A DNA stretch of 64,000 bases, taken from positions 186,001-250,000 of the forward strand of contig JAIBAY010000006.1 of NCBI GenBank assembly GCA_019694975.1, read 5' to 3'. The stretch comes from Chitinophagales bacterium. Its GTDB lineage: Bacteria; Bacteroidota; Bacteroidia; Chitinophagales; UBA10324. This document shows positions 1-64,000 of this stretch, piece by piece. The notes under the pieces are model-generated. The model ran no database searches. It saw only the letters and a program-made list of their open reading frames with translations, and was not told where the DNA came from. The first letter of the stretch is position 1. Every line of letters begins with the position of its first letter. A program made the position numbers and the translations under genes.

Positions 1-307
1 TTGCGATCAGTTCGAGCGGCATGGGTTCGTTGAGCGGAAACTGAACAGAACCCTTGCCCTGTTTATACCTTGACAGCGCTTTGGCAAATTGCTTATGTCC
101 GGAAGGTGTTGCATAAAACCCGATGTGCAATTTATAGGCGGCGAAATAAACGAGCGCTTTGCCGTAAATCTTATAGCCGGGCATTCCGTAACTGAAAATC
201 TCTGTTGCTTCCGGAGCGTGCTTCCGGATCACGTCGCGTACATTATTCAACTGCTCCTGCACATCAGCCGGGAAGGTTGCAATATATTGATCTACGGCAC
301 CAGACAT
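1..307 (-). CDS. DUF1801 (YdhG-like) protein, partial, 3' end off window
   Basis: The minus-strand frame opens at ATG (307..305) and stays open to the left edge, giving about 102 residues that begin MSGAVDQYIATFPADVQEQ. The order of motifs (a short N-terminal helix, then PEATEIFSYGMPGYK, then a KLHIGFYATPSG strand and a basic GKGSVQFPL segment) is that of DUF1801/YdhG, the fold shared with bacterial frataxin-like iron chaperones. Members are small cytosolic proteins of unclear role. The C-terminus is missing only because the window ends. It is one of three DUF1801 proteins in the window; the others are at 5901-6311 and 45974-46465. Confidence 0.8.
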   Translation of the reverse strand, partial: MSGAVDQYIATFPADVQEQLNNVRDVIRKHAPEATEIFSYGMPGYKIYGKALVYFAAYKLHIGFYATPSGHKQFAKALSRYKQGKGSVQFPLNEPMPLELIA

Positions 308-423
308 GTGTTCGTTTTATCTGCGGGAATTTTGCGTGTGAAAGTCATTTCCTTCCCGCCGGTATTCAAATATAGTACGTCAATAGCAATTTGTGGGTTG
401 CGTCTGATAGGACAATTGCATGA

Positions 424-1599
424 TTATTTTGTAATGGCAATAATATTTTCGATGGCATCTTTCGTGGAAACGAATTGATCAATTTTTCCGTAGTTGCTGT
501 TTACCGCGTAAACTACCGTTGTGCTGTCGGCGGGGAAAAACAGCATGTTCGCATAGTAACCGATGGCATCGCCGCTGTGCATATAAGCGATTCCCTGCGG
601 CGTTTCAATTTTGAAGATCCCAAGGCCGTAATAGATCGGGAAAAATTCCGTGTCTTCTTCCAATGGCTTTTTCCAGGTTAACATTTCCTGCAGCGAAGTT
701 GCGTTGATGATCTCACCCTTCATCAATGCCCGGAAAAATACATTCATATCATACGGATTGGAGATGAGGCCGCCATCGGCTGTGTAATAATCCCATCCGC
801 TGTAATAGGTGCTTTCAATCACCTGCAGGTTACTGTAAAGATCAATGTAGCCGCGCACGATGCCATCAGGCACATGATTGTTACCGGCAAACTGTGTGAG
901 CGTTAAACCGAGCGGAGCGAATAATCGCTCATCAAAAACACGGTACAGTGGTTTGCCTTCCAGTTTTTCAAGCAGCAATCCCAGCAAGATATAGTTGGTA
1001 TTGGAGTAGCGCACATCGGCGCCCGCGGAAAAGTAGGCGCTTTTATGGTATGCATATTTTAACAGGTCATCTGCATGCCATTCTTTCAGCAGGTCGTTGA
1101 TGGATGCAGTTTGAAACGAAAGATTTTGTATGTAGTTGTAGATGCCGCTCGAATGCTGCAGCAGCTGCCTGATGGTTGCCTGATCAGCATTTTCAATTTT
1201 ATCAATCACATCACCCGGCAGGTAAGCAGCAATCTTATCATCAAGATTCAGCTTGCCTTCTTCCTGCAGTTGCAGCACAACGGTTGCAGTAAACATCTTT
1301 ACCGTTGATCCGACCCGTGAAATATTACAGGGCTGCATATCAATATTATTATGAAGGTCAGCTTTGCCGCTTGCACCATTCCAGGTACCTCTGCCGGTAT
1401 GGTAAACCGACATGGTAATGCCTGTGACACCGCTGCCGGTAATGCTGTTGAGCAGATCCTGGTAACGTATATTATCAGGACTCGTGCTGCTGCTGTCATT
1501 AAAACTGAACTGGCAGCTGTAAAAAGCAGGGGCAATGTCATCGCCTTTCCGGCAGGCGGTGATTAAAAGCAGGGTAAAAATGATGAAGGTATATTTCAT
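424..1599 (-). CDS. Serine hydrolase lipoprotein (beta-lactamase / DD-peptidase fold)
   Basis: This 391-residue protein starts with a lipoprotein signal (lipobox ITAC, Cys16), so it is probably anchored in the periplasm or outer membrane. The class C beta-lactamase/DD-peptidase motifs are all present: S98-T-V-K101 with the nucleophile serine and general-base lysine, Y198-S-N200, and H341-S-G343 as the KTG equivalent. Family members hydrolyse D-amino acid peptides or esters; the substrate here cannot be told. The start codon overlaps the stop of the upstream beta-barrel gene by 4 bp (1596-1599), so the two are translationally coupled. A second serine hydrolase lies just upstream at 2232-3302. 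Confidence 0.85.
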   Translation of the reverse strand: MKYTFIIFTLLLITACRKGDDIAPAFYSCQFSFNDSSSTSPDNIRYQDLLNSITGSGVTGITMSVYHTGRGTWNGASGKADLHNNIDMQPCNISRVGSTVKMFTATVVLQLQEEGKLNLDDKIAAYLPGDVIDKIENADQATIRQLLQHSSGIYNYIQNLSFQTASINDLLKEWHADDLLKYAYHKSAYFSAGADVRYSNTNYILLGLLLEKLEGKPLYRVFDERLFAPLGLTLTQFAGNNHVPDGIVRGYIDLYSNLQVIESTYYSGWDYYTADGGLISNPYDMNVFFRALMKGEIINATSLQEMLTWKKPLEEDTEFFPIYYGLGIFKIETPQGIAYMHSGDAIGYYANMLFFPADSTTVVYAVNSNYGKIDQFVSTKDAIENIIAITK

Positions 1600-2210
1600 T
1601 GCTGTGCCTGTTTTGCATGCAGGAAAAATTTCAACCCGAGATGCAAGCTGATATGCGTCATCAGCGGTATAAAGCCTGGAGAATAGGGATATTCTATCCA
1701 GGACTGATATCGCATGAATATTTTCGGGCCTGTCTTATTTTCTTTATCCGGGTAATATCCGATGTCGAGTGAAAGAGAAGGAAAGAGTCGTGCATTGCCT
1801 GCATCATTCCGTTGCTCATATACACCATTGCTGAAGGTGAATTCTTCCGCAGTGGCAAAGGTGTGCATGTATCCGATGCCGAATAAACCGGTGAAGGCAA
1901 TTCCAGCAGGCAGGCGGTATTCATAGCCGAGTTCTGAAAATAATCCTAAACCCTGGTTCAGATGGTTGTGATAGAAGTAACACAGGTTGGCTGTCTGAAA
2001 CAGGCGGGCATTTTGCGTTTCACGGTAGTTAAATTCTGTGCCGAGTTGTAAACCCGGATGAATGGGAACAGTGATCAGTCTGGTGAACGGCAGCGCCGTG
2101 GATTCATTAAACACGGAAACATTCACAGGAAACGGACGCTGCGCTGTAACGGAAAATGACTGTATCAATATGAACAGAAGCGTCAGTGGTATTTTAGTTG
2201 AATTTGTCAT
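1596..2210 (-). CDS. Putative outer-membrane beta-barrel protein
   Basis: The 204-residue product has a Sec signal peptide (hydrophobic residues 9-22, cleavage near TAQ). After it come alternating amphipathic strands rich in Tyr, Phe and Gly, such as GLGLFSELGYEYRLP and IFMRYQSWIEYPYS, and the chain closes with GLKFFLHA, a pattern of small 8-stranded outer-membrane proteins. I recognise no named family. It is followed with a 4-bp ATGA overlap by a serine hydrolase and preceded 21 bp upstream by another, so the three genes probably form one operon. The function is unknown. Confidence 0.6.
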   Translation of the reverse strand: MTNSTKIPLTLLFILIQSFSVTAQRPFPVNVSVFNESTALPFTRLITVPIHPGLQLGTEFNYRETQNARLFQTANLCYFYHNHLNQGLGLFSELGYEYRLPAGIAFTGLFGIGYMHTFATAEEFTFSNGVYEQRNDAGNARLFPSLSLDIGYYPDKENKTGPKIFMRYQSWIEYPYSPGFIPLMTHISLHLGLKFFLHAKQAQQ

Positions 2211-2231
2211 AGGCCTGCTGATTACTTCAAA

Positions 2232-3302
2232 TCAGATTTCATTGATAAAAAAGCGGTCTGCCTGATCAAGGAACCGTTCATCCGTCATGCCGGTCCGGTT
2301 AAACATCACGATGCTTCCCATGTCAAGCGCGGTATAAAGCCGTAGTTCACAATAGAATCCGCCACCGCCTCCGGCATGTGTAAAATACCGGTTTCCTTTT
2401 AATGTTCCGCAAAACCACGAAAGGCACATGCCGGTCTTTTTGCCGTCAAGCGTTTGGTTTTCCGTGAACAACATTTTTTTATATGGGTCCGACAGCAGTT
2501 TGCATTTGTGCTGCAAGAGCTCCTGCAGATAAACTGCGAAGGCTATGCAGGAGCCGATGAGTCCTCCATAAGCGGTACCGTTAACATAGAAATCTTTGAA
2601 TGGTTTCCATTTGCCTTCTGCTTTTCCCATGAATGCCTGCTTGTCAATAAAAAAGGAGAGCAGGGCATTCGACAGACTTAAGCGCTTGTGATAACCTTTT
2701 GCATGCTTCCCGTTATTAATGATGGAGAAGCCGAGTTCATCCGAAGTAAGTCCGAGTGGTTGCAGCAGGTTGACGGTGATATATTGTTCGTAAGCAATAC
2801 CGGTGATGTTTTCAATCAGCTGACCGAGTAATACATAACCGAGATTGGAATAGGAGAATTTTTCATTCACGCCAAACCTTGTACGGTTGTGCCTGCGAAA
2901 CAAAGTATTGAAATATTCATTCCTGTTGAAGCCGGCGTCGTCTTCGGGCAAGTGAATCCAATTGAGCGGTATGGGATTCGGAATACCGGCTGTGTGTGTC
3001 AGCAGGTGGCGTGTGGTGATTGCTCCGTGATATGGAAACCCGGGGAAATATTGAACAACGGGCTGATCAATATCCAGCAGGCTTCTTTCAGCCAGTTGTA
3101 AAACAGCGGTGGCAGTAAAGGTTTTAGTGACTGAGAAAGCATGATAGGTGGTGTGTTCAGTAATTGATTTCCTGTTTTTTAAGTCGGCGAATCCACCGTT
3201 AAAATGATGTATGACATGTGCTTTATTAAAAATCATGTATTGCACCGACGGACACTGATTGCGTTTCAGCAGCCGGTGCAACAGCATATCAACTTCATTC
3301 AT
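2232..3302 (-). CDS. Serine hydrolase (beta-lactamase family)
   Basis: A 356-residue protein with S57-V-T-K60 (nucleophile and lysine base), Y151-S-N153 and H309-A-G311 followed by a glycine run, the three signature motifs of the class C beta-lactamase/esterase/DD-peptidase superfamily. No signal peptide is evident at the chosen ATG, so it may be cytosolic or have a missed upstream start. It differs enough from the lipoprotein hydrolase at 424-1599 to be a paralogue rather than a recent duplicate. The same strand and 21-bp spacing to the barrel gene suggest co-transcription. The substrate is not predictable. Confidence 0.8.
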   Translation of the reverse strand: MNEVDMLLHRLLKRNQCPSVQYMIFNKAHVIHHFNGGFADLKNRKSITEHTTYHAFSVTKTFTATAVLQLAERSLLDIDQPVVQYFPGFPYHGAITTRHLLTHTAGIPNPIPLNWIHLPEDDAGFNRNEYFNTLFRRHNRTRFGVNEKFSYSNLGYVLLGQLIENITGIAYEQYITVNLLQPLGLTSDELGFSIINNGKHAKGYHKRLSLSNALLSFFIDKQAFMGKAEGKWKPFKDFYVNGTAYGGLIGSCIAFAVYLQELLQHKCKLLSDPYKKMLFTENQTLDGKKTGMCLSWFCGTLKGNRYFTHAGGGGGFYCELRLYTALDMGSIVMFNRTGMTDERFLDQADRFFINEI

Positions 3303-3505
3303 CAGCTGGAAGTTATTTTACCTGGTTAACATGACGACAACTGTTTGCTGAAGCATATGCTACAAATTGATTAAAGGAATACCGCTATCCCGCACGATGT
3401 ACTTCCGCGCAGGTAAAGATAGTATTGACATTGCATGTTTGTCAGCCTGGCCCTTCGGGCTGAATAGTAGATTGTATGATAATGGTTCCTTTACTGATGC
3501 CATGT

Positions 3506-4222
3506 CTAATGATTGTGTTCTCCTTCGCCTTTTGTAAGTTCACTTAATAGATAGTATGCGCCCTTCAGTACTATTTTCTGACGTGGTGCAATTTCTTCAA
3601 GCGGAATGATTTCAGTGAAGTGCTGATCCGTTGTGCCGGTACGGACTGGTATTTGCCGGTAGGTAAAAGGTTCCTGTTCCGCAAAAATAAAATGATCATT
3701 GCCGTTGCTGACGATAGCTTCACTGGGCAATGAGGGAGATGTGTTGTCATCAATATTGATGCGTGCTTCGATAAACATGCCGGGCAACAAGGTCTCGCCG
3801 GCATTTTCAATCCTGGCATGAGCAATGATGGCGGCGGATTTTGTGGATGCATCACCGCCAGCGACGAATGTGCCGGCTAAAACAGGTACCACAAATGTCC
3901 ATCGCAACAAGCCAATCATCAGAACAACCAATCCGATGATACCAATACCGGTGGCAGGCCGTATCAATGGGCTTTCATTTTCCGGTTTCTGACCCATGAA
4001 CATATAGGCGGGTAATAATGGAAGCCCTGTGATGGCAAAAGCAAACCAAGTCCGGATCAACGTATTTCCACCTTCCTGAAATTTGATCAGGATGGCAGCC
4101 GTGTCCTGTCGTAAGATGTCAGGATATTCAAAAATAATGGTGAGAATGGTGTAAGGAATAAAGAGCGCGACGGCGCCTGCAATCAACAGGTAGCCGATCG
4201 TTTTATTACTGACCTGTTTCAT
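3506..4222 (-). CDS. DUF4386 N-terminus fused to RND/CusB-type adaptor C-terminus (chimera)
   Basis: The 238-residue frame joins two unrelated parts. Residues 1 to about 133 read as the first half of a DUF4386 membrane protein, with four hydrophobic segments and the run GLLRWTFVVPVLAGTFV. From about residue 134 the text becomes the C-terminal end of a periplasmic efflux adaptor (CusB/CzcB/HlyD type): ARIENAGETLLPGMF, then SLPSEAIVSNGNDHFIF, then IVLKGAYYLLSEL and a His-rich tail. The missing parts are the second half of DUF4386 and the barrel/hairpin half of the adaptor. The likeliest origin is a deletion fusing two genes; it may well be non-functional. Its start overlaps the stop of the upstream gene by 4 bp. 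Confidence 0.65.
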   Translation of the reverse strand: MKQVSNKTIGYLLIAGAVALFIPYTILTIIFEYPDILRQDTAAILIKFQEGGNTLIRTWFAFAITGLPLLPAYMFMGQKPENESPLIRPATGIGIIGLVVLMIGLLRWTFVVPVLAGTFVAGGDASTKSAAIIAHARIENAGETLLPGMFIEARINIDDNTSPSLPSEAIVSNGNDHFIFAEQEPFTYRQIPVRTGTTDQHFTEIIPLEEIAPRQKIVLKGAYYLLSELTKGEGEHNH

Positions 4223-4683
4223 GATGCTGATTTATTAAAGAAGAAGGAGTAGCTGATGCCGCCTGGCGGATTGAGTTTCAGATCTTCATCCTGCGCTGCA
4301 ACAGCGATGGCACCGATGCGCAGGTTGAGACCTTTCCAGATCATCCATCGAAAACCGGCTTCGGCGCCGAACGCATTTTTATCCTCATAGTCGTGGTCAA
4401 GTCCGCGCAGGTACGACACGCCGGCGAAAAAGGAGGATGGATTTTCTCTTTTTCCTATCGGAAGAAACCAGCCTGTAAGGCCTGTCTTGACAAAGTTGTT
4501 GGTTTCACCGGAAAATGCGGTGAGATAATATCCGGCATGAATGCTGACCGGCCGGTAACGGTATGCTGCGCCGATTGACGGGCAGCGAAATCCATGAATG
4601 CTGATTTCACGCTTTGATAAACGGCTCTGTGCATGTGCCGATCATGCAGCCAGCAGGGCAAGCAGGATGATGAGTTCTTTCAT
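4219..4683 (-). pseudogene. Small outer-membrane protein interrupted by an in-frame TGA in the signal peptide
   Basis: Starting at ATG 4683 the frame reads a typical signal peptide (MKELIILLALLAA), then TGA at 4644..4642. It continues open in the same frame as SAHAQSRLSKRE and about 130 further residues to the stop at 4219. The downstream part has beta-barrel character (IHAGYYLTAFSGETNNF, GLNLRIGAIAVAAQ) and ends in SYSFFFN. With the TGA read through, the signal peptide would cleave naturally after SAHAQ. A point nonsense mutation or a sequencing error would explain it. It lies directly upstream of the adaptor chimera, so both may be remains of one efflux-type locus. Confidence 0.6.
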
Positions 4684-4922
4684 GTTTCAGGGTTATAAAA
4701 AGGTGTATGCAATATTTGCCGGAACGGAGAGGTGTTACATTGTATGATGACAATTCCGCTTAATGCTCTGTCAGGATGTTAAAAAGAAAAAGTGAAAACT
4801 TCTTTGCTCAACGATCAATGGAAACATCATGAGATTTCAACCGATGCCGTATTAATATACAGTTATTCAATGCGGAACACAGAATCAATTGACAGTTTCG
4901 TTTCCACTCACTTAAGTTAACA

Positions 4923-5318
4923 TCACTTTGCAGGGCCGCTTGATTTTTTTATGATGACGCTTGCAACAAACGCTTCCAGCAGGCTCAGCGGAATGGCAAC
5001 AGGTAAGATGCCGAAGGGAAGAACACCGAGATTACCGGTTACCACCCACATCAAAACAAAACCGGCAAACCAGGAGAGGAGTGTGGTGTGCAGCAGGGAA
5101 AACTTTCCGGAAACGAAATAAATAACGATGGCAAAGCATAGTGACCAGCCTCCCCACACTACGCCATTTAACGTCGATTCCGGAAAGTTTAAGCCAAGTT
5201 CACGGTAATGTGCCATCCAGTAATCATGCAATAAAAATGTATTGCGCAGAAATTCTGAAACGGTGATCCATGCAGCAGCAAGCAGGATCGGCAATATTGT
5301 TCTTCTTATCAGTGTCAT
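4923..5318 (-). CDS. Small integral membrane protein, unknown function
   Basis: A 131-residue protein (ATG at 5318; a GTG four codons upstream at 5330 is the alternative) with four predicted membrane segments, near residues 5-22, 53-71, 76-94 and 99-121, and a short Lys-rich tail IIKKSSGPAK. I do not recognise the family. It stands alone: the upstream region holds a degenerate regulator fragment and the downstream neighbour is the interrupted outer-membrane gene. Membrane topology is the only property supported by the sequence. Confidence 0.6.
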   Translation of the reverse strand: MTLIRRTILPILLAAAWITVSEFLRNTFLLHDYWMAHYRELGLNFPESTLNGVVWGGWSLCFAIVIYFVSGKFSLLHTTLLSWFAGFVLMWVVTGNLGVLPFGILPVAIPLSLLEAFVASVIIKKSSGPAK

Positions 5319-5546
5319 AACTATTATCACTTTTTGATGTTACACCGTTGCAATCTTGTTGCTCTTACAAAAAATCCTATGCTTGCAGAGCAGTAACAAA
5401 TTGTACACGCATTGTATGATGGTTGAAAGATAATATTTGATCATAGAAATGCGGCCGCTGAATTTTCTTGCCTGAATGCTCCGGCTATGTAGAACGTGCA
5501 ACCTATCGTTACCGCAGACAGCAATCATTTATTTACTGTTCCGGTT

Positions 5547-5827
5547 TCAAGCAGAGATAAAGTGTGAAGATGAGCACATCTGAAAGGCCTTATACCCGTT
5601 ATATCCTGTAATGAGCGTATTGAAAACGCCCGTTCTACTGACAATATAATCAAGGCCGGCGCTACGCTTCAATATGTAATGGAAAATTTCTTTTTGGTAT
5701 CCTGTCTTTTCAATATTTCATCTTTGTTAAAGGAAACTGGGAAGCATGAAGCTGCGAATGCCGTCCAGGCTTCTATCGTCGCATTGAAATATTTGTCAAA
5801 TGATTTCTTAAATGTCCCTGCAACCAT
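5547..5827 (-). pseudogene. Possible remnant of a Crp/Fnr-type cNMP-binding regulator N-terminus
   Basis: The 570-bp space between 5331 and 5900 has no intact gene. On the minus strand, from 5827, a 52-codon frame reads MVAGTFKKSFDKYFNATIEA, WTAFAASCFPVSFNKDEILK and RQDTKKKF. This resembles the first helices and strand of Bacteroidota Crp/Fnr-like proteins (..W..F...F.P..F.K.EIL.RQG). It stops at TGA 5671..5669, but a one-base shift just before continues as FHYILKRSAGLDYI to a stop at 5549..5547. The DNA-binding C-terminus is absent. The match is from pattern memory only and short, so it is a tentative pseudogene. Confidence 0.35.
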
Positions 5828-5900
5828 TGCTGTGGGTGAATTTAAATGATTGCAACAGCAGCACCATGTATTTAACTGCCATGATGAAGCAGTACATCAG

Positions 5901-6311
5901 TTACTTGCTTTTTACGGTGGCCCTGATCATTTCTTTCAAAACCTTGCTGTCAATATCATCCAGCTTATTGATATAGAGGCAACCTGCTCCTTTTTTAAAC
6001 TTCCCTAACTTTTTCAAAGCTGCCTCATGCAGCTGCAGGTTCATCAGGTAAATCGTCAGGTTGGCTTTTCGGGGCGAGAATCCAACCTTGAACCATTCCA
6101 CCTCTCTGCCGGATGAAGGGCTTTTATAGATCAGTTTGCCAAAACCAATGATGGAACTGCCCCACATCTTGGCTTCCTGCCTGCTGATTTGCTGCATCAG
6201 TTGAAGCAGGAGAAGACTGTCTGCCCGTTTCTGTTCCTGTGCTATGCCATTGATAAAATCCTCAACGCTGGAGTTGTTCTCCGCAGTTTTAATTTTCACC
6301 GGTTTAGCCAT
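5901..6311 (-). CDS. DUF1801 domain protein
   Basis: The 136-residue cytosolic protein carries the DUF1801/YdhG-like pattern: N-terminal helix VEDFINGIAQEQKRADSLLL, then EAKMWGSSIIGFGKLIYKSP, WFKVGFSPRKANLTIYL, and a C-terminal GAGCLYINKLDDID segment. Proteins of this kind are common stand-alone genes in Bacteroidota and have no settled function; a frataxin-like fold is known for relatives. It lies 30 bp downstream of the MDR oxidoreductase on the same strand, so the two are probably co-transcribed. Confidence 0.8.
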   Translation of the reverse strand: MAKPVKIKTAENNSSVEDFINGIAQEQKRADSLLLLQLMQQISRQEAKMWGSSIIGFGKLIYKSPSSGREVEWFKVGFSPRKANLTIYLMNLQLHEAALKKLGKFKKGAGCLYINKLDDIDSKVLKEMIRATVKSK

Positions 6312-6341
6312 ATACGTTTCTGTTGGTTGATTGTGATGATT

Positions 6342-7307
6342 TCAATCAGCAATTTTAATGATCACATTGCCGGTTTTTTGTCCCGTTGCAACATAATGAT
6401 AAGCCTTAACAATTTCATCTAATGAATAATACCGGTCGATGACAGGTTTGAACCGACCGTTGCGCGCGAGTTCCCCGAGGTATTCAACGTCTTGTTTATT
6501 GATGGAAGGTATAGGAAACAAAACTTTTTTTCCGCCCATATACGGTGTTGTGAGCGATAAAAAGACATTTGCCGAATGTCTTCCGAGTTCTGTTGAGATA
6601 TAGATTCCTTTCTGCTTCAGTAATTTTTTGCATTGCCGGAACGAACTTTTGCCCACAGCATCCAGGATAAAATCGAACTGTTGTCCCGTTTTTGTAAAGT
6701 CTTCCGTCTCGTAATCCAAAACGAGGTCAGCACCGAGTGATTTTATCAGTGCCACATTCCGTGTGTTGCAAACGGCTGTCACATGAACGCCCATGCTTTT
6801 TAACAGCTGTACGGCAGCGGAACCAATTGCTCCTGTTGCACCGTAAACCATTACCTGCTGACCGCTTGTTACGCGTGCGGCCCTGATATCACAGAGCGCA
6901 TAATGTGCTCCTTCCGTAAGGGCAGCCGCTTCATAAAAGTTCAGGTTGCCCGGTATGCTTGTGATGGCGCCTTTCGCTGCCATAACCAGGTACTCGCCAT
7001 GTCCGCCGCAGGTTTTATCATTAAATCCAAAAACTTTGTCACCGCTTTGAAATGCAGTAACCTGCCTGCCTGTCTCTTCCACTATACCGGCGAATTCGCA
7101 ACCGAGTACATGATGCACCGGTTTCAGCAGGCCCGTCCAGAACCTGGAGATAAAATATTCGGCGCTGCGAAAGCCGGCATCAGTCCTGTTTACTGTAGAA
7201 GCGATAACCTTCACCAGCACCTCATCCTCTTTGGCAACCGGCCGTGCAATCTCCATTAGTTGTACAACCTCCGGTGGCCCGTATTTATAATAGACCGCTG
7301 CTTTCAT
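6342..7307 (-). CDS. Zinc-free MDR oxidoreductase (quinone oxidoreductase-like)
   Basis: A 321-residue medium-chain dehydrogenase/reductase. The N-terminal GroES-like domain (MKAAVYYKYGPPEVVQL, then GCEFAGIVEETG) is followed by a Rossmann domain with the NAD(P)H motif VYGATGAIGSAAVQ near residue 155 and the C-terminal YHYVATGQKTGNVIIKI. The structural and catalytic zinc cysteines of alcohol dehydrogenases are not in place, which points to NADPH:quinone or enone reductase-type activity. It begins 30 bp upstream of a DUF1801 gene on the same strand. The substrate is not predictable. Confidence 0.85.
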   Translation of the reverse strand: MKAAVYYKYGPPEVVQLMEIARPVAKEDEVLVKVIASTVNRTDAGFRSAEYFISRFWTGLLKPVHHVLGCEFAGIVEETGRQVTAFQSGDKVFGFNDKTCGGHGEYLVMAAKGAITSIPGNLNFYEAAALTEGAHYALCDIRAARVTSGQQVMVYGATGAIGSAAVQLLKSMGVHVTAVCNTRNVALIKSLGADLVLDYETEDFTKTGQQFDFILDAVGKSSFRQCKKLLKQKGIYISTELGRHSANVFLSLTTPYMGGKKVLFPIPSINKQDVEYLGELARNGRFKPVIDRYYSLDEIVKAYHYVATGQKTGNVIIKIAD

Positions 7308-7585
7308 GTATCATGTTTTGAAAATTTATAATGACTTGTTTTGCGATGCTTCCCATACCGGTGCATGATTAAACAAATCTAAGAAAAGCAAATTCCTGCC
7401 GTCGCAGTTGGTGTGTTGTCGAATATGATATGACTGGACATTTTAGTTTTATTTAATTTGATGCAGGAAAAAGGGAATATGTCATGCAGATAGAATGAGA
7501 TTAATTTTGCTTTCGGCATTTCACATTCTTTCAAAAAACGAAGAACAAGTTTATCGAAAGTCCTATAGCACAGTATTGTGTGCGG

Positions 7586-9037
7586 TTATTCTGTGATGAT
7601 TAACTTTTGTGTAGCAATTGTTTTGTTTTCCTCTGTCAACCGGGCCACATAAAGGCCGGATGCAAGCGTGCCGCGCGGGAAAACAACCGACGGCCCATCG
7701 ATGTTTTCTATTTGGGTGACCATCTGCCCGAAAATATTGTTAACGGTGAGAGTTGCATTTATCAATGTTTTATCCGATTGCAAAACTGTCTGCGTGGAAA
7801 AGGGATTGGGAGAAAAAATGACGGACGTATTCGTGTTTGGCGCAGTGACGCCAGTTGTTGCCAAGCAGGTGTCGTAGGTAAGCAGTGTCACCTGTGTCAG
7901 CAATGACGAAAACGGAACGGCTGCACAGATATAGGAAAGATAGATCTGATCTTTCCACACCCCGAGTCCCCAGGTGCCGGTTTCATTTCCTGTTCCGCCA
8001 TAAGCATTGCATGAGTCTGGCGAAGCCGGATTAGAAACATCAATTACATGCATGTCACTTTTTCCCGTTGAAAGAAAGACACGCCGGCAATTTTTCTCAA
8101 AATGAATTTCGTTTGCGTGAATGTTACATCCAAACCAGTTTGTATTGGGGGCATTGTAAGGATTCCACCAGCCTGTCATTTGAATGTTGCCTGTGTCGGA
8201 AATATTCAGCACTTCCATTCCCGCGTAATCAACGGCAACATAAGCAAGCGTGTCATCCAGCACAATATTGTTATACGCTTTCGGGTGATCGAACGGCAGG
8301 TACATGGCAGGGTTGCACCAGTGTCCTGTTTCTACGGGAGCAAGTTTATTGGTGCAATTGATGATCCGGATGCCACCAGCGTCGTAACAAAGATACACGA
8401 TGCCGTTCCTCACTTCCATACCACGGGCATTGTAATGCCCAGCATTGGGGTTTGGAACGGGTGGGTAATCGATTGCCGGAATAAATTGTGAAACAAACTG
8501 GATATCACTTTTGTCGGCAACATCCAGGATGATGAGTCCGCTTTGCATTGCTCCCAGGTAGGCAAGGTTGCCTTCTACCCTCACTATACCGCCGCTGCTG
8601 TTGGCGTCCGGAGCAATGTAGTAGTCTGTAACAACCGGAGCAGCAGGGGTAGTTACATCTACTATCGCCATGCCTCCACCGGCGGGATTGACAAAAGAAT
8701 TCCCGATGGCGAGATAAAGATAGTTTCCGTATTGCGAAACACTCATTACATCCAGCATATCGAAAAGCGTTGTTGCAACCGTCGCGACCAGTGAGGGGGC
8801 GGTGATGACGGAAATGTCATATACCTTCAGCCCGGCTTCTTTATTGGCTACATACAAGTAGGGATGATCGTTTTGATCATGAATCATCGTCATCATCATC
8901 TGGCTGCAATTGGAAACGATGTCAGCCTTGTGCGTAATGTTTAATGAGCTGCACGATGGTTGCGCAATCGTATTGGCAGATGAAAAAACTATTGTAAGGA
9001 ATGCCGTGATGATGGTGGATTTTTTCATGGTCGACAT
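7586..9037 (-). CDS. Secreted LVIVD-repeat protein with T9SS type A sorting domain
   Basis: ATG at 9037 (MSTMKKS; a second ATG lies at 9028) gives a clear Sec signal peptide ending near TIAQ; a longer in-frame extension to 9106 spoils it and is not used. The body holds repeats of the LVIVD type (YLYVANKEAGLKVYDIS, GGMAIVDVTTPAAPV, GLIILDVADKSDI, GMEVLNISDTGNI), which build a beta-propeller. The last 80 residues, with SPNPF near the start and LASGLYVARL followed by KLIITE at the end, are a type IX secretion C-terminal sorting domain, so the product is exported and probably attached to the cell surface. The ligand or role is unknown. Confidence 0.85.
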   Translation of the reverse strand: MSTMKKSTIITAFLTIVFSSANTIAQPSCSSLNITHKADIVSNCSQMMMTMIHDQNDHPYLYVANKEAGLKVYDISVITAPSLVATVATTLFDMLDVMSVSQYGNYLYLAIGNSFVNPAGGGMAIVDVTTPAAPVVTDYYIAPDANSSGGIVRVEGNLAYLGAMQSGLIILDVADKSDIQFVSQFIPAIDYPPVPNPNAGHYNARGMEVRNGIVYLCYDAGGIRIINCTNKLAPVETGHWCNPAMYLPFDHPKAYNNIVLDDTLAYVAVDYAGMEVLNISDTGNIQMTGWWNPYNAPNTNWFGCNIHANEIHFEKNCRRVFLSTGKSDMHVIDVSNPASPDSCNAYGGTGNETGTWGLGVWKDQIYLSYICAAVPFSSLLTQVTLLTYDTCLATTGVTAPNTNTSVIFSPNPFSTQTVLQSDKTLINATLTVNNIFGQMVTQIENIDGPSVVFPRGTLASGLYVARLTEENKTIATQKLIITE

Positions 9038-9171
9038 GTTAATTTTGAAAATGCGCAGGGCCTCCTGTTTGGCTGGCAGTTTGCAGCTGAACACAATGAA
9101 ATCCATTGTATGGCAGGAAGCGCAACAGCGACTAACCTGGTATTGCCGGGTTCAAAAAGTAAACCCGGATT

Positions 9172-9828
9172 TTAAGATTCTTTCAGTATTGACGTGTAGC
9201 TCAATATCCAGAAATATTTCAAATTAATGAATTGAATGTTTGTGGCGATGCCGGATAGTTTCCGGCGTAAGAAGGTTTCCGTTGCAAAATTTTTCAGCAC
9301 AAAGTGCGTCGTTCCGTTTTCAAGTTTTCTGGTTTGAAAACTGTTGCCGTTTTCATCTGTGCCGGTAACGGGATGATTGCTGCCTGCTACAAAATTGTTA
9401 TCCATAAAAACAATCGTCCCGCCCGGCTGTACAAAATGGCTGACAATGTCCAGAAATTTGTCGAGCGTCTGCAACGGTATATGACTCCAGATAAAACCGC
9501 CAAACAAGCTGTCATATTCGTGGCTGGCTTTGAAACTGAAAATGTCCGCAATCCCGAAAGCTACCTCCGTATTTAATAAAGCTTTTTGTTGTGCTATATC
9601 AATCATTGTTTTGTTGATGTCCGTTGCCAAAACAGACTTCGCATTTTTGCAGATTCTTTCCGTCCAGTAACCAGTGCCGCAAGCGATTTCCAGAACCGTT
9701 TTGCCGGCGAACAACGTTTGCAGAATGACCGTTGCACGCTGAAGGTCGCCTTGCCGGTCAGGTTTTGCGTAAATCCTTTCGTATTCCCGTGCCCTTTCTT
9801 TATAATACGTGACCAGATCGGTATTCAT
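9172..9828 (-). CDS. Class I SAM-dependent methyltransferase
   Basis: The 218-residue protein has the SAM-binding motif I VLEIACGTGYWTE near residue 44, motif II acidic loop (LATDINKTMID) and a downstream GGFIWSHIPLQTL/ PGGTIVFMDNNFV stretch, which is the usual class I Rossmann-fold methyltransferase order. No accessory domain reveals the substrate. It stands alone on the minus strand, with about 130 bp between it and the LVIVD gene downstream and 420 bp of apparently gene-free DNA upstream. Confidence 0.8.
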   Translation of the reverse strand: MNTDLVTYYKERAREYERIYAKPDRQGDLQRATVILQTLFAGKTVLEIACGTGYWTERICKNAKSVLATDINKTMIDIAQQKALLNTEVAFGIADIFSFKASHEYDSLFGGFIWSHIPLQTLDKFLDIVSHFVQPGGTIVFMDNNFVAGSNHPVTGTDENGNSFQTRKLENGTTHFVLKNFATETFLRRKLSGIATNIQFINLKYFWILSYTSILKES

Positions 9829-10252
9829 CCGCTGATGATTTTTTTTAGTAGAGTTTATTTCTTCCTCGATTGTCGCAACTGTTCATTTGTACTTTTCATT
9901 TAAACGGAGCCGCTTTATCTTCTTTGTTCCATCTTCTCTGGCAAACACAATTGCGCTGAAGTTATGCAGGTTTCTTATTTCAGGGTTGAATAATAATTAG
10001 AATTCAATGTGCCGAAAATATAAATTCTATGACAACAGTAACTTGTGTTCCGTAAGCCATGTTGTCAACAACTACATGGTTGGTTTTTCAGATATGAATA
10101 TCAGGATGTTTTATCGGGATGTTTGCAGCATATGCTGCGCCTGATGATGGAAGGAACCCTATGTATGTAATATTGCTGGAGTATGTTGTTCGTAATCGGA
10201 TGATTGCACCGATGGGGAGGATTACAGCAAGTTATTTTTCATAGATGGAATT
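9829..10252. other. Gene-free stretch
   Basis: These 424 bp separate the methyltransferase start from the end of the MDR gene of the HxlR operon. The stretch is AT-rich with scattered stops in all frames. I see no recognisable RNA, repeat or coding remnant. Confidence 0.5.
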
Positions 10253-11257
10253 TCATTTCATCTTCACCACTACTTTTCCTTTTGCACGGCCGGTTTCTAC
10301 ATAAGCCAATGCTTCATTGGTTTGTTCAAACGGAAATACCTTGTCGACAACGGGCGAGATAACACCTGCGTTTATGAGAGTAGTAATTTCACTCAACTGG
10401 TTGCCGTCTGCGCTCATAAAAAGAAACGAGAAATTGACGTTTAATTTCTTCGCCTTTCTCTTTACACCCGCACTCAATATTTTAGTGAGGAATTGCAGGT
10501 GCCATGCTAAGTTTAATTTTCCGGCAAACTCAGGTGTTGGCGGGCCGGTCAGTGAAATGACGGTGCCGCCCGGCTTTAATATGCGTAAAGATTGCTCAAG
10601 AATTTTTGATTCACGGTTGCTGTGCAGCACGATATCATAATCTTTCAACCTGGTTGCAAAGTCTTCATTCTTGTAATCAATAATTACATCAGCGCCCAGT
10701 TGCTTAACCATATCAATATTATTGGTGCTGGTTGTGGTGGCAACGGTAGCGCCTGCATGTTTTGCGAATTGAATGGCAAATGTTCCTACGCCGCCTGAAC
10801 CTGCCTGGATGAAAACTTTTTGCCCCTTTTTCAGTTTTCCGATCTCAATCAAGGCCTGCCATACCGTTAAGCCAACCAACGGAATGGATGCCGCTTCTTC
10901 CATGGAGATATTTTTTGGTTTCAGGGCTAAATCGTTTTCAGGGATGGCAATATATTCGGCAAAAGTGCCAATATGAAAGTTGGAAGGCCTTGCATAAACC
11001 TCATCGCCAACCTTAAATTTTTTTACACCTGAGCCAACCTGTGTAATAACTCCGGCAACATCGTGTCCTAAAACAAATGGCGGTTTGTAGGGAAGAAAAA
11101 TTTTGAATTCGCCTTTCTTTATCAACGAGTCCAGTAAATTTATTCCGGCAGCATGTACCTCAACCAATACTTCATTGTCTTTGGCCACCGGTACCGGTAT
11201 GTCAGCGAGTTTTAGTTTTTCTTTATCGCTGTATTTTGTAACAGTGAATGCTTTCAT
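10253..11257 (-). CDS. NADP-dependent zinc-free MDR oxidoreductase
   Basis: A 334-residue MDR protein: N-terminal GroES-like domain (MKAFTVTKYSDKEKLKLADI, then VLGHDVAGVITQVGSG) and Rossmann domain with IQAGSGGVGTFAIQFAKHAGA near residue 150, ending GRAKGKVVVKMK. No zinc ligands are visible, so a quinone/enone reductase or related NADP-dependent activity is likely. It is the last gene of a four-gene minus-strand operon (spacings 37, 6 and 18 bp) headed by an SDR and divergent from an HxlR regulator. The set suggests reduction and hydrolysis of a reactive small molecule. Confidence 0.87.
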   Translation of the reverse strand: MKAFTVTKYSDKEKLKLADIPVPVAKDNEVLVEVHAAGINLLDSLIKKGEFKIFLPYKPPFVLGHDVAGVITQVGSGVKKFKVGDEVYARPSNFHIGTFAEYIAIPENDLALKPKNISMEEAASIPLVGLTVWQALIEIGKLKKGQKVFIQAGSGGVGTFAIQFAKHAGATVATTTSTNNIDMVKQLGADVIIDYKNEDFATRLKDYDIVLHSNRESKILEQSLRILKPGGTVISLTGPPTPEFAGKLNLAWHLQFLTKILSAGVKRKAKKLNVNFSFLFMSADGNQLSEITTLINAGVISPVVDKVFPFEQTNEALAYVETGRAKGKVVVKMK

Positions 11258-11275
11258 CTTTTAAGTGCTTTTTAT

Positions 11276-12139
11276 TTAATGAATAATTTTACCGTCTTCA
11301 ACAAATGTTATGGTTTCCTGTATTTCGTATGCATGAATTGCTGAGCAAAACAGTGATAGTCTGTCAGCTGATTTTTTGATTTCATCTCCAGTGAAAAATG
11401 CTGCCATGGCATTTGCATCAGCGAAACCTACCATGAGCGAGGCTTGAAACTGCACTTCTTTCGCATTGTCGTGAGCAACACCTGGTGTGTTCCATTGCTT
11501 TTCTTTCCAGGGCATATACACTTTGCTTCTTAACTCTTTCAGTACACCCATATTCGCTAAAGTGGGTGTGAGTTCTTCGGTTATATATTTTTTAAAATCA
11601 TTTTCACTTACACCTTCTTTGATGCTGAAAAAAACAATGCTTCTTGCTTTAACGGCATCGCTGGGTGGTGCTGCTTCATACCATCGGGAAGCATTTCCCA
11701 GTGAGGCATATAGAATAGTGCGCCTGAAAATATTTACTTCATCTTTAGAGGCGAGTTTGTTTTGCTTTTTCCCTCTGAAAATGGAAAAGACATTTTTCAA
11801 AGTAACATCGGCTATGCCATCAATTTTTCGGCCGGATGGAATGATAGTTTCAACACCGTTAATGGGTTGCCATAGCCCGGTGTTATTTTCCGCTAAATGG
11901 ATTTGCCTGTATTCCAGTAACCCTTTATTCGCTGAGATTATTTTTGAGTGCGGGCCTTTCCACCTGTCCATTCCTGCCTGACGAGGTGTATCTGTCCGCA
12001 TCCAAAGCAATATGGACGAAGAGCTGTGTTTTTCTGATTTAACTTTGGTTTGAACCTTGATCGGAGAGGTAGTTTTGTTTTGTGCAAAAGCGGCGGTAAG
12101 CGAAAGCATACAGAGTGTTATGATAAATTTATTTTTCAT
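11276..12139 (-). CDS. Secreted protein with two EthD-like dimeric alpha/beta-barrel halves
   Basis: The 287-residue product has a signal peptide (cleavage after AFAQ). Two segments look like repeated ferredoxin-like dimeric alpha/beta-barrel units: ILLWMRTDTPRQAGMDRWKG through LLEYRQIHL, and SIVFFSIKEGVSENDFKKYI through LKELRSKVYMPW. EthD, NIPSNAP and related stress proteins use this fold. Export is unusual for the fold, and the partners (SDR, hydrolase, MDR) lack evident signal peptides. The gene is 6 bp downstream of the alpha/beta hydrolase and 18 bp upstream of the MDR gene. Its role is unknown. Confidence 0.6.
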   Translation of the reverse strand: MKNKFIITLCMLSLTAAFAQNKTTSPIKVQTKVKSEKHSSSSILLWMRTDTPRQAGMDRWKGPHSKIISANKGLLEYRQIHLAENNTGLWQPINGVETIIPSGRKIDGIADVTLKNVFSIFRGKKQNKLASKDEVNIFRRTILYASLGNASRWYEAAPPSDAVKARSIVFFSIKEGVSENDFKKYITEELTPTLANMGVLKELRSKVYMPWKEKQWNTPGVAHDNAKEVQFQASLMVGFADANAMAAFFTGDEIKKSADRLSLFCSAIHAYEIQETITFVEDGKIIH

Positions 12140-12145
12140 GTTGAT

Positions 12146-13015
12146 TTATCGATTTAAAAATTCAATGGCTTTGGGTATAAACTCTTCGTGGTATTGGAAA
12201 ATACCACCATGCCCGGAGTCAGGGTAAATTTTTATTTGGGCGTTGGGAAATCTCTTAGCCATATCAAAAGATAATGGAGTTGGCACCATTCTGTCGGCAT
12301 CTCCGTTGGCAATAAATACCGGCAGTTTGAACACACTTAAATCCATAGGGCTTTCATTTCCCCATTTTTTTATCGCATTCAATTGTTTTTTCAGCACATA
12401 AAGCGCTACGTTTTTATCACGGTTTTCTTTTCTCTCTTTTAAGCGATTTAGAAAATCTTTTGCTGCAGCTTTTCCGATTTTATTTTGATTAAAAAACAAA
12501 TAGAACTTGGGATCTCTGAATGTAAATAGCCCCTTGAAAATATCACCATACGTTTTACCAGCCACATCGGGTATTCCTGTGCCACCTCTTGGTCCTGTGC
12601 CTGCAAGTATTGCTTTACGAACCAGCTGCGGTGCTGTTAAAAGTATTTCTTGTGTAATAAATCCACCCATAGAGAATGCTGCAATATCAACCTGTTTGAA
12701 GCCCAGGGCATGAATAAAAGCGATTCCGTCTTTTGCCATATCGGCAATACTTTCTCCCTGTTTGCCTGTTGTGGCGCCAACACCACGATAGTCAAATGAA
12801 ATTATCTGACGATGTGCTGCAATGGCATCCATGATTCTCGGGTCGCAATTATCAAGGTTGGCCGTTAAGTGATTGAAATAAATAACCGGTATGTCACCCG
12901 TTTTGCCGTAAGAGCGATAGGCGAATTGAATACCGTTGGCTGCTACAAATTGAGTGGGAACTGTTGCATAAGTGTAGACCGCATCTGAAGCGCTGCCGTT
13001 TTGTGTAATTTTCAT
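12146..13015 (-). CDS. Alpha/beta hydrolase
   Basis: The 289-residue protein shows the complete hydrolase triad: nucleophile elbow A-F-S115-M-G-G, acid in FIANGDADRM (Asp239 or Asp241) and H269 in PDSGHGG. The oxyanion region is VIYFNHLTANLDNCDP and the second strand reads FDYRGVGATTG. This resembles esterase/haloperoxidase-like members that act on small esters or lactones. It has no signal peptide. It is the second gene of the HxlR-linked operon, 37 bp after the SDR. Confidence 0.85.
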   Translation of the reverse strand: MKITQNGSASDAVYTYATVPTQFVAANGIQFAYRSYGKTGDIPVIYFNHLTANLDNCDPRIMDAIAAHRQIISFDYRGVGATTGKQGESIADMAKDGIAFIHALGFKQVDIAAFSMGGFITQEILLTAPQLVRKAILAGTGPRGGTGIPDVAGKTYGDIFKGLFTFRDPKFYLFFNQNKIGKAAAKDFLNRLKERKENRDKNVALYVLKKQLNAIKKWGNESPMDLSVFKLPVFIANGDADRMVPTPLSFDMAKRFPNAQIKIYPDSGHGGIFQYHEEFIPKAIEFLNR

Positions 13016-13052
13016 TTTTTGTATGATTGAGATTGTTGGAGGAAATGGATTT

Positions 13053-13853
13053 TTAGTTTTTATTTAATTGCTTAAGCACATTTTTTTCTAAAATCCCGTA
13101 GGCAAAGTGTTGCAGATTAAACAACACATTAGTACCCTTGCCAACCACATTCCTGAATTTAGGCCTGTCAGCCCTGACTACATTAAGTACTTTTTCCGCA
13201 ACAATTGCAGGGTCTTCAGCACTATTGACTAAGCCGGTTGTGAATTTTTCAATCTTGCTTCTCAAAGAGTTGTAGTCGTCAATTTTATTTAACGGCGAAA
13301 AGGAGTTATCCATAATGCTTGTTTTGAAAGCAGAAGGCTGAATCATTGCAACACTTATATTGAACTCTGTCAGTTCATATCTTAATGCTTTGAAATAACC
13401 TTCCAAAGCATGTTTGGACGCTGCATAGTAAGCTGCATTGGGGAAGGATACCAACCCTACAATAGAACCTACTGTTATTATTTTACCGGACTTTTGTTTT
13501 CTGAAATGGGGCAAGACTGCATTTGTTACCTTGATCGTTCCCCAAAAATTTGTTTCAAACTGCTGCCTGCCTAACTCAACAGGTATTTCTTCTGCAATAC
13601 CGGACACTAAAAAGCCGGCGTTATTGATGAGCATATCCAGCTGATTTATTTCCCTGAACAATCGCGCTGAAAAAGTGGCTAATGATTGTTCATCGTCCAG
13701 GTCCAATGCTATCATTTTAAAGGGAAACTTTGCGGCATACTTTGCTGGGTAGCGGCTTGTTCCGATAATACTGTATCCACTATCATGTAGTTTGGTTGCA
13801 ATCAGTAAACCGAAGCCTGATGATGCGCCTGTTACTAAAATAGTTTGCTTCAT
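13053..13853 (-). CDS. Short-chain dehydrogenase/reductase (SDR)
   Basis: Starting at ATG 13853 (MKQTILVTGASSGFG), the 266-residue protein has the classical SDR features: cofactor motif TGASSGFG at 8-15, NNAG at 77-80, catalytic Ser130 and Y143-A-A-S-K147. An upstream in-frame extension runs through the intergenic operators and is rejected. The gene heads a four-gene minus-strand operon and is divergent from the HxlR regulator at 13957; a TATGTTTG element at 13912..13905 is its probable -7 box. Classical SDRs oxidise or reduce alcohols and ketones; the substrate here is unknown. Confidence 0.9.
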   Translation of the reverse strand: MKQTILVTGASSGFGLLIATKLHDSGYSIIGTSRYPAKYAAKFPFKMIALDLDDEQSLATFSARLFREINQLDMLINNAGFLVSGIAEEIPVELGRQQFETNFWGTIKVTNAVLPHFRKQKSGKIITVGSIVGLVSFPNAAYYAASKHALEGYFKALRYELTEFNISVAMIQPSAFKTSIMDNSFSPLNKIDDYNSLRSKIEKFTTGLVNSAEDPAIVAEKVLNVVRADRPKFRNVVGKGTNVLFNLQHFAYGILEKNVLKQLNKN

Positions 13854-13857
13854 GGTC

Positions 13858-13887
13858 TTTGTTATTAATGGGCTGTTTGTATCTTTG
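13858..13887 (+). promoter_or_regulatory. Promoter of the HxlR gene (TTTG-N18-TATCTTTG)
   Basis: TTTG at 13858-13861 and TATCTTTG at 13880-13887 match the Bacteroidota primary-sigma consensus (-33 TTTG and -7 TAnnTTTG) with an 18-bp spacer. Transcription would start near 13893, inside operator 1, leaving a leader of about 64 nt. Confidence 0.65.
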
Positions 13888-13902
13888 CTTGCAATATGCA
13901 AG
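13888..13902. promoter_or_regulatory. Operator 1, dyad CTTGCAATATGCAAG
   Basis: The sequence CTTGCA-ATA-TGCAAG is a perfect 6-bp inverted repeat followed by TGCAAAC. It begins directly after the -7 box of the HxlR-gene promoter and overlaps the -7 box of the SDR promoter's flank. A second copy lies 33 bp downstream. HxlR dimers bind dyads of this size near their own genes, so it is a likely autoregulatory and operon operator. Confidence 0.7.
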
Positions 13903-13904
13903 TG

Positions 13905-13941
13905 CAAACATACAACAATACTTGCAAAAAGCAAGTGCAAA
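13905..13941 (-). promoter_or_regulatory. Promoter of the SDR operon (TATGTTTG -7 box)
   Basis: On the minus strand TATGTTTG (13912..13905) matches TAnnTTTG. The nearest upstream TTTG is at 13941..13938, a 25-bp spacing that is longer than usual, so the -33 part is uncertain. Both operators flank this box, so repression of the operon and of the regulator would occur together. Confidence 0.5.
13921..13935. promoter_or_regulatory. Operator 2, dyad CTTGCAAAAAGCAAG
   Basis: CTTGC-AAAAA-GCAAG, again followed by TGCAAAC, repeats operator 1 with a start-to-start spacing of 33 bp, close to three helical turns. On the minus strand it sits upstream of the SDR -7 box, where a bound repressor would block polymerase. 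Conservation of the arms but not of the spacer is what a protein-binding site would show. Confidence 0.68.
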
Positions 13942-13956
13942 CAAAAAAATATTTTT

Positions 13957-14367
13957 ATGAGCAAGTTGAAAAAAAGATCGGAGTGCCCGTTAAGCTGCTC
14001 GCTGGATATCTGGGGAGATAAGTGGTCGCTGCTGATCATCAGGGACCTGATGTTTTACAATAAGTCAACTTATGGCGACTTTCTGAAATCGCAAGAAGGT
14101 ATTGCTACGAATATTTTATCTGCCCGTTTGTCGGCACTGGAAGAAAATGGGATTATTGAAAAGGTGGAAAATCCCGGCACCAGGTCGAGGGTGTTTTATA
14201 AACTCACCCAAAAGGGAATTGAGTTGTTTCCCATTTTGGTGGAAGTGCATTTATGGGCTGAGAAATATTTAACAATTCCACAGGAAATAAAGCCAATCAT
14301 AAAGGAAGCAAAAAGGGATAAGGAAGGATTTATCAGGTCTTCCATGAAAGCGCTGAAAAAAGTTTAA
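13957..14367 (+). CDS. HxlR-family winged-helix transcriptional regulator
   Basis: ATG at 13957 (MSKLKKRSECPLSCSLDIWG) gives 136 residues with the HxlR order: the redox-sensing type N-terminal cysteines (C10 and C14), DIWGDKWSLLIIRDLMF, the recognition region ISARLSALEENGIIEK-like (ATNILSARLSALEENG) and the wing GTRSRVFYKLTQKGIEL. A longer frame upstream reads through the operator DNA and is not used. HxlR proteins are dimeric repressors or activators that often sense electrophiles or disulfide stress through an N-terminal cysteine. The two cysteines and the redox enzymes next door fit this, but the signal is an inference. Confidence 0.9.
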   Translation: MSKLKKRSECPLSCSLDIWGDKWSLLIIRDLMFYNKSTYGDFLKSQEGIATNILSARLSALEENGIIEKVENPGTRSRVFYKLTQKGIELFPILVEVHLWAEKYLTIPQEIKPIIKEAKRDKEGFIRSSMKALKKV

Positions 14368-14564
14368 AAGCGGAGTATTCATGGCAGCGGAAATGAAGCG
14401 TTGGCAAACGGTACTTCATGCTTATTGCCTGTAGGGCACTTCTTCTATCATTGTCGTAAATTTTGTGATCAATGAATAGTATGCAAAGTTCCTGAAGTAC
14501 AACTTTTTATAGCCCGCAGTAATGATATCAGCGGAAATACATTGATTGCCCTGCTGTTGAAATT

Positions 14565-16292
14565 TCACATAATCCTGGAAGATGCAATTTTAATGTCAGC
14601 ATTTTTCCATGCAATATCAAAGCGGGCTTTGGTTTCATCGTATTTCATCTTATCCCCTGATTGTTCATACGCATTCATTAGTCCCTTTAAGGCCCATCCG
14701 TTTTCTCTGTAAGTTTTTAGATCATCATTGTAAACGGCAATGGCTTCCTGAAATTTTCCTGCCGCCACTAAAACAGCCCCTAAATGATGGCGGATGGAAA
14801 AAAACCAGTCAGGCGGCTCGTTGTAATTTAAAGCATCTTCAATGGCCACTGCTTCTTTTAAAAGTGCGATGGCGGATGCATAATTTTTTTCTTTCGCATT
14901 TATTTCTCCCTCCAGGGTTTTTGACGCAATCACGCAAAGATCATATACGCTGTTTATTCCCCATATCGTCAAATCCTTGATTGTTGTATCGCGCATGATT
15001 ACTTCCATTGCTGCAAGCTGCTGCTTCGCATCCCCTGTTTTATTTTGCGAAAGCATTGCCATTCCCTGTGCGTAATGCCAGATCACTGACGGATACTTCA
15101 GCTCTTTTTCTGGCGGTGGTGATTGAAAAATATCGTTCCATAAACCAAGTTTTACTTCCACAAACCAGGGTATGGAATAATAATGCTGCAGCGTTGCCCA
15201 GGCCGGATCGAGCAATAATTTTTTATGCGAATGATCAGCAGTTGCATGCGCTCCTGTCATGGCAATTTTGCTTTCACCGCACAGCGTAGCACATGCTGAA
15301 ATGAAATGAAAATTGTGCGGATAGTAGGCAAGCGGATATACTCCCTGTGCATGACAGGCTTCCACATACAAACTGTCGATCAGCACAGCTTTTTGATTGG
15401 CAATAACTCCATCGTGATAGTTTCCTGTTCGTATGTAAGTATGTGAGGGCATATGAAGAAGATGGCCTGATCCGGGAACCAGGTCACGCAACAGGTCGGC
15501 ACTTGCCATTGCCATTTCGGCATGTTGCGACATTTCAGTTGCATGGATGTAAAAATGATTTGCTCCTGCATGTTTTGGTGCTGCCTGTAAACATTTTTCA
15601 AGTAAGTTTAAGATTTCCGGTGTCCAGGGCTGAATTGTTCCATCTTTTTTATAGAGATCCCAGGGATGCAGGTCCATTAGTGATTCAGCAAATAGCGCGG
15701 CAACCGTAACGTCATCGGGATATTTGGTATGAACCTTCCGCATGGCTGCTGCATAGGATGAATCAAGCAAAGGCCGGGCAATGGTGGTGTCGTTTGTATA
15801 GCGGTGCGATAATGCTTCAATCAGATCTTTTTCTTTCTGTGTGCTTGCAGCAGCAAATTTTTTTGCTTTTTGCATGGCATCGTACGCCCTTATAAAATTA
15901 TCTTTCTCCATGCCTGCATTGTAATTCGGTCCTAATACGTAGGCGAATCCCCACCAGCTCATGGCACAGGTTGAATCCTGCCGTGCAGCTTCAAAAAACG
16001 AACGCCCTGCTTCGGCATGATTAAAAGCGAAAGACAGCATCATCCCCTGGTCAAAATACTTTTGTGCCGTTGCGTTATTGGTTGAAACAGGAAAATGTAT
16101 TCCGTCCAACCCATCAAACAGTGGCGCTTTTTTTCCTGAAGCATACCATGCCTTATCCAATACTTCGGGAACGCAGCAACCATATAGCGTTGAGCTCGAA
16201 TCCGGTTTAGCTGTTACCGTTTTCTTTTCTGCTTGCTGATTGCAGGAGCAGAGGACTGGAGCAAGCCAGAGTAAAACCAGAAGATGCCGCAT
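14565..16292 (-). CDS. TPR-repeat lipoprotein, unknown function
   Basis: The 575-residue product starts with a short lipoprotein signal (lipobox LCSC). It contains several helix-pair repeats that read as TPRs: a front block near AQKYFDQGMMLSFAFNHAEA, GRSFFEAARQDSTCAMSWWG, then a middle block around LLEKCLQAAPKHAGANHFYI, and a C-terminal pair AIALLKEAVAIEDALNYNEP and EAIAVYNDDLKTYRENGWAL. The conserved middle with HATEMSQHAEMAMASADLL and HMPSHTYIRTG belongs to an uncharacterised family often seen as secreted TPR proteins. No neighbours on the same strand are close, so it appears to be a single gene. Confidence 0.75.
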   Translation of the reverse strand: MRHLLVLLWLAPVLCSCNQQAEKKTVTAKPDSSSTLYGCCVPEVLDKAWYASGKKAPLFDGLDGIHFPVSTNNATAQKYFDQGMMLSFAFNHAEAGRSFFEAARQDSTCAMSWWGFAYVLGPNYNAGMEKDNFIRAYDAMQKAKKFAAASTQKEKDLIEALSHRYTNDTTIARPLLDSSYAAAMRKVHTKYPDDVTVAALFAESLMDLHPWDLYKKDGTIQPWTPEILNLLEKCLQAAPKHAGANHFYIHATEMSQHAEMAMASADLLRDLVPGSGHLLHMPSHTYIRTGNYHDGVIANQKAVLIDSLYVEACHAQGVYPLAYYPHNFHFISACATLCGESKIAMTGAHATADHSHKKLLLDPAWATLQHYYSIPWFVEVKLGLWNDIFQSPPPEKELKYPSVIWHYAQGMAMLSQNKTGDAKQQLAAMEVIMRDTTIKDLTIWGINSVYDLCVIASKTLEGEINAKEKNYASAIALLKEAVAIEDALNYNEPPDWFFSIRHHLGAVLVAAGKFQEAIAVYNDDLKTYRENGWALKGLMNAYEQSGDKMKYDETKARFDIAWKNADIKIASSRIM

Positions 16293-16836
16293 GTAATTTG
16301 TTTTTTGTTATTGAACTAAGGTAAAGCAAATCGGATTCATGCATTAGTTCTTGAAATCAGCCGTCATTTCCGTATTGCTTTTAATAAAATTACCATGCAA
16401 GCCATTTGAATAAAAGCCGGGTAGCGATTACAAATGATCGCTTAACAAGTGTCGAACATAGCTTTTTTAATGTTGCTTCCGGTTGTTTTATGTCCGCTGC
16501 GGCGCATTGCTGCATTCCTTCATCGTTCCAGAAATGATATTAGCTTTTTTATTCATCGAAGCAATCATAAACACAGTTTTTTCATGCTGATTTTTAAGTG
16601 AATGTTATTCCAACTTCATCAGCACTTTTAGGCAAACCATCAGATCCTGTTATAGAATGCACAATCTAAGCGCACGCCACCCTAATTTACTTTTTCCCCC
16701 AATAATAAATATCTTGAACCCTTCAAAAGATGCATTACCGTTGCGGTATCTTTGCAGGATTAAAGCGTTTCACACAGCAGTCAGCCATGATGAAGTCATC
16801 GAAGCAGTATAGTTTTCACGTAAGGATGTATGGGGC
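16293..16836. other. Divergent intergenic region with mlaE leader
   Basis: These 544 bp separate the minus-strand TPR lipoprotein from mlaE. The left 430 bp show no coding remnant or strong hairpin. The right end holds a -7-like TATCTTTG (16747-16754) and a 17-codon reading frame that overlaps the mlaE start, both listed separately. Confidence 0.5.
16747..16754 (+). promoter_or_regulatory. Candidate -7 box of the mlaEFD operon
   Basis: TATCTTTG followed by C matches the Bacteroidota TAnnTTTG consensus. No exact TTTG lies at the -33 position, so it is a half match. A start near 16760 would give a leader of about 76 nt that contains the short reading frame at 16787-16840. Confidence 0.45.
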
Positions 16837-16840
16837 ATGA
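16787..16840 (+). CDS. Possible 17-residue leader peptide overlapping mlaE
   Basis: An ATG at 16787 opens a frame encoding MMKSSKQYSFHVRMYGA that stops at TGA 16838-16840. This TGA shares the ATGA tetranucleotide with the mlaE ATG at 16837. Such stop/start overlap often marks translational coupling. The peptide matches nothing I know, and it may be chance; the start of mlaE itself is supported by family length. Confidence 0.3.
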   Translation: MMKSSKQYSFHVRMYGA

Positions 16841-17628
16841 GTTCCGGACGCAGAGAGTATGTTATAGCCAAATGGGTCGACCCGGTTTTTCTCGACCTGT
16901 ACAATTCCGCTAAGTTTGTCACACGCTTTTTTAAGGAGGTGTTTCAGCCGCCTTTTGAGTTCCGCGAAATCGTCAGGCAGTGTTTTGAGATCGGCTATAA
17001 GTCGCTGCCATTAACCACCTTAACCGGCTTCGTTACCGGCATCGTCTTCACCAATCAGTCGCGACCCTCGCTGGCTGAATTCGGTGCCGCCTCCTGGCTG
17101 CCTTCTTTGATAGCCATCGCCATCATCAGGGCATTGGCTCCCCTCGTCACCGCCCTGATAGCCGCCGGAAAGGTGGGCTCCAATATCGGTGCCGAGCTCG
17201 GTTCCATGAAGGTGAGCGAGCAGATTGACGCGATGGAAGTGTCGGCCGTGAACCCCTTTAAATTCCTGGTGGTGAGCAGGGTGCTGGCCACCACGCTCAC
17301 GGTGCCGGTGCTGATGATCTACAGCGCTTTTGTAGGACTGATGGGCTCCTACCTCAATGTACACATGAATGAGCTCACGAGCTTCACTGCATTTTTTCAG
17401 TCAGCTTTTCAGCAGATCACCTTCCTCGATATCTTCTCTTCCCTGTTCAAGGCTATTGTGTACGGCTTTACCATCGGCATCGTGGCCTGCTACAAAGGAT
17501 TTAATGCCACACAGGGAACACAGGGTGTCGGCAGGGCGGCCAATACTTCTGTCGTTATATCAATGTTCCTTATTTTTATTGAAGAAATACTGATCGTGCA
17601 GGTGATAACCTGGATGAGAATGAAGTAA
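16837..17628 (+). CDS. mlaE: Mla-type ABC transporter permease
   Basis: The 263-residue protein is a MlaE/PqiA-associated permease: an N-terminal amphipathic helix, then membrane segments with the conserved GFVTGIVFTNQSRPSLAEFG, RALAPLVTALIAAGKVGSNI and GAELGSMKVSEQIDAMEVSA loop, and a C-terminal LIFIEEILIVQVI. In the inner membrane it forms the core of the system that moves phospholipids between the inner and outer membranes. Genes mlaF and mlaD follow with spacings of 15 and 2 bp, giving the expected operon. MlaB and MlaC equivalents are not in the window. Confidence 0.92.
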   Translation: MSSGRREYVIAKWVDPVFLDLYNSAKFVTRFFKEVFQPPFEFREIVRQCFEIGYKSLPLTTLTGFVTGIVFTNQSRPSLAEFGAASWLPSLIAIAIIRALAPLVTALIAAGKVGSNIGAELGSMKVSEQIDAMEVSAVNPFKFLVVSRVLATTLTVPVLMIYSAFVGLMGSYLNVHMNELTSFTAFFQSAFQQITFLDIFSSLFKAIVYGFTIGIVACYKGFNATQGTQGVGRAANTSVVISMFLIFIEEILIVQVITWMRMK

Positions 17629-17643
17629 GCGAAAAATGACGGT

Positions 17644-18417
17644 ATGCGGAAAAAGAAAGAGGTCATAGATGAGCAGCAGGTGGTGATTTCACTGAAGGGA
17701 ATATACAAGTCCTTCGGAGAGCTGCACGTGCTGAGCGATGTGAATCTCGATGTATACAAAGGCGAAAACGTGGTGGTCCTGGGCCGTTCTGGTACGGGCA
17801 AGTCAGTGCTGATAAAAATCATCTCCGGGCTGCTGAAACCTGACCGCGGCACGGTGAATGTGCTCGGCCTGCAGGTGAACGAGCTGAATGAAAAGCAGCT
17901 GCAGGCATTGCGGCTGAAGATCGGATTTTCATTCCAGGGCAGTGCTTTATACGACAGCATGACGGTACGGGAAAACCTTGAGTTTCCACTCGTGCGGAAC
18001 CTGAGAAGCCTTAAGACGGCCGAAATCAATGATGCGGTGAATGAAGTACTGGAAGCTGTTGGCCTGCAGGATAAAATTGATCAGATGCCGGCTGACCTGT
18101 CAGGCGGACAAAGGAAGAGAATCGGCATAGCACGCACGCTGATCCTGAAACCGGAGATCATGCTCTATGATGAGCCGACCGCCGGGCTCGATCCCATCAC
18201 TTGCATGGAAATAAATGAACTCATCAATGAAGTGCAGCATCGTTATCATACCAGTTCTATCATCATCACACACGACCTTACCTGTGCCAAAGCCACAGGC
18301 GACCGTATCGCCATGCTGATGGAAGGGCGGTTTTTAAGGGTCGGCAGTTTTGAAGATGTGTTTGAATCAGGCGATGAAAGGGTGAAAAGTTTTTTTGATT
18401 ACAACTTTATACAATAA
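17644..18417 (+). CDS. mlaF: Mla-type ABC transporter ATP-binding protein
   Basis: This 257-residue ATPase has Walker A G47-R-S-G-T-G-K53-S, Q-loop (SFQGSALYDSMTV), signature LSGGQ (152-156) with the KRI tail typical of MlaF, Walker B IMLYDEPTAGLD with Asp176 and Glu177, and the switch histidine in IIITHDL. It energises lipid transport by the MlaE permease on the cytosolic side. The order mlaE-mlaF-mlaD with tight spacing supports the assignment. Confidence 0.93.
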   Translation: MRKKKEVIDEQQVVISLKGIYKSFGELHVLSDVNLDVYKGENVVVLGRSGTGKSVLIKIISGLLKPDRGTVNVLGLQVNELNEKQLQALRLKIGFSFQGSALYDSMTVRENLEFPLVRNLRSLKTAEINDAVNEVLEAVGLQDKIDQMPADLSGGQRKRIGIARTLILKPEIMLYDEPTAGLDPITCMEINELINEVQHRYHTSSIIITHDLTCAKATGDRIAMLMEGRFLRVGSFEDVFESGDERVKSFFDYNFIQ

Positions 18418-18419
18418 CA

Positions 18420-19391
18420 ATGGCTATCTCAAGCAACAGGCGTTCAATTGTAGTTGGCATCTTTATCCTGATCGGACTGGCATTCTTCATTACCGGCGTT
18501 CTGGCAATAGGCAGCCTGAATAAAAGCTTTATCAGGAAAGTGGAAATCACCACCGTGTTCGACGATGTCGGCGGACTGCAGCAGGGAAATAATATCTGGT
18601 TTTCCGGTGTGAAGATCGGCACCGTAAAGGACATGAGTTTCTTCGGCGAGTCGCAGGTGCTGGTGGTTATGAACATCGATCAGAAAGCACAACCCTTCAT
18701 CCATAACAATGCGAAAGCCAAGATCAGCTCCGACGGTCTGATCGGGAACAAGATCATCGTCATATACGGTGGCAGCGCTGACAAGCCTGCGATAAAGGAA
18801 GGCGACCGGCTGGGTGTTGACAAGGCATATACTACGGAAGACATGTTCAACACGCTACAGGAAAATAACGTGAACATCCTGGCCATCACCACTGATTTCA
18901 AAGAGATCGGCAAGAAGATTATGAGCGGTGAAGGCACACTCGGGAAGTTGTTGGTTGATAAGACGCTGTACAATAACCTGGAAGCGACTACAAAAACATT
19001 AAGTGAAGCTGCGGAAAACGCGAAGCAGGTGTCTGCCGAAATAAAATCCTACACTACCAAACTGAATGAAGGCGACGGGCTGGCCAATGAACTTGTCACC
19101 GACACGATGGTCTTCAGCAAAATCAGGCAATCTGTTACACAGCTCAATCAGATTGTGAAAGATGCCAGTGCTGTAGTCAGCAGCCTCGAAGCATCGGTGA
19201 ATGATCCTTCATCGCCGTTGGGTGTTATCATGACCGACGATTCCACGGCGCAAAGCATGAAGGCCACCATCAAAAACCTGGAAGAGGGTTCGGTGAAGCT
19301 GAATGAAGACCTGGAAGCCATGCAGCATAGCTTCCTGCTGCGCGGTTATTTTAAAGACCAGGAGAAGGAAAAGAAAAAGCAACAACAATAA
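18420..19391 (+). CDS. mlaD: MlaD/MCE-domain lipid-binding protein
   Basis: A single N-terminal membrane anchor (residues 9-29) is followed by one MCE domain (residues about 37-115, with TVFDDVGGLQQGNNIWFSGV, KIGTVKDMSFFG and AKISSDGLIGNKIIVIYGG). A long helical C-terminal region runs to residue 323 and ends in a charged KDQEKEKKKQQQ tail. MlaD hexamers form the periplasmic lipid channel on top of MlaE. The gene starts 2 bp after mlaF. The long C-terminal coil is usual for Bacteroidota MCE proteins and longer than in Escherichia coli MlaD. Confidence 0.9.
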   Translation: MAISSNRRSIVVGIFILIGLAFFITGVLAIGSLNKSFIRKVEITTVFDDVGGLQQGNNIWFSGVKIGTVKDMSFFGESQVLVVMNIDQKAQPFIHNNAKAKISSDGLIGNKIIVIYGGSADKPAIKEGDRLGVDKAYTTEDMFNTLQENNVNILAITTDFKEIGKKIMSGEGTLGKLLVDKTLYNNLEATTKTLSEAAENAKQVSAEIKSYTTKLNEGDGLANELVTDTMVFSKIRQSVTQLNQIVKDASAVVSSLEASVNDPSSPLGVIMTDDSTAQSMKATIKNLEEGSVKLNEDLEAMQHSFLLRGYFKDQEKEKKKQQQ

Positions 19392-19533
19392 GTAGCCGGG
19401 AAGCCTTCCTGTGCAGTATGTTCACGACTGTACGGCTGCTGATGAAAGTTGTCTTACTTGCAGTCATCGTCCGGTTTCAAAAATCGTCACACCACTTGCG
19501 CATACCTGCCCCTGTCAGCTAAAACATCCATCT

Positions 19534-20724
19534 ATGATCACTGTAGCGGAAGCCGATACAATTGTACTCGCGCAAGTAAGAGATTTCGGTACGGAACGAA
19601 TCGCTTTCACCGGGGCATTGGGCCGTGTATTGGCGGAAGACATTATCGCAGACCGTGACTTTCCGCCGTATGACAGGGTTACGATGGATGGCATTGCCGT
19701 ACGGTATGCCGCTTGGAAAGCCGGTGTCCGCAGTTTCAGGATGGCAGGCACACAGGCAGCAGGTGATATACCCCTGACTATTCAATCGGAAGATGAATGT
19801 ATAGAGATTATGACCGGCGCAGCGCTTGGTGCAACGGTTGACACTGTCATCCGCTATGAAGATCTTACGATGAAAGATGGCTTGGCTACGCTGCTCACGG
19901 AGCAGGTGATGGCTGCACAGAATATTCACTTCAAAGGCAAAGACAAGCGACAGGGCGAAGTGGTATGCAGTCGTGATCAACGGATCTCGCCGGCCATCAT
20001 CAATATGGCTGCTGCTACCGGAAAAAATGAATTATTGGTGAAGAAGTTGCCACGCGTGGTGGTTATCTCTTCCGGCGATGAGCTTGTGGAAGTAACGGAA
20101 ACGCCGGCGCCATTCCAGGTAAGGCGTTCCAATAATTATGCGGTGCAGGCCGTGCTGAAGCAGTTCGGACTGGATGCTGCGATGCTGCATATCCGTGATG
20201 ACGCGGCTGTCTCGAAGGAAACCATCAGCGAGTGCCTCAGCGAGTATGATGTGATCATCATCAGCGGCGCCATTTCCGCAGGTAAATTTGATTATGTGCC
20301 GAAAGCACTTGAAGAGCTTTCGGTAAAAAAACTTTTCCATAAAGTGAAGCAAAGGCCCGGCGCACCTTTCTGGTTTGGCAAACATGACAACGGACTGCTT
20401 GTGTTTGCCCTGCCGGGAAATCCGGTCAGCACGTTTATGTGCCTGCACCGTTACTTTCTTCCCTGGCTGATGGCTTCATGGAATGTAGAACACGAAAATC
20501 ATTATGCCATGCTCGCAGAAGATTTTGTTTTCACGCCGCAGCTGCAATATTTCCTGCAGGTGAAACTTAGGGTGAATGAGCAGGGACAATGGCTGGCAGA
20601 TCCCACGATGGGAAACGGTTCGGGCGATTTTGCCAATCTCGTGGGCCGGAATGCTTTTATGGAACTTCCGCTCGAACGGAATAACTTTACGAAAGGTGAA
20701 GTGTACCGAGTATGGAGATATTGA
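19534..20724 (+). CDS. moeA: Molybdopterin molybdenumtransferase MoeA
   Basis: ATG at 19534 (MITVAEADTIVLAQV) fits the family; the longer frame from 19411 adds a Cys-rich piece not seen in MoeA. The 396-residue protein shows the MoeA landmarks: PPYDRVTMDGIAVRY, GAALGATVDTVIRYEDL, the MoaB/MogA-like domain with ISSGDEL and ISGAISAGKFDYVPKAL (normally SGGVS.GD), and FALPGNPVSTF, followed by the C-terminal small domain. It inserts molybdate into adenylated molybdopterin. It heads a cluster with moaC, a mobB-like/mobA gene and moeB on the same strand. Confidence 0.92.
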   Translation: MITVAEADTIVLAQVRDFGTERIAFTGALGRVLAEDIIADRDFPPYDRVTMDGIAVRYAAWKAGVRSFRMAGTQAAGDIPLTIQSEDECIEIMTGAALGATVDTVIRYEDLTMKDGLATLLTEQVMAAQNIHFKGKDKRQGEVVCSRDQRISPAIINMAAATGKNELLVKKLPRVVVISSGDELVEVTETPAPFQVRRSNNYAVQAVLKQFGLDAAMLHIRDDAAVSKETISECLSEYDVIIISGAISAGKFDYVPKALEELSVKKLFHKVKQRPGAPFWFGKHDNGLLVFALPGNPVSTFMCLHRYFLPWLMASWNVEHENHYAMLAEDFVFTPQLQYFLQVKLRVNEQGQWLADPTMGNGSGDFANLVGRNAFMELPLERNNFTKGEVYRVWRY

Positions 20725-20796
20725 ATGCATGGATCCGCAGGTAGTAAAGGTTGGTTTTGATGTTGAGTATGTTGCTCACAAAATTCCCGTGTAAAC

Positions 20797-21276
20797 ATGA
20801 TGAAAGATTTTACGCATTTGGATGAGGATGGAAAGGTGAAGATGGTGGATGTAGGGGAGAAGCAGGTCTCCCGCCGTGTTGCCGTGGCACAAAGCGTGGT
20901 TGTTTTACCGGCAGCTATTGCTGCAAAATTCAGCGATGGTGATATCCGGACAAAAAAAGGATCTGTTTTTCAAACAGCCATTCTCGCCGGCATCATGGCT
21001 GCCAAAAAAACAGCAGCGCTGATTCCTTTATGTCACCCGCTCAGCCTGGAAAATTGCAACATTACGATTCAGATGAGGAATACGAATGAACTTGTGATTG
21101 AATGTACAACAGCCATTACAGCCAAAACAGGTGTTGAAATGGAAGCGCTAACCGGCGCATCGGTGGCAGCACTTACGGTGTATGACATGTGTAAAGCGAT
21201 GAGTCACCACATAGTGATTAAAGAAACAAAGTTGCTCAGTAAAACCGGTGGAAAAAATGATTTCTCAGCAGCATAA
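20797..21276 (+). CDS. moaC: Cyclic pyranopterin monophosphate synthase MoaC
   Basis: The 159-residue product carries the MoaC hallmarks: MVDVGEKQVSRRVAVA near the N-terminus, KGSVFQTAILAGIMAAKKTA with LIPLCHPLSLENC, ECTTAITAKTGVEMEALTGA, the helix SVAALTVYDMCKAM and the C-terminal KLLSKTGGKND. MoaC converts the MoaA product to cPMP in molybdenum cofactor synthesis. Its 3' end overlaps the following gene by about 20 bp in another frame. MoaA, MoaD and MoaE are not in this window. Confidence 0.94.
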   Translation: MMKDFTHLDEDGKVKMVDVGEKQVSRRVAVAQSVVVLPAAIAAKFSDGDIRTKKGSVFQTAILAGIMAAKKTAALIPLCHPLSLENCNITIQMRNTNELVIECTTAITAKTGVEMEALTGASVAALTVYDMCKAMSHHIVIKETKLLSKTGGKNDFSAA

Positions 21277-22420
21277 AAAACATGCGGATCTCCTGAAACC
21301 CGCGCTTGGCTTTTTCGCAAGAAATGAATGGGCCATCGTAGGTGCTCCGTGTGCCGATATCAAAATGCTGGCAGATGCAATCATCAGCAGCCTGTCGCCG
21401 CAATTTGCATGTGCCTATGTTGATGCGGACCATGCTAAAGAAGATGATGCGGTGACATTGCCTGGAAAGCTTGCCTCCGGCGCCGTGATGGAATACACGG
21501 ACAAGATCAGCCATCATCAGTTCGAATTTAAAAAGACCTTGCATGCATTTCAGTTCCGGCAGCTGATGCATGATGCTGATATTGTTTTGGTAAACGGCAA
21601 TCATCATCAGGCCAAAACGCAGGTGGTGGTGATACATCCGGCCAGGAAAGATTCGCTGCGAAAAAGAATACAGCAGCTTACCAATGTACAGCTGATTTTA
21701 CTGGCCGGCGGTGCGGAAGATATTTTTGATTTCGTGAAGGAAGCCCTGCCAGGCGTGGAGAAGATTCCCGTTTACCGGATAACGGCGAAGGAAATGATCA
21801 TCAGCTTCTTTCACGAAAAGATGAAGGCCGCCAAACCTGTGCTGAAAGGATTAGTGTTGGCAGGCGGTAAAAGCCTGCGGCTTGGCAGTGATAAGGGAAG
21901 AATCAGCTGGCACGGGAAAGAACAGCGGCTATTCATGGCGGAGTTGTTGCAGCAATGCTGTAAGGATGTTTTTATTTCCTGCCGGGAAGAGCAACAAGAG
22001 GAACTGCATTCGTCATTCAAAACAATCACCGATACCTTCCTTGGATTGGGGCCGTATGGCGCTATCCTCTCGGCCTTTCGCCAACAGCCTGATGCAGCGT
22101 GGCTGGTGGTTGCCTGTGACCTGCCCTTGCTCCACGAAGATGTCTTGCGTTTCCTCGTCGAGCATCGCAACACTGCCCGCATTGCCACTGCTTTCGAAAG
22201 CCCGCATGACGGATTACCGGAGCCGCTGATCGCGATCTGGGAACCGAAGAGTTATGCAGTGTTATTGTCATTTCTTGCACAGGGTTATTCCTGCCCAAGA
22301 AAGGTGCTGATCAACAGCGATGCTGCTGTCATCAAAGTACCTTCCGCCAATGCGTTGATGAATGTGAATACACAGGAAGATTTGATAAAAGCAAAGCAGC
22401 TATTACTAAACAACAGCTGA
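21257..22420 (+). CDS. mobA: MobB-like domain fused to MobA nucleotidyltransferase
   Basis: ATG at 21257 is chosen (a GTG at 21248 is three codons upstream). Residues 1 to about 185 look like a MobB-type GTPase domain that has lost its P-loop: the place of GxxGxGKT reads IVGAPCADIKM, while the later DADIVLVNGNHHQ still fits. From about residue 196 the MobA domain begins: LVLAGGKSLRLGSDKG, with the acidic metal site VACDLPLL and a C-terminal ALMNVNTQEDL. MobA attaches GMP to molybdopterin to form the guanine dinucleotide cofactor. The gene overlaps moaC by 20 bp, suggesting coupled translation. Confidence 0.85.
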   Translation: MISQQHKKHADLLKPALGFFARNEWAIVGAPCADIKMLADAIISSLSPQFACAYVDADHAKEDDAVTLPGKLASGAVMEYTDKISHHQFEFKKTLHAFQFRQLMHDADIVLVNGNHHQAKTQVVVIHPARKDSLRKRIQQLTNVQLILLAGGAEDIFDFVKEALPGVEKIPVYRITAKEMIISFFHEKMKAAKPVLKGLVLAGGKSLRLGSDKGRISWHGKEQRLFMAELLQQCCKDVFISCREEQQEELHSSFKTITDTFLGLGPYGAILSAFRQQPDAAWLVVACDLPLLHEDVLRFLVEHRNTARIATAFESPHDGLPEPLIAIWEPKSYAVLLSFLAQGYSCPRKVLINSDAAVIKVPSANALMNVNTQEDLIKAKQLLLNNS

Positions 22421-22600
22421 GCAATTTTCTTTTAAGCTGTGCCAGGCACTGACAGCGTCATCTTTGTATGGCCAATGATATCCGGATATTGATCTTGCTT
22501 TGATTGTTGAGATGATGGGAAGTAATAAGTATACTAACGCAACAGCATAGAAAAATTACAATTTGAAGGGTAACGATATTGATTGCCGATCTTATTTCAC

Positions 22601-23698
22601 ATGATTAACATCACGCAAAAAAAAATGAACACTTCCCTGGAAGCACTCCGTTACAGTTGCCAGCTATTGTTGCCGGATTTCGGGGAAGATAAGCAACGCC
22701 TGTTGCAAGAAGCGAAAGTGCTGATGATTGGTGCCGGCGGATTGGGTTGTCCTGCTGCACAGTATCTTGCTGCGGCCGGCGTGGGATGTATTACAATCGC
22801 TGACTTCGACACCGTTGCTATCAGCAACCTGCACCGTCAGATTCTGTTCACGCCGGAAGATGTGGGAAAGAATAAAGCAGCGATAGCGTGCAGCAAATTA
22901 CAACAGCAAAATCCGCAGGTGATCCTGCATGCTTTTGCAGAAAAGGTGACCGCCGCCAATGTGATGAAGCTGATTGGTGATCATGACATCGTTGTGGATG
23001 GCACGGATAATTTTGAAACACGTTACCTGATTAATGATGCCTGCTTCCTGCTTGGCAAGCCATCGGTGTACGGCGCCATTTACCAGTACGAAGGACAGGT
23101 GGCCATCTGGAATGTCGCAAATGATGACGGAACACGTTCTCCCAACTACCGCGATGTTTTTCCCGATGTGAATGCTGCCCTGATTCCCAACTGTGCCGAA
23201 GGCGGCGTGATTCCTACGCTGGCCGGAATTATCGGTTGCATGCAGGCCAATGAGGTGATCAAACTCATCACGCAGACAGGCGAGCCGCTTACCGGTAAAA
23301 TGCTGCTGCTGAATGCACAGTCATTGCAAAGCCGCATCATCAGCATAGGAAGAACAACCCATACGCTCATTAAACAGCTTCCCGAAACTATTCCGGTGGC
23401 GCTGATTACCGTGGAGGAGGTCATGCAGCATCTTGACGACCGGACATTTGAATTGATTGATGTGCGTTCAACAGCAGAGCGCAATACTTTTGATATCGGC
23501 GGCAAACATTTTCCGGGTGCCGAACTGGAAAGCAGGCTGCAAAGCATAAGTCATGATAAGCCCGTTGTTTTTTATTGTGCTTCCGGTAAACGCAGCGCAG
23601 AGGCGGTGAAGCTTTTCAAGAAACATTTTCCGGAAGCGAGCGCCTATTCGCTGGACGGAGGAATGAAGGAATGGAAGGAAAAACTATTCAGCCGCTGA
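22601..23698 (+). CDS. moeB: MoeB/ThiF-type adenylyltransferase with C-terminal rhodanese domain
   Basis: ATG 22601 gives 365 residues; ATG 22625, after an A-run, is an equally good start. The N-terminal ThiF/E1-like domain has the nucleotide loop GAGGLG (44-49), DGTDNFETRYLINDAC and GVIPTLAGIIGCMQANEVIK. The usual zinc CxxC after it is replaced (NYRDVF), and only one Cys remains in that region (NCAEGG). The C-terminal rhodanese domain has ELIDVRS and an active loop C326-A-S-G-K-R. Such fusions adenylate and sulfurate MoaD- or ThiS-like carriers. The gene is convergent with the small fdhD-coupled gene, with 7 bp between. Confidence 0.9.
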   Translation: MINITQKKMNTSLEALRYSCQLLLPDFGEDKQRLLQEAKVLMIGAGGLGCPAAQYLAAAGVGCITIADFDTVAISNLHRQILFTPEDVGKNKAAIACSKLQQQNPQVILHAFAEKVTAANVMKLIGDHDIVVDGTDNFETRYLINDACFLLGKPSVYGAIYQYEGQVAIWNVANDDGTRSPNYRDVFPDVNAALIPNCAEGGVIPTLAGIIGCMQANEVIKLITQTGEPLTGKMLLLNAQSLQSRIISIGRTTHTLIKQLPETIPVALITVEEVMQHLDDRTFELIDVRSTAERNTFDIGGKHFPGAELESRLQSISHDKPVVFYCASGKRSAEAVKLFKKHFPEASAYSLDGGMKEWKEKLFSR

Positions 23699-23710
23699 TC
23701 AACGATCAGC
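23694..23710. terminator. Dyad at the convergent moeB / fdhD-partner ends
   Basis: GCTGATC-AAC-GATCAGC is a perfect 7-bp inverted repeat spanning both stop codons of two convergent genes that are 7 bp apart. It lacks a U-tract on either strand, so it may help halt transcription but is not a canonical intrinsic terminator. Confidence 0.4.
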
Positions 23711-24089
23711 ACTGATTCGGCGGAATGGCCACATCATCCGGTGTGAAAAAATCCCGCGGATCTTGCTCCCTCGCTTCCTTGCAGGGAAAATCCTTTTCGA
23801 TGATGATGTCGAGGTTTTTGTTTTCATCCACCTGCATGGTATGATAAATTCCGACTTCGTTATTATTCATCCAGGTCAGTGCAATACCGTTCGGCACCAT
23901 CACTTTAACGGACCGTTCTTCCACCATTGCGGAAACTTCCTGTTGGTCCTTTTCGATCCATAAACTGTAAGCGAAGGTGCCTTGCGGAAAAGGAATGATC
24001 TCAGTGATTACATTTTCATTGCGCAGCTTTTCCAGATCTGATTTTTTCAGGCGTAGCCGCAGAGAATTCCTGTCGAATCGTAGTTTCAT
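23706..24089 (-). CDS. Small protein coupled to fdhD, unknown function
   Basis: A 127-residue soluble protein without signal peptide or membrane segment. Features seen are a basic N-terminus (MKLRFDRNSLRLRLKKSDLE), the run FPQGTFAYSLWIEKDQQEV, a strand-rich middle with VMVPNGIALTWMNNNEVGI, and an acidic C-terminus ending in Cys (EQDPRDFFTPDD, PPNQC). I do not name a family with certainty; similar small DUF proteins accompany fdhD in Bacteroidota. Its start overlaps the fdhD stop by 4 bp, so a role in molybdoenzyme maturation is inferred from context only. Confidence 0.6.
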   Translation of the reverse strand: MKLRFDRNSLRLRLKKSDLEKLRNENVITEIIPFPQGTFAYSLWIEKDQQEVSAMVEERSVKVMVPNGIALTWMNNNEVGIYHTMQVDENKNLDIIIEKDFPCKEAREQDPRDFFTPDDVAIPPNQC

Positions 24090-24973
24090 GGCTGATCATC
24101 ATTTGTTTTCAGCGCAATTCTTTCTGCGCCGCAGTAGATATTCATCCGGTCTTTTTTTAAGAAACCCACAACCGTCATATTAAAATCATCCGCCAGTTCA
24201 ATCGCCAGGCTCGTCGGCGCGCCAATAGAACACAGTACAGGTATGCCGGCGGCCAGCGCTTTCTGCACCAGTTCATAACTCAGCCGCCCGCTAAAAACGG
24301 CCATCGTGTTGGTTAATGGAATAGATTGCTGTTTCAGCATGTAACCAATGAGTTTATCCATGGCATTATGGCGGCCGACATCTTCAAAACTTTTGAGCGG
24401 CTTGCCATCAAAGGAGAACAACGCTACGGCATGCGATCCGCCGGTTGTCGAAAACAGCCCTTGCCCGGATTGAATCATTTCCGGCAATCGGCTGATAATA
24501 TTTTGCGGAATCGTTTCTCCGTTTACCATTGGAATGTAAGTGCCTTCATGTGACGATACATCGAAGGCACTGCTTCCGCAGAATCCGCAGGCTGAATTGG
24601 TGATGAATCGCTTTTTGGCGGAAAGGTCAACCTTCACATCAGCGGAAAGTTCCACCAGCAAAGCATTTTCCTGTAAAGCAGGATCATCAAAATGTCCGGT
24701 GAAGCGAATGGAAATAATATCTGCAAAGCGCTCAATAATGTGTTCGGCGAAAAGCCATCCCGTAACCATGTCAAAGTCATGGCCCGGCGTTCTCATGGTA
24801 ACAGCGAGCAATTCCTTTTTACGATGTCCTGCGCTGCCATAAGCGATACTTATTTCGAGCGGCGCTTCTTTCACCACATCATCTGTCGTTTCCGTGCGGC
24901 TGCTTCCGGCAATTTTCATAACCGGGAATTGCTGAACTTCTTTCGGCAGTTTATTTTTTGATGCGTGAATCAT
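24086..24973 (-). CDS. fdhD: FdhD-type sulfurtransferase for formate dehydrogenase
   Basis: The 295-residue protein contains the FdhD motifs: EAPLEISIAYG, RTPGHDFDMVTGWLFAEHII, the catalytic C129-G-F-C132 in TNSACGFCGSSAFD, the TGGSHAVALF and FEDVGRHNAMDKLIGYML stretch, and the C-terminal GIPVLCSIGAPTSLAIELA. FdhD carries sulfur from a cysteine desulfurase to the Mo/W cofactor of formate dehydrogenase. It lies beside the Moco genes, on the opposite strand. A near-consensus -7 element TAACTTTC (24987..24980) sits about 7 bp upstream of the ATG, which would leave almost no leader. Confidence 0.93.
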   Translation of the reverse strand: MIHASKNKLPKEVQQFPVMKIAGSSRTETTDDVVKEAPLEISIAYGSAGHRKKELLAVTMRTPGHDFDMVTGWLFAEHIIERFADIISIRFTGHFDDPALQENALLVELSADVKVDLSAKKRFITNSACGFCGSSAFDVSSHEGTYIPMVNGETIPQNIISRLPEMIQSGQGLFSTTGGSHAVALFSFDGKPLKSFEDVGRHNAMDKLIGYMLKQQSIPLTNTMAVFSGRLSYELVQKALAAGIPVLCSIGAPTSLAIELADDFNMTVVGFLKKDRMNIYCGAERIALKTNDDQP

Positions 24974-25009
24974 AAAGAGGAAAGTTACGCGATATTACTT
25001 GTATGCAGA

Positions 25010-26764
25010 TTATTCCAACGGAAGAGCGATGCTTTCCATCAGCCTTGCCACAGGATAACGCCGGAACGCTTTTTCATGATATCGGGAATGGGTATAGATG
25101 AAGTATAACTGTGCCTCCGCGCTCTTCGCGAATGCAGCATCGGCCTTCTTCCGTTCTTCCAGTGCCGCCTTCAGCAGCGAATCTTTTTGCAACAATGCGG
25201 CAGCCATGTCTTCGAAGACATAATCCGAGAAATATTCCTTTTCCATTAAGACAGCATCAAAGAAATTCCAGGCGAAATAAGAATCAACGCCCTGCGGCTC
25301 GAGCATTTCAACGATGTAACGGTTGGCGAACTGATCGGGAAAGAGCACGTAATCTCCCTTATAGTAAGCAAGCTGCTGCACTTCACTCCGTACTTTCACA
25401 TTGGCATGAAGGTAATGCCCTTCGAAGGCACGGTCACCTGTTGTATAATCTTCAAGGTAATAGACATTCACACTAAGCAATGTATCTTTTGCCAGTCGCT
25501 TCATCAGCACACCGTTCCATGCCAGCCGGTCGGTTACCTTTTCCCATCCTTGCGGAATGATATATGCGTAAGGCGCAACGGCAATATCACCGGCGGCATA
25601 GTGATTGAAATACTTAATCTCTTTCTCGAATGGTTCAAGGGTATCATAGTAAAGTCTTTGCAGGCCGCTCACTTCACTCATTTTATGTTTTGCCGCATAG
25701 CCTTTGAAAGATAGGAGGTTGAATTTATTTTCATCGAGTGTCCAGTTCAGGGCAAATTCTTTTTGCAATGCAACCGCTTCATCGGCTTTCTTCTTATTAA
25801 TGCCGATCTGTTCAAAGTCGCGGTTCACGATGTTGCCTACTTCTTCGAGCAGTCTGTAGGTGCTGCGCACTCTCGGCTCATAAGCTTTCAGCATATGTGT
25901 CTCAGGCATCATGCCGATACAGTTGAAGAGTGCTGCATAGCCGGTGGAGAAGCGTGGTGTTTCGAGAAATTGCACAATGCCCGAGTCAGGTGATTCACCC
26001 ATACAATTTACATAAGGCGTCATTTCAAAGCCGGCCTTCTTCATGGCATTAAAAAGATCGGGCAACAGGGTTTTTTCCTGGTAAGCAGACAGCACAGGTT
26101 GCAGCTTATCGGGCTGCGTGGGAATCAATGTCATGGTATATTGATAATCGGCTCCGTTGCTGACATGTGTATCCACGAATATTTCCGGCTGCCATTCCCT
26201 GAAAATCTGCGTGAAGGATTGCGCTTCTTTCGAATCACATTTCACAAAGTCCCTGTTTAAATCGTAGTGCTGCGCGGTGCCGCGGAAACCATACTCCTCC
26301 GGCCCGTTTTGATTCACCCTGCTGAAAGAGGCGCGGTTGAGCATGCCACTTACGTTATACACCGGGATGATTATGATGACAACATGACCGAGTATTTTGT
26401 TCAAAGCCTCCTTCATCAATACATCCCTTGCGAACATCATGCTGGCATCAATACCATCCGGTTCGCCCGGGTGAATGCCGTTGTTGATCAGGTAAATCCT
26501 TTTATTGCTGCGGCGTATTTCTTCAGGAAGGAAAATTTTGTCTTTTGAGATAACAACAAGGTGCAATGGTTTCCCGACGCTTGTGTTGCCGTAGGTGAGC
26601 ATTTTCACTTCTTCAAACTTATGATCGAGTTGTTGATACCAGGCAATGCATTCTTCATAAGTGCAGGTTTGGTTGCCGTTTCCTTTTTCAAAAGGAGTCA
26701 GCAATTCATGATCGGGCCGGGAAGGTTGAAGCATCAGCAAAAGATTGATGAAAAAAATAATCAT
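25010..26764 (-). CDS. M14-family zinc carboxypeptidase
   Basis: The 584-residue protein has a hydrophobic N-terminus (signal peptide or anchor) and a metallocarboxypeptidase domain with zinc ligands H98 and E101 in NGIHPGEPDG and H200 in FVDTHVSNG, N170-R171 in YDLNRDF for substrate carboxylate binding, and a likely catalytic Glu288 in MMPETHML. A long C-terminal region of about 280 residues with no named domain follows; this form is frequent in Bacteroidota. It probably trims peptides in the periplasm. The genes psd and cdsA lie upstream on the same strand. Confidence 0.85.
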   Translation of the reverse strand: MIIFFINLLLMLQPSRPDHELLTPFEKGNGNQTCTYEECIAWYQQLDHKFEEVKMLTYGNTSVGKPLHLVVISKDKIFLPEEIRRSNKRIYLINNGIHPGEPDGIDASMMFARDVLMKEALNKILGHVVIIIIPVYNVSGMLNRASFSRVNQNGPEEYGFRGTAQHYDLNRDFVKCDSKEAQSFTQIFREWQPEIFVDTHVSNGADYQYTMTLIPTQPDKLQPVLSAYQEKTLLPDLFNAMKKAGFEMTPYVNCMGESPDSGIVQFLETPRFSTGYAALFNCIGMMPETHMLKAYEPRVRSTYRLLEEVGNIVNRDFEQIGINKKKADEAVALQKEFALNWTLDENKFNLLSFKGYAAKHKMSEVSGLQRLYYDTLEPFEKEIKYFNHYAAGDIAVAPYAYIIPQGWEKVTDRLAWNGVLMKRLAKDTLLSVNVYYLEDYTTGDRAFEGHYLHANVKVRSEVQQLAYYKGDYVLFPDQFANRYIVEMLEPQGVDSYFAWNFFDAVLMEKEYFSDYVFEDMAAALLQKDSLLKAALEERKKADAAFAKSAEAQLYFIYTHSRYHEKAFRRYPVARLMESIALPLE

Positions 26765-26819
26765 GCAGCTAACTGCGTGGTAAAAGATCTATGATAAAAG
26801 GATGCTGCACAGACTTTGA

Positions 26820-27479
26820 TCAGTCGATGGAAGCAATCACCGTTTCGCCACCCCGCACATCCTGATTCAGTTGCACTGCAATTTTTGCATGCAGCGGAAG
26901 GAAAAGGTCAACCCTTGAACCGAATTTGATGAATCCGAATGCTTCACCCTGCGCAACCTTTTGATGCGGCTGCAGGTAGTTCACTATTCTCCTCGCAAGA
27001 ATACCGGCAATCTGCCGCATCAGCAATTCAGTCTTGTCATTGGCGATTACCACTGTGGTCCTTTCATTTTCCGTGGATGATTTAGGATGCCAGGCTACGA
27101 GGAACTTTCCGGGATGATGCCTGACATATTTCACTTCACCGCTGATCGGGTTACGGTTAACATGCACATTGGCCGGCGACATAAAAATGGAGACCTGCCG
27201 CCTCGGTGCGTGAAAATATTCTGTTTCTACAGTTTCTTCTATCACCACCACTTTACCGTCTGCCGGTGCAATGATCACCGCATCATTCATAAGCGTATTT
27301 CGCTTTGGGTTACGGAAGAAGGAAATGAGGAACAGATAAAACCCGGTACTCAGCAATATCAGCATTGCCTGCAGCCATTGTGGAAGCGGAAGCAATATCA
27401 GCAACGCTGCGTTGATGATCAGCAACACTGCTGCCATCAGCAACAATGTGGCGGTTCCTTCTTTGTGAATGCGAATCAT
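26820..27479 (-). CDS. psd: Phosphatidylserine decarboxylase (short form)
   Basis: A 219-residue inner-membrane protein with two N-terminal hydrophobic segments (11-30 and 38-54), FFRNPKR, APADGKVVVIEE, SPANVHVNRNPISG and the processing site G187-S188 in IKFGSRVDLFLP. Self-cleavage before the serine yields the pyruvoyl group. The GSR form instead of LGST, with the short length, is typical of the family in Bacteroidota and Alphaproteobacteria. It converts phosphatidylserine to phosphatidylethanolamine. The gene follows cdsA with a 43-bp gap, forming a phospholipid operon. The phosphatidylserine synthase gene is not visible here. Confidence 0.9.
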   Translation of the reverse strand: MIRIHKEGTATLLLMAAVLLIINAALLILLPLPQWLQAMLILLSTGFYLFLISFFRNPKRNTLMNDAVIIAPADGKVVVIEETVETEYFHAPRRQVSIFMSPANVHVNRNPISGEVKYVRHHPGKFLVAWHPKSSTENERTTVVIANDKTELLMRQIAGILARRIVNYLQPHQKVAQGEAFGFIKFGSRVDLFLPLHAKIAVQLNQDVRGGETVIASID

Positions 27480-27522
27480 CCGTAGCAGCTTGTAAAACGG
27501 TGTGAATATAAATACTACGTTG

Positions 27523-28380
27523 TCATTTCATCAACAGTGTCATCATATAAAAGCCAAATACGAAAGGAATGCAAAAAATGAAGGCATCAAAACGGTCGAG
27601 GAAACCGCCATGGCCGGGCATGAATGAACCCGAGTCTTTCACGCCGGCAGCTCTTTTAATCATCGATTCAACGAGGTCGCCGATGGTGCCGAAAATGGAA
27701 ACAATGGCTCCTGTTGTCATCCAGCCTGCAGCGCCGAATTGCGGAAAATACAGCGAGAGGAGCCAGCCGGTCAGGATGGAAAAAATTAATCCGCCGGCAA
27801 ATCCTTCCCATGATTTGGCAGGCGATACCGATGGAAACAGCTTGTGTTTACCGAATAGCGATCCGGCAAAATAGGCCATGGTATCATTCGTCCAAACCAA
27901 TAATACGATGCCCAGTATCAATCCGCAGCGTACAGGAAACCATACGCCGTTTTCATGTGCATATGGAAAAAACAATGCCATGGCGAGCGGAAAGGTGATA
28001 TAAACAATACCGGTTACCTGAAGGCCTGCATTGCGCAACGGTGACGGACTTTGCAGAAACAATTCCAGCACGAGGTATCCAAGCAGCAAGGGAACCACGA
28101 GGAAGTAGATGTATTCATTCACGTAAGGAAGAAACCGGAATCCTGTTCCGAGCAGGTAAAAAATCAGTGTACCGGAAACAATAGTATACACCGTGGCTGT
28201 CTTTCGCTGATGCGGATTATATTCCTGCATGGAACGTATCAGCCTGTTATATTCCCATAAGCAACCGGTGTGTATGATCAGCATCAGCAGGAGAAAAACA
28301 TATTCATGCAACATTATTCCTCCGAGCATTACTGCGGCGAAGGCAATGGCAGTAACGGCCCGTCTTGGCAGATCATTCAT
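27523..28380 (-). CDS. cdsA: Phosphatidate cytidylyltransferase CdsA
   Basis: The 285-residue protein has seven to eight membrane segments, the SPAKSWEGFAGG motif (187-197) and the CDS signature from S239 to D265 (SMIKRAAGVKDSGSFMPG, then HGGFLDRFDAFIF) with its conserved acidic residues. It makes CDP-diacylglycerol from phosphatidic acid and CTP, the precursor for phosphatidylserine and phosphatidylglycerol. The neighbours downstream (psd) and upstream (DUF2007 and CPBP genes) share the strand. Confidence 0.94.
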   Translation of the reverse strand: MNDLPRRAVTAIAFAAVMLGGIMLHEYVFLLLMLIIHTGCLWEYNRLIRSMQEYNPHQRKTATVYTIVSGTLIFYLLGTGFRFLPYVNEYIYFLVVPLLLGYLVLELFLQSPSPLRNAGLQVTGIVYITFPLAMALFFPYAHENGVWFPVRCGLILGIVLLVWTNDTMAYFAGSLFGKHKLFPSVSPAKSWEGFAGGLIFSILTGWLLSLYFPQFGAAGWMTTGAIVSIFGTIGDLVESMIKRAAGVKDSGSFMPGHGGFLDRFDAFIFCIPFVFGFYMMTLLMK

Positions 28381-28427
28381 AGTTATTGCATTTGAGATAG
28401 CAGCGGCAATACAACTTGACTTCCCAG

Positions 28428-28643
28428 CTATTCTTCAGAAAAGGATGCTTCTACAATATTTAGCGCGTCAGCCGAATCTTTGAGTGCCACGCACACACTG
28501 ATTTCACCGATGGTAATATAAGAAGAGTCTTGCTGATTCAATATTACCGCTTCGATGTGGTGCTCTTTCAACAGGCTTTGCACGATGATTGCCTGGTGCA
28601 TGTAAGGTGTTTCATATACTTTCATCCATTCTTCCTGTTGCAT
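28428..28643 (-). CDS. DUF2007 small protein (putative signal-transducing)
   Basis: ATG at 28643 (MQQEEWMKVYETPYMHQAII) gives 71 residues; a further 17 codons upstream to 28694 are in frame but not family-like. The order (WMKVYETPY, then LLKEHHIEAVILNQQDSS, then ISVCVALKDSADALNIV) is the DUF2007/GlnK-fold-like pattern known from small proteins of unknown role. It lies between the CPBP protease and cdsA genes on one strand, in an apparent operon for phospholipid synthesis. Confidence 0.75.
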   Translation of the reverse strand: MQQEEWMKVYETPYMHQAIIVQSLLKEHHIEAVILNQQDSSYITIGEISVCVALKDSADALNIVEASFSEE

Positions 28644-28754
28644 GAAATGCGGTCTTTTAAAACTTAAGCTGAAAACGTGTACAGAAGGCTGCATCTTCCA
28701 TTGAGCAAAAAAGCAAATTATTCAATGGCTGAATATGGCTGTTGCATCAGCCTG

Positions 28755-29699
28755 TCAGAAAATAAACTTTCGCCGGTCGCTGACCTTCCTGAAAAAAAAC
28801 AACAACGCTGCCAGCATAAAAGTACTGATCACGATGACGGAAGCGGGAAGGGCATCATCGCCCGCAATGTCGAACTGTATCATGCCGTGTTCGTGCAGGT
28901 AAGCCATGATGATTTGCCCGCCGTTTATAAAAGCATGTGCAACAATCGGTACCCATAAGTTACCACTCCAGTAAAACAGGTAACCAAGCAGGCCGCCCAG
29001 CAGCATCCTTGGAACAAATCCGTAAAACTCAAAATGGATGAAGCTGAATACAAAAGCGGTGACCCAGATGGCCAGGTGGGCATTTCTCAGCCATTCTTTC
29101 ATAACCTGTTGTACACAACCGCGGAAGAATAATTCCTCGGCTAAGGCGGGAATGATGGCAATCACTATGAGGTTGATGAAAAGATCTATCGGCAGCGGCA
29201 TCCTGATAAATAACGCTGTCATCTTCTCATTGGAGTCGGCGGAATCCCTGATCATTTTTTCGACAGGATCAAGGAAGGAAGGAAGATCAAGTTGCTGATT
29301 CAGGGTGTACATATAACTGATGAAGGGCCCTGCCGATGCAAGCACGAGGGCCGCCAATGGCAGCAACCAGAGCGAATATCGGCGCCGCAAACGAAGGAAA
29401 TCGCCACCGGGCCATTTCAGCAGGGCGAACATGATGGCAGGCACAAAAAATCCGCCGAGTGACGACATGAACTGCAGCAGCTTGATGGCATTCACCTGGT
29501 TGGGGTTCATGGCAACACCATTGGGATTACTGAGGGCTTGCTGCAGCACGATATCAATGGTGGTGATACCAAACATTGGCTTCACCAGGAACATGGCGAG
29601 CATGGTAAACAGAAAAATGAGAATAAGGGTGAGTGAGGTCAGCAGCAGCAGTTGCAGTAAAGGATGCATACCATCCATCGGAAAGCGTCGGCGTATCAT
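28755..29699 (-). CDS. CPBP-family intramembrane endopeptidase
   Basis: The 314-residue protein has about eight membrane segments and the CPBP (CaaX/Abi) motifs: E188-E189 within AEELFFRG, FSFIHFEFYGF with H222, and HAFINGG with H255 and N259. The glutamates and histidines form the intramembrane protease site known from Rce1-type enzymes. The substrate is unknown. It is the first gene of the run DUF2007-cdsA-psd. Confidence 0.85.
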   Translation of the reverse strand: MIRRRFPMDGMHPLLQLLLLTSLTLILIFLFTMLAMFLVKPMFGITTIDIVLQQALSNPNGVAMNPNQVNAIKLLQFMSSLGGFFVPAIMFALLKWPGGDFLRLRRRYSLWLLPLAALVLASAGPFISYMYTLNQQLDLPSFLDPVEKMIRDSADSNEKMTALFIRMPLPIDLFINLIVIAIIPALAEELFFRGCVQQVMKEWLRNAHLAIWVTAFVFSFIHFEFYGFVPRMLLGGLLGYLFYWSGNLWVPIVAHAFINGGQIIMAYLHEHGMIQFDIAGDDALPASVIVISTFMLAALLFFFRKVSDRRKFIF

Positions 29700-29841
29700 G
29701 CCTCAAAAATCGTAAATTTGAAGCGCATTTAAGGAAAATATAAAGAAGCGATGCTGGCGTGCTGTTGACCGTAGTGTAAAATCGGTGATCTGCAGTACAC
29801 TTTGTATGGCACTTACGTAATTATAATGATAGTTAAGCAGC

Positions 29842-30837
29842 ATGGTTAAAATCGGTGACATATTGTTGGGTGAATTCCCGTTGCTGCTGGCACCGATGGA
29901 AGACGTGAGTGATCCGCCATTCAGGGCAGTGTGTAAGATGAATGGCGCCGACCTTATGTATACGGAATTTATTTCTTCGGAAGGCTTAATCCGTCATGCC
30001 CGAAAGAGTGTGCAGAAGCTCGATATATATGATTATGAGCGTCCCATCGGCATTCAGTTTTTTGGTGGCGAGGTAGATACAATGGTGGAATGTGTTGATA
30101 TCATAGAAGAAGCACAACCGGACCTCATCGATATCAATTACGGTTGCCCGGTAAAAGGAGTAGCCTGCCGTGGCGCAGGTGCCGGCATCTTAAGAGATGT
30201 ACCGAAGATGGTGAAGATGACAGGCGAAATTGTGAAGCGCGCTACTTTACCCGTTACCGTGAAAACAAGGCTCGGATGGGACGATGACAGCATTAATATC
30301 ATGGAAGTGGCCGAGCGGCTGCAGGATGTAGGCATAGCTGCCCTCAGTATTCATGGAAGAACCCGTTGCCAGCTGTATAAAGGTGTGGCAAGGTGGGAAC
30401 CTATTGATGAGGTTAAAAAAAATCCGCGCATCCGCATCCCCATTTTTCTGAATGGTGATGTTACCTCGCCGGAGAAGGTAAAATTCATCCGCGAAAATTT
30501 TGATGTCGATGGCGTAATGATTGGCCGTGCTGCCATCGGCAACCCATGGTTTTTTAATGAAGTGAGACATTTCCTGAAAACAGGCGAGCATCTTGCTCCG
30601 CCTTCTATTGATGACCGTATTGAAGTGTCGCGCACCCACCTGCATAAATCTGTGCAATGGAAGGAAGGCAGGTTAGGAGTTTTGGAAATGAGGAAGCATT
30701 ATGCTAATTATTTCAAAGGATTGCCTAACGTGAAAGAATTCAGAGACAGGCTGGTCAGGCTGGAAGAGGTGGAAGCCATTGAAGAAGTTTTTGAAGAAAT
30801 GAGATCACGTTACGCCGGTGCAGCCGTTGTTGTTTAG
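29842..30837 (+). CDS. dusB: tRNA-dihydrouridine synthase DusB
   Basis: This 331-residue FMN enzyme has the Dus barrel order: LLAPMEDVSDPPFR, YTEFISSEGL, IGIQFFGGEV, DINYGCPVKGVACRGAGAG with the catalytic Cys102, VKTRLGWDDD, SIHGRTRCQLYKG, IFLNGDV and GVMIGRAAIGNPWFF. The C-terminal helical domain contains MRKHYANYFKGLPNVKEFR, typical of DusB. It reduces uridine in the tRNA D-loop. It is divergent from the CPBP gene. The usual K in GCPVKKV is partly kept as GCPVKGV. Confidence 0.92.
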   Translation: MVKIGDILLGEFPLLLAPMEDVSDPPFRAVCKMNGADLMYTEFISSEGLIRHARKSVQKLDIYDYERPIGIQFFGGEVDTMVECVDIIEEAQPDLIDINYGCPVKGVACRGAGAGILRDVPKMVKMTGEIVKRATLPVTVKTRLGWDDDSINIMEVAERLQDVGIAALSIHGRTRCQLYKGVARWEPIDEVKKNPRIRIPIFLNGDVTSPEKVKFIRENFDVDGVMIGRAAIGNPWFFNEVRHFLKTGEHLAPPSIDDRIEVSRTHLHKSVQWKEGRLGVLEMRKHYANYFKGLPNVKEFRDRLVRLEEVEAIEEVFEEMRSRYAGAAVVV

Positions 30838-31038
30838 TTACACTATCGCATAAAAACAGCATCGTCATCATGTGGCATAACTGCCGAGGAAATCCACATC
30901 AGCATTTTTTAAAATCCGCAGCCGGATACACAAAATGAAAGCCGGTTCATTAATTGCAGAGATTACCTCCGGTTGATTTATTGAATTTTGACTTTAACTT
31001 ACTTCCGCTATTCCGGTACATACAAATTAATCCAAACT

Positions 31039-32121
31039 TTGAAGTCAGCACTTTTATTTTTATTGCTCTTTCCCGCTGCATTCAACCTCTATTCACAGGG
31101 GCTTTCTGCATACCTCAATGTCCGCAATGCTTTTTTTGTGTTTGATGATTCTGTGAGCAGGGAAATAGAGTACCTGCCTCCCAAGAGTTTTAAGATAGGC
31201 GGTAACTGCATTGCCTATACCTCAAGCAACAACAGCTTCAAGGTGTATCAGAAAGGCAAGGTGCTGGAAGTGAATGAAGGATTCACAACCGATTATTTCA
31301 TGACCGGCAACTATGTGGTAATGAAAAACAACACCTCCTTACATGTATACGACAATGGCAAATCCATGCTGCTCGTTCGCAACCCTTACGACTGGGTAGC
31401 TTCCGACAGCATTATCGGGTTCTCGGATCCATTGTCAAAAGGATATTTCATTTATACCGCAGGCAGGATCTTCACGCTGAGCCAGGACCTCATTGCTGAT
31501 CCGATCAAGATCAGTGATATAGGGAAAAACATACTGGCATATACCACTATTGATGACAGCCTGAAGATATTTTACCATGGAAATATTTACCCGCAGCCGG
31601 TGCAAAATGTAACGGAGATTAAAGTTGGCAAGAATGTGGTCGCATATCTAAATGACTATAACAGTGATTTCAAGGTATTTTACAAAGGCCAGCCCTTTAC
31701 ACTGGAGCACTTTGAGATCAGGTGGTTCTTAACCGGCGATAACCTGGTGGTGTACCAGACAAGTGATGGTGAGTTTAAGATATTTTACGATGGTGTGGTG
31801 TTTACGGTAGGCAAATTTAATCCCGACCAGCTGAAGGTGACCGATAACCTGGTTACCTACGCGGATGATGTCGGATTTTTTAAAGTTTTTTATAAAGGGC
31901 AGACCTATCAGCTGGATCGTTACATGCCGGATCATGTGGAAATGAGTCAGAACTCACTCTATTATATTGGTCGCGATGACCGGATCACCTTCTTTTCTTT
32001 TGGTTTACAGCAGGAGCTGCCGATGGAGAATTACAGCAGCCTGCGGCTCGATTATGATGTGCTGCGGGTAGAGCCTACGCCGCACCAGTTCACCTTTTAT
32101 TACAAAGGCAAGTCTTTCTGA
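31039..32121 (+). CDS. Secreted repeat protein, probable beta-propeller
   Basis: TTG at 31039 gives an ideal signal peptide (MKSALLFLLLFPAAFNLYSQ); a TTG at 30988 would add 17 residues. The mature part is built of about eight or nine copies of a unit of roughly 36 residues with the core GNxVAYxxxxxxFKVFYKGQ, for example VGKNVVAYLNDYNSDFKVFY, TGDNLVVYQTSDGEFKIFYD, VTDNLVTYADDVGFFKVFYK. Regular beta-strands with Gly/Asp turns fit a propeller-like fold. No known family comes to mind. It lies alone, after dusB, and ends in a strong hairpin shared with the sulfotransferase gene. Confidence 0.7.
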   Translation: MKSALLFLLLFPAAFNLYSQGLSAYLNVRNAFFVFDDSVSREIEYLPPKSFKIGGNCIAYTSSNNSFKVYQKGKVLEVNEGFTTDYFMTGNYVVMKNNTSLHVYDNGKSMLLVRNPYDWVASDSIIGFSDPLSKGYFIYTAGRIFTLSQDLIADPIKISDIGKNILAYTTIDDSLKIFYHGNIYPQPVQNVTEIKVGKNVVAYLNDYNSDFKVFYKGQPFTLEHFEIRWFLTGDNLVVYQTSDGEFKIFYDGVVFTVGKFNPDQLKVTDNLVTYADDVGFFKVFYKGQTYQLDRYMPDHVEMSQNSLYYIGRDDRITFFSFGLQQELPMENYSSLRLDYDVLRVEPTPHQFTFYYKGKSF

Positions 32122-32129
32122 AAAAAAAA

Positions 32130-32151
32130 CCCTGCTGAAATTTCAACAGGG
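32130..32151. terminator. Bidirectional intrinsic terminator
   Basis: CCCTG-CTGAAATTTCAA-CAGGG forms a hairpin whose stem can extend through TGAAA/TTTCA. On the minus strand the stem is followed by eight Ts (complement of A 32122-32129), giving a canonical terminator for the sulfotransferase gene; on the plus strand it is followed by GATTTGTATT. It lies between the convergent genes at 31039-32121 and 32181-33209. Confidence 0.8.
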
Positions 32152-32180
32152 ATTTGTATTACAGCGTTTAATGTAAGTTA

Positions 32181-33209
32181 TCAGGAGAGTACCTTTTCTT
32201 TTGACCATTCCTTGGCCAACTGCTTCAGGTCTACCAGTACCTGATCCTGCCGTTTGCGGTTTTCCATGTCTTCCGGATCAGTTTTCAGGCTTTGTTCTTT
32301 TTTCAGCCTGTCGTTCTCCGCATTGAATTGTGCAATCTGTTCGGCGGTGAACTGCATTTCTTCACCTTTCTTTACAAATACCCTTTCATAACCCAGTTCA
32401 TCCAGTTCATTACCGGCCACCGATTCAAAAATCCGTACCTGCTCTTCCGGCATCTCTTTCAGGAACTTGTTATAGTTATGATGCATGATGGGTTTGGTAA
32501 CGTTTTCCCAAAGCGAGCTGGCAACAGCGGTATTCTTCGCTTCCTGGCTGTCGTAAAACTCCATCATCTCCGGCATGAATTCGATACCGAGAAATGCGCA
32601 CATGTTACGCAGTGTGCTTTCTGTTTCTTCCGTCAGTTCTGTATAAGAAACAGTGAAGTAGCGGTCTGTCGGCAGGTTGGCACGTGCATCGAGGCAAAGG
32701 CGCTGCAGCACAGACCATTGTTTGGCAATATTATAAACATGCTTATCACCGATTACTGCTTTGGAGAAAGAAAGAGCCACGTCACGTCCATCGCGGTGCA
32801 GGTAGATATATTTATTGTTACCGAAGTAATGATTGAGATGATCAGCCCAGCGAATATTCTGCATGCTCTTGCAAAGCCAGGCCCTTGCGCCATTTGATTC
32901 ACCATAAATATCCATCACTGCTCCATAGATGGCTATCACATGCTTTTCGCGGCAACGGCGTTTAACATCATCACGCTTCAGGGTAGTATTGAGCCACAAT
33001 ACAGGATTGGTTTCTACCAGCCTGCATACAATCTCCACCATCTGATTGAACTTGTCATCATCCAGTATAACATGCACAGGAACAATAGGGTCGATCCGCT
33101 GAAGGATATGCGGCGGATGCGGTGCTGCTATCTCATGCGAATTCGAAATCATCAACCGCAGCAAATTAGAACCTGACCTTTGTTCACCTACGAGAAAAAG
33201 AGCTTGCAT
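32181..33209 (-). CDS. Sulfotransferase family protein
   Basis: The 342-residue protein has the PAPS 5'-phosphosulfate loop FLVGEQRSGSNLLRLMIS at its start and the 3'-phosphate site KYIYLHRDGRDVALSFSKA near residue 125. A linker carries TVSYTELTEETESTL and a C-terminal charged helical tail of about 45 residues. Bacterial members transfer sulfate to lipids, sugars or peptides; the acceptor is unknown. It is convergent with the beta-propeller gene and followed upstream by chrA on the same strand, 25 bp away. Confidence 0.8.
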   Translation of the reverse strand: MQALFLVGEQRSGSNLLRLMISNSHEIAAPHPPHILQRIDPIVPVHVILDDDKFNQMVEIVCRLVETNPVLWLNTTLKRDDVKRRCREKHVIAIYGAVMDIYGESNGARAWLCKSMQNIRWADHLNHYFGNNKYIYLHRDGRDVALSFSKAVIGDKHVYNIAKQWSVLQRLCLDARANLPTDRYFTVSYTELTEETESTLRNMCAFLGIEFMPEMMEFYDSQEAKNTAVASSLWENVTKPIMHHNYNKFLKEMPEEQVRIFESVAGNELDELGYERVFVKKGEEMQFTAEQIAQFNAENDRLKKEQSLKTDPEDMENRKRQDQVLVDLKQLAKEWSKEKVLS

Positions 33210-33233
33210 ACTCGTCTGTTTAATTCTGAAATT

Positions 33234-34490
33234 TTATGGGTATAGAAAAAAACCGATTAATCCGGCTGTGGGAATTATGTAAATCACATCAACATTGTAT
33301 CTGATGAGCGCAAACAAAGCCCCGCCAAAAATAAGTAATGACGGCCAAAAAGCAGCAACAGATGAATAATCTGTCATTTTTGCCAGCTCCCAGGCCGCGA
33401 AAAAGATCATGCCGATCACTCCGCACCGGATACCGCGCAATACAGATTTTGCGACGACTGACTTCTTGAAAAACTCCATGGCCTTGGATGCCACCACCAT
33501 CAAAATGGCCGGTGGTGTGAAGATGGCAATCGTGGAAAGCAATCCGCCGAGTACTCCTTTTACCTGGAAACCGATGAATGCGGCGGCAATCAGGATGGGG
33601 CCAGGCATTACCTGACTGAATGCAATGCCATCTTTGAAACCTGCCTGCGTAACCCAGTGAAATACTTCCACTACATGATGCTGAATGATGGGTATAATCA
33701 CATATCCGCCACCAAAAAGCATTACGCTCAGTCCGGCAAATGTTTTTACAAGGTTGAAAAGGCTTTTTGGATCCTGCACCGGAATATAAAGCCCTGATGC
33801 GAGTACCGCAATCATCAGCAGTACCAGGCTGGTTGTTATAAAAGGAAATTTTGACCGGTCGGGTTTAGGTGCTGCAGCCAGTGCTTTTTTGTCGGTGAAT
33901 AACAGGTAACCGATGATACCAAAGAGGAGCACCAGTAAAAATGTTATGTAAAGACGATAATCGCGTGGAATAAAGATTAGTGCTGCGATGGCCAGTAATA
34001 CCAATGCCAGTTCGATCTTGCCTTTCACGTTTTGTTTCGCCATCCTGTAGGCCACGCTAATAATGACAGCGGCTACGGCCGGTACAAATCCCTGGAAGAA
34101 CCGTTTCACTTCTGTAATATTTCCGTAGATGCCGTAGAGATAACTTAACAACATCATCAGGATGAAAGAGGGCAGCACTACAGCGATGCCGGCAACAACA
34201 GCGCCCCACGGACCCTTCAACTTATTACCCGTGTATGCCACCACATTTACAGCCTGTGGGCCGGGTAATAAGCTGGCCAGCGATATGCCATCGAGCATCT
34301 CTTCAGGGCTTAGCAGTTTACGTTTTCTGACAATGATGCTTTCAACAACAGAAATCAGCGACATAAATCCACCAAAGCCAAGGCAACCTGCTTTTAAAAA
34401 AATGGTGAATATGAAGAAAAGTGAAACGGGTTGCTGAACTTCCGAGTCGGCGCTAACTCCTGCCTGCGGTTGTGGATCCTGGGTAGTCAA
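33234..34490 (-). CDS. chrA: Chromate transporter (CHR family)
   Basis: A 418-residue membrane protein with two CHR units: an N-terminal half with FLKAGCLGFGGFMSLISVVE, LLSPEEMLDGISLASLLPGP and QAVNVVAYTG, and a C-terminal half that repeats it with LSVMLFGGGYVIIPIIQHHV, GFKDGIAFSQVMPGPILIAA and FIGFQVKGVLGG. This is the long-chain form of chromate/sulfate antiporters. Efflux of chromate is inferred from the family. There is no chrB or regulator next to it; the sulfotransferase gene follows on the same strand. Confidence 0.88.
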   Translation of the reverse strand: MTTQDPQPQAGVSADSEVQQPVSLFFIFTIFLKAGCLGFGGFMSLISVVESIIVRKRKLLSPEEMLDGISLASLLPGPQAVNVVAYTGNKLKGPWGAVVAGIAVVLPSFILMMLLSYLYGIYGNITEVKRFFQGFVPAVAAVIISVAYRMAKQNVKGKIELALVLLAIAALIFIPRDYRLYITFLLVLLFGIIGYLLFTDKKALAAAPKPDRSKFPFITTSLVLLMIAVLASGLYIPVQDPKSLFNLVKTFAGLSVMLFGGGYVIIPIIQHHVVEVFHWVTQAGFKDGIAFSQVMPGPILIAAAFIGFQVKGVLGGLLSTIAIFTPPAILMVVASKAMEFFKKSVVAKSVLRGIRCGVIGMIFFAAWELAKMTDYSSVAAFWPSLLIFGGALFALIRYNVDVIYIIPTAGLIGFFLYP

Positions 34491-34810
34491 AAATTAAAAA
34501 ATCTAAACGTTCGATGATCAATGTGAGCAATGCCACTTGTTACGTGATGCCCCAAAATAAATGCCGCCAAAAGTACACTTATTTCTTTTACAAGTGCAGT
34601 CAGATTCTATTTTTACTATCACGCTGAATGATGGTCATTGTATGCTGTATTTACATCATGCATGATGCCGTATCATCATGCTTTATTTATTCCCTCCGAG
34701 GCAATGCCAACCTTCTTTCACTTTGGCCCGCAAGCTGCGATGCCGGATGCTGCAGCGTTCAATGCTCCTCTTCTCAATTTCCTGCACATCACAATTCCCG
34801 GCTACGGAAA
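34491..34810. other. Gene-free stretch
   Basis: A 320-bp gap between the lytic transglycosylase end (34811) and the chrA start (34490). I see no hairpin, promoter consensus or coding remnant that I would defend. Confidence 0.45.
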
Positions 34811-36868
34811 CTAACCTTTTGAACTAAGCCTCAATATGGTGCCTGCTTTTAAGTTATTACATTTTGAAGCGCCATTGAGCTTCCTGATCTCTGCCACCGT
34901 GGTGCCATGCCGTTGTGCGATATCCCAAAGGGTATCTCCGTTTCGTGCTTTATAATACACATAGCCTGCAGGTGCTGCAGGTTTTGTTGCGGTTACGGTA
35001 CTGCCGTTTCCGGCGGTCTTTTTTACTTCACCGTCATTTCCGCGGACTTCCACAGACGCAGTAGTATACATCATTTTTTCACCTGCAGGAGTATTGATCT
35101 TAAGCTTTTGTCCAATCATTACGGTAGTATTGTTCATATTGTTCCATGCCTGAATCTCCGCTATAGTCACTTTATGACTGGCTGCTATTTTGCCAAGGTT
35201 GTCGCCTTTTTTCACTGTATATGTAATCGTTGCAGGCGCCGGAAGAGATTTTGTACTTATTGTTTCATTTGATGTATTGTGTAGTCCGGCTGAATCATGC
35301 CCGCTGACAGCTACGGCGATGGAAGTGCTGTCAGCGATTTTCGGGTTGTACAATTTAAGTTTCTGGCCGGTTGTGATGGCAGATCCCTGCAGGTTATTCC
35401 ATGCTTTGATATCCTCAACACTTACGGCCCGGGTAGCGGCAATTTTATTCAGGTTATCACCCTTTTGAACCGTGTAAGTAATCTTCTTTGCCGAATCATT
35501 TTCTGCCGTGGCAATACTGTTATTTTCGTTTGCTACGGATTTCGCCACGGGTGAAGGCTTGCTGAAAGCACTGGCAGTGGAAGAAGCTGTACCATGGCCG
35601 CTGTTGATTTTCAGTTTCTGGCCAACCCGTATGGTGGAACTATGCAGGTGATTCCACTTTTTAAGCTGATTAACGGAGACATGATATTTGGCTGCAATCT
35701 TTCCAAGGTTATCGCCTTTGCGGACGGTATAAGTGAAACCGGCGCCCGGGATATATCCTCCTTCAAACACCGCCTTGGCATTAACGGAGTATAGTATGAT
35801 GGAATCCCTGCTGGCATCAAACAGGGCAATACGGTCAGCCGGCAGTTTGCAGGCATATGAATAGACGGATCCTCCCGGTATCACGCTGCATTTCAATCCC
35901 GGATTCAGAAATTTAAATTCCTCCATGCTTAATCCGGTGAATTTTGCAATCTGTTCGCATGCCATCTTTTCAGATACATCCACTGTGGTGATAGGTTCAA
36001 AGCTGTATTTGGGATATTCCGGAGAAAGCTCATGCAATTCATAATACGTCATCACATAGGTTGCAGCGATGAAGGCAGGTACATAGTTTCTTGTTTCGCG
36101 TGGAAGGTAATTGCGGATTTCCCAGAAAGTTTTTCCGCCTGATTGTGAGATGGCGCGGTTAATATTGCCGGGTCCGCAGTTATAGGAAGCAATGGCCAGC
36201 AGCCAGTCACCGTAAATGTCATACATTCCCCTGAGGTACTGTGCGGCGCCTTCTGTCGAACGTATGATATCCTTGCGCTCATCGATATAGGAATTGATGC
36301 TGAGTCCGTATTGTTTTGCTGTGCCATACATAAATTGCCACATGCCGGTTGCTCCTACACGGGAAACAGCATGCGGGTTCAGGGCAGATTCAATAATCGA
36401 GAGGTATTTTATTTCCGGCGGAATACCGTATTGTGCAAATACTTCATCGAAAACCGGAAAATAAATCTTGCTGAGTCCCAGCATTCTTGCTACCTGCTCA
36501 CGGCGGTTGAGCACATACAGGTTGATATATTTTTTTACTTCATCATTATACGTGAGGCTGACCGGCGTAACCAAAGCATTGAGCCGGGCGCTGTAAATGG
36601 AATCTTCGTACGTAGGGAAATCTACATTGGCAAATGAAACCTTAGGTTCCTGCAGGCTGTCTAATTCAGCCAGGTCGTTCTCCACTTCATTGAGAGAGTC
36701 GTTATTTTCATACTGATCCGGCAAGACCTGGGGATCATTAATCACAGGTTCTTTCGACTGCACCCATGGCGGTTGCTGCGCGTAAGTTGCGTTGCTGAAA
36801 AAAACATTGCAGCAAAAGGCGAAGAGAAAAGCTGCAAGGATCTTTTTAATACGGTCGTTCTTCGTCAT
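34811..36868 (-). CDS. mltD: Lytic transglycosylase with four LysM domains (MltD-like)
   Basis: The 685-residue protein starts with a signal peptide (cleavage near YAQ). A lytic transglycosylase (SLT family 1) domain at about 135-260 carries PPEIKYLSIIESALNPHAVS with catalytic Glu160, GATGMWQFMYGTAKQYGL and SYNCGPGNINRAI. Then a MltD-type domain and four LysM repeats follow near 380-424, 465-509, 550-592 and 640-683 (YTVRKGDNLGKIA, YTVQKGDNLNKIA, YTVKKGDNLGKIA, YKARNGDTLWDIA). It binds and cleaves peptidoglycan in the periplasm. The four LysMs are more than the two usual in Escherichia coli MltD. Confidence 0.93.
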   Translation of the reverse strand: MTKNDRIKKILAAFLFAFCCNVFFSNATYAQQPPWVQSKEPVINDPQVLPDQYENNDSLNEVENDLAELDSLQEPKVSFANVDFPTYEDSIYSARLNALVTPVSLTYNDEVKKYINLYVLNRREQVARMLGLSKIYFPVFDEVFAQYGIPPEIKYLSIIESALNPHAVSRVGATGMWQFMYGTAKQYGLSINSYIDERKDIIRSTEGAAQYLRGMYDIYGDWLLAIASYNCGPGNINRAISQSGGKTFWEIRNYLPRETRNYVPAFIAATYVMTYYELHELSPEYPKYSFEPITTVDVSEKMACEQIAKFTGLSMEEFKFLNPGLKCSVIPGGSVYSYACKLPADRIALFDASRDSIILYSVNAKAVFEGGYIPGAGFTYTVRKGDNLGKIAAKYHVSVNQLKKWNHLHSSTIRVGQKLKINSGHGTASSTASAFSKPSPVAKSVANENNSIATAENDSAKKITYTVQKGDNLNKIAATRAVSVEDIKAWNNLQGSAITTGQKLKLYNPKIADSTSIAVAVSGHDSAGLHNTSNETISTKSLPAPATITYTVKKGDNLGKIAASHKVTIAEIQAWNNMNNTTVMIGQKLKINTPAGEKMMYTTASVEVRGNDGEVKKTAGNGSTVTATKPAAPAGYVYYKARNGDTLWDIAQRHGTTVAEIRKLNGASKCNNLKAGTILRLSSKG

Positions 36869-37299
36869 TACGAGGTGGCAACTACAGCTTTAGTGAGGGA
36901 AAGTTTTGCCGCAAAATACGGAAATAATTGCCGGAATCAGCCATGAACAGCAATTGTTAGCCGGTGGTTTAACACATGATTAACTATGTTATTGCCTAAA
37001 AAGTAAAATGGCAGGCAGTTCGTGATACTATTCTCCTTAATTATTTACGGTATCAAGTGATTGTCTGTATTCCGGTTGGCCTGTTTCATGTCAGTTGTCA
37101 CTGGATCAGGCTGCTATCGTGAAAAAGGGTTGAATAAAAACAGATGAAGGCAGAAATTGTCAGGATCGGTATCTTATAAATGCAAAGTTGCATTTAAAAA
37201 CTGCTGATCTGATGAAGAAGAAAATTGTCCCTTCGGCATACGCTGAACATGTTCGTGTGAACGAAAATATAAATAGTGATTGGTATCTAAAAAGCGTGC
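36869..37299. other. Gene-free stretch with a perfect palindrome
   Basis: This 431-bp stretch lies between the lytic transglycosylase start and the tatA end. It holds the perfect dyad AAATGCAA-AG-TTGCATTT at 37178-37195 and no other coding remnant that I would defend. Confidence 0.45.
37178..37195. repeat. Perfect 18-bp palindrome AAATGCAAAGTTGCATTT
   Basis: Arms AAATGCAA and TTGCATTT with a 2-bp centre. It lies about 310 bp upstream of the lytic transglycosylase start and 105 bp downstream of tatA. It is AT-rich with no U-tract, so a protein-binding site is more likely than a terminator. Confidence 0.5.
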
Positions 37300-37512
37300 T
37301 TATTCCGGGCGGTCTTTTTTATCGCCTTCTTTCATGCCATCTTCCAGCTCTTGCTGCACATTGGCTTTTGCGCTGTTGAATTCACGAATACCTTTGCCGA
37401 TACCGCGCATGAGTTCAGGGATTTTTTTACCGCCAAATAACAGCAGGACTGCCAGGAAGATTAATATCCATTCACTGCCACCGGGCATGCTGATTAAGAA
37501 GAGAGGTTCCAT
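37300..37512 (-). CDS. tatA: Twin-arginine translocase TatA/TatE-type subunit
   Basis: The 70-residue protein has one N-terminal membrane helix ([20 protein letters not shown]) followed by the TatA hinge [20 protein letters not shown] and an acidic amphipathic tail. It oligomerises to form the pore that exports folded proteins. The FG of FGGKKIPE and the length are typical of TatA. TatC is not in the window. It lies in a minus-strand run downstream of the sigma-factor module. Confidence 0.88.
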
Positions 37513-37755
37513 CGATTGAGCATTTACCCGGTAAAAGTACTTGAAATATCGGAATCAGGATTGAAGACGGATTTTTCTATTGAAAATATTGCAACGGTTA
37601 TTACATAGCAAGTATTTGTCAGCAAATGCCGGAAAAAAAAGGAAACAGAATATCAGATCCAAAAGGTTCACAATGCACATGCAGGCTGATGGATTGTATC
37701 GCATGCTGCAGGATATGGAGCATCAGTTCAGACTGACGTATAGCCAGCCTGCCGG

Positions 37756-38262
37756 TTAATTTTTCTGACCTGGTGGTTGCATGGGTTTCCCGCCTTTATC
37801 CTGCCGCATGTCTTTCAGCAGCGAGATCTTAAAAAGCTGCTCTGCACGGTATAACTTCGCCACCTTTTTCACAGGCAGTATCTTCTTGAACTCGGTATTG
37901 TATTTACGGGCTATATCAAGCTCCTTTTGCCGCGAATTAAATTCGTTGTCAATTACCTTGCTGACCTGTTCATCGGTATAGCTGTCGAAATTGATCTTCG
38001 CCGACATCAGTTCATTCGCACGGTCTTTACGCAACGCCTCCAGCTCGTCGCGGTATTTGTTGTAAACGGGCCAGAACACCTGTGCCTCTTCCGGGCTCAG
38101 TTGCACTTCATTCGTGATGAAGCCAATGCGCCGCGCCTCCACTTCGTCTCTCTGATCCTGCGATACAGGTGGCTGTGCCATGGAAAAGGCAGACAGCAGG
38201 CAGCATGCTGCGATTATGGCCGGTGACTGCCGGAAAAGATGAAGAAATCTGTGTGTTAGCAT
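37756..38262 (-). CDS. Periplasmic sensor-like protein (Spy/CpxP-type), ECF module partner
   Basis: ATG at 38262 (MLTHRFLHLF) gives 168 residues and avoids overlap with the upstream gene. A signal peptide (cleavage near SMAQ) is followed by long charged helices: QLSPEEAQVFWPVYNKYRDE, ALRKDRANELMSAKINFDSY, with DELEALRKDR and KQKELDIARKY-like patterns. This resembles Spy/CpxP or the sensor partners of ECF sigma factors. A sigma-factor gene and a membrane protein precede it. The role as periplasmic signal input is inferred from this order. Confidence 0.65.
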   Translation of the reverse strand: MLTHRFLHLFRQSPAIIAACCLLSAFSMAQPPVSQDQRDEVEARRIGFITNEVQLSPEEAQVFWPVYNKYRDELEALRKDRANELMSAKINFDSYTDEQVSKVIDNEFNSRQKELDIARKYNTEFKKILPVKKVAKLYRAEQLFKISLLKDMRQDKGGKPMQPPGQKN

Positions 38263-38275
38263 GGGAATTATTTTT

Positions 38276-38887
38276 TTAGATTTCGCTGAGAGATTGTTCG
38301 TCAAATTCCATTACATCCATCAAAGAAGGATCCTGCGGATTCATTGCATCGGTTGCGGCATCAGCAACCTGTTCTTGCAATACAAGGTCAACTATTATGG
38401 ATTCATCCACATCGGCAACACTTAGCAACAGGCTGCTTTCCGCGGAGGTTGCTGTTGCCAGTTCCTGCCGGCTGTTATCTTGTTGCGGCTGATAGGTAAA
38501 TAAGGTAATGGAAGTAATGATCAATGCGGCTACGGAGGCGGCAGCAAGCCATACTTTCCATTGAATGGAAGGCAGGTGTACAGGATAGCTTTTTATGCGA
38601 TGGATCTTTTTCGGCTGCCCGCCGATCCGTGAAAGCACAACAGCGGGCAACTTATCAAAATAATTTTCCGGGGTTTCAAAAGGATGACCGGCGGCAGTTG
38701 TCATGAAGCCGGCAACAGGCTCTTTTCCGGATACGGCCTGCAGTATAAATTCAGGGGCATTGATAAAATAATCTTCCGGTGCCTGAAAAGGAAGTTCGCG
38801 CGGCAGTGTCAAAAGGTAAGGCGATAGTTCTTTTAATTCACTGTTTAAGTCTTGCTGCCTGTTCATATTTTGATGCTGCTCTTTCAT
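38276..38887 (-). CDS. Single-pass membrane protein, probable anti-sigma factor
   Basis: The 203-residue protein has a cytosolic part of about 110 residues with the duplicated motif FQAPEDYFINAP (34-45) and FETPENYFDKLP (70-81), one membrane helix (about 110-131) and an acidic periplasmic tail of about 70 residues. This layout is typical of anti-sigma factors that hold an ECF sigma. It lies 88 bp downstream of the sigma gene and 13 bp upstream of the periplasmic partner. No ZAS zinc motif is visible, so it would be of another class. Confidence 0.6.
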   Translation of the reverse strand: MKEQHQNMNRQQDLNSELKELSPYLLTLPRELPFQAPEDYFINAPEFILQAVSGKEPVAGFMTTAAGHPFETPENYFDKLPAVVLSRIGGQPKKIHRIKSYPVHLPSIQWKVWLAAASVAALIITSITLFTYQPQQDNSRQELATATSAESSLLLSVADVDESIIVDLVLQEQVADAATDAMNPQDPSLMDVMEFDEQSLSEI

Positions 38888-38975
38888 TTTTCAGTTGCCG
38901 TTGTGGCAATTGTGTACGAATATGAATGTATGGACTGTCACCTGCATCATTGGTTTAATCACCCGCACCAAATCT

Positions 38976-39551
38976 TTACTGATGATCCAGCATATATTGC
39001 TCTACTTTTTTCACCGCATGGTGAAAACTGGCCTTTAGTGCCCCCACAGAAGTATCGAGCATGCCCGACATCTCTTCATACGGAATCTCATCGTAATAGC
39101 GGAGCTGAAATACGAGACGCTGTTTTTCCGGTAAAGTGAGAATGGCTTCCTGCAGTTGCAGCTGAATGTCATTGCCATTGATGAAATTGCCCGTATGTAA
39201 TTTATTCATCAGCTCTGTCGACTGCTCCGGCATAGGCAAGAGACCTTTGCGTTTCTTATGGTCCAGGAAAGTGAGGGTTACATTGGTTGCGATCCGGTAG
39301 AGCCAGTAGACAAGTTTCGATTCTCCACGGAAGCCTGCCAGGCTGTTCCATGCCCTGATAAAAGTTTCCTGCACAAGGTCATTGGCGTCATCGTGGTCTA
39401 TCACCATACGCCGTATGAACCAGTATATTTTTTTCTGATCGCGCTTAACAAGCCGGGTAAAGGCTATTTCTTTCCGTTCCGCTTCGCGAAAAGTCTGCAG
39501 AATCTCATTGTCGGTTATGAGGTGTTCGATGTCAGGCGTATGTTCGGGCAA
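38976..39551 (-). CDS. ECF-type RNA polymerase sigma factor
   Basis: A 191-residue sigma factor with region 2 (IYWFIRRMVIDHDDANDLVQ then ETFIRAWNSLAGFRGESKLV and WLYRIATN) and region 4 (LPEKQRLVFQLRYYDEIPYE then EMSGMLDTSVGALKASFHHA). No region 3, as in the ECF group. Two genes downstream encode a membrane protein and a periplasmic helical protein, suggesting a sigma/anti-sigma/sensor trio. The set of controlled genes is unknown. Confidence 0.9.
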   Translation of the reverse strand: MPEHTPDIEHLITDNEILQTFREAERKEIAFTRLVKRDQKKIYWFIRRMVIDHDDANDLVQETFIRAWNSLAGFRGESKLVYWLYRIATNVTLTFLDHKKRKGLLPMPEQSTELMNKLHTGNFINGNDIQLQLQEAILTLPEKQRLVFQLRYYDEIPYEEMSGMLDTSVGALKASFHHAVKKVEQYMLDHQ

Positions 39552-39629
39552 GACGAAAGAAATTTACGACAGTAAACAGGCTTATAGAGGAAGCCAGGCA
39601 ATACATGTAAATGGTTCTTTCTCCCGGTA

Positions 39630-40589
39630 TTATTTTTTTCTGCCGATTGCTTTCCTCACTGCCGCAACAATATGTGGCGTATCAATCTCATATTTCACCA
39701 GCAACTCTTCAGGTTTTCCGCTCTCACCGAAAGAATCATTCACCGCTACCATCTCCATCGGAACCGGTTGATGCCGTGCTAATACGCCTGCAATCAAATC
39801 GCCTAATCCGCCATACACCTGGTGCTCTTCAGCCGTTACGGCACAACCCGTTTTGGAGACAGAACTGATGACTGCTTTTTCGTCCAATGGTTTAATCGTA
39901 TGGATATTGATGACTTCGGCACGGATGCCATCGCCGGCAAGTATGCGGCTGGCTTCAATGGCTTTCCAAACCATGTGGCCGGTAGCGAAGACCGACACGT
40001 CACTGCCGGTAATCAACAGCTGAGCTTTTCCGATTTCAAATGGGTCGCTTTCCGAAGTAAAGTTGGCCACTTTCGGACGGCCGAAGCGCAGGTAAACAGG
40101 CCCTTTATGATCGGCTATCGCAATCGTTGCCGCTTTGGTCTGATTATAATCGCATGGCACAATCACCATCATGCCGGGCAACATGCGCATAAGTCCGATG
40201 TCTTCTAAAATCTGGTGAGTGGCGCCATCTTCTCCAAGGGTAAGACCGGCATGGGAAGCACAGATCTTTACATTTTTTCCTGAGTACGCAATTGACTGAC
40301 GGATCTGATCATATACACGCCCGGTGGAAAAATTGGCAAATGTCCCTGTATAAGGAATTTTTCCGCCTATGGTAAGGCCCGCCGCGATGCCCATCATATT
40401 TGCTTCTGCTATACCCACTTGTATGAAGCGGCCGGGAAATTCTTTGATGAAGGCGTCCATACGCAGCGATCCGGCAAGGTCGGCGGTTAATGCCACCACA
40501 TCCGGATTTTTCCTGGCCACTTCTACCAGGCCGGCACCATAGCCGCCCCTAGTTTCTTTTTTGTCTTTGTCGCTATATTGATCGGTCAT
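39630..40589 (-). CDS. tktB: Transketolase, C-terminal half
   Basis: The 319-residue protein is the split C-terminal half of transketolase: pyrimidine-binding domain with [68 protein letters not shown] and the C-terminal domain with [20 protein letters not shown]. It pairs with the N-terminal half at 43641-44483, 3 kb upstream on the same strand. In other genomes the two halves are normally adjacent; here two VWA genes lie between. It catalyses two-carbon transfers of the pentose phosphate pathway. Confidence 0.88.
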
Positions 40590-40681
40590 GTAGAATAAGA
40601 TTGTAGAGTATTGTTGTGTATGAATGAATAGTTGTTGTCTTTCCTGTCATTTATCTTCCGGATTTCCGTTTCCAATACGGT

Positions 40682-42145
40682 TTACAATCGTAGTTGTGCA
40701 GCTTCACCGCTCCTGATGCGAAACGGTTTGGTAATGGAATCACCGGCTTTCCCGGATGATTTGGGGCGATAGATGACAAAGTATTCGCCTGCCTGCAAAC
40801 CTACCAATTCATTAGATAAATTTTCATTGAGCCCGTAAATTTTTACCAACCTTCCGTTTTCATTCATAAAAATGCCGCCGTACACGGGGATTGATTTCGC
40901 AAGGTTAAGTACACCAGGCACATCTATTTTAACAGTGGTAGTTGTGCTTTGTGTAACGGTCACATTTTTTATCTGCAGCCTTGGAATTGTAAGTACCTCA
41001 AGGTCATAATTTCCTGATAAGTACTTTACCGTGGTATTCATATCCTGCACCATCTCCGTCCGTGTGCTGCCTGCCAGCCGTACGATACATTTAAGCTTGC
41101 TGTTCAGATTGTTGTTGACAGTACTGCTGCTGAGTTCCACTTTTAAAAATCCCTGTGATGCGGGAATGTTTATTTCATTATCAGTTTTGGCAGAAAAAAC
41201 CAGGTTGCTTTTGCTGATGGGTGGAATAGTATGTACTGCCATATTATAGGTAATTAGAGGATCAACCTGCAGTGTGTCCGGCAGACCGCGATAGTTCAGT
41301 GTATGGTAAAAATTATACTTCACCATGCCATCGGTGGCATCATAAAACGTCATGTCAACATCAGTTTCCAGCGGACGGCCATCAGCATCAAGCAGGTTTA
41401 CACGCAAGGTGGCAACAGACAATAGTCTTTGTACTACTGTCTTCATGATATCAATCAGTGCAGCAGGATGCTCCGCATTATAATAATTGCCGATGCAATC
41501 CATCGAAGATTTTGAGGCAGCTTCAAGGTTCAGTCCTATTACAAATGGCTTCAGGAAGATGTGCTGTTGTTGCAGCATCAACGAAACAGCGCAGGGATCT
41601 ACGCCACATGATTCTTCTCCGTCGGTAACGAGCAACAGGATATTTCTCGCCGATGGATCTTTGGGAAAATCATTCGCCGCCTCCTGAATAGACCGGGCCA
41701 GCGGCGTGATGCCTTTCGGCCGAACGGAGAACAATGAATGACGGATGGCTTCTGCATTTGACGGACCAAATGCCACCTCCAATTTGGTATCGTTGCAGTC
41801 ATTGTCTGTATTGATACTCTGATGACCATAAACACGCAAAGCAGTTTGCACATTGGGTATTGCCTGCAATGAATCGGCCAACTCTGCAATAATGCTCCTT
41901 GCTGTTTCCATCTTTGTTTTTCCTTCCCACGGGTTGAGCATGCTTGAAGATGCATCGAGCACAAAGAGGATGCGTGTAATGCTTTTATCTGTTGCAGGAG
42001 GTGGCGAGACCCTTGTTTGTGAAAAAATTTCTGTCACGAAGCACATGCAGACTAAAAAGATGATCAGCAGAAAAGCACAGCGGCTGCCATGCTGCTGCTG
42101 CGAGCGGTACTTTTCGTTTTGTATGATGACTGCCGTTCGCCTCAC
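40682..42145 (-). CDS. Secreted VWA-domain protein (second of a tandem pair)
   Basis: The GTG start (42145) overlaps the upstream stop by 4 bp. The 487-residue protein has a signal segment (LLIIFLVCMCFVTEIFSQ), then a VWA domain with the MIDAS D64-A-S-S-S in VLDASSSM and the later VTDGEESCG. Three further beta-rich regions follow, with a C-terminal carboxypeptidase-regulatory-like region (GVLNLAKSIPVYGGIFM, GLQAGEYFVIYRPK). VWA proteins bind metal-dependent ligands. The closest relative is the adjacent gene at 42142-43575, sharing the layout throughout. The function is unknown. Confidence 0.75.
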   Translation of the reverse strand: MRRTAVIIQNEKYRSQQQHGSRCAFLLIIFLVCMCFVTEIFSQTRVSPPPATDKSITRILFVLDASSSMLNPWEGKTKMETARSIIAELADSLQAIPNVQTALRVYGHQSINTDNDCNDTKLEVAFGPSNAEAIRHSLFSVRPKGITPLARSIQEAANDFPKDPSARNILLLVTDGEESCGVDPCAVSLMLQQQHIFLKPFVIGLNLEAASKSSMDCIGNYYNAEHPAALIDIMKTVVQRLLSVATLRVNLLDADGRPLETDVDMTFYDATDGMVKYNFYHTLNYRGLPDTLQVDPLITYNMAVHTIPPISKSNLVFSAKTDNEINIPASQGFLKVELSSSTVNNNLNSKLKCIVRLAGSTRTEMVQDMNTTVKYLSGNYDLEVLTIPRLQIKNVTVTQSTTTTVKIDVPGVLNLAKSIPVYGGIFMNENGRLVKIYGLNENLSNELVGLQAGEYFVIYRPKSSGKAGDSITKPFRIRSGEAAQLRL

Positions 42146-43575
42146 AATTTTATAGCTGTTGTTTTTCCGGAAGTAATCACTACCGGGTATTCCTTTGTTT
42201 TCATCGACTGTTTTCCTTTGTCGGGCCTGAAAATCACGCTGTAGCTGCCCGGTTGCAAAGCAATTGTTTTTACGGCCGTCAGCTTGCTAAAATCCCAAAC
42301 CTTCTGCAAGCCTTTGTCAGTTTTCATAAACACACTTGCTATGCCTGCAGCTGACGGATTTACCGATAATGTTCCGGGACGCGGCACTTTAACAGCAGTG
42401 GTTTTTGCTTCTTCCAGGATTACATCGTTTCGAATGATGCGCGGAAGTGTAAGGATTTCGAGGTCATAAGAACCGGTCAGGTATTTCTGCGAACGGTTCA
42501 GGTCCTGTATAGCCAGGATTGTGCTGTTGCCGGCTACACGCACAATACAGGGGACGCCCGGATTGACGGTGGAGGCCGTTTCCCATTTTAACTCCAGCGT
42601 TCCCTGCGGCACATCGGCTGCAATGGTGTTGTGAATGCCCTTTACCAGTTCAATACCATTTCTCATTACCGGTGGAATGCTGTGAACCTGCAGGTCATAT
42701 TTCATGTCGGCATTCAGCTGTAACGTATCAGGGTTTCCTTTGGCATTCAGCGTATGCACGAAATTGTATTTCACTTTTCCCGACAGGTGATCATACAACG
42801 TGACTTCCACGTTGGTTTCAGAAGGCATGCCGTATGCATCGAGCAGGTTGATCTGTGCAGTGGTGGCATTGAGCGCGCGCGAAATCACCACCTTCATGAC
42901 ACCAGCGAACATTTCTCCCTGCTGCACATCAAAAAAGGCGCCGGCACATTCAAATTTTTTACGGATGGAATCGCTCAGGCCAAGTCCAATGATAAAGGGT
43001 TTCAGCACAATGCCTTTCTCAGCCATCAGTGTGGCTATGTTGCAGATATTGCCATTGCAGGTTTCATTGCCATCCGTAATCAGCACAATGGAATTGTTCG
43101 ACAATGAATCAGTTGGAAAATCGATGATGGATTGCTCCAACGTGTATTCAATAGGAGTTTGTCCCTGAGGTTTTATTTCCTGCAATCGTTTTGCAACAGC
43201 TGCGCCGTTATTTTTCCCGAAAGGAATTTCAAGTTTGGTGTCTTCGCAATTGTTTTCTGACCTTGGCGACTGATGACCAAACACACGCACTGCAAATTCC
43301 ACATTCGGATTTGCTTTTGAAATACTGTCGATGGTATGAATCAGCATTGCTTTCGACTGCTCAAACTTTGATGGAGCGGTACCGCTGGCAGCGGTTTTCA
43401 GCGATCCCTTCATGCTTCCCGAGGCATCGAGCACAAACAGGACCCTGCTTGTTTTTGATTTATACAGTGCAGATGGTTGTGCCATGACTGACGGCAGCGT
43501 CAGCCACCAAAGCAAAAAAGATACAGCGCACCAATACAATATTAATTTCTTATCGGGGCTGCTTTTCAATGACAA
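42142..43575 (-). CDS. Secreted VWA-domain protein (first of a tandem pair)
   Basis: The 477-residue protein opens with TTG (43575 or 43569; no ATG before the signal peptide ends) and has a signal segment ending near VMAQ. The VWA MIDAS D50-A-S-G-S54 is intact, with ITDGNETCNG completing the site. The rest carries repeated beta-rich units (TLYDHLSGKVKYNFVHTLNA, SYDLEILTLPR) and ends with LQPGSYSVIFRP. It is a tandem paralogue of the gene at 40682-42145. The pair sits between the two transketolase halves. Confidence 0.75.
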   Translation of the reverse strand: MSLKSSPDKKLILYWCAVSFLLWWLTLPSVMAQPSALYKSKTSRVLFVLDASGSMKGSLKTAASGTAPSKFEQSKAMLIHTIDSISKANPNVEFAVRVFGHQSPRSENNCEDTKLEIPFGKNNGAAVAKRLQEIKPQGQTPIEYTLEQSIIDFPTDSLSNNSIVLITDGNETCNGNICNIATLMAEKGIVLKPFIIGLGLSDSIRKKFECAGAFFDVQQGEMFAGVMKVVISRALNATTAQINLLDAYGMPSETNVEVTLYDHLSGKVKYNFVHTLNAKGNPDTLQLNADMKYDLQVHSIPPVMRNGIELVKGIHNTIAADVPQGTLELKWETASTVNPGVPCIVRVAGNSTILAIQDLNRSQKYLTGSYDLEILTLPRIIRNDVILEEAKTTAVKVPRPGTLSVNPSAAGIASVFMKTDKGLQKVWDFSKLTAVKTIALQPGSYSVIFRPDKGKQSMKTKEYPVVITSGKTTAIKL

Positions 43576-43640
43576 CGTTTTCGGTTTTCAGTATGCAACG
43601 TGTAGAATCGGCTTGACCGGGGAAGCAAAGCTGCTGCCGC

Positions 43641-44483
43641 CTAATAATCACCAAGCGTGGCAGGCAACTGATCGAGTGCTTTTGCCAGCTGATCATCATT
43701 GGGCGCTACGCCATGCCATTCGTGGTTGTTCATCATAAAATCCACGGGATAACCCATCGCCGTCTTCATCAGGATGGCAATAGGTTTGCCTTTGCCTGTG
43801 AGTGATTTGGCTTTGTTGAGCACGGCCACCACGTCTTCCATATCATTGCCTTGCATGCTGAGTGTGGTCCAGCCAAACACCCTGAATTTTTCTTCGAGGT
43901 CACCAAGCGCCATCACCTTATCTGTCGTACCGTCAATCTGCTGACCGTTCCAATCGATGGTGCTGATGAGGTTGTCTACCTTAAGATGCGCTGCCGACAT
44001 GATAGCTTCCCAGTTCTGTCCTTCATCCATTTCGCCATCGCCGTGCAATGAGAAGACCAGGTGTGGATCGCCATTGTATTTTTTTGCCAAAGCTGCGCCG
44101 ATAGCTACCGACATGCCCTGACCGAGTGATCCGGAAGCTACGCGCACGCCGGGCAGGTGTTCATGCGTGGTAGGATGGCCCTGCAGCCGGGTATTGAGCT
44201 TGCGGAAGGTGTACATTTCCTTCGGTTCAAAATAGCCTGATCGGGAAAGCACGCTGTACCAGACCGGCGAGATATGGCCATTGGAGAGGAAGAAAATATC
44301 TTCCTGCTTACCGTCCATCGTGAAGTTGGTGTCGTGGTGCATGATTTCAAAATACAGCGCAGTAAAAAAATCTGCGCAGCCCAGTGAGCCACCAGGGTGG
44401 CCTGACTGGCAGCCATGTACCATGCGAAGGATATCTCTTCTTACCTGCGAAGCGATCTTTTTCAACTCATCAATTGAAGCCAT
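43641..44483 (-). CDS. tktA: Transketolase, N-terminal half
   Basis: This 280-residue protein is the thiamine-diphosphate-binding half of transketolase: GHPGGSLGCADFFTALYFEI, DIFFLSNGHISPVWYSVL, SLGQGMSVAIGAALAKKYNG, the TPP motif HGDGEMDEGQNWEAIMSAAH and NLISTIDWNGQQIDG. It works with the C-terminal half at 39630-40589. The gene heads a minus-strand run tktA-VWA-VWA-tktB. A tandem direct repeat lies 40-70 bp upstream of its start. Confidence 0.9.
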   Translation of the reverse strand: MASIDELKKIASQVRRDILRMVHGCQSGHPGGSLGCADFFTALYFEIMHHDTNFTMDGKQEDIFFLSNGHISPVWYSVLSRSGYFEPKEMYTFRKLNTRLQGHPTTHEHLPGVRVASGSLGQGMSVAIGAALAKKYNGDPHLVFSLHGDGEMDEGQNWEAIMSAAHLKVDNLISTIDWNGQQIDGTTDKVMALGDLEEKFRVFGWTTLSMQGNDMEDVVAVLNKAKSLTGKGKPIAILMKTAMGYPVDFMMNNHEWHGVAPNDDQLAKALDQLPATLGDY

Positions 44484-44851
44484 TCCGTTTTTTTTGAAGC
44501 GTTAAAAATAGCAGAAATACTGCTTTTGGGGTAATGCCTGTGGTTTTGGGGTAATTGGCAGCACAGCGGTTGGGCGGTGTGAAACAAAAGCTTGTACAGA
44601 TTTCAGCGGCCCGGCAGCCGGAAACACAATGTTAATTCAGGTTAATAAAGATCGCATTATAAGAAAATGATACTGATTAAAATGTTACTTGAACTACTTC
44701 GTGATGAGGAACATTTTCATAGGTGATTTTCATGATGATTGATTAGCTTTATTTGATGGATGACATCCGGCTTTTGGCGTAATCAGGATTTGTGTAAGAA
44801 GGAGCGTCATGCCGACTTCGGATAAATAATTACATTAGCAAAAAAATAATC
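44484..44851. other. Intergenic region between divergent tktA and SRPBCC genes
   Basis: This 368-bp stretch separates divergent genes. It contains a 12-bp direct repeat near the tktA side (44524-44555) and no coding remnant. No strong TAnnTTTG box is seen for the right-hand gene. Confidence 0.5.
44524..44555. repeat. Direct repeat TTTTGGGGTAAT x2, 20-bp period
   Basis: TTTTGGGGTAAT occurs at 44524-44535 and again at 44544-44555, exactly 20 bp apart (about two helical turns). It lies 41-72 bp upstream of the tktA start, where a regulator could bind. On the minus strand it reads ATTACCCCAAAA twice. Confidence 0.55.
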
Positions 44852-45301
44852 ATGTCAGGCAACAGCGTAACGTTACAGCGGGTATTGAAGGCTTCACCGG
44901 AAAAAGTTTTTCGCGCTTTTTCAGATCCGGTGGCTTATGCTTCATGGATTCCGCCCTATGGATTTTTGTGTATGGTTCACCACATGGACTTCAAGGTTGG
45001 TGGCAGCTACAAAATGTCATTCAGAAATTTTACCACCGGCCATGAACATTCATTTGGCGGGGTTTTTCTGGAGATCAAAACGAATGAACACCTTAAGATA
45101 TCGGACAAATTTGACGACCCTGCTTTGCCCGGTGAGATGACAACAACGATTACGTTCAATAAGGTATCCTGCGGTACTGAATTAAAAGTTTTGCAGGAAG
45201 GGATACCGGCCATGATACCGGTTGAGATGTGTTATCTCGGCTGGCAGGAATCATTGGATAAACTACTCAGGCTGGTGGAACCGGAAATTCCGGATGCCTG
45301 A
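44852..45301 (+). CDS. SRPBCC/AHSA1-type protein
   Basis: The 149-residue protein has the START-like fold of the AHSA1 group: VLKASPEKVFRAFSDPVAYA, SWIPPYGFLCMVHHMDFKVG, GSYKMSFRN, GVFLEIKTNEHLKISDKF, and GTELKVLQEGIP with the terminal WQESLDKLLRLVEPE. These stand-alone hydrophobic-pocket proteins have no settled role. It is the first of four small, unrelated-fold genes on the plus strand (VOC, DUF1801 and DUF2200 follow). Confidence 0.85.
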   Translation: MSGNSVTLQRVLKASPEKVFRAFSDPVAYASWIPPYGFLCMVHHMDFKVGGSYKMSFRNFTTGHEHSFGGVFLEIKTNEHLKISDKFDDPALPGEMTTTITFNKVSCGTELKVLQEGIPAMIPVEMCYLGWQESLDKLLRLVEPEIPDA

Positions 45302-45360
45302 TGATTACGAAAATTGTAATGCGGCGATAAGATTATTTTCAGCAATTAAATCAAAATGCT

Positions 45361-45798
45361 ATGGCACATGTTTCAATTTATTTAAACTTTATGGGTAATA
45401 CGGAAGAGGCTTTCAATTTTTATAAGAAAGTTTTCCGGGCAGAATTCTCAGCACCGATCATGAGAATGAAGGATATTCCCAATCAGGAGGGCATGCCGCC
45501 GCTTTCAGAGGCAGACAAAAACAGCGTGATGCATGTGGCATTACCGGTTCTCGGCGGCACTGAGATCATGGGCACTGATATGCTGGAAAGTATGGGGCAT
45601 AAACTGATTGAAGGAAATAATGTAACGATCAGTCTCAATCCCGACACGAAAGCAGAAGCTGACCGTTTGTACCGGGAACTCTCTCAGGGGGCAAGCGACG
45701 GTGTTGCGCCGCACGATGAATTCTGGGGCTATTGGGGTACTTGTAAAGACAGATTTGGCATCAGGTGGATGTTCAATATTTCGAATCCGCCACAGTAG
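45361..45798 (+). CDS. VOC-superfamily protein (PhnB/glyoxalase-like)
   Basis: A 145-residue protein with the PhnB-type VOC layout: ISIYLNFMGNTEEAFNFYKK-like start (SIYLNFMGNTEEAFNFYKKV), then EFSAPIMRMKDIP, MHVALPVLGGTEIMGTDM, NVTISLNPDTKAEADRLYRE and a C-terminal FWGYWGTCKDRFGIRWMFNI. This is a two-domain beta-alpha-beta fold related to glyoxalase. The specific ligand or enzyme activity is unknown. It is 59 bp after the SRPBCC gene. Confidence 0.85.
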   Translation: MAHVSIYLNFMGNTEEAFNFYKKVFRAEFSAPIMRMKDIPNQEGMPPLSEADKNSVMHVALPVLGGTEIMGTDMLESMGHKLIEGNNVTISLNPDTKAEADRLYRELSQGASDGVAPHDEFWGYWGTCKDRFGIRWMFNISNPPQ

Positions 45799-45973
45799 TT
45801 TAATCTTCAGACCTAACATGTGTCGGAACCTTACATCGTAATGCCAAAAAATAATGTTCTTCCATTGTATGCTCCATAACTTTTGTACGCATCAGCATGA
45901 AAAGTGATGCTAAATCGTTTTCAGGAGCAACTGCAAAACGATGTTTCATCAAATTTGAAATTGGAAATGTAAG

Positions 45974-46465
45974 ATGAAAGCAAATGGAAAAACAGTAAGC
46001 GAAATTCTTGCTAACCTTCCTGAAGACAGGGCCGAACCATTCAAAAGACTGCACGAAGTAATAATCAAAAACCTGCCGGAAGGTTTTGAAGCAGGGATAA
46101 GCTATGGCGGTCTGGGCTATGTGGTGCCGCATAAAATTTATCCTTCAGGTTACCACTGCAATCCGGCTGAGCCACTGCCTTTTGCCGGAATTGCCTCGCA
46201 AAAGGGGTCCATTAATTTTTACCATATGGGAATCTATGCAGATACTGCATTATTGAAATGGTTTCAAACAGCGTATCCTAAGTACTCCCGGCAAAAACTT
46301 GACATGGGAAAGAGTTGTATCCGGTTTAAAAAGATGGATGACATTCCGTATGAACTTATTGGTGAGTTGATGAAAAAAATAAGTGTGAAGGAATGGATCG
46401 AGAAATATGAATCTGCGTTTAAACCAAAACCCGGCAAATCGAAAGCGGGAACAAAAAACAACTAG
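45974..46465 (+). CDS. DUF1801 domain protein
   Basis: The 163-residue protein has the DUF1801 pattern: VSEILANLPEDRAEPFKRLH, EVIIKNLPEGFEAGISYGGL, GYVVPHKIYPSGYHC, LPFAGIASQKGSINFYHMGI and a C-terminal KSCIRFKKMDDIP. It is a cytosolic small protein without a known function. It is the third DUF1801 in the window, and clusters with VOC and SRPBCC proteins in a way common in soil Bacteroidota. Confidence 0.85.
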   Translation: MKANGKTVSEILANLPEDRAEPFKRLHEVIIKNLPEGFEAGISYGGLGYVVPHKIYPSGYHCNPAEPLPFAGIASQKGSINFYHMGIYADTALLKWFQTAYPKYSRQKLDMGKSCIRFKKMDDIPYELIGELMKKISVKEWIEKYESAFKPKPGKSKAGTKNN

Positions 46466-46506
46466 CAACGGGGTAGTGATTTCCCCGCAGGCAGAACAAT
46501 TGAAAA

Positions 46507-46872
46507 ATGATTACCACACCTGAACACGATCAGCGAATCGCGCGTATGATTTTTGCCGGCGTTTATCCGCTTTATGTCAAAAAAGTGGAGCGGAAGGGCA
46601 GGACAAAGGAAGAATTGCACCAGGTGATTGAGTGGCTAACCGGTTTTGATAACAAGCAGCTGCAGCAATTAATTGATGAAAAGGTGACCTTCGATACATT
46701 CTTTAAAAGGGCAAAGCTGAATGCCAATGCACACCTGATAAAGGGATTAATCTGCGGTTACAGGATAGAAGAAATTACCAATCCGTTAACCCGTCAGGCA
46801 AGGTACCTTGACAAGCTTGTTGATGAATTGGCGAAAGGAAGGAAAATGGAAAAGATATTAAGATCAGCGTAA
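46507..46872 (+). CDS. DUF2200 domain protein
   Basis: The 121-residue product has the DUF2200 motifs: RIARMIFAGVYPLYVKKVER, KGRTKEELHQVIEWLTGFD, EKVTFDTFFKRAKLNANAHL, IKGLICGYRIEEITNPLTRQ, ARYLDKLVDELAKGRKMEKI. Family members are small and uncharacterised. It follows the DUF1801 gene by 41 bp in the same direction and is probably in the same transcript. Confidence 0.88.
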   Translation: MITTPEHDQRIARMIFAGVYPLYVKKVERKGRTKEELHQVIEWLTGFDNKQLQQLIDEKVTFDTFFKRAKLNANAHLIKGLICGYRIEEITNPLTRQARYLDKLVDELAKGRKMEKILRSA

Positions 46873-46901
46873 ATGAGGCGCATGGATGTAAGCAGTGCCG
46901 A

Positions 46902-47029
46902 GAAGCTATCTCAAAATACCCGGAGTCATCCAGTCGCGATTGCCCGGCATCAGGATCTCTTCCATTCATCGACAGCTGCCGAAATAAATCCCGCATGACC
47001 GCATTGATTGCCTGTTTTGAGATAGCTTC
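46902..47029. mobile_element. MITE-like element with 15-bp terminal inverted repeats
   Basis: GAAGCTATCTCAAAA at 46902-46916 and its exact reverse complement TTTTGAGATAGCTTC at 47015-47029 bound a 128-bp segment that has no intact coding frame. Terminal inverted repeats ending in a CTATCTCAAAA-like motif recall those of several Bacteroidota insertion sequences. The element is far too short to encode a transposase. No clear target-site duplication is visible. It is best read as a non-autonomous remnant or MITE. Confidence 0.55.
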
Positions 47030-47212
47030 GAATAAAAACAGCGCTGCTGTCAGCGCGATGAATAGGCGAACAATGCTTTGTGAAGCAGATTTCCCTGCCA
47101 TAGGTATTTACCCTCCACAATAATTTCGTTCCAGGTATTATGACGCAAGACGAAACAAAGCCCCGTAACAATTTCTTAATGCGCGGCAAGCAGCGTGTTT
47201 TGTTCTTTATCG

Positions 47213-47220
47213 TATTTTTG
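47213..47220 (+). promoter_or_regulatory. Candidate -7 box of arsC
   Basis: TATTTTTG followed by C matches TAnnTTTG 20 bp upstream of the arsC ATG. The nearest TTTG (47199-47202) is only 10 bp away, so the -33 element is absent and the call is tentative. Confidence 0.4.
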
Positions 47221-47240
47221 CGATAAATATTCCGGCAGGC

Positions 47241-47690
47241 ATGGTTACAAGCGTTTTGTTTTTGTGTATACACAATTCCGCGCGGAGTCAGATGGCGGAA
47301 GCCTATCTTAAAAAATTTGGCGGTGATGAATTTATCGTGGAAAGTGCAGGCCTTGAAGCGGGAACGCTCAATCCGCTTGCCGTAGAAGTGATGAAAGAGG
47401 AAGGTATTGACCTCTCCGGCAATACTACCAGGGAAGTGTTTGACTTTTTCCGGCAAGGTAAAATCTATCATTATGTAATTACTGTTTGTGATGCGGCAAG
47501 CGCCGAACGTTGTCCCGTTTTCCCGGGCATATTTGAAAAAATTGCCTGGGATTTCCCGGACCCTTCAAAATTTGAAGGAACTCTTGAAGAAAAGCTGGCA
47601 CAAACACGGTTGGTTCGTGACCTTATCAAAGCGGCCGTTCTCAGCTTCATACAGAAAATACAAAGTGAAGAGACACGCAAGATACCTTGA
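47241..47690 (+). CDS. arsC: Arsenate reductase (low-molecular-weight phosphatase family)
   Basis: The 149-residue protein has the phosphatase loop C9-I-H-N-S-A-R15 followed by SQMAEAYLKK, the redox cysteines C83 and C91 (VCDAASAERCPVF), and the acid loop WDFPDPSKFEG with D107. Three cysteines point to the thioredoxin-coupled class, as in Staphylococcus aureus ArsC. It reduces arsenate to arsenite. A MIP channel gene lies 266 bp downstream on the same strand; no arsR or arsB is seen. Confidence 0.9.
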   Translation: MVTSVLFLCIHNSARSQMAEAYLKKFGGDEFIVESAGLEAGTLNPLAVEVMKEEGIDLSGNTTREVFDFFRQGKIYHYVITVCDAASAERCPVFPGIFEKIAWDFPDPSKFEGTLEEKLAQTRLVRDLIKAAVLSFIQKIQSEETRKIP

Positions 47691-47947
47691 TTTGCAGAAG
47701 GTCGCCGGGCAGTTAACGGAGAAAGAAATACCGGTCTTCGCGTTGAAATCAACATCGGGCAACGCTGAATTGTATCGTCCTGATATTCCTCCAATGAAAA
47801 GATCACGCATCGGGCTGCTTTAAAAATAAAGTGGACAACTGGCTTCTTCAGGCCATTGATAGGAAAGCAGATTCATTGCCGGATGAAGAACGGCTGCAGA
47901 TGCTTCCTTCCGTTTTTCAAACCGTAAACAGCTCCCAGCAAGACTAA
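47666..47947 (+). pseudogene. Possible frameshifted coding remnant between arsC and the MIP gene
   Basis: After arsC, two overlapping frames read as protein-like text: QKVAGQLTEKEIPVFALKST followed by ELYRPDIPPMKRSRIGLL to a stop at 47823, then, after a one-base shift in an A-run, KNKVDNWLLQAIDRKADSLP and DEERLQMLPSVFQTV to a stop at 47947. The join at CTGCTTTAAAAATAAA is a plausible slippage site. No family is recognised and the first part overlaps arsC in another frame, so the call is weak. Confidence 0.25.
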
Positions 47948-47956
47948 ACATTTATT

Positions 47957-48619
47957 ATGATCAACAGAAAATACCTTGCAGAAATCATCGGAACCTTCGC
48001 GTTGGTGTTTTGCGGCACCGGGGCAATCATTATTGACGAGCAGACACATGGTGCTGTCACACACCTTGGTGTCGCAAGTACCTTTGGATTAATTGTGCTG
48101 GCCATGATCTATACTTTTGGAGAAATTTCGGGAGCACATTTTAACCCTGCCGTCACGATCGGTTTTGCTTTTGCCAGGCGATTTGACAGGAAGGATGTGC
48201 TGCCGTACATCTTATCACAGCTCGCTGGTGCTTTTATTGCTTCTGCGGTTTTGCGATTGTTGTTTCCCGACAGCATCAATCTGGGTGCAACATTTCCGGC
48301 AGGTTCGCAACTCCAAAGTTTCATCCTTGAATTTATACTGACCTACCTGCTCATGCTGGTCATCATCCATGTCTCACAAGGATCGAGGGAAACCGGCGTA
48401 CTGGCAGGCATAGCGATCGGTGCAACATGTGGCCTGGAGGCAATGTTTGGAGGTCTGGTGAGCGGCGCATCTATGAATCCTGCCCGGAGCCTGTCGCCGG
48501 CCGTCCTTTCAGGCAATGTCCATTCGATTTGGATTTATTTGCTTGCACCGGTTGCTGGCGCCATTGCAGCCACATCAACTTGGAGCATAATGAACAACAA
48601 GATTGCGATTGGTGAATAG
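47957..48619 (+). CDS. MIP-family aquaporin/aquaglyceroporin
   Basis: The 220-residue protein has six membrane helices and both NPA boxes: N63-P-A65 in GAHFNPAVTIG and N174-P-A176-R177 in ASMNPARSLSP. The short length and AEIIGTFALVFCGTGAI start suggest an AqpZ/plant-like or arsenite-conducting channel. Next to arsC, a role in arsenite exit (as for AqpS) is an inference; the selectivity residues cannot be decided by eye. Confidence 0.88.
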   Translation: MINRKYLAEIIGTFALVFCGTGAIIIDEQTHGAVTHLGVASTFGLIVLAMIYTFGEISGAHFNPAVTIGFAFARRFDRKDVLPYILSQLAGAFIASAVLRLLFPDSINLGATFPAGSQLQSFILEFILTYLLMLVIIHVSQGSRETGVLAGIAIGATCGLEAMFGGLVSGASMNPARSLSPAVLSGNVHSIWIYLLAPVAGAIAATSTWSIMNNKIAIGE

Positions 48620-48828
48620 TACCTGCAAGAGCCAAAGTCACCGCTTACATTGCTTATTTCAGGGGATAATTTTCAACCCAACGGTAAGGGGCATGCGGAT
48701 CAACCCGTGACGGCACCAGATGTTGACAGACCAGGCATCGGTCAATGAGTCAGCGAGTTGTTTGCAGGTAAGAAGCCCATCCATCCGGCAATCTTTATCG
48801 GGCATTAAAAGACCAGGGTGAACCTTAT

Positions 48829-48860
48829 TTTGGTAAATTCAACATGTCTATATATATTTG
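48829..48860 (+). promoter_or_regulatory. Promoter of the CarH-like regulator (TTTG-N20-TATATTTG)
   Basis: TTTG at 48829-48832 and TATATTTG at 48853-48860 with a 20-bp spacer are an excellent match to the Bacteroidota consensus. Transcription would start near 48867, only about 12 bp upstream of the ATG at 48879. The -7 box lies inside a dyad (48845-48874), so binding there would repress transcription. Confidence 0.75.
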
Positions 48861-48874
48861 CATATAGTTAGACA
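48845..48874. promoter_or_regulatory. Dyad TGTCTA-N18-TAGACA over the regulator promoter
   Basis: The outer arms TGTCTA (48845-48850) and TAGACA (48869-48874) are perfect inverted repeats around the TATATTTG -7 box. A related TTAGACAA occurs directly upstream of crtI at 49783-49790. This is a likely binding site for the MerR-type protein encoded downstream, by position and symmetry. Its sequence need not match characterised CarH boxes. Confidence 0.55.
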
Positions 48875-48878
48875 ATTC

Positions 48879-49766
48879 ATGAACTCCTTTACCATCTCTC
48901 AGCTCCAGCAGTACTCCGGAATAAATGTGCACAGCATCAGGGCATGGGAGAAAAGGTACCATGCATTAAAACCCGGCAGGAGTGAAGGAAATACCCGTTA
49001 CTATGACAGTCATCAGTTGCGGAGGCTGCTGAACATCGCCAGCTTAATGCATACAGAGTATAAAGTTTCTGAACTCTGTTCTTTTTCAGACAGCAGGCTC
49101 TATGAATTGATGATCAGCAACCTTGAAAATCTTTCGGTCACCGATCATGATGCGTTCCTGATATCACAACTTGTGGCTTCGGCACTAACATTTGATGAGC
49201 TGCTTTTTGACAAGGTTTTTTCCCGTGCCGTTTTACGTTATGGCATGGTGGACACGTATGTAAGGGTGATTTATCCGGTTCTGTTGCGGCTCGGCATCAT
49301 GTGGTCGGCAGACAAGATTGCTCCGGCGCAGGAACATTTCATCAGCAACCTCCTGCGGCAAAAGCTGGATACTTCCATTGATATTCTCCCGGTACCACAA
49401 CAATCGGCGGATAAATGGCTCCTTTTCCTTCCGGAAAATGAATTTCATGAAAATGGATTGCTCATGGCCAACTACCTGGTGCGGAGCGCTGGTCATCCGT
49501 GTATTTACCTGGGAGCCAATCTTCCCTTTGATGCCTTGAAAGCCGCCGTAGAGGCCACGAAGCCGGCATGCATACTTTTATTCCTGGTATCCAATAAGGA
49601 TGAGCAGCACGACAGGGAGTTGATACAGTTGATGTTGAAGTCCTTTCCAACGCAGAAAATATTTATTGCAGCGAAGGCCGGCCGCCTGGTCAAGAGTAGT
49701 GATCACCCAAAACTCACCTTGCTTGAATCGATGGGTGCATTAAAGAAGGCGTTGGAGATTGTATAA
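48879..49766 (+). CDS. carH: CarH/LitR-like MerR regulator with B12-binding domain
   Basis: ATG at 48879 (MNSFTIS) gives 295 residues. The N-terminal MerR winged helix has FTISQLQQYSGINVHSIRAW and EKRYHALKPGRSEGNTRYY. The middle helical bundle carries W142 and E152-H153, the W-x9-EH motif that packs against adenosylcobalamin in CarH. The B12-fold domain has EFHENG with H190 as the lower-ligand candidate, but later positions read IFIAAKAG where a GG is usual. At the residue after the Trp, a serine (143) replaces the histidine of Thermus CarH. It starts the crtI-crtB cluster 27 bp upstream of crtI, so control of carotenoid genes by B12/light is likely. Confidence 0.85.
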   Translation: MNSFTISQLQQYSGINVHSIRAWEKRYHALKPGRSEGNTRYYDSHQLRRLLNIASLMHTEYKVSELCSFSDSRLYELMISNLENLSVTDHDAFLISQLVASALTFDELLFDKVFSRAVLRYGMVDTYVRVIYPVLLRLGIMWSADKIAPAQEHFISNLLRQKLDTSIDILPVPQQSADKWLLFLPENEFHENGLLMANYLVRSAGHPCIYLGANLPFDALKAAVEATKPACILLFLVSNKDEQHDRELIQLMLKSFPTQKIFIAAKAGRLVKSSDHPKLTLLESMGALKKALEIV

Positions 49767-49793
49767 ATAAATCAATTTTAAATTAGACAAAGA

Positions 49794-51290
49794 ATGGCAA
49801 CCATTGCGGTGATCGGTTCAGGGTTTTCTGGTTTAAGTGCTGCGGCTTACCTGGCAAAAGCAGGTCATGAGGTGCATGTATTTGAAAAAAACAATTCACC
49901 GGGCGGCAGGGCAAGGCAACTGAAAACGGCAAAGGGTTTTGTTTTTGATATGGGACCGAGCTGGTACTGGATGCCTGCTGTTTACGAAAAGTTTTTTAAT
50001 GACTTCGGACATAAGGCCTCCGATTTCTACAGGCTGGATCTGCTTCAGCCGGCCTTCGATATGGTATTCGGCAGGAATGAAGTTGCCCATATCCCGCAGC
50101 GTTTTGATGAGCTGTGTGCATGGTTTGAAAGCGTTGAAGAAGGCAGTGCACTGCAGCTGAAGAAATTTATGGAGCAAGCCGAATTTAAGTACGAGACCGG
50201 TATGAACAGGCTGATCTACCAACCCGGCATAGTGTGGAGTGAATATGCCAGCATGGAAGTATTGAAAGGTCTTATGAAGCTGCAGCTGCTGTCATCCTTC
50301 AGCAAACATATCCGCAGGTATTTCAGGAATGAGAAATTACTTTCCCTGATGGAGTTTCCCGTTTTGTTTCTGGGCGCAATGCCGGAAGCAACGCCAGCGC
50401 TTTACAGTTTGATGAATTATGCGGGGCTGAAACTCGGCACATGGTATCCACAGGGAGGATTCGGAGAAGTAGTAAACGCTTTTGTGCACGTGGCAAAATC
50501 AGCAGGTGCGCAATTTCATTTCGATGCTAACGTAGAAAAAATCATTACCGATAAAAATAAAGCAGTGGCCATCAGGGTCAATCATGATGCATTCGCCTGT
50601 GATGGTATTATTGCCGCTGCCGATTATCATCATGTTGAAAGCACTTTGCTGGACGCCAGGCAGAGAAATTATGATGAAAAATACTGGGACAGCCGGACGC
50701 TGGCACCTTCCTGCCTTGTCTTTTACCTGGGCATCAACCGCAGGGTGGATTCCTTTAGCCACCACACACTGTTTTTTGACACGCATTTCTCAAAACATGC
50801 GGAAGAAATCTATATACACCCGCAGTACCCGACACAGCCTTTGTTTTATATGTGTTGCCCATCCCGCACGGATAACAGTGTTGCGCCGGAAGGATGTGAG
50901 AACATATTCCTGTTGATGCCGATTGCACCGGGACTACCCGATACAGCGCAAACGCGGGAAAAATATTTTGACATCATGCTCAGCCGCATCGAAAATAACC
51001 TGGGCGAATCTTTGCGCGAAAATATTATTGAAAAGATCAGTTACTGCATCAATGACTTTGTCAGCGACTATAACTCCTACAAGGGAAATGCCTACGGTCT
51101 GGCCAATACGTTATTGCAAACTGCAGTGCTGAAACCCAAAATCAAGAACTATAAGATAAAAAACCTGTTTTACGCAGGTCAGCTTACGGTTCCCGGCCCC
51201 GGCGTACCGCCGTCGATTATCAGCGGGAAGATTGCCGCAGGATTACTTGAAAATGAATTAAAAAAAATTGTCCATGAAACAGCTGTTTGA
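49794..51290 (+). CDS. crtI: Phytoene desaturase CrtI
   Basis: The 498-residue FAD enzyme has the N-terminal dinucleotide fold AVIGSGFSGLSAAAYLAKAG, then HEVHVFEKNNSPGGRARQL, and the C-terminal signature FYAGQLTVPGPGVPPSIISG. It converts phytoene to lycopene or a related polyene. The gene starts 27 bp after the CarH-like regulator and overlaps the crtB start. A TTAGACAA motif sits just before its ATG. Confidence 0.94.
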   Translation: MATIAVIGSGFSGLSAAAYLAKAGHEVHVFEKNNSPGGRARQLKTAKGFVFDMGPSWYWMPAVYEKFFNDFGHKASDFYRLDLLQPAFDMVFGRNEVAHIPQRFDELCAWFESVEEGSALQLKKFMEQAEFKYETGMNRLIYQPGIVWSEYASMEVLKGLMKLQLLSSFSKHIRRYFRNEKLLSLMEFPVLFLGAMPEATPALYSLMNYAGLKLGTWYPQGGFGEVVNAFVHVAKSAGAQFHFDANVEKIITDKNKAVAIRVNHDAFACDGIIAAADYHHVESTLLDARQRNYDEKYWDSRTLAPSCLVFYLGINRRVDSFSHHTLFFDTHFSKHAEEIYIHPQYPTQPLFYMCCPSRTDNSVAPEGCENIFLLMPIAPGLPDTAQTREKYFDIMLSRIENNLGESLRENIIEKISYCINDFVSDYNSYKGNAYGLANTLLQTAVLKPKIKNYKIKNLFYAGQLTVPGPGVPPSIISGKIAAGLLENELKKIVHETAV

Positions 51291-52110
51291 TGAACTTTCA
51301 GCGGAATGCAGCCGCATCACTACGAGGAAATACAGCACGAGTTTTTCGCTGGGTATCAGGTTTTTAAATAAACGCCTGCAATCTCCCATCTATGCAATCT
51401 ATGGCTTTGTGCGGCTGGCCGACGAAATCGTGGACAGCTTCCATGACTATGACAAAAAATCACTGCTGGATGATTTGAACAGGGATACCTCTGCTGCCAT
51501 CGAAAAAGGGATCTCTCTGAACCCCGTGCTGAATTCATTTCAGCAGGTAGTGAATCAGTACGAAATTCCGGCGGAGCTGATCAAATCGTTTATGCATAGC
51601 ATGCAAATGGATTTAGCCAAGACACAATACAGCGCAGATGAGTACCGTGCCTACATCTATGGTTCAGCAGAGGCAGTCGGATTGATGTGCCTTTGTGTTT
51701 TCACGGAAGGAAACAGAAACTTATACAATGAACTGAAGCCGTATGCCATGAAACTGGGAGCAGCCTTTCAGAAAGTAAATTTCCTGCGGGATGTTAAGGC
51801 AGACAACCTGGAATTGGGCAGGACCTATTTTCCGGGCGTTGACCTGAATAATTTTTCCTTAGCGGATAAGCAGCAAATAGAAATGGATATAGCAGCCGAT
51901 TTTCACGAATCGTTGCAGGGCATCTTACGTTTGCCTTCAAGTGCAAGAAAGGGTGTATTCCTTGCTTACTACTACTATTATATGCTCTTTAAAAAAATCA
52001 GGCAGGTGCCGCCGCACCGGATCTTGCAACAGCGTATCCGCATTCCAGACTATGAAAAAGTATGGCTGATGCTGCAGTCAAATTTGAAACTTCAGCTTCA
52101 TCTTCTCTGA
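51274..52110 (+). CDS. crtB: Phytoene synthase CrtB
   Basis: ATG at 51274 (MKQLFDELSAECSRI), overlapping crtI by 17 bp, gives 278 residues. The prenyl-transfer site shows the first Asp-rich motif in GFVRLADEIVDSF and the second in FLRDVKADNLELGRTYFPG. It condenses two geranylgeranyl diphosphates to phytoene. The adjacent crtI and downstream crtZ/lycopene cyclase genes complete a short carotenoid route to zeaxanthin-like products. Confidence 0.93.
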   Translation: MKQLFDELSAECSRITTRKYSTSFSLGIRFLNKRLQSPIYAIYGFVRLADEIVDSFHDYDKKSLLDDLNRDTSAAIEKGISLNPVLNSFQQVVNQYEIPAELIKSFMHSMQMDLAKTQYSADEYRAYIYGSAEAVGLMCLCVFTEGNRNLYNELKPYAMKLGAAFQKVNFLRDVKADNLELGRTYFPGVDLNNFSLADKQQIEMDIAADFHESLQGILRLPSSARKGVFLAYYYYYMLFKKIRQVPPHRILQQRIRIPDYEKVWLMLQSNLKLQLHLL

Positions 52111-52111
52111 T

Positions 52112-52561
52112 ATGATGATACTTTCCGTCATACTCCTGCTGTTCAGTAAACCGTCCGCAAATCCCGATTTGGTTTACCTGAGGAGCCTCTTTGTAAGTGC
52201 AGCAGCCGATGAGTCCAAAGCGGCGCAGTTAATTGAGGAAACGCAGGATGAGCAATGGAATCCCGTGCTGAAGGCGTATTGTGGTGCGGGGAATATCTTA
52301 ATGGCTAATCATTTCTATAACCCATTAAAAAAATTCGATTCCTTTAATGAGGGAAAAGCATTGCTGGAATCAGCCATCGTGGCTGATGGCCAAAATCCGG
52401 AGCTGCGGTATCTGCGCCTGACCATTCAGTATAATGCCCCTGCTTTTCTGGGGTACAATAAAAATATTGCAATGGATAAACAATATCTTGAAGAATGCCT
52501 TCCGAAAATCGAAGACCAGCAATTAAAGACAATGATTAAACAATTTTTAAGCAGCATGTAG
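52112..52561 (+). CDS. Small protein of the carotenoid cluster, unknown function
   Basis: The 149-residue product starts 1 bp after the crtB stop. A short hydrophobic N-terminus (MMILSVILLLFSKPSA) may be a signal peptide. The rest is helical with a TPR-like rhythm (VYLRSLFVSAAADESKAAQL, WNPVLKAYCGAGNILMANH, FNEGKALLESAIVADGQNPE). I know no named family; its place between crtB and crtZ suggests a link to carotenoid synthesis or localisation, not proven. Confidence 0.6.
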   Translation: MMILSVILLLFSKPSANPDLVYLRSLFVSAAADESKAAQLIEETQDEQWNPVLKAYCGAGNILMANHFYNPLKKFDSFNEGKALLESAIVADGQNPELRYLRLTIQYNAPAFLGYNKNIAMDKQYLEECLPKIEDQQLKTMIKQFLSSM

Positions 52562-52592
52562 CTTATGCAAGCTTAAAATGCAAATGCAATAA

Positions 52593-52624
52593 TTTCATCA
52601 CTTTTTCATTTCAACTTATCTTTG
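52593..52624 (+). promoter_or_regulatory. Candidate promoter of crtZ (TTTC-N20-TATCTTTG)
   Basis: TATCTTTG at 52617-52624 matches the -7 consensus and TTTC at 52593-52596 is one mismatch from TTTG at a 20-bp spacing. Transcription would start about 50 bp upstream of crtZ, allowing expression separate from crtIB. Confidence 0.55.
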
Positions 52625-52676
52625 AAAAGTGAAAACCTAGGCAGCGCATTATTAATTAACTGAAAACAGATCACCA

Positions 52677-53135
52677 ATGAATTTCTTAATCGTTTTGCTT
52701 TCATTTATTTCCATGGAGGCCGTAGCATGGTTTGCGCATAAGTATGTAATGCATGGATTGCTCTGGACGTTGCACAAAGACCATCATAACAAGGAAAGCA
52801 AGGGTTTTTTTGAACACAATGATTTCTTCTTCCTGATTTTTGCCTTGCCGGGCATAGCCGGTTTATTTTGGGGCATGAAGTACGACTTTAATGCATTATT
52901 CTGGATTGGGCTGGGCATCACCTTTTATGGATTTGCCTATTTCATGGTGCATGATATTTTCATTCATCAGCGCTTTAAAATACTGAAGCATACAGACAAC
53001 AGATATTTCAGGGCTATCCGCAGGGCGCATAAGATGCATCATAAACATTTAAGCAAGGAAGAGGGAGAGTGTTTCGGCATGTTATGGGTGCCCTTTAAGT
53101 ACTTTGCAAAAAGCCACCCGTTGTCTGAAGTATGA
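52677..53135 (+). CDS. crtZ: Beta-carotene hydroxylase CrtZ
   Basis: The 152-residue membrane protein has the histidine boxes of the fatty acid hydroxylase/CrtZ type: HKYVMHG, HKDHH, HDIFIHQ and HKMHHKH, which bind the di-iron centre. Membrane segments surround them. It hydroxylates the beta rings to give zeaxanthin. The 3' end overlaps the cyclase gene by 4 bp. Confidence 0.92.
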   Translation: MNFLIVLLSFISMEAVAWFAHKYVMHGLLWTLHKDHHNKESKGFFEHNDFFFLIFALPGIAGLFWGMKYDFNALFWIGLGITFYGFAYFMVHDIFIHQRFKILKHTDNRYFRAIRRAHKMHHKHLSKEEGECFGMLWVPFKYFAKSHPLSEV

Positions 53136-53812
53136 AAGGAACCTACCTGCTCGTCAATTTCTTAGCGGTATCAGTCCCCTTTGTTTTTTCGTTTCACCCA
53201 AAAATAAAATTCAACAGGAACTTCAGCGCTTTTTTTAAAGCTAACCTGATTGCTGCTGCATTGTTCCTGGTATGGGATGTCATTTTTACGGCCAAGGGGG
53301 TATGGAGCTTTAACCCAGATTATACACTTGGCATTGAGATATATAATCTGCCAATAGAAGAAATACTGTTTTTTCTGTGTATTCCCTTCGCCTGCACCTT
53401 TTCCTATCATTGCGCCGGTATATTTTGGAAGATAAAATGGCGCAATTCCACCGAAAATATTTTTGTGCTGCTGTTATCGGCATTGCTGCTTGTGGCGGGT
53501 ATAGTTTTCCGGGAGAAAGCTTATACATCGGTCACCTGCCTTGTTACAGCTGCCTTGCTACTATCGTTGAAATATTATTTCAAAGCGGATTGGCTTGCAC
53601 AGTTTTTTTTGGTTTACCTGTTTTTATTGATTCCATTTTTTGTTGTGAATGGAATACTCACCGGCACCGGTCTCGAAGAGCCGGTTGTATTGTACAATAA
53701 TTCGGAAAACCTTGGCATTCGCCTGCTGACCATTCCCGTTGAAGACACGTTCTATGGAATGGCGTTGATTATGCTCAATGTTTTTCTGTTTGAGCGTTTC
53801 AGGAAAAATTAG
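53132..53812 (+). CDS. Lycopene cyclase (CrtYcd-like fused membrane type)
   Basis: The 226-residue membrane protein has two copies of the heterodimeric-cyclase motif: N-terminal NLPIEEILFFLCIPFAC and C-terminal IPVEDTFYGMALIMLN, separated by membrane segments. This is the fused form of CrtYc and CrtYd known from Bacteroidota and archaea. It would close the rings of lycopene. It is translationally coupled to crtZ by an ATGA overlap at 53132-53135. A weak hairpin (GGGTGC, GCTCCC) lies 8 bp downstream. Confidence 0.88.
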   Translation: MKGTYLLVNFLAVSVPFVFSFHPKIKFNRNFSAFFKANLIAAALFLVWDVIFTAKGVWSFNPDYTLGIEIYNLPIEEILFFLCIPFACTFSYHCAGIFWKIKWRNSTENIFVLLLSALLLVAGIVFREKAYTSVTCLVTAALLLSLKYYFKADWLAQFFLVYLFLLIPFFVVNGILTGTGLEEPVVLYNNSENLGIRLLTIPVEDTFYGMALIMLNVFLFERFRKN

Positions 53813-54112
53813 CATGAAAGGGTGCTTCGCTCCCTGTGTTTATTCTTTATAAAAGCCGGTTGATCATCAGCGTTATTGCATGCTGTAATGGCGATACATC
53901 AGGGATAAATTCTCAGCCTGCCTGTTAAAAGTGAACCACACATTCCATTCCGAAGATCTGAAAATGAATATTGTTATTATCGGAATGATGCTAATCGTTT
54001 TGCTTAGGGTCATAATGAGAGCATAGTCGCAGGATGCTGCACGATTAGCGCAGAACCTTCCGTTCCGTTCATCCGGATTGTAAATGTATCTTCGCCACCG
54101 AAAATTCTGCGC
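53813..54112. other. Intergenic region with a promoter-like element
   Basis: These 300 bp separate the carotenoid cluster from the flippase gene. A weak hairpin follows the cyclase stop (GGGTGC and GCTCCC around a TTC loop, one mismatch). TATCTTCG at 54087-54094 is a near match to TAnnTTTG 18 bp upstream of the flippase start. Confidence 0.45.
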
Positions 54113-55621
54113 TTGCATCCTTTAGTCAAGAAACTGGCACAGCAAACTGCCATCTATGGGCTTTCGAGCATCCTGGCCCGCTTTCTTAATTATGCATTGG
54201 TACCCATACAGACAAGGGTTTTTCATCCTGATCAGTTTGGCGTGGTTACTCAATTTTTCGCTTATACAGGGTTTCTCAATATCATCTTCACCTATGGCAT
54301 GGAAACGGCTTTTTTCCGTTTTGCCAACCACAAAGATGATCAGAAGCAGGTGTATGACACAGGACTTGCCGCCATGATATTTTCCTCCTGCCTGTTTGCT
54401 GCCATCATCATCATATTCCGTTTTCCAATTGCCGGCATGATGCAGTTCAGCGGACATACCGAATATGTGACGATGTTGGCGCTGATACTTGCACTGGATG
54501 CGCTTGTCACCATTCCTTTCGCGCGGCTGCGGCAGGAGAACCGGCCTTTGAAGTTTGCCACATTCAAGATCATCAGCATCGGCATCAATGTGTTGCTGAA
54601 CATTTTCTTTCTCCTTGTTTGTCCGTGGATACTGCGCAATTCATCCTGGGCAGCATGGCATCCGTTCATCAACATGGTTTATCATCCCGGCATTGGTGTA
54701 GGATACATCTTTATTGCTAACCTCGTGGCAAGCGGTGTAACGGTGCTGATTATGGGACAGTATTTTTTCATTCGTCACTGGCACTTTCAAACAAAGCTGC
54801 TGAAGGAGATGCTGCGCTACACATGGCCGCTTATTATTGTGGGTTTGGCCGGTATGGGTAATGAACTGCTGAGCCGCGTGCTGCTCACACGGCGGTGGAA
54901 TGGAAGCTATGACGAAGCCATCCATGCATTGGGTGTATTTGGCGCCTGTTATAAGATGTCGCTGCTCATGACATTGTTTGTACAGGCTTATCGTATGGCG
55001 GCGGAGCCTTTCTTCTTCGGCGAATCGAAAAAGCTGAATCCGCAGCTTACCTATGCCCGAACGATGAACTATTTCGTGATTTTCTGCGGCTTCATCTTTT
55101 TACTCGTTGTACTTTTTATGGATGTGCTTAAAAAGATCTTCATGGGCGCGGAATATTTTGAAGGTATCCGCGTGGTGCCTGTGCTGTTGCTGGCCAGCTT
55201 TTTCCTCGGTGTTTATTATAATCTCACCATCTGGTACAAGCTCACAAATAAAAATTTCGCCGGTTCACTCATAGCCATTGGCGGGTTGCTGATCACACTC
55301 CTTCTTAACTGGTGGTGGATTCCGCGTTACGGGTATTATGGGTCGTCCTGGGTAACGTTTATCTGTTATGGCGGCATGATGGTGGTCTCCTATTTTCTCG
55401 GGCAGAAATATTACCCGGTTCCCTATGATGTGATGCGGTTTTTCGTTTATGTGGGAATGGCTGTCGCCTTTTATTTTCTCCACCTGCAGCTTGTACCGTT
55501 GCTGCCTGCTTCACTTGCCATGCTCAGCTACCTGCTTGCCTTTCTTATCCTGGGCGCTTACATCGGGTTGGCCTACCTTTTTGAAACGGGTCGGTGGAAG
55601 GTGTTTAAAGCCATTCAATAA
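54113..55621 (+). CDS. Polysaccharide flippase (Wzx-like, MOP superfamily)
   Basis: This 502-residue membrane protein with about 14 helices belongs to the oligosaccharide flippase group: QQTAIYGLSSILARFLNYAL, VPIQTRVFHPDQFGVVTQFF, and FFRFANHKDDQKQVYDTGLA near the front. The start is TTG (54113), which fits the position 18 bp after a TATCTTCG box; no ATG is better placed. It probably moves undecaprenyl-linked sugars across the inner membrane. The gene dut follows 144 bp downstream, which is a frequent order in this phylum. Confidence 0.85.
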   Translation: MHPLVKKLAQQTAIYGLSSILARFLNYALVPIQTRVFHPDQFGVVTQFFAYTGFLNIIFTYGMETAFFRFANHKDDQKQVYDTGLAAMIFSSCLFAAIIIIFRFPIAGMMQFSGHTEYVTMLALILALDALVTIPFARLRQENRPLKFATFKIISIGINVLLNIFFLLVCPWILRNSSWAAWHPFINMVYHPGIGVGYIFIANLVASGVTVLIMGQYFFIRHWHFQTKLLKEMLRYTWPLIIVGLAGMGNELLSRVLLTRRWNGSYDEAIHALGVFGACYKMSLLMTLFVQAYRMAAEPFFFGESKKLNPQLTYARTMNYFVIFCGFIFLLVVLFMDVLKKIFMGAEYFEGIRVVPVLLLASFFLGVYYNLTIWYKLTNKNFAGSLIAIGGLLITLLLNWWWIPRYGYYGSSWVTFICYGGMMVVSYFLGQKYYPVPYDVMRFFVYVGMAVAFYFLHLQLVPLLPASLAMLSYLLAFLILGAYIGLAYLFETGRWKVFKAIQ

Positions 55622-55749
55622 ACAAGTGTGCTGCCATGAGTGCATTTTCCATCCAGTATAGAAAATGCCTTGTTTACTCAATTTTTCCTGCCATGGAAAC
55701 AAGGGAATCATCATCCGGCCAAGCAAATTCCCATTTCTGAAAAGGATGG

Positions 55750-55757
55750 TTAACTTT
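55750..55757 (+). promoter_or_regulatory. -7 box of dut, near-leaderless
   Basis: TAACTTTG followed by CC matches the Bacteroidota -7 consensus. It lies 8 bp upstream of the dut ATG at 55766, so the transcript would have almost no leader. No TTTG is found at -33. Confidence 0.45.
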
Positions 55758-55765
55758 GCCGCCCC

Positions 55766-56200
55766 ATGAAAGTAAAGGTCATCAATCATTCGCCCCATGC
55801 GCTGCCTGCCTATGAGACGGCGGGTTCCGCCGGACTTGACCTGCGGGCATGGCTGCAGGAACCCGTTGAGCTGAAGCCGCTGGAGCGCAAGTTGATTCCA
55901 ACCGGTTTATTCATAGAACTTCCTTCCGGCCATGAGGCGCAAATCAGACCCAGGAGCGGACTGGCGGCAAAAAAGGGATTGACTTTATTAAATACGCCGG
56001 GCACCATCGATTCCGACTACCGTGGCGAAATCAAGGTCATCATGGTTAATGTTTCTGATGCCACGCAAATAATTGAAAACGGTGAACGGATCGCGCAGAT
56101 GATCATCGCACGGTATGAACGGATAGAATGGCAGCTTACTACAGAACTGGAGGCCACTGACCGTGGCGCGGGAGGATTCGGGCATACTGGCATAAAATAA
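55766..56200 (+). CDS. dut: dUTP diphosphatase
   Basis: The 144-residue trimeric dUTPase has its five motifs: [41 protein letters not shown] and the C-terminal [11 protein letters not shown] that closes over the substrate. It hydrolyses dUTP to dUMP, keeping uracil out of DNA. The stop is 75 bp upstream of the nucleotidyltransferase gene on the same strand. Confidence 0.95.
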
Positions 56201-56275
56201 TCTGATGTGGCAGCCTGTGGCTGTTCAGAAAATCATAGCAGTTGTTTTTATAACCAAGCAATACAGTAGTGAACC

Positions 56276-57277
56276 ATGAGAGTAATTGTTCCAATGGCCG
56301 GAATGGGTAAAAGGATGCGGCCACATACACTTACCACCCCGAAGCCACTGATTCCGGTAGCGGGTAAACCGATTGTTCAGCGGCTCGTTGAATATCTGGG
56401 CGAAATGTGTGAAGACAAAATTGAACACATTGCTTTTGTGGTTGGAGATTTTGGCAAAGAGGCAGAGAAAGGATTGTGCAAAATTGCCGATGACCTCGGC
56501 GCCAAATGTTCCATCCATCACCAGGCAGAACCTTTGGGCACCGCTCATGCTATCCTATGCGCCAAAGAACACCTGAAGGAGCATGTCATCATTGCATTCG
56601 CCGACACCTTATTCTATGCTGATTTTAAAGTGGATGAAGATGCCGATGGCGTCATCTGGGTGCAAAAGGTGGAAAATCCGCAGCAATTTGGAGTGGTGAA
56701 GCTCGCCCCGGAAGGCCACATCTCCGAATTTATTGAGAAATCGCCGGTCATCGTCTCCAATCTTGCAATTATCGGGATATACTATTTCCGCGATGGTGAA
56801 AACCTGAAGCATGAGTTACAATATCTGCTCGATCATGATATTAAAGAGAAAGGCGAATACCAGCTTACTACTGCGATGGAGCACATGAAGAACAAGGGAC
56901 TCAAATTGTTTCCCGGCGAAGTGGCTCAATGGCTTGATTGCGGCAACAAAGATGCCACCGTGGATACCAACAAGCAGGTGCTGGAACATGAAAAAAACAA
57001 ACGGCTTATTGATAAATCAGCATTGATAGAAAACTCCACAATCATTCCTCCAACTTATATAGGCGCCGATGTAGTGATAAAAAATTCGGTGATTGGTCCG
57101 CATGTATCCATCGGACAAAAAACGGTCGTGGAAAATGCAGTCATCAGGAACTCAGTCATTCAGTCTCATTCCCGTATAAAAAACCGGATCCTGCAAAATT
57201 CCATGGTGGGCAATCATGTTTCACTCAATGGCAGGATAGATGAACTGAGTGTTGGCGATTATTCAACGGATAACTGA
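56276..57277 (+). CDS. Sugar nucleotidyltransferase (glucose-1-phosphate thymidylyl/uridylyl type)
   Basis: The 333-residue enzyme starts with the nucleotidyl signature IVPMAGMGKRMRPHTLTTPK and PLIPVAGKPI. The catalytic domain continues with HHQAEPLGTAHAI and WVQKVENPQQFGVVKL, and a C-terminal left-handed beta-helix (hexapeptide repeats: IENSTIIPPTYIGADVVIKN, SVIGPHVSIG) closes it. It makes an NDP-sugar for envelope polymers. The exact sugar is unclear. It lies in a plus-strand block from dut to envC. Confidence 0.85.
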   Translation: MRVIVPMAGMGKRMRPHTLTTPKPLIPVAGKPIVQRLVEYLGEMCEDKIEHIAFVVGDFGKEAEKGLCKIADDLGAKCSIHHQAEPLGTAHAILCAKEHLKEHVIIAFADTLFYADFKVDEDADGVIWVQKVENPQQFGVVKLAPEGHISEFIEKSPVIVSNLAIIGIYYFRDGENLKHELQYLLDHDIKEKGEYQLTTAMEHMKNKGLKLFPGEVAQWLDCGNKDATVDTNKQVLEHEKNKRLIDKSALIENSTIIPPTYIGADVVIKNSVIGPHVSIGQKTVVENAVIRNSVIQSHSRIKNRILQNSMVGNHVSLNGRIDELSVGDYSTDN

Positions 57278-57622
57278 ACTTTTCCCTGCATTTTATTCCG
57301 GTCTTTTCCCTGTTTTCACCAAGATCTTATTATTGCAGCAATACCTGTTTGCCGCATTTATAAATAGTGAAGCGCTATTGATTGAGGACTGTTTGTACCG
57401 GGAATACCCGGCTTGCTTAAATTGCCGGTTTGTCAGGACTGCAGATTGACATGCGAGTCATTTTTTGTGTGTAGGTTTGAACCTTCATTTTGCAAAGCAT
57501 AACTAAAACAGATTTTTGCCGTTACTGATACTAAGTAGTAATACAATGGTATTCTTCAATTGAAAAATCCGGTGTGAACCGATAGCAAGCCGCCCTGTTT
57601 ATTACCCGTATAAAAAGAAAGA
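57278..57622. other. Gene-free stretch
   Basis: These 345 bp lie between the nucleotidyltransferase and the TPR lipoprotein. A TAGGTTTG element occurs at 57472-57479 without a -33 match, and a small dyad CCGGG-AATA-CCCGG lies near 57397-57410. No coding remnant is seen. Confidence 0.45.
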
Positions 57623-59383
57623 ATGAAACTTGGAAATGCGATTAAGTTACTGCTGCTGATTGCCGGATTACAATTCCTGCATGCCTGTTCTGCGCCCAAA
57701 GAGGGAACTGCAACAGCTCCTAAGGATGGAGCTCCTGATGCAAAAGCCACAGTTGATGAGGCGCGTTTGCGTGAAGCCGAAGCGAAGCTGATAGAAGCCA
57801 AAAAGATGGAACTGCTTGGTGATGAGCAGGCCGCCATGGGATTGTATAAAGAATGTATCCGTCTTGATCCCGGCAATGATGCTGCTTTTTATGATGCAGC
57901 TACCATTCTTTTCAGACAGAAGCAATACCAGGAAGCACTGGCTTATGTTGCGCAGGCCGTGAAGCTGCAGCCTGAAAACAGCTGGTACCTCGACCTCTAT
58001 GGCACCTTGCTGGGTGGTATTGGCAATTACAAGGAAGCCGTGAAAGTCTATCAGCAAATGGTGCAGCTTGATCAGGATAACACGGATGCCTGGTTCAACT
58101 GGGCTTTTTTCCTCGATCAGAACCGGCAGACGGAAGAAGCCATCAATGTATTCAATAAGATTGAAGCACGCTTTGGTGTGAATGAAGATATTTCCCTGGA
58201 GAAGGAAAAAATGTGGCTTAAGCTGGGCAAGGTGGATAAGGCAGCGGATGAACTGAACAATCTGATTGCCGCCTTTCCTGATGAACCCAGGTATTATGCC
58301 ATGTTGGTGGATCTCTATATGGCTAACAAGATGGAGGATAAAGCCTTTGTGGTGCTTCAGCAAATGATCAGCATTGATCCGGATAATCCGAGGGCCAACC
58401 TGGTGATGGCGGATTATTACCGGAAAAAAGGAGAGCAGCAAAAGTCATTTGACGCGCTGGAACGCGCTTTCGCCAATCCGGAACTACAGGCTGACGTGAA
58501 AATTTCCATGCTGGCAACATTCCTGCCGCTGATGCAAACAGACACTGCTGCGAAATCCGAAGCACTTGTGCTGGGCAAACTGCTGGTGAGTGTCCATCCC
58601 GGCGATCCGATGGCGCATGCATTATTGGGCGACATTCTCTATCAGCACGACCAGGTTGATGAGGCGCTTGATGAATACAAGCAATCATTAGAGATTGATA
58701 ACAGCCGCTTCATGGTATGGCAACAGGTGATGCTTCTCTATGACCGCGAACAGAACAGGGATTCATTGCTGGCGGTGAGTAACCGGGCTGTTGAGCTCTT
58801 TCCTGATCAGGGCATGGCATATTATTTTAACGGATATGCGAATATGCAGTTGAAAAAATACAGCGATGCTATTGCATCACTGGGAAAAGCCGCCGCCATG
58901 GGTTCTGAAGACAAACAGTTTATTGCACAACTGTATTCTTTCATGGGTGATGCCTACTTCAGCCTGCAAAATGCTACTGCTTCGGATAGTTGCTATGAAC
59001 TGGCCCTGGTTTTTGATCCGCAGAATGCTTATGTACTCAACAACTACAGTTATTATCTCTCTCTGCGGGGCATGAAGCTGGATGAAGCAAAAAAAATGGC
59101 GGAGCGCGCAAACAACCTCGCTCCGAATACGGCGGCATACGAAGACACCTATGGATGGGTGCTGTATAAACTCGGCGAATATGCCTCAGCAAAGGAATGG
59201 ATAGAGAAATCGCTGAAGAACGGATCCGCTGATGATGGCACCGTGCTGGAACACTATGGTGATGTGCTTTTCAAACTCGGCGATGTGGATGGTGCCGTGC
59301 AATACTGGATGAAGGCGAAAGAGAAGCACGTGGAATCGGAAACAATTGACAGAAAGATTGCCGGCAGAAAAATGTATGATTAA
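57623..59383 (+). CDS. TPR-repeat lipoprotein
   Basis: The 586-residue protein has a lipoprotein signal (lipobox LHAC, Cys22), a linker rich in Ala/Lys and about 14 TPR-like units over residues 50-560, for example AAMGLYKECIRLDPGNDAAF, YKEAVKVYQQMVQLDQDNTD, YSDAIASLGKAAAMGSEDKQ. It probably acts as an envelope scaffold. It is followed by a DUF4292 lipoprotein and an EnvC-like gene in an order conserved in Bacteroidota. The stop of this gene overlaps the next start by 8 bp. Confidence 0.85.
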   Translation: MKLGNAIKLLLLIAGLQFLHACSAPKEGTATAPKDGAPDAKATVDEARLREAEAKLIEAKKMELLGDEQAAMGLYKECIRLDPGNDAAFYDAATILFRQKQYQEALAYVAQAVKLQPENSWYLDLYGTLLGGIGNYKEAVKVYQQMVQLDQDNTDAWFNWAFFLDQNRQTEEAINVFNKIEARFGVNEDISLEKEKMWLKLGKVDKAADELNNLIAAFPDEPRYYAMLVDLYMANKMEDKAFVVLQQMISIDPDNPRANLVMADYYRKKGEQQKSFDALERAFANPELQADVKISMLATFLPLMQTDTAAKSEALVLGKLLVSVHPGDPMAHALLGDILYQHDQVDEALDEYKQSLEIDNSRFMVWQQVMLLYDREQNRDSLLAVSNRAVELFPDQGMAYYFNGYANMQLKKYSDAIASLGKAAAMGSEDKQFIAQLYSFMGDAYFSLQNATASDSCYELALVFDPQNAYVLNNYSYYLSLRGMKLDEAKKMAERANNLAPNTAAYEDTYGWVLYKLGEYASAKEWIEKSLKNGSADDGTVLEHYGDVLFKLGDVDGAVQYWMKAKEKHVESETIDRKIAGRKMYD

Positions 59384-60122
59384 AATTATTCCAGCAGCAA
59401 TTTCCTGCCTCCTGCTGTTTGCCGGCTGCGAAACAACATCAAAGATCACCACAGCGCCGGTTGCTGCAACGGCAAAAAACAGTGCATCCAAAGCCTTGCT
59501 GGACAGTGTGCGGATGCACGCGTTTTATTTTGATTGGTTTACCGGAAAGGCAAAGGTTGAGGTGCTGCAGGGAACCGACAAAACAGAGTTTACAGCCAGC
59601 CTGAGAATGCGGCAAGACAGTGCCATCTGGGTTTCCATCTCTCCTGCGCTTGGCATTGAAGCAGCACGTGTGTTAATGACGAAGGATTCGGTGCACATAA
59701 TAGACCGTATCAACAATGAACAGTACAGTACGGACTATCATATTTTCAATCAGTACACCTCTTTGCCCGTCACTTTCTCGTTGATACAGGACCTGATTAC
59801 AGGTGCTCCCCTGATAATCGGTGAACAGGAATTTGTTGTGGCAGAAAACGATTCGGCTTACATTCTTCAATGGCAAAATGCAATGCAATCGAACCGCATT
59901 GCGGTGGACCGGAATTTTCGCCCTGTTGAGCAACATATCACCGACAGTACAATGGCCGGTGTAAACATCACACAACGGCAGTATGATATACCATACACTT
60001 CACCATTTTCGTTGTGGAGAAAAATTGAAATGATCCGGCCCCGGCAGATGGAGATCATCCTTACCTTTAGCAAAATTAGAATCAACGAACCTGTTAAGCT
60101 GCCTTTTAACGGGAAAGATTAA
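59376..60122 (+). CDS. DUF4292 lipoprotein
   Basis: ATG at 59376 (MIKIIPAAISCLLLFAGCET) gives 248 residues with a lipobox FAGC; the extension to 59346 is not used. The body reads as a LolA/LolB-like sheet: FYFDWFTGKAKVEVLQGTDK, TEFTASLRMRQDSAIWVSIS, PALGIEAARVLMTKDSVHII and a C-terminal IEMIRPRQMEIILTFSKIRI. DUF4292 proteins are thought to resemble lipoprotein-binding folds. The gene overlaps the upstream TPR gene by 8 bp and precedes the EnvC-like gene by 15 bp. Confidence 0.85.
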   Translation: MIKIIPAAISCLLLFAGCETTSKITTAPVAATAKNSASKALLDSVRMHAFYFDWFTGKAKVEVLQGTDKTEFTASLRMRQDSAIWVSISPALGIEAARVLMTKDSVHIIDRINNEQYSTDYHIFNQYTSLPVTFSLIQDLITGAPLIIGEQEFVVAENDSAYILQWQNAMQSNRIAVDRNFRPVEQHITDSTMAGVNITQRQYDIPYTSPFSLWRKIEMIRPRQMEIILTFSKIRINEPVKLPFNGKD

Positions 60123-60137
60123 CATCCATCAAGTATT

Positions 60138-61448
60138 ATGGTCACTACCGGTTATGATGAAGGGACAAGCGCGCGCCGGCAATTGCATGCCTTATCCTCT
60201 GTAACAGTTGGCTTCCGTTTTTTATGCTTTGCCAGGATTTCGCTGGTGTTTTTGTTGCTGTTTACAACAATAACAGCAACCACTGCGCAAACAAATAAAG
60301 ACGACCTCGAAAAGAAGAAGGAACAATTGCTGAAGGAGATTGAAACAATGCAGCAGCAGCTGGATCAGACAAAAAAATCGAAGAATGCCAACCTCAGCCA
60401 GCTTGCAGCATTAAAAAAACAGATTAAGACACGTGAAAAACTTATCGGAAACTACAACAGCCAGATCAGCCAGATAGACCGGGAACTGACTGCAAAGGTG
60501 AGAACAGTAAGAGCACTCGACCGCGACCTTGATACCTTAAGAGCGAACTACGCCAACATGGTGTATTATGCCTATAAGCACCGGAGCGCGTACGACAAAT
60601 TGTTGTTTCTTTTTTCAGCAAAAGATTTTAATGATGCATTTATCCGACTGAAGTATATTAAACGCTACAGTGCATACCGCCGCATGCAGGCAGAACTGAT
60701 CCGTACCACGCAAAAAGACCTGGCGAAAAAAATGTCGCAGCTTAAAGTGCAGCGCACCGCTAAGAAACAGGTGCTTACCGAGCAGGAAGACCAGAAGAAA
60801 AAACTGGCCAGAGAAAAAGCAGAGAAAGATAAACTGGCGAAATCATTCAGCAGCCAGGAAAAACAACTGAAGACAGCCCTGGCGAAAAAGAAAAAGGAAC
60901 AGGAGCAGTTGAAAAAGCAAATTGCCGATCTGATTCGGAAGGAGATCGAAGAATCGAAAAAGAAAAACGGCACGGCGTCCGGCAAGTCTTCCACGGGTGC
61001 ATCACTGGGACTGACGCCGGAAGCGGCTGCCCTTTCAGCAAGCTTTGCATCCAATCAGGGCAAACTGCCATGGCCGGTTTCGAAAGGCGAAATAACGGAA
61101 ACGTTTGGCGAACATGAACATGCCATACTTGAAAATGTGATGACGAAGAATAACGGTGTGGACATTAAGACCGTGCCTGGCGCAGACGCAAGAGCTGTTT
61201 TTAGAGGAACCGTTGTCAGCATTATCTCCAATCCGGGCTACCACAAAGGCGTGCTGATCAAGCATGGAGAATATTATACTGTTTACAGCAACCTCGCTTC
61301 CGTAAAGGTGAAAGCCAACCAGGAAGTGGAAACCAAGCAGTCCATCGGTACAGTTTTTACCAATGAAAGTGGTGAAGCCACTGTTCACCTGGAAATATGG
61401 AAGGGTACTACACTGCTGAATCCTGAGAGCTGGATCATCGCCAAATAA
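60138..61448 (+). CDS. envC: EnvC-like murein hydrolase activator, degenerate M23 domain
   Basis: The 436-residue protein has a signal/anchor (residues about 28-50, ending ATTAQ) and a long coiled coil over residues about 52-285 (KKEQLLKEIETMQQQLDQTK and similar). A C-terminal M23/LytM-like domain runs from about 315. There KNNGVDIKT replaces the usual HxGxD zinc His by Asn, and the HxH motif reads T-V-H in ATVHLEIWKG, so the metal site is incomplete. This matches EnvC-type activators that bind and switch on amidases rather than cut peptidoglycan. It closes the TPR-DUF4292-envC block. Confidence 0.85.
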   Translation: MVTTGYDEGTSARRQLHALSSVTVGFRFLCFARISLVFLLLFTTITATTAQTNKDDLEKKKEQLLKEIETMQQQLDQTKKSKNANLSQLAALKKQIKTREKLIGNYNSQISQIDRELTAKVRTVRALDRDLDTLRANYANMVYYAYKHRSAYDKLLFLFSAKDFNDAFIRLKYIKRYSAYRRMQAELIRTTQKDLAKKMSQLKVQRTAKKQVLTEQEDQKKKLAREKAEKDKLAKSFSSQEKQLKTALAKKKKEQEQLKKQIADLIRKEIEESKKKNGTASGKSSTGASLGLTPEAAALSASFASNQGKLPWPVSKGEITETFGEHEHAILENVMTKNNGVDIKTVPGADARAVFRGTVVSIISNPGYHKGVLIKHGEYYTVYSNLASVKVKANQEVETKQSIGTVFTNESGEATVHLEIWKGTTLLNPESWIIAK

Positions 61449-61569
61449 TTTTCCTTGCCCGGATTTTAAACCTTCAGGTATGGTTATTGTCTGTACATGG
61501 AATTCCGGCAGCACAATATTTCCGGCTGCCAATAGTTAAATCATTCCTCACCAAAACAAATCAGTCAAG

Positions 61570-62418
61570 ATGAGAAGCATTCATTTTTTTTCCATTGTGC
61601 TTGCATTGCTTGTGAGCAACATGATGTTATCCTGTCAAAAGGACGATAATAATACAGACACCACCGCTGCCACAGATAATGCACTTGCGGAGGGTGAATC
61701 CGGCAAGGTGATTGATGCCATTAATGCTGTAGCGGAGAGCTATGGCGTAGGCAAGCCCGACGGTACACAGGAGACGATGGAAGATTCTCTCTTTTCACCT
61801 TGTGCCACCATTACCGTGGATACAGTGGATGCCTTGAAAACCATTACCATAGATTTCGGGCCGGTACCGTGCCAGTGTGTGAACTGGGATAATAAATTCC
61901 GCCAGGGGAAAATCACTGCAACGTGGAGTGGCGGCTACCGCGAAGCCGGAACCGTTATCACCGTGGTAACCTCAGATTATTATGCTGGTTATTCCGCCTC
62001 CACTATGAACAAACACGATTATGTGAAGACGATTACTAACGAAGGCCTCAATGCGAATGGTAACCTGCATTTTTCCGTGGTCGTTTCCGCGGCAACAGTA
62101 ACGCTTTACAGCGGTGAAACTATCACGTGGCAATCAACACGCGACCGTGAGTGGACTGAAGGATCTTCCACACTGCCGCCCTTTGATGACGTTTACCTGA
62201 TTACAGGTGGCGCTTCAGGCGTCGACCGTAACGGAAATGCATTTACCGTAACCATTACCAATCCATTACAGGTGCAGTTCTGCCCGTGGATTGTAAGTGG
62301 TACCGTGGAAACCGTGCATGAAGGATCCCCGGCCAGGATACTCGACTATGGAGATGGTGAATGTGATAATAAGGCAACGATCACCATCAATGGTGCGGTG
62401 TACCCGATCAGCCTGTAA
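61570..62418 (+). CDS. Hypothetical secreted lipoprotein
   Basis: A 282-residue protein with lipobox LSC (Cys22) after MRSIHFFSIVLALLVSNMM. The mature part is beta-rich with many Thr/Val and a Cys pair in FGPVPCQCVNWDNKFRQGKI. Repeated Gly-Asn turns (GNLHFSVVVSAATVTLYSGE, GNAFTVTITNPLQV) and a C-terminal CPWIVSGTVETVHEGSPARI follow. I do not recognise the family. It stands alone, 122 bp after envC, and ends 20 bp before a strong terminator. Confidence 0.6.
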   Translation: MRSIHFFSIVLALLVSNMMLSCQKDDNNTDTTAATDNALAEGESGKVIDAINAVAESYGVGKPDGTQETMEDSLFSPCATITVDTVDALKTITIDFGPVPCQCVNWDNKFRQGKITATWSGGYREAGTVITVVTSDYYAGYSASTMNKHDYVKTITNEGLNANGNLHFSVVVSAATVTLYSGETITWQSTRDREWTEGSSTLPPFDDVYLITGGASGVDRNGNAFTVTITNPLQVQFCPWIVSGTVETVHEGSPARILDYGDGECDNKATITINGAVYPISL

Positions 62419-62437
62419 AAGAGGAGTTGATTTTTTT

Positions 62438-62476
62438 ACATGGGGAAATTCCGGCAGGAGTTTCCCCATGTATTTT
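62438..62476 (+). terminator. Strong intrinsic terminator
   Basis: ACATGGGGAAA (62438-62448) and TTTCCCCATGT (62461-62471) form an 11-bp perfect stem with a 12-nt loop, followed by ATTTTTG. On the minus strand the stem is followed by seven Ts (complement of A? no: the plus strand has TTTTTTT before the stem), so it acts chiefly on plus-strand transcripts from the lipoprotein gene. Confidence 0.75.
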
Positions 62477-62671
62477 TGAGGTATGCGGGTGGCGTTTCAT
62501 GCAAATACAGGCGCCATGATTTAGTGCCGCGTATTACAGCAGATTGTTTGCTGCAGCGATGCGAATCGGTTCCTGAAAATCATATTGCGCAGGGGATTTG
62601 CATCAACATGGCCGTATGGTTCAAAGCTGCTGCATCCTGCTTACCTTTGATGTCATAACATATTCACGATC

Positions 62672-64000
62672 ATGTTCCAGATAAAAAATTACATCAATGG
62701 ACAATTGGTGGATCCCGTTTCAAAAAAATACCTGGATAACTATCATCCTGCCATAGGTGAAGTGTATGCACAGGTGCCGGATTCGGAAGAAGCGGATGTG
62801 GAACTGGCAGTATCTGCCGCTGTAACTGCATTTGACAGCTGGAGCAACATGCCTGCTGAAGAGCGTTGCCGGATAATGCTCCGGATAGCGGATATGATTG
62901 ACGAGAAGAATGATTGCCTGGCTGAGGTGGAATCCACAGACAATGGCAAGCCGAAGAAACTGGCTGCCACGCTGGATATTCCGCGTGCCGCATCCAACTT
63001 CCGTTTTTTTGCGACTGCCGTATTGCAGTTTCCCAGTGAATCGCATCACATGGAAAACAGCGCAATTAATTATACACTACGGCGACCGATCGGAGTAGTC
63101 GGATGTATTTCACCATGGAATTTGCCGCTCTATTTATTTACCTGGAAAATTGCTCCTGCCCTTGCCGCGGGCAATTGTGTGATCGCCAAGCCCAGCGAAG
63201 TAACACCGATGACGGGTTATGAGCTGGCGAAGATCTGCATGGAAGCAGGTTTGCCCGCAGGAGTGCTGAATATTGTGCATGGCAACGGGCCGAATTGCGG
63301 TGCCGCTATAGTCAGTCATCCGGGCATCAAAGCTATTTCGTTCACCGGCAGCACGAGAGCAGGAAAAGAGATTGCATCCGTTGCGGCGCCAATGTTCAAA
63401 AAACTTTCACTGGAACTGGGCGGCAAAAATCCTAATATCATCTTCGCGGATTGCGATTTTGATAAAATGTTACGCACCACCTTGCTGTCTTCTTTCAGCA
63501 ACCAGGGTGAGATCTGCCTGTGTGGTTCCAGGATACTGATTGAAAGGCCGCTTTATGAAAAATTCAAATCTGCATTTGTGGCGGCAACGCGGGCGCTGAC
63601 AGTGGGCGATCCGCTGGAGGCAGCAACACAGATCGGTGCCATTGTTTCCCGTCAGCATTTTGATAAGATCAACTATCATATCAACCTTGCAAGAGAAGAA
63701 GGTGGAATTGTTTTATGCGGCGGAAAAGTGGTGAACCCGGAAGGCCGTTGCAAGCATGGATGGTTTATTGAACCAACCATTATTGAAGGGTTGCCCTGGC
63801 ATTGCCGGACCAACCAGGAAGAAATATTCGGCCCTGTTGTCACCATCATGCCCTTTGACACAGAAGCTGAAGCATTAGAACTCGCCAACAGCACCATGTA
63901 CGGCCTGGCCGCAAGCATCTGGACGGAAAACCTCACGCGTGCACACCGCGTAGCGGCGCAGGTACAAAGCGGCATCATCTGGATCAACTGCTGGCTGCAC
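62672..64000 (+). CDS. Aldehyde dehydrogenase, ALDH8A1/AMSDH-like, 3' end off window
   Basis: ATG at 62672 opens a frame to the right edge (443 codons, no stop), beginning MFQIKNYINGQLVDPVSKK. The ALDH landmarks are in order: SPWNLPLYLFTWKIAPALAA, KPSEVTPMTGYELA, the FTGSTRAGKEI cofactor loop, catalytic Glu in LSLELGGKNPN, and the catalytic Cys in NQGEICLCGSRILIE, then EEIFGPVVTIMPF. The QGEICLC form marks the 2-aminomuconate/2-hydroxymuconate semialdehyde dehydrogenase group. This would oxidise a semialdehyde of the kynurenine or a catechol meta-cleavage route, but pathway neighbours are off the window. About 45 residues are missing. Confidence 0.88.
   Translation, partial: MFQIKNYINGQLVDPVSKKYLDNYHPAIGEVYAQVPDSEEADVELAVSAAVTAFDSWSNMPAEERCRIMLRIADMIDEKNDCLAEVESTDNGKPKKLAATLDIPRAASNFRFFATAVLQFPSESHHMENSAINYTLRRPIGVVGCISPWNLPLYLFTWKIAPALAAGNCVIAKPSEVTPMTGYELAKICMEAGLPAGVLNIVHGNGPNCGAAIVSHPGIKAISFTGSTRAGKEIASVAAPMFKKLSLELGGKNPNIIFADCDFDKMLRTTLLSSFSNQGEICLCGSRILIERPLYEKFKSAFVAATRALTVGDPLEAATQIGAIVSRQHFDKINYHINLAREEGGIVLCGGKVVNPEGRCKHGWFIEPTIIEGLPWHCRTNQEEIFGPVVTIMPFDTEAEALELANSTMYGLAASIWTENLTRAHRVAAQVQSGIIWINCWLH

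Follow-up and report, generated by a model that had tools for sequence, protein, structure and literature searches.

Paired dyads overlapping face-to-face promoters as a predicted operator of an HxlR-family regulator in Chitinophagales and related Bacteroidota

The analyzed stretch of Chitinophagales DNA, 64 kb in full and referred to below as the window, contains a gene for an HxlR-family regulator (+) that is divergent from an SDR oxidoreductase gene (-), with an intergenic region of 103 bp between them. The regulator belongs to the winged-helix domain family PF01638 (64.2 bits, cut-off 20.8, E 1e-17), carries Cys10, Cys14 and the recognition segment GIATNILSARL, and has PA1607 (PDB 2f2e, E 3e-20) as its nearest solved structure by sequence. 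The SDR gene is followed on its strand by three further genes, separated by gaps of 37, 6 and 18 bp in the order SDR, hydrolase, 287-aa protein and quinone oxidoreductase, and this close spacing suggests that the four genes form a single operon. The PIG3-like product scores 205.9 bits against TIGR02824, under the cut-off of 296.8. The 287-aa mid-operon protein matches no Pfam family up to E 5 and no NCBIfam family; its N-terminal segment resembles a signal peptide.

13957..14367, + strand: HxlR-family regulator gene, 136 aa (Pfam HxlR PF01638)
13053..13853, - strand: SDR oxidoreductase, gene 1 of the suggested leftward operon (Pfam adh_short, E 6e-42)
12146..13015, - strand: alpha/beta hydrolase, gene 2 (Pfam Abhydrolase_1, E 3e-18)
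11276..12139, - strand: 287-aa protein, family unknown, gene 3
10253..11257, - strand: PIG3-like NAD(P)H quinone oxidoreductase, gene 4 (TIGR02824)

The intergenic region is built in the order TATCTTTG, CTTGC-AATAT-GCAAG, TGCAAAC, ATACAACAATA, CTTGC-AAAAA-GCAAG and TGCAAAC. As the original prediction for this DNA had claimed, CTTGC-N5-GCAAG followed by TGCAAAC is present twice between the divergent genes (13888-13909 and 13921-13942), 33 bp apart from start to start, and TAnnTTTG boxes are found in both directions, TATCTTTG at 13880-13887 (+) and TATGTTTG at 13912-13905 (-).

13859..13861, + strand: rightward -33 TTG, 18 bp ahead of the -7 box
13880..13887, + strand: rightward (HxlR) -7 box TATCTTTG, abutting dyad 1
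13888..13902, no strand: dyad 1, CTTGC-AATAT-GCAAG (17-bp frame 13887-13903), between both -7 boxes
13905..13912, - strand: leftward (SDR operon) -7 box TATGTTTG, the TGCAAAC tail of copy 1, 2 bp off dyad 1
13921..13935, no strand: dyad 2, CTTGC-AAAAA-GCAAG (17-bp frame 13920-13936), over the leftward -33 element and the -33/-7 spacer
13932..13934, - strand: leftward -33 TTG, part of dyad 2 (right arm), with a 19-bp spacer to the -7 box

These are the only exact CTTGC-N5-GCAAG dyads in the window, and just 48 of 100,000 dinucleotide-shuffled versions of the intergenic region contained any perfect 5-N5-5 palindrome twice. The 4.3 Mb genome has seven exact sites, and the five besides the window pair all lie within predicted open frames, on which ground a wide regulon was rejected. 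Loose genome-wide scanning is uninformative, since the 17-bp motif with up to two mismatches is no commoner than its reversed control (140 vs 155 matches). The second HxlR paralogue of the same genome has a weaker dyad, ACTTGGAATATACAAGT, just upstream (L002 ~1415-1445, G000:C9) with a divergent frame alongside, and cross-regulation at this gene is possible.

To follow the dyads across genomes, 43 HxlR relatives were taken from GTDB species genomes. The close set comprises 33 loci (L010-L043 minus L014, which has no upstream DNA), all from Bacteroidota except one MAG labelled Acidobacteriota. Conservation in orthologous intergenic regions, on which the original prediction had staked itself, was found: two dyads lie upstream in 31 of the 33 close relatives (protein identity 59-85%), adjacent to the regulator gene, and the remaining two, L040 and L042, have a single dyad. 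Allowing one mismatch, the 3,465 upstream positions contain 55 matches and the other 196,612 positions of these loci contain 9, an upstream enrichment of several hundred-fold. Some of the 33 loci are near-duplicates; a flank-similarity filter leaves 18, with the pattern unchanged. The exact tandem pattern occurs in 4 of 395 genomes of the phylum, always immediately upstream of an HxlR gene (none for the reversed control), and this count is a floor because the strict pattern misses sites with a drifted arm. One of the four, L056:1569-1985 (genome G264), has two perfect dyads 35 bp apart upstream of an HxlR frame with two in-frame stops; either the regulator has decayed beside an intact operator or the stops are sequencing errors. 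About 15 HxlR genes from the same order whose recognition helix is of another type lack the CTTGC dyad; starts in this set were chosen automatically, and a few of its hits were of low quality. The dyad is also absent directly upstream of L050 and L052, two relatives that keep GIATNIL; the association of this segment with the dyads is partly built in, since the search patterns contained QEGIATNI.

Column statistics over the relatives define the conserved unit as a 17-bp ACTTGC-N5-GCAAGT with an A/T-rich center, rather than the 22-bp motif with tail proposed originally. The arms are conserved as predicted, but the TGCAAAC tail is the same in the window only: after copy 1 it contains the leftward -7 box in reverse reading, and after copy 2 it varies among relatives, so that it was rejected as a part of the operator. 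The first base of copy 1 is G or A because it doubles as the last base of the rightward TAnnTTTG box and has two roles. In copy 2, the left arm has changed to CTTTC or CTTTT in some loci and the right arm is nearly invariant, which fits the second role of the right arm, the supply of the leftward -33 TTG. In the 18 filtered loci, information is close to its maximum over the dyad arms and both -7 boxes but not in the flanks.

Dyad 1 lies exactly between two face-to-face -7 boxes. From the reported consensus of the Bacteroidota -7 box and its location at -12 to -5 (PMC9723704), transcription is predicted to start at 13892 rightward and 13900 leftward, both within dyad 1, and the transcripts of the two promoters would overlap by a few bases. 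This overlap of promoters by dyads is fixed in register across 32 loci, window included. The rightward -7 box is at offset 0 to dyad 1 in 31, the leftward box starts 2 bp past dyad 1 in 29, and 28 have a leftward -33/-7 spacer of 18 or 19 bp, against a background rate of ~2% per position for such -7 boxes nearby. The leftward promoter is near consensus, with an element score of 6/6 in 23 of the 32 loci. The spacing between dyads is less rigid: among the 31 loci it is 33 bp in 16, 32 bp in 12, 35 bp in two and 31 bp in one. The predicted placement on one face of the helix therefore holds for the 28 loci at 32-33 bp and fails for spacings of 35 or 37 bp, and strict same-face phasing was rejected over the full range of 31-37 bp.

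The pairing of HxlR with SDR holds in the window and does not extend to the relatives as the main partnership. A true SDR orthologue is directly adjacent in 8 of 31 relatives, whereas a leftward homologue of the PIG3-like quinone oxidoreductase, the commonest kept partner, is found in 27. In a Bacteroidota MAG, three HxlR genes lie within ~5 kb (L025:1210-6325), one of them divergent from an orthologue of the window SDR.

Taken together, these observations indicate that the dyads are very probably two sites for HxlR dimers, which would repress both hxlR and the SDR-hydrolase-unknown-quinone reductase operon and would probably dissociate when an electrophile attacks Cys10; we infer the binding, the repression and the inducer from the arrangement. 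Repression rather than activation is suggested by the position of the dyads. Activation of the leftward operon from the promoter spacer, combined with repression of the regulator's own gene via dyad 1, is an unlikely alternative reading of the same binding. In favor of activation, dyad 2 overlaps the leftward -33 element and the spacer of 18-19 bp that follows it, and the namesake of the family, B. subtilis HxlR, is an activator of hxlAB that uses two binding regions with imperfect direct repeats. The locus resembles that system in the family of the regulator and in having two proposed binding regions, but differs from it in its dyads and in the repression proposed here. Against activation, dyad 1 also spans the predicted leftward start, and the near-consensus leftward elements (6/6 in 23 of 32 loci) make an activator unnecessary.

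That another regulator binds the dyads and HxlR is a mere neighbor seems more improbable still. The assignment to HxlR comes from sequence, and the two relatives without dyads, L050 and L052, have the same helix; against this, the dyads stay with this HxlR clade through different genera and two phyla even where its partner gene differs (SDR, another SDR, FMN oxidoreductase, QOR), and the genome has no further exact copies outside open frames. The least probable reading, to which we give hardly any weight, takes the dyads as RNA hairpins in the hxlR leader, an attenuator or an mRNA structure. Dyad 2 falls inside the predicted leader and a 7-bp stem is possible in the window, but the leader folds no better than its shuffles (z 0.06) and pairing is not kept. 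At pair 4 of dyad 2, T stands opposite C and breaks the pairing in 8 of 18 loci, and a single two-sided change (a T-A pair) among the 18 falls short of compensatory pairing. Furthermore, dyad 1 straddles the start sites, and the T-run of a terminator is absent after the dyads. Hairpin, attenuator and intrinsic terminator were accordingly rejected.

The proposed repressor scheme can be compared with the quinone-responsive members of the HxlR (MarR/DUF24) family. YodB, QsrR and CatR of Bacillus and Staphylococcus are winged-helix dimers with an N-terminal Cys that repress quinone-detoxification genes (PMC8063818, PMC6798810), and for the 15-bp YodB site, TACT-N7-AGTA, the proposed mode of recognition is a single dimer that contacts two successive major grooves (PMC8063818). 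The window regulator shares with them the family and a conserved N-terminal cysteine, Cys10, and with YodB the 15-bp span of its operator. Its half-site is CTTGC, not TACT, its operator does not fit TACT-N7-AGTA, and, unlike in those systems, its dyads are paired and locked to face-to-face Bacteroidota -33/-7 promoters. By analogy with the YodB site, which is equally long, one HxlR dimer on each dyad is the economical arrangement. At dyad 1, the dimer would lie over the starts of both promoters; at dyad 2, it would mask the -33 element of the operon promoter together with the spacer. Occupation of both dyads would shut both promoters, giving autorepression together with repression of the operon.

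Cys10 is kept in all 45 residues aligned at its column and Cys14 in 34, including nearly all close relatives. By its place in the sequence, Cys10 appears to be the positional counterpart of Cys5-7 in YodB, QsrR and CatR. The conservation of both cysteines and the quinone reductase partners (27 of 31) suggest that the regulator senses electrophiles in the manner of YodB and QsrR (PMC6798810). An electrophile such as a quinone would react with Cys10, perhaps also Cys14, loosening the dimer and turning the operon on. Release through Cys10 is the least certain step of the scheme, with about even chances of being correct.

The arrangement also occurs beyond Bacteroidota. Two perfect dyads at a spacing of 37 bp are present in four mutually close Pseudomonas loci (L046-L049), whose HxlR proteins are 41-44% identical to that of the window. 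The promoter there reads TTGCAT-N17-TAyTAT, with its -35 element supplied by the outer arm of dyad 2. The pattern is not general in that order, because among 56 sampled genomes the exact match occurred only in the genome already known. The E. coli ytfH/qorB locus (L058:1021-1120) is similar in layout: an HxlR-like gene is divergent from a quinone oxidoreductase gene, with ACTTAC-N5-GTAAGT between them in the same 17-bp frame. It differs from the window in its half-site ACTTAC, the segment GVSEKML and the presence of one full dyad only. Another Bacteroidota HxlR with a SEKML segment, L062, has ACTTAC-N6-GTAAGT upstream. These two examples hint that the recognition helix reads a half-site code, SEKML with ACTTAC and ATNIL with ACTTGC, and are a lead only.

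Our reading of the locus supports the original prediction as essentially right and describes a predicted new operator for a known regulator family. Searches of the open-access literature turned up no description of this motif in connection with HxlR. More tentatively, and with somewhat less than an even chance of being right, we suggest that a widespread HxlR clade uses an undescribed operator code, a portable tandem of ACTTGC-N5-GCAAGT in which one arm doubles as the -33/-35 element and the spacing is set by the sigma-factor geometry of the host. As the arm doubles as a promoter element, the spacing would track this geometry and not helical phase; it is about 33 bp in Bacteroidota and 37 bp in Pseudomonas.

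The unusual feature of this system is the tight sharing of the same bases by operator arms and promoter elements. For an HxlR clade that occurs in many genera of Bacteroidota, the analysis provides a precise predicted map of operator and promoters, and it connects a whole group of operons for quinone reductases and SDRs with a single regulator that can be tested. Finally, the paired sites suggest how an operator can move between phyla that differ in promoter geometry.
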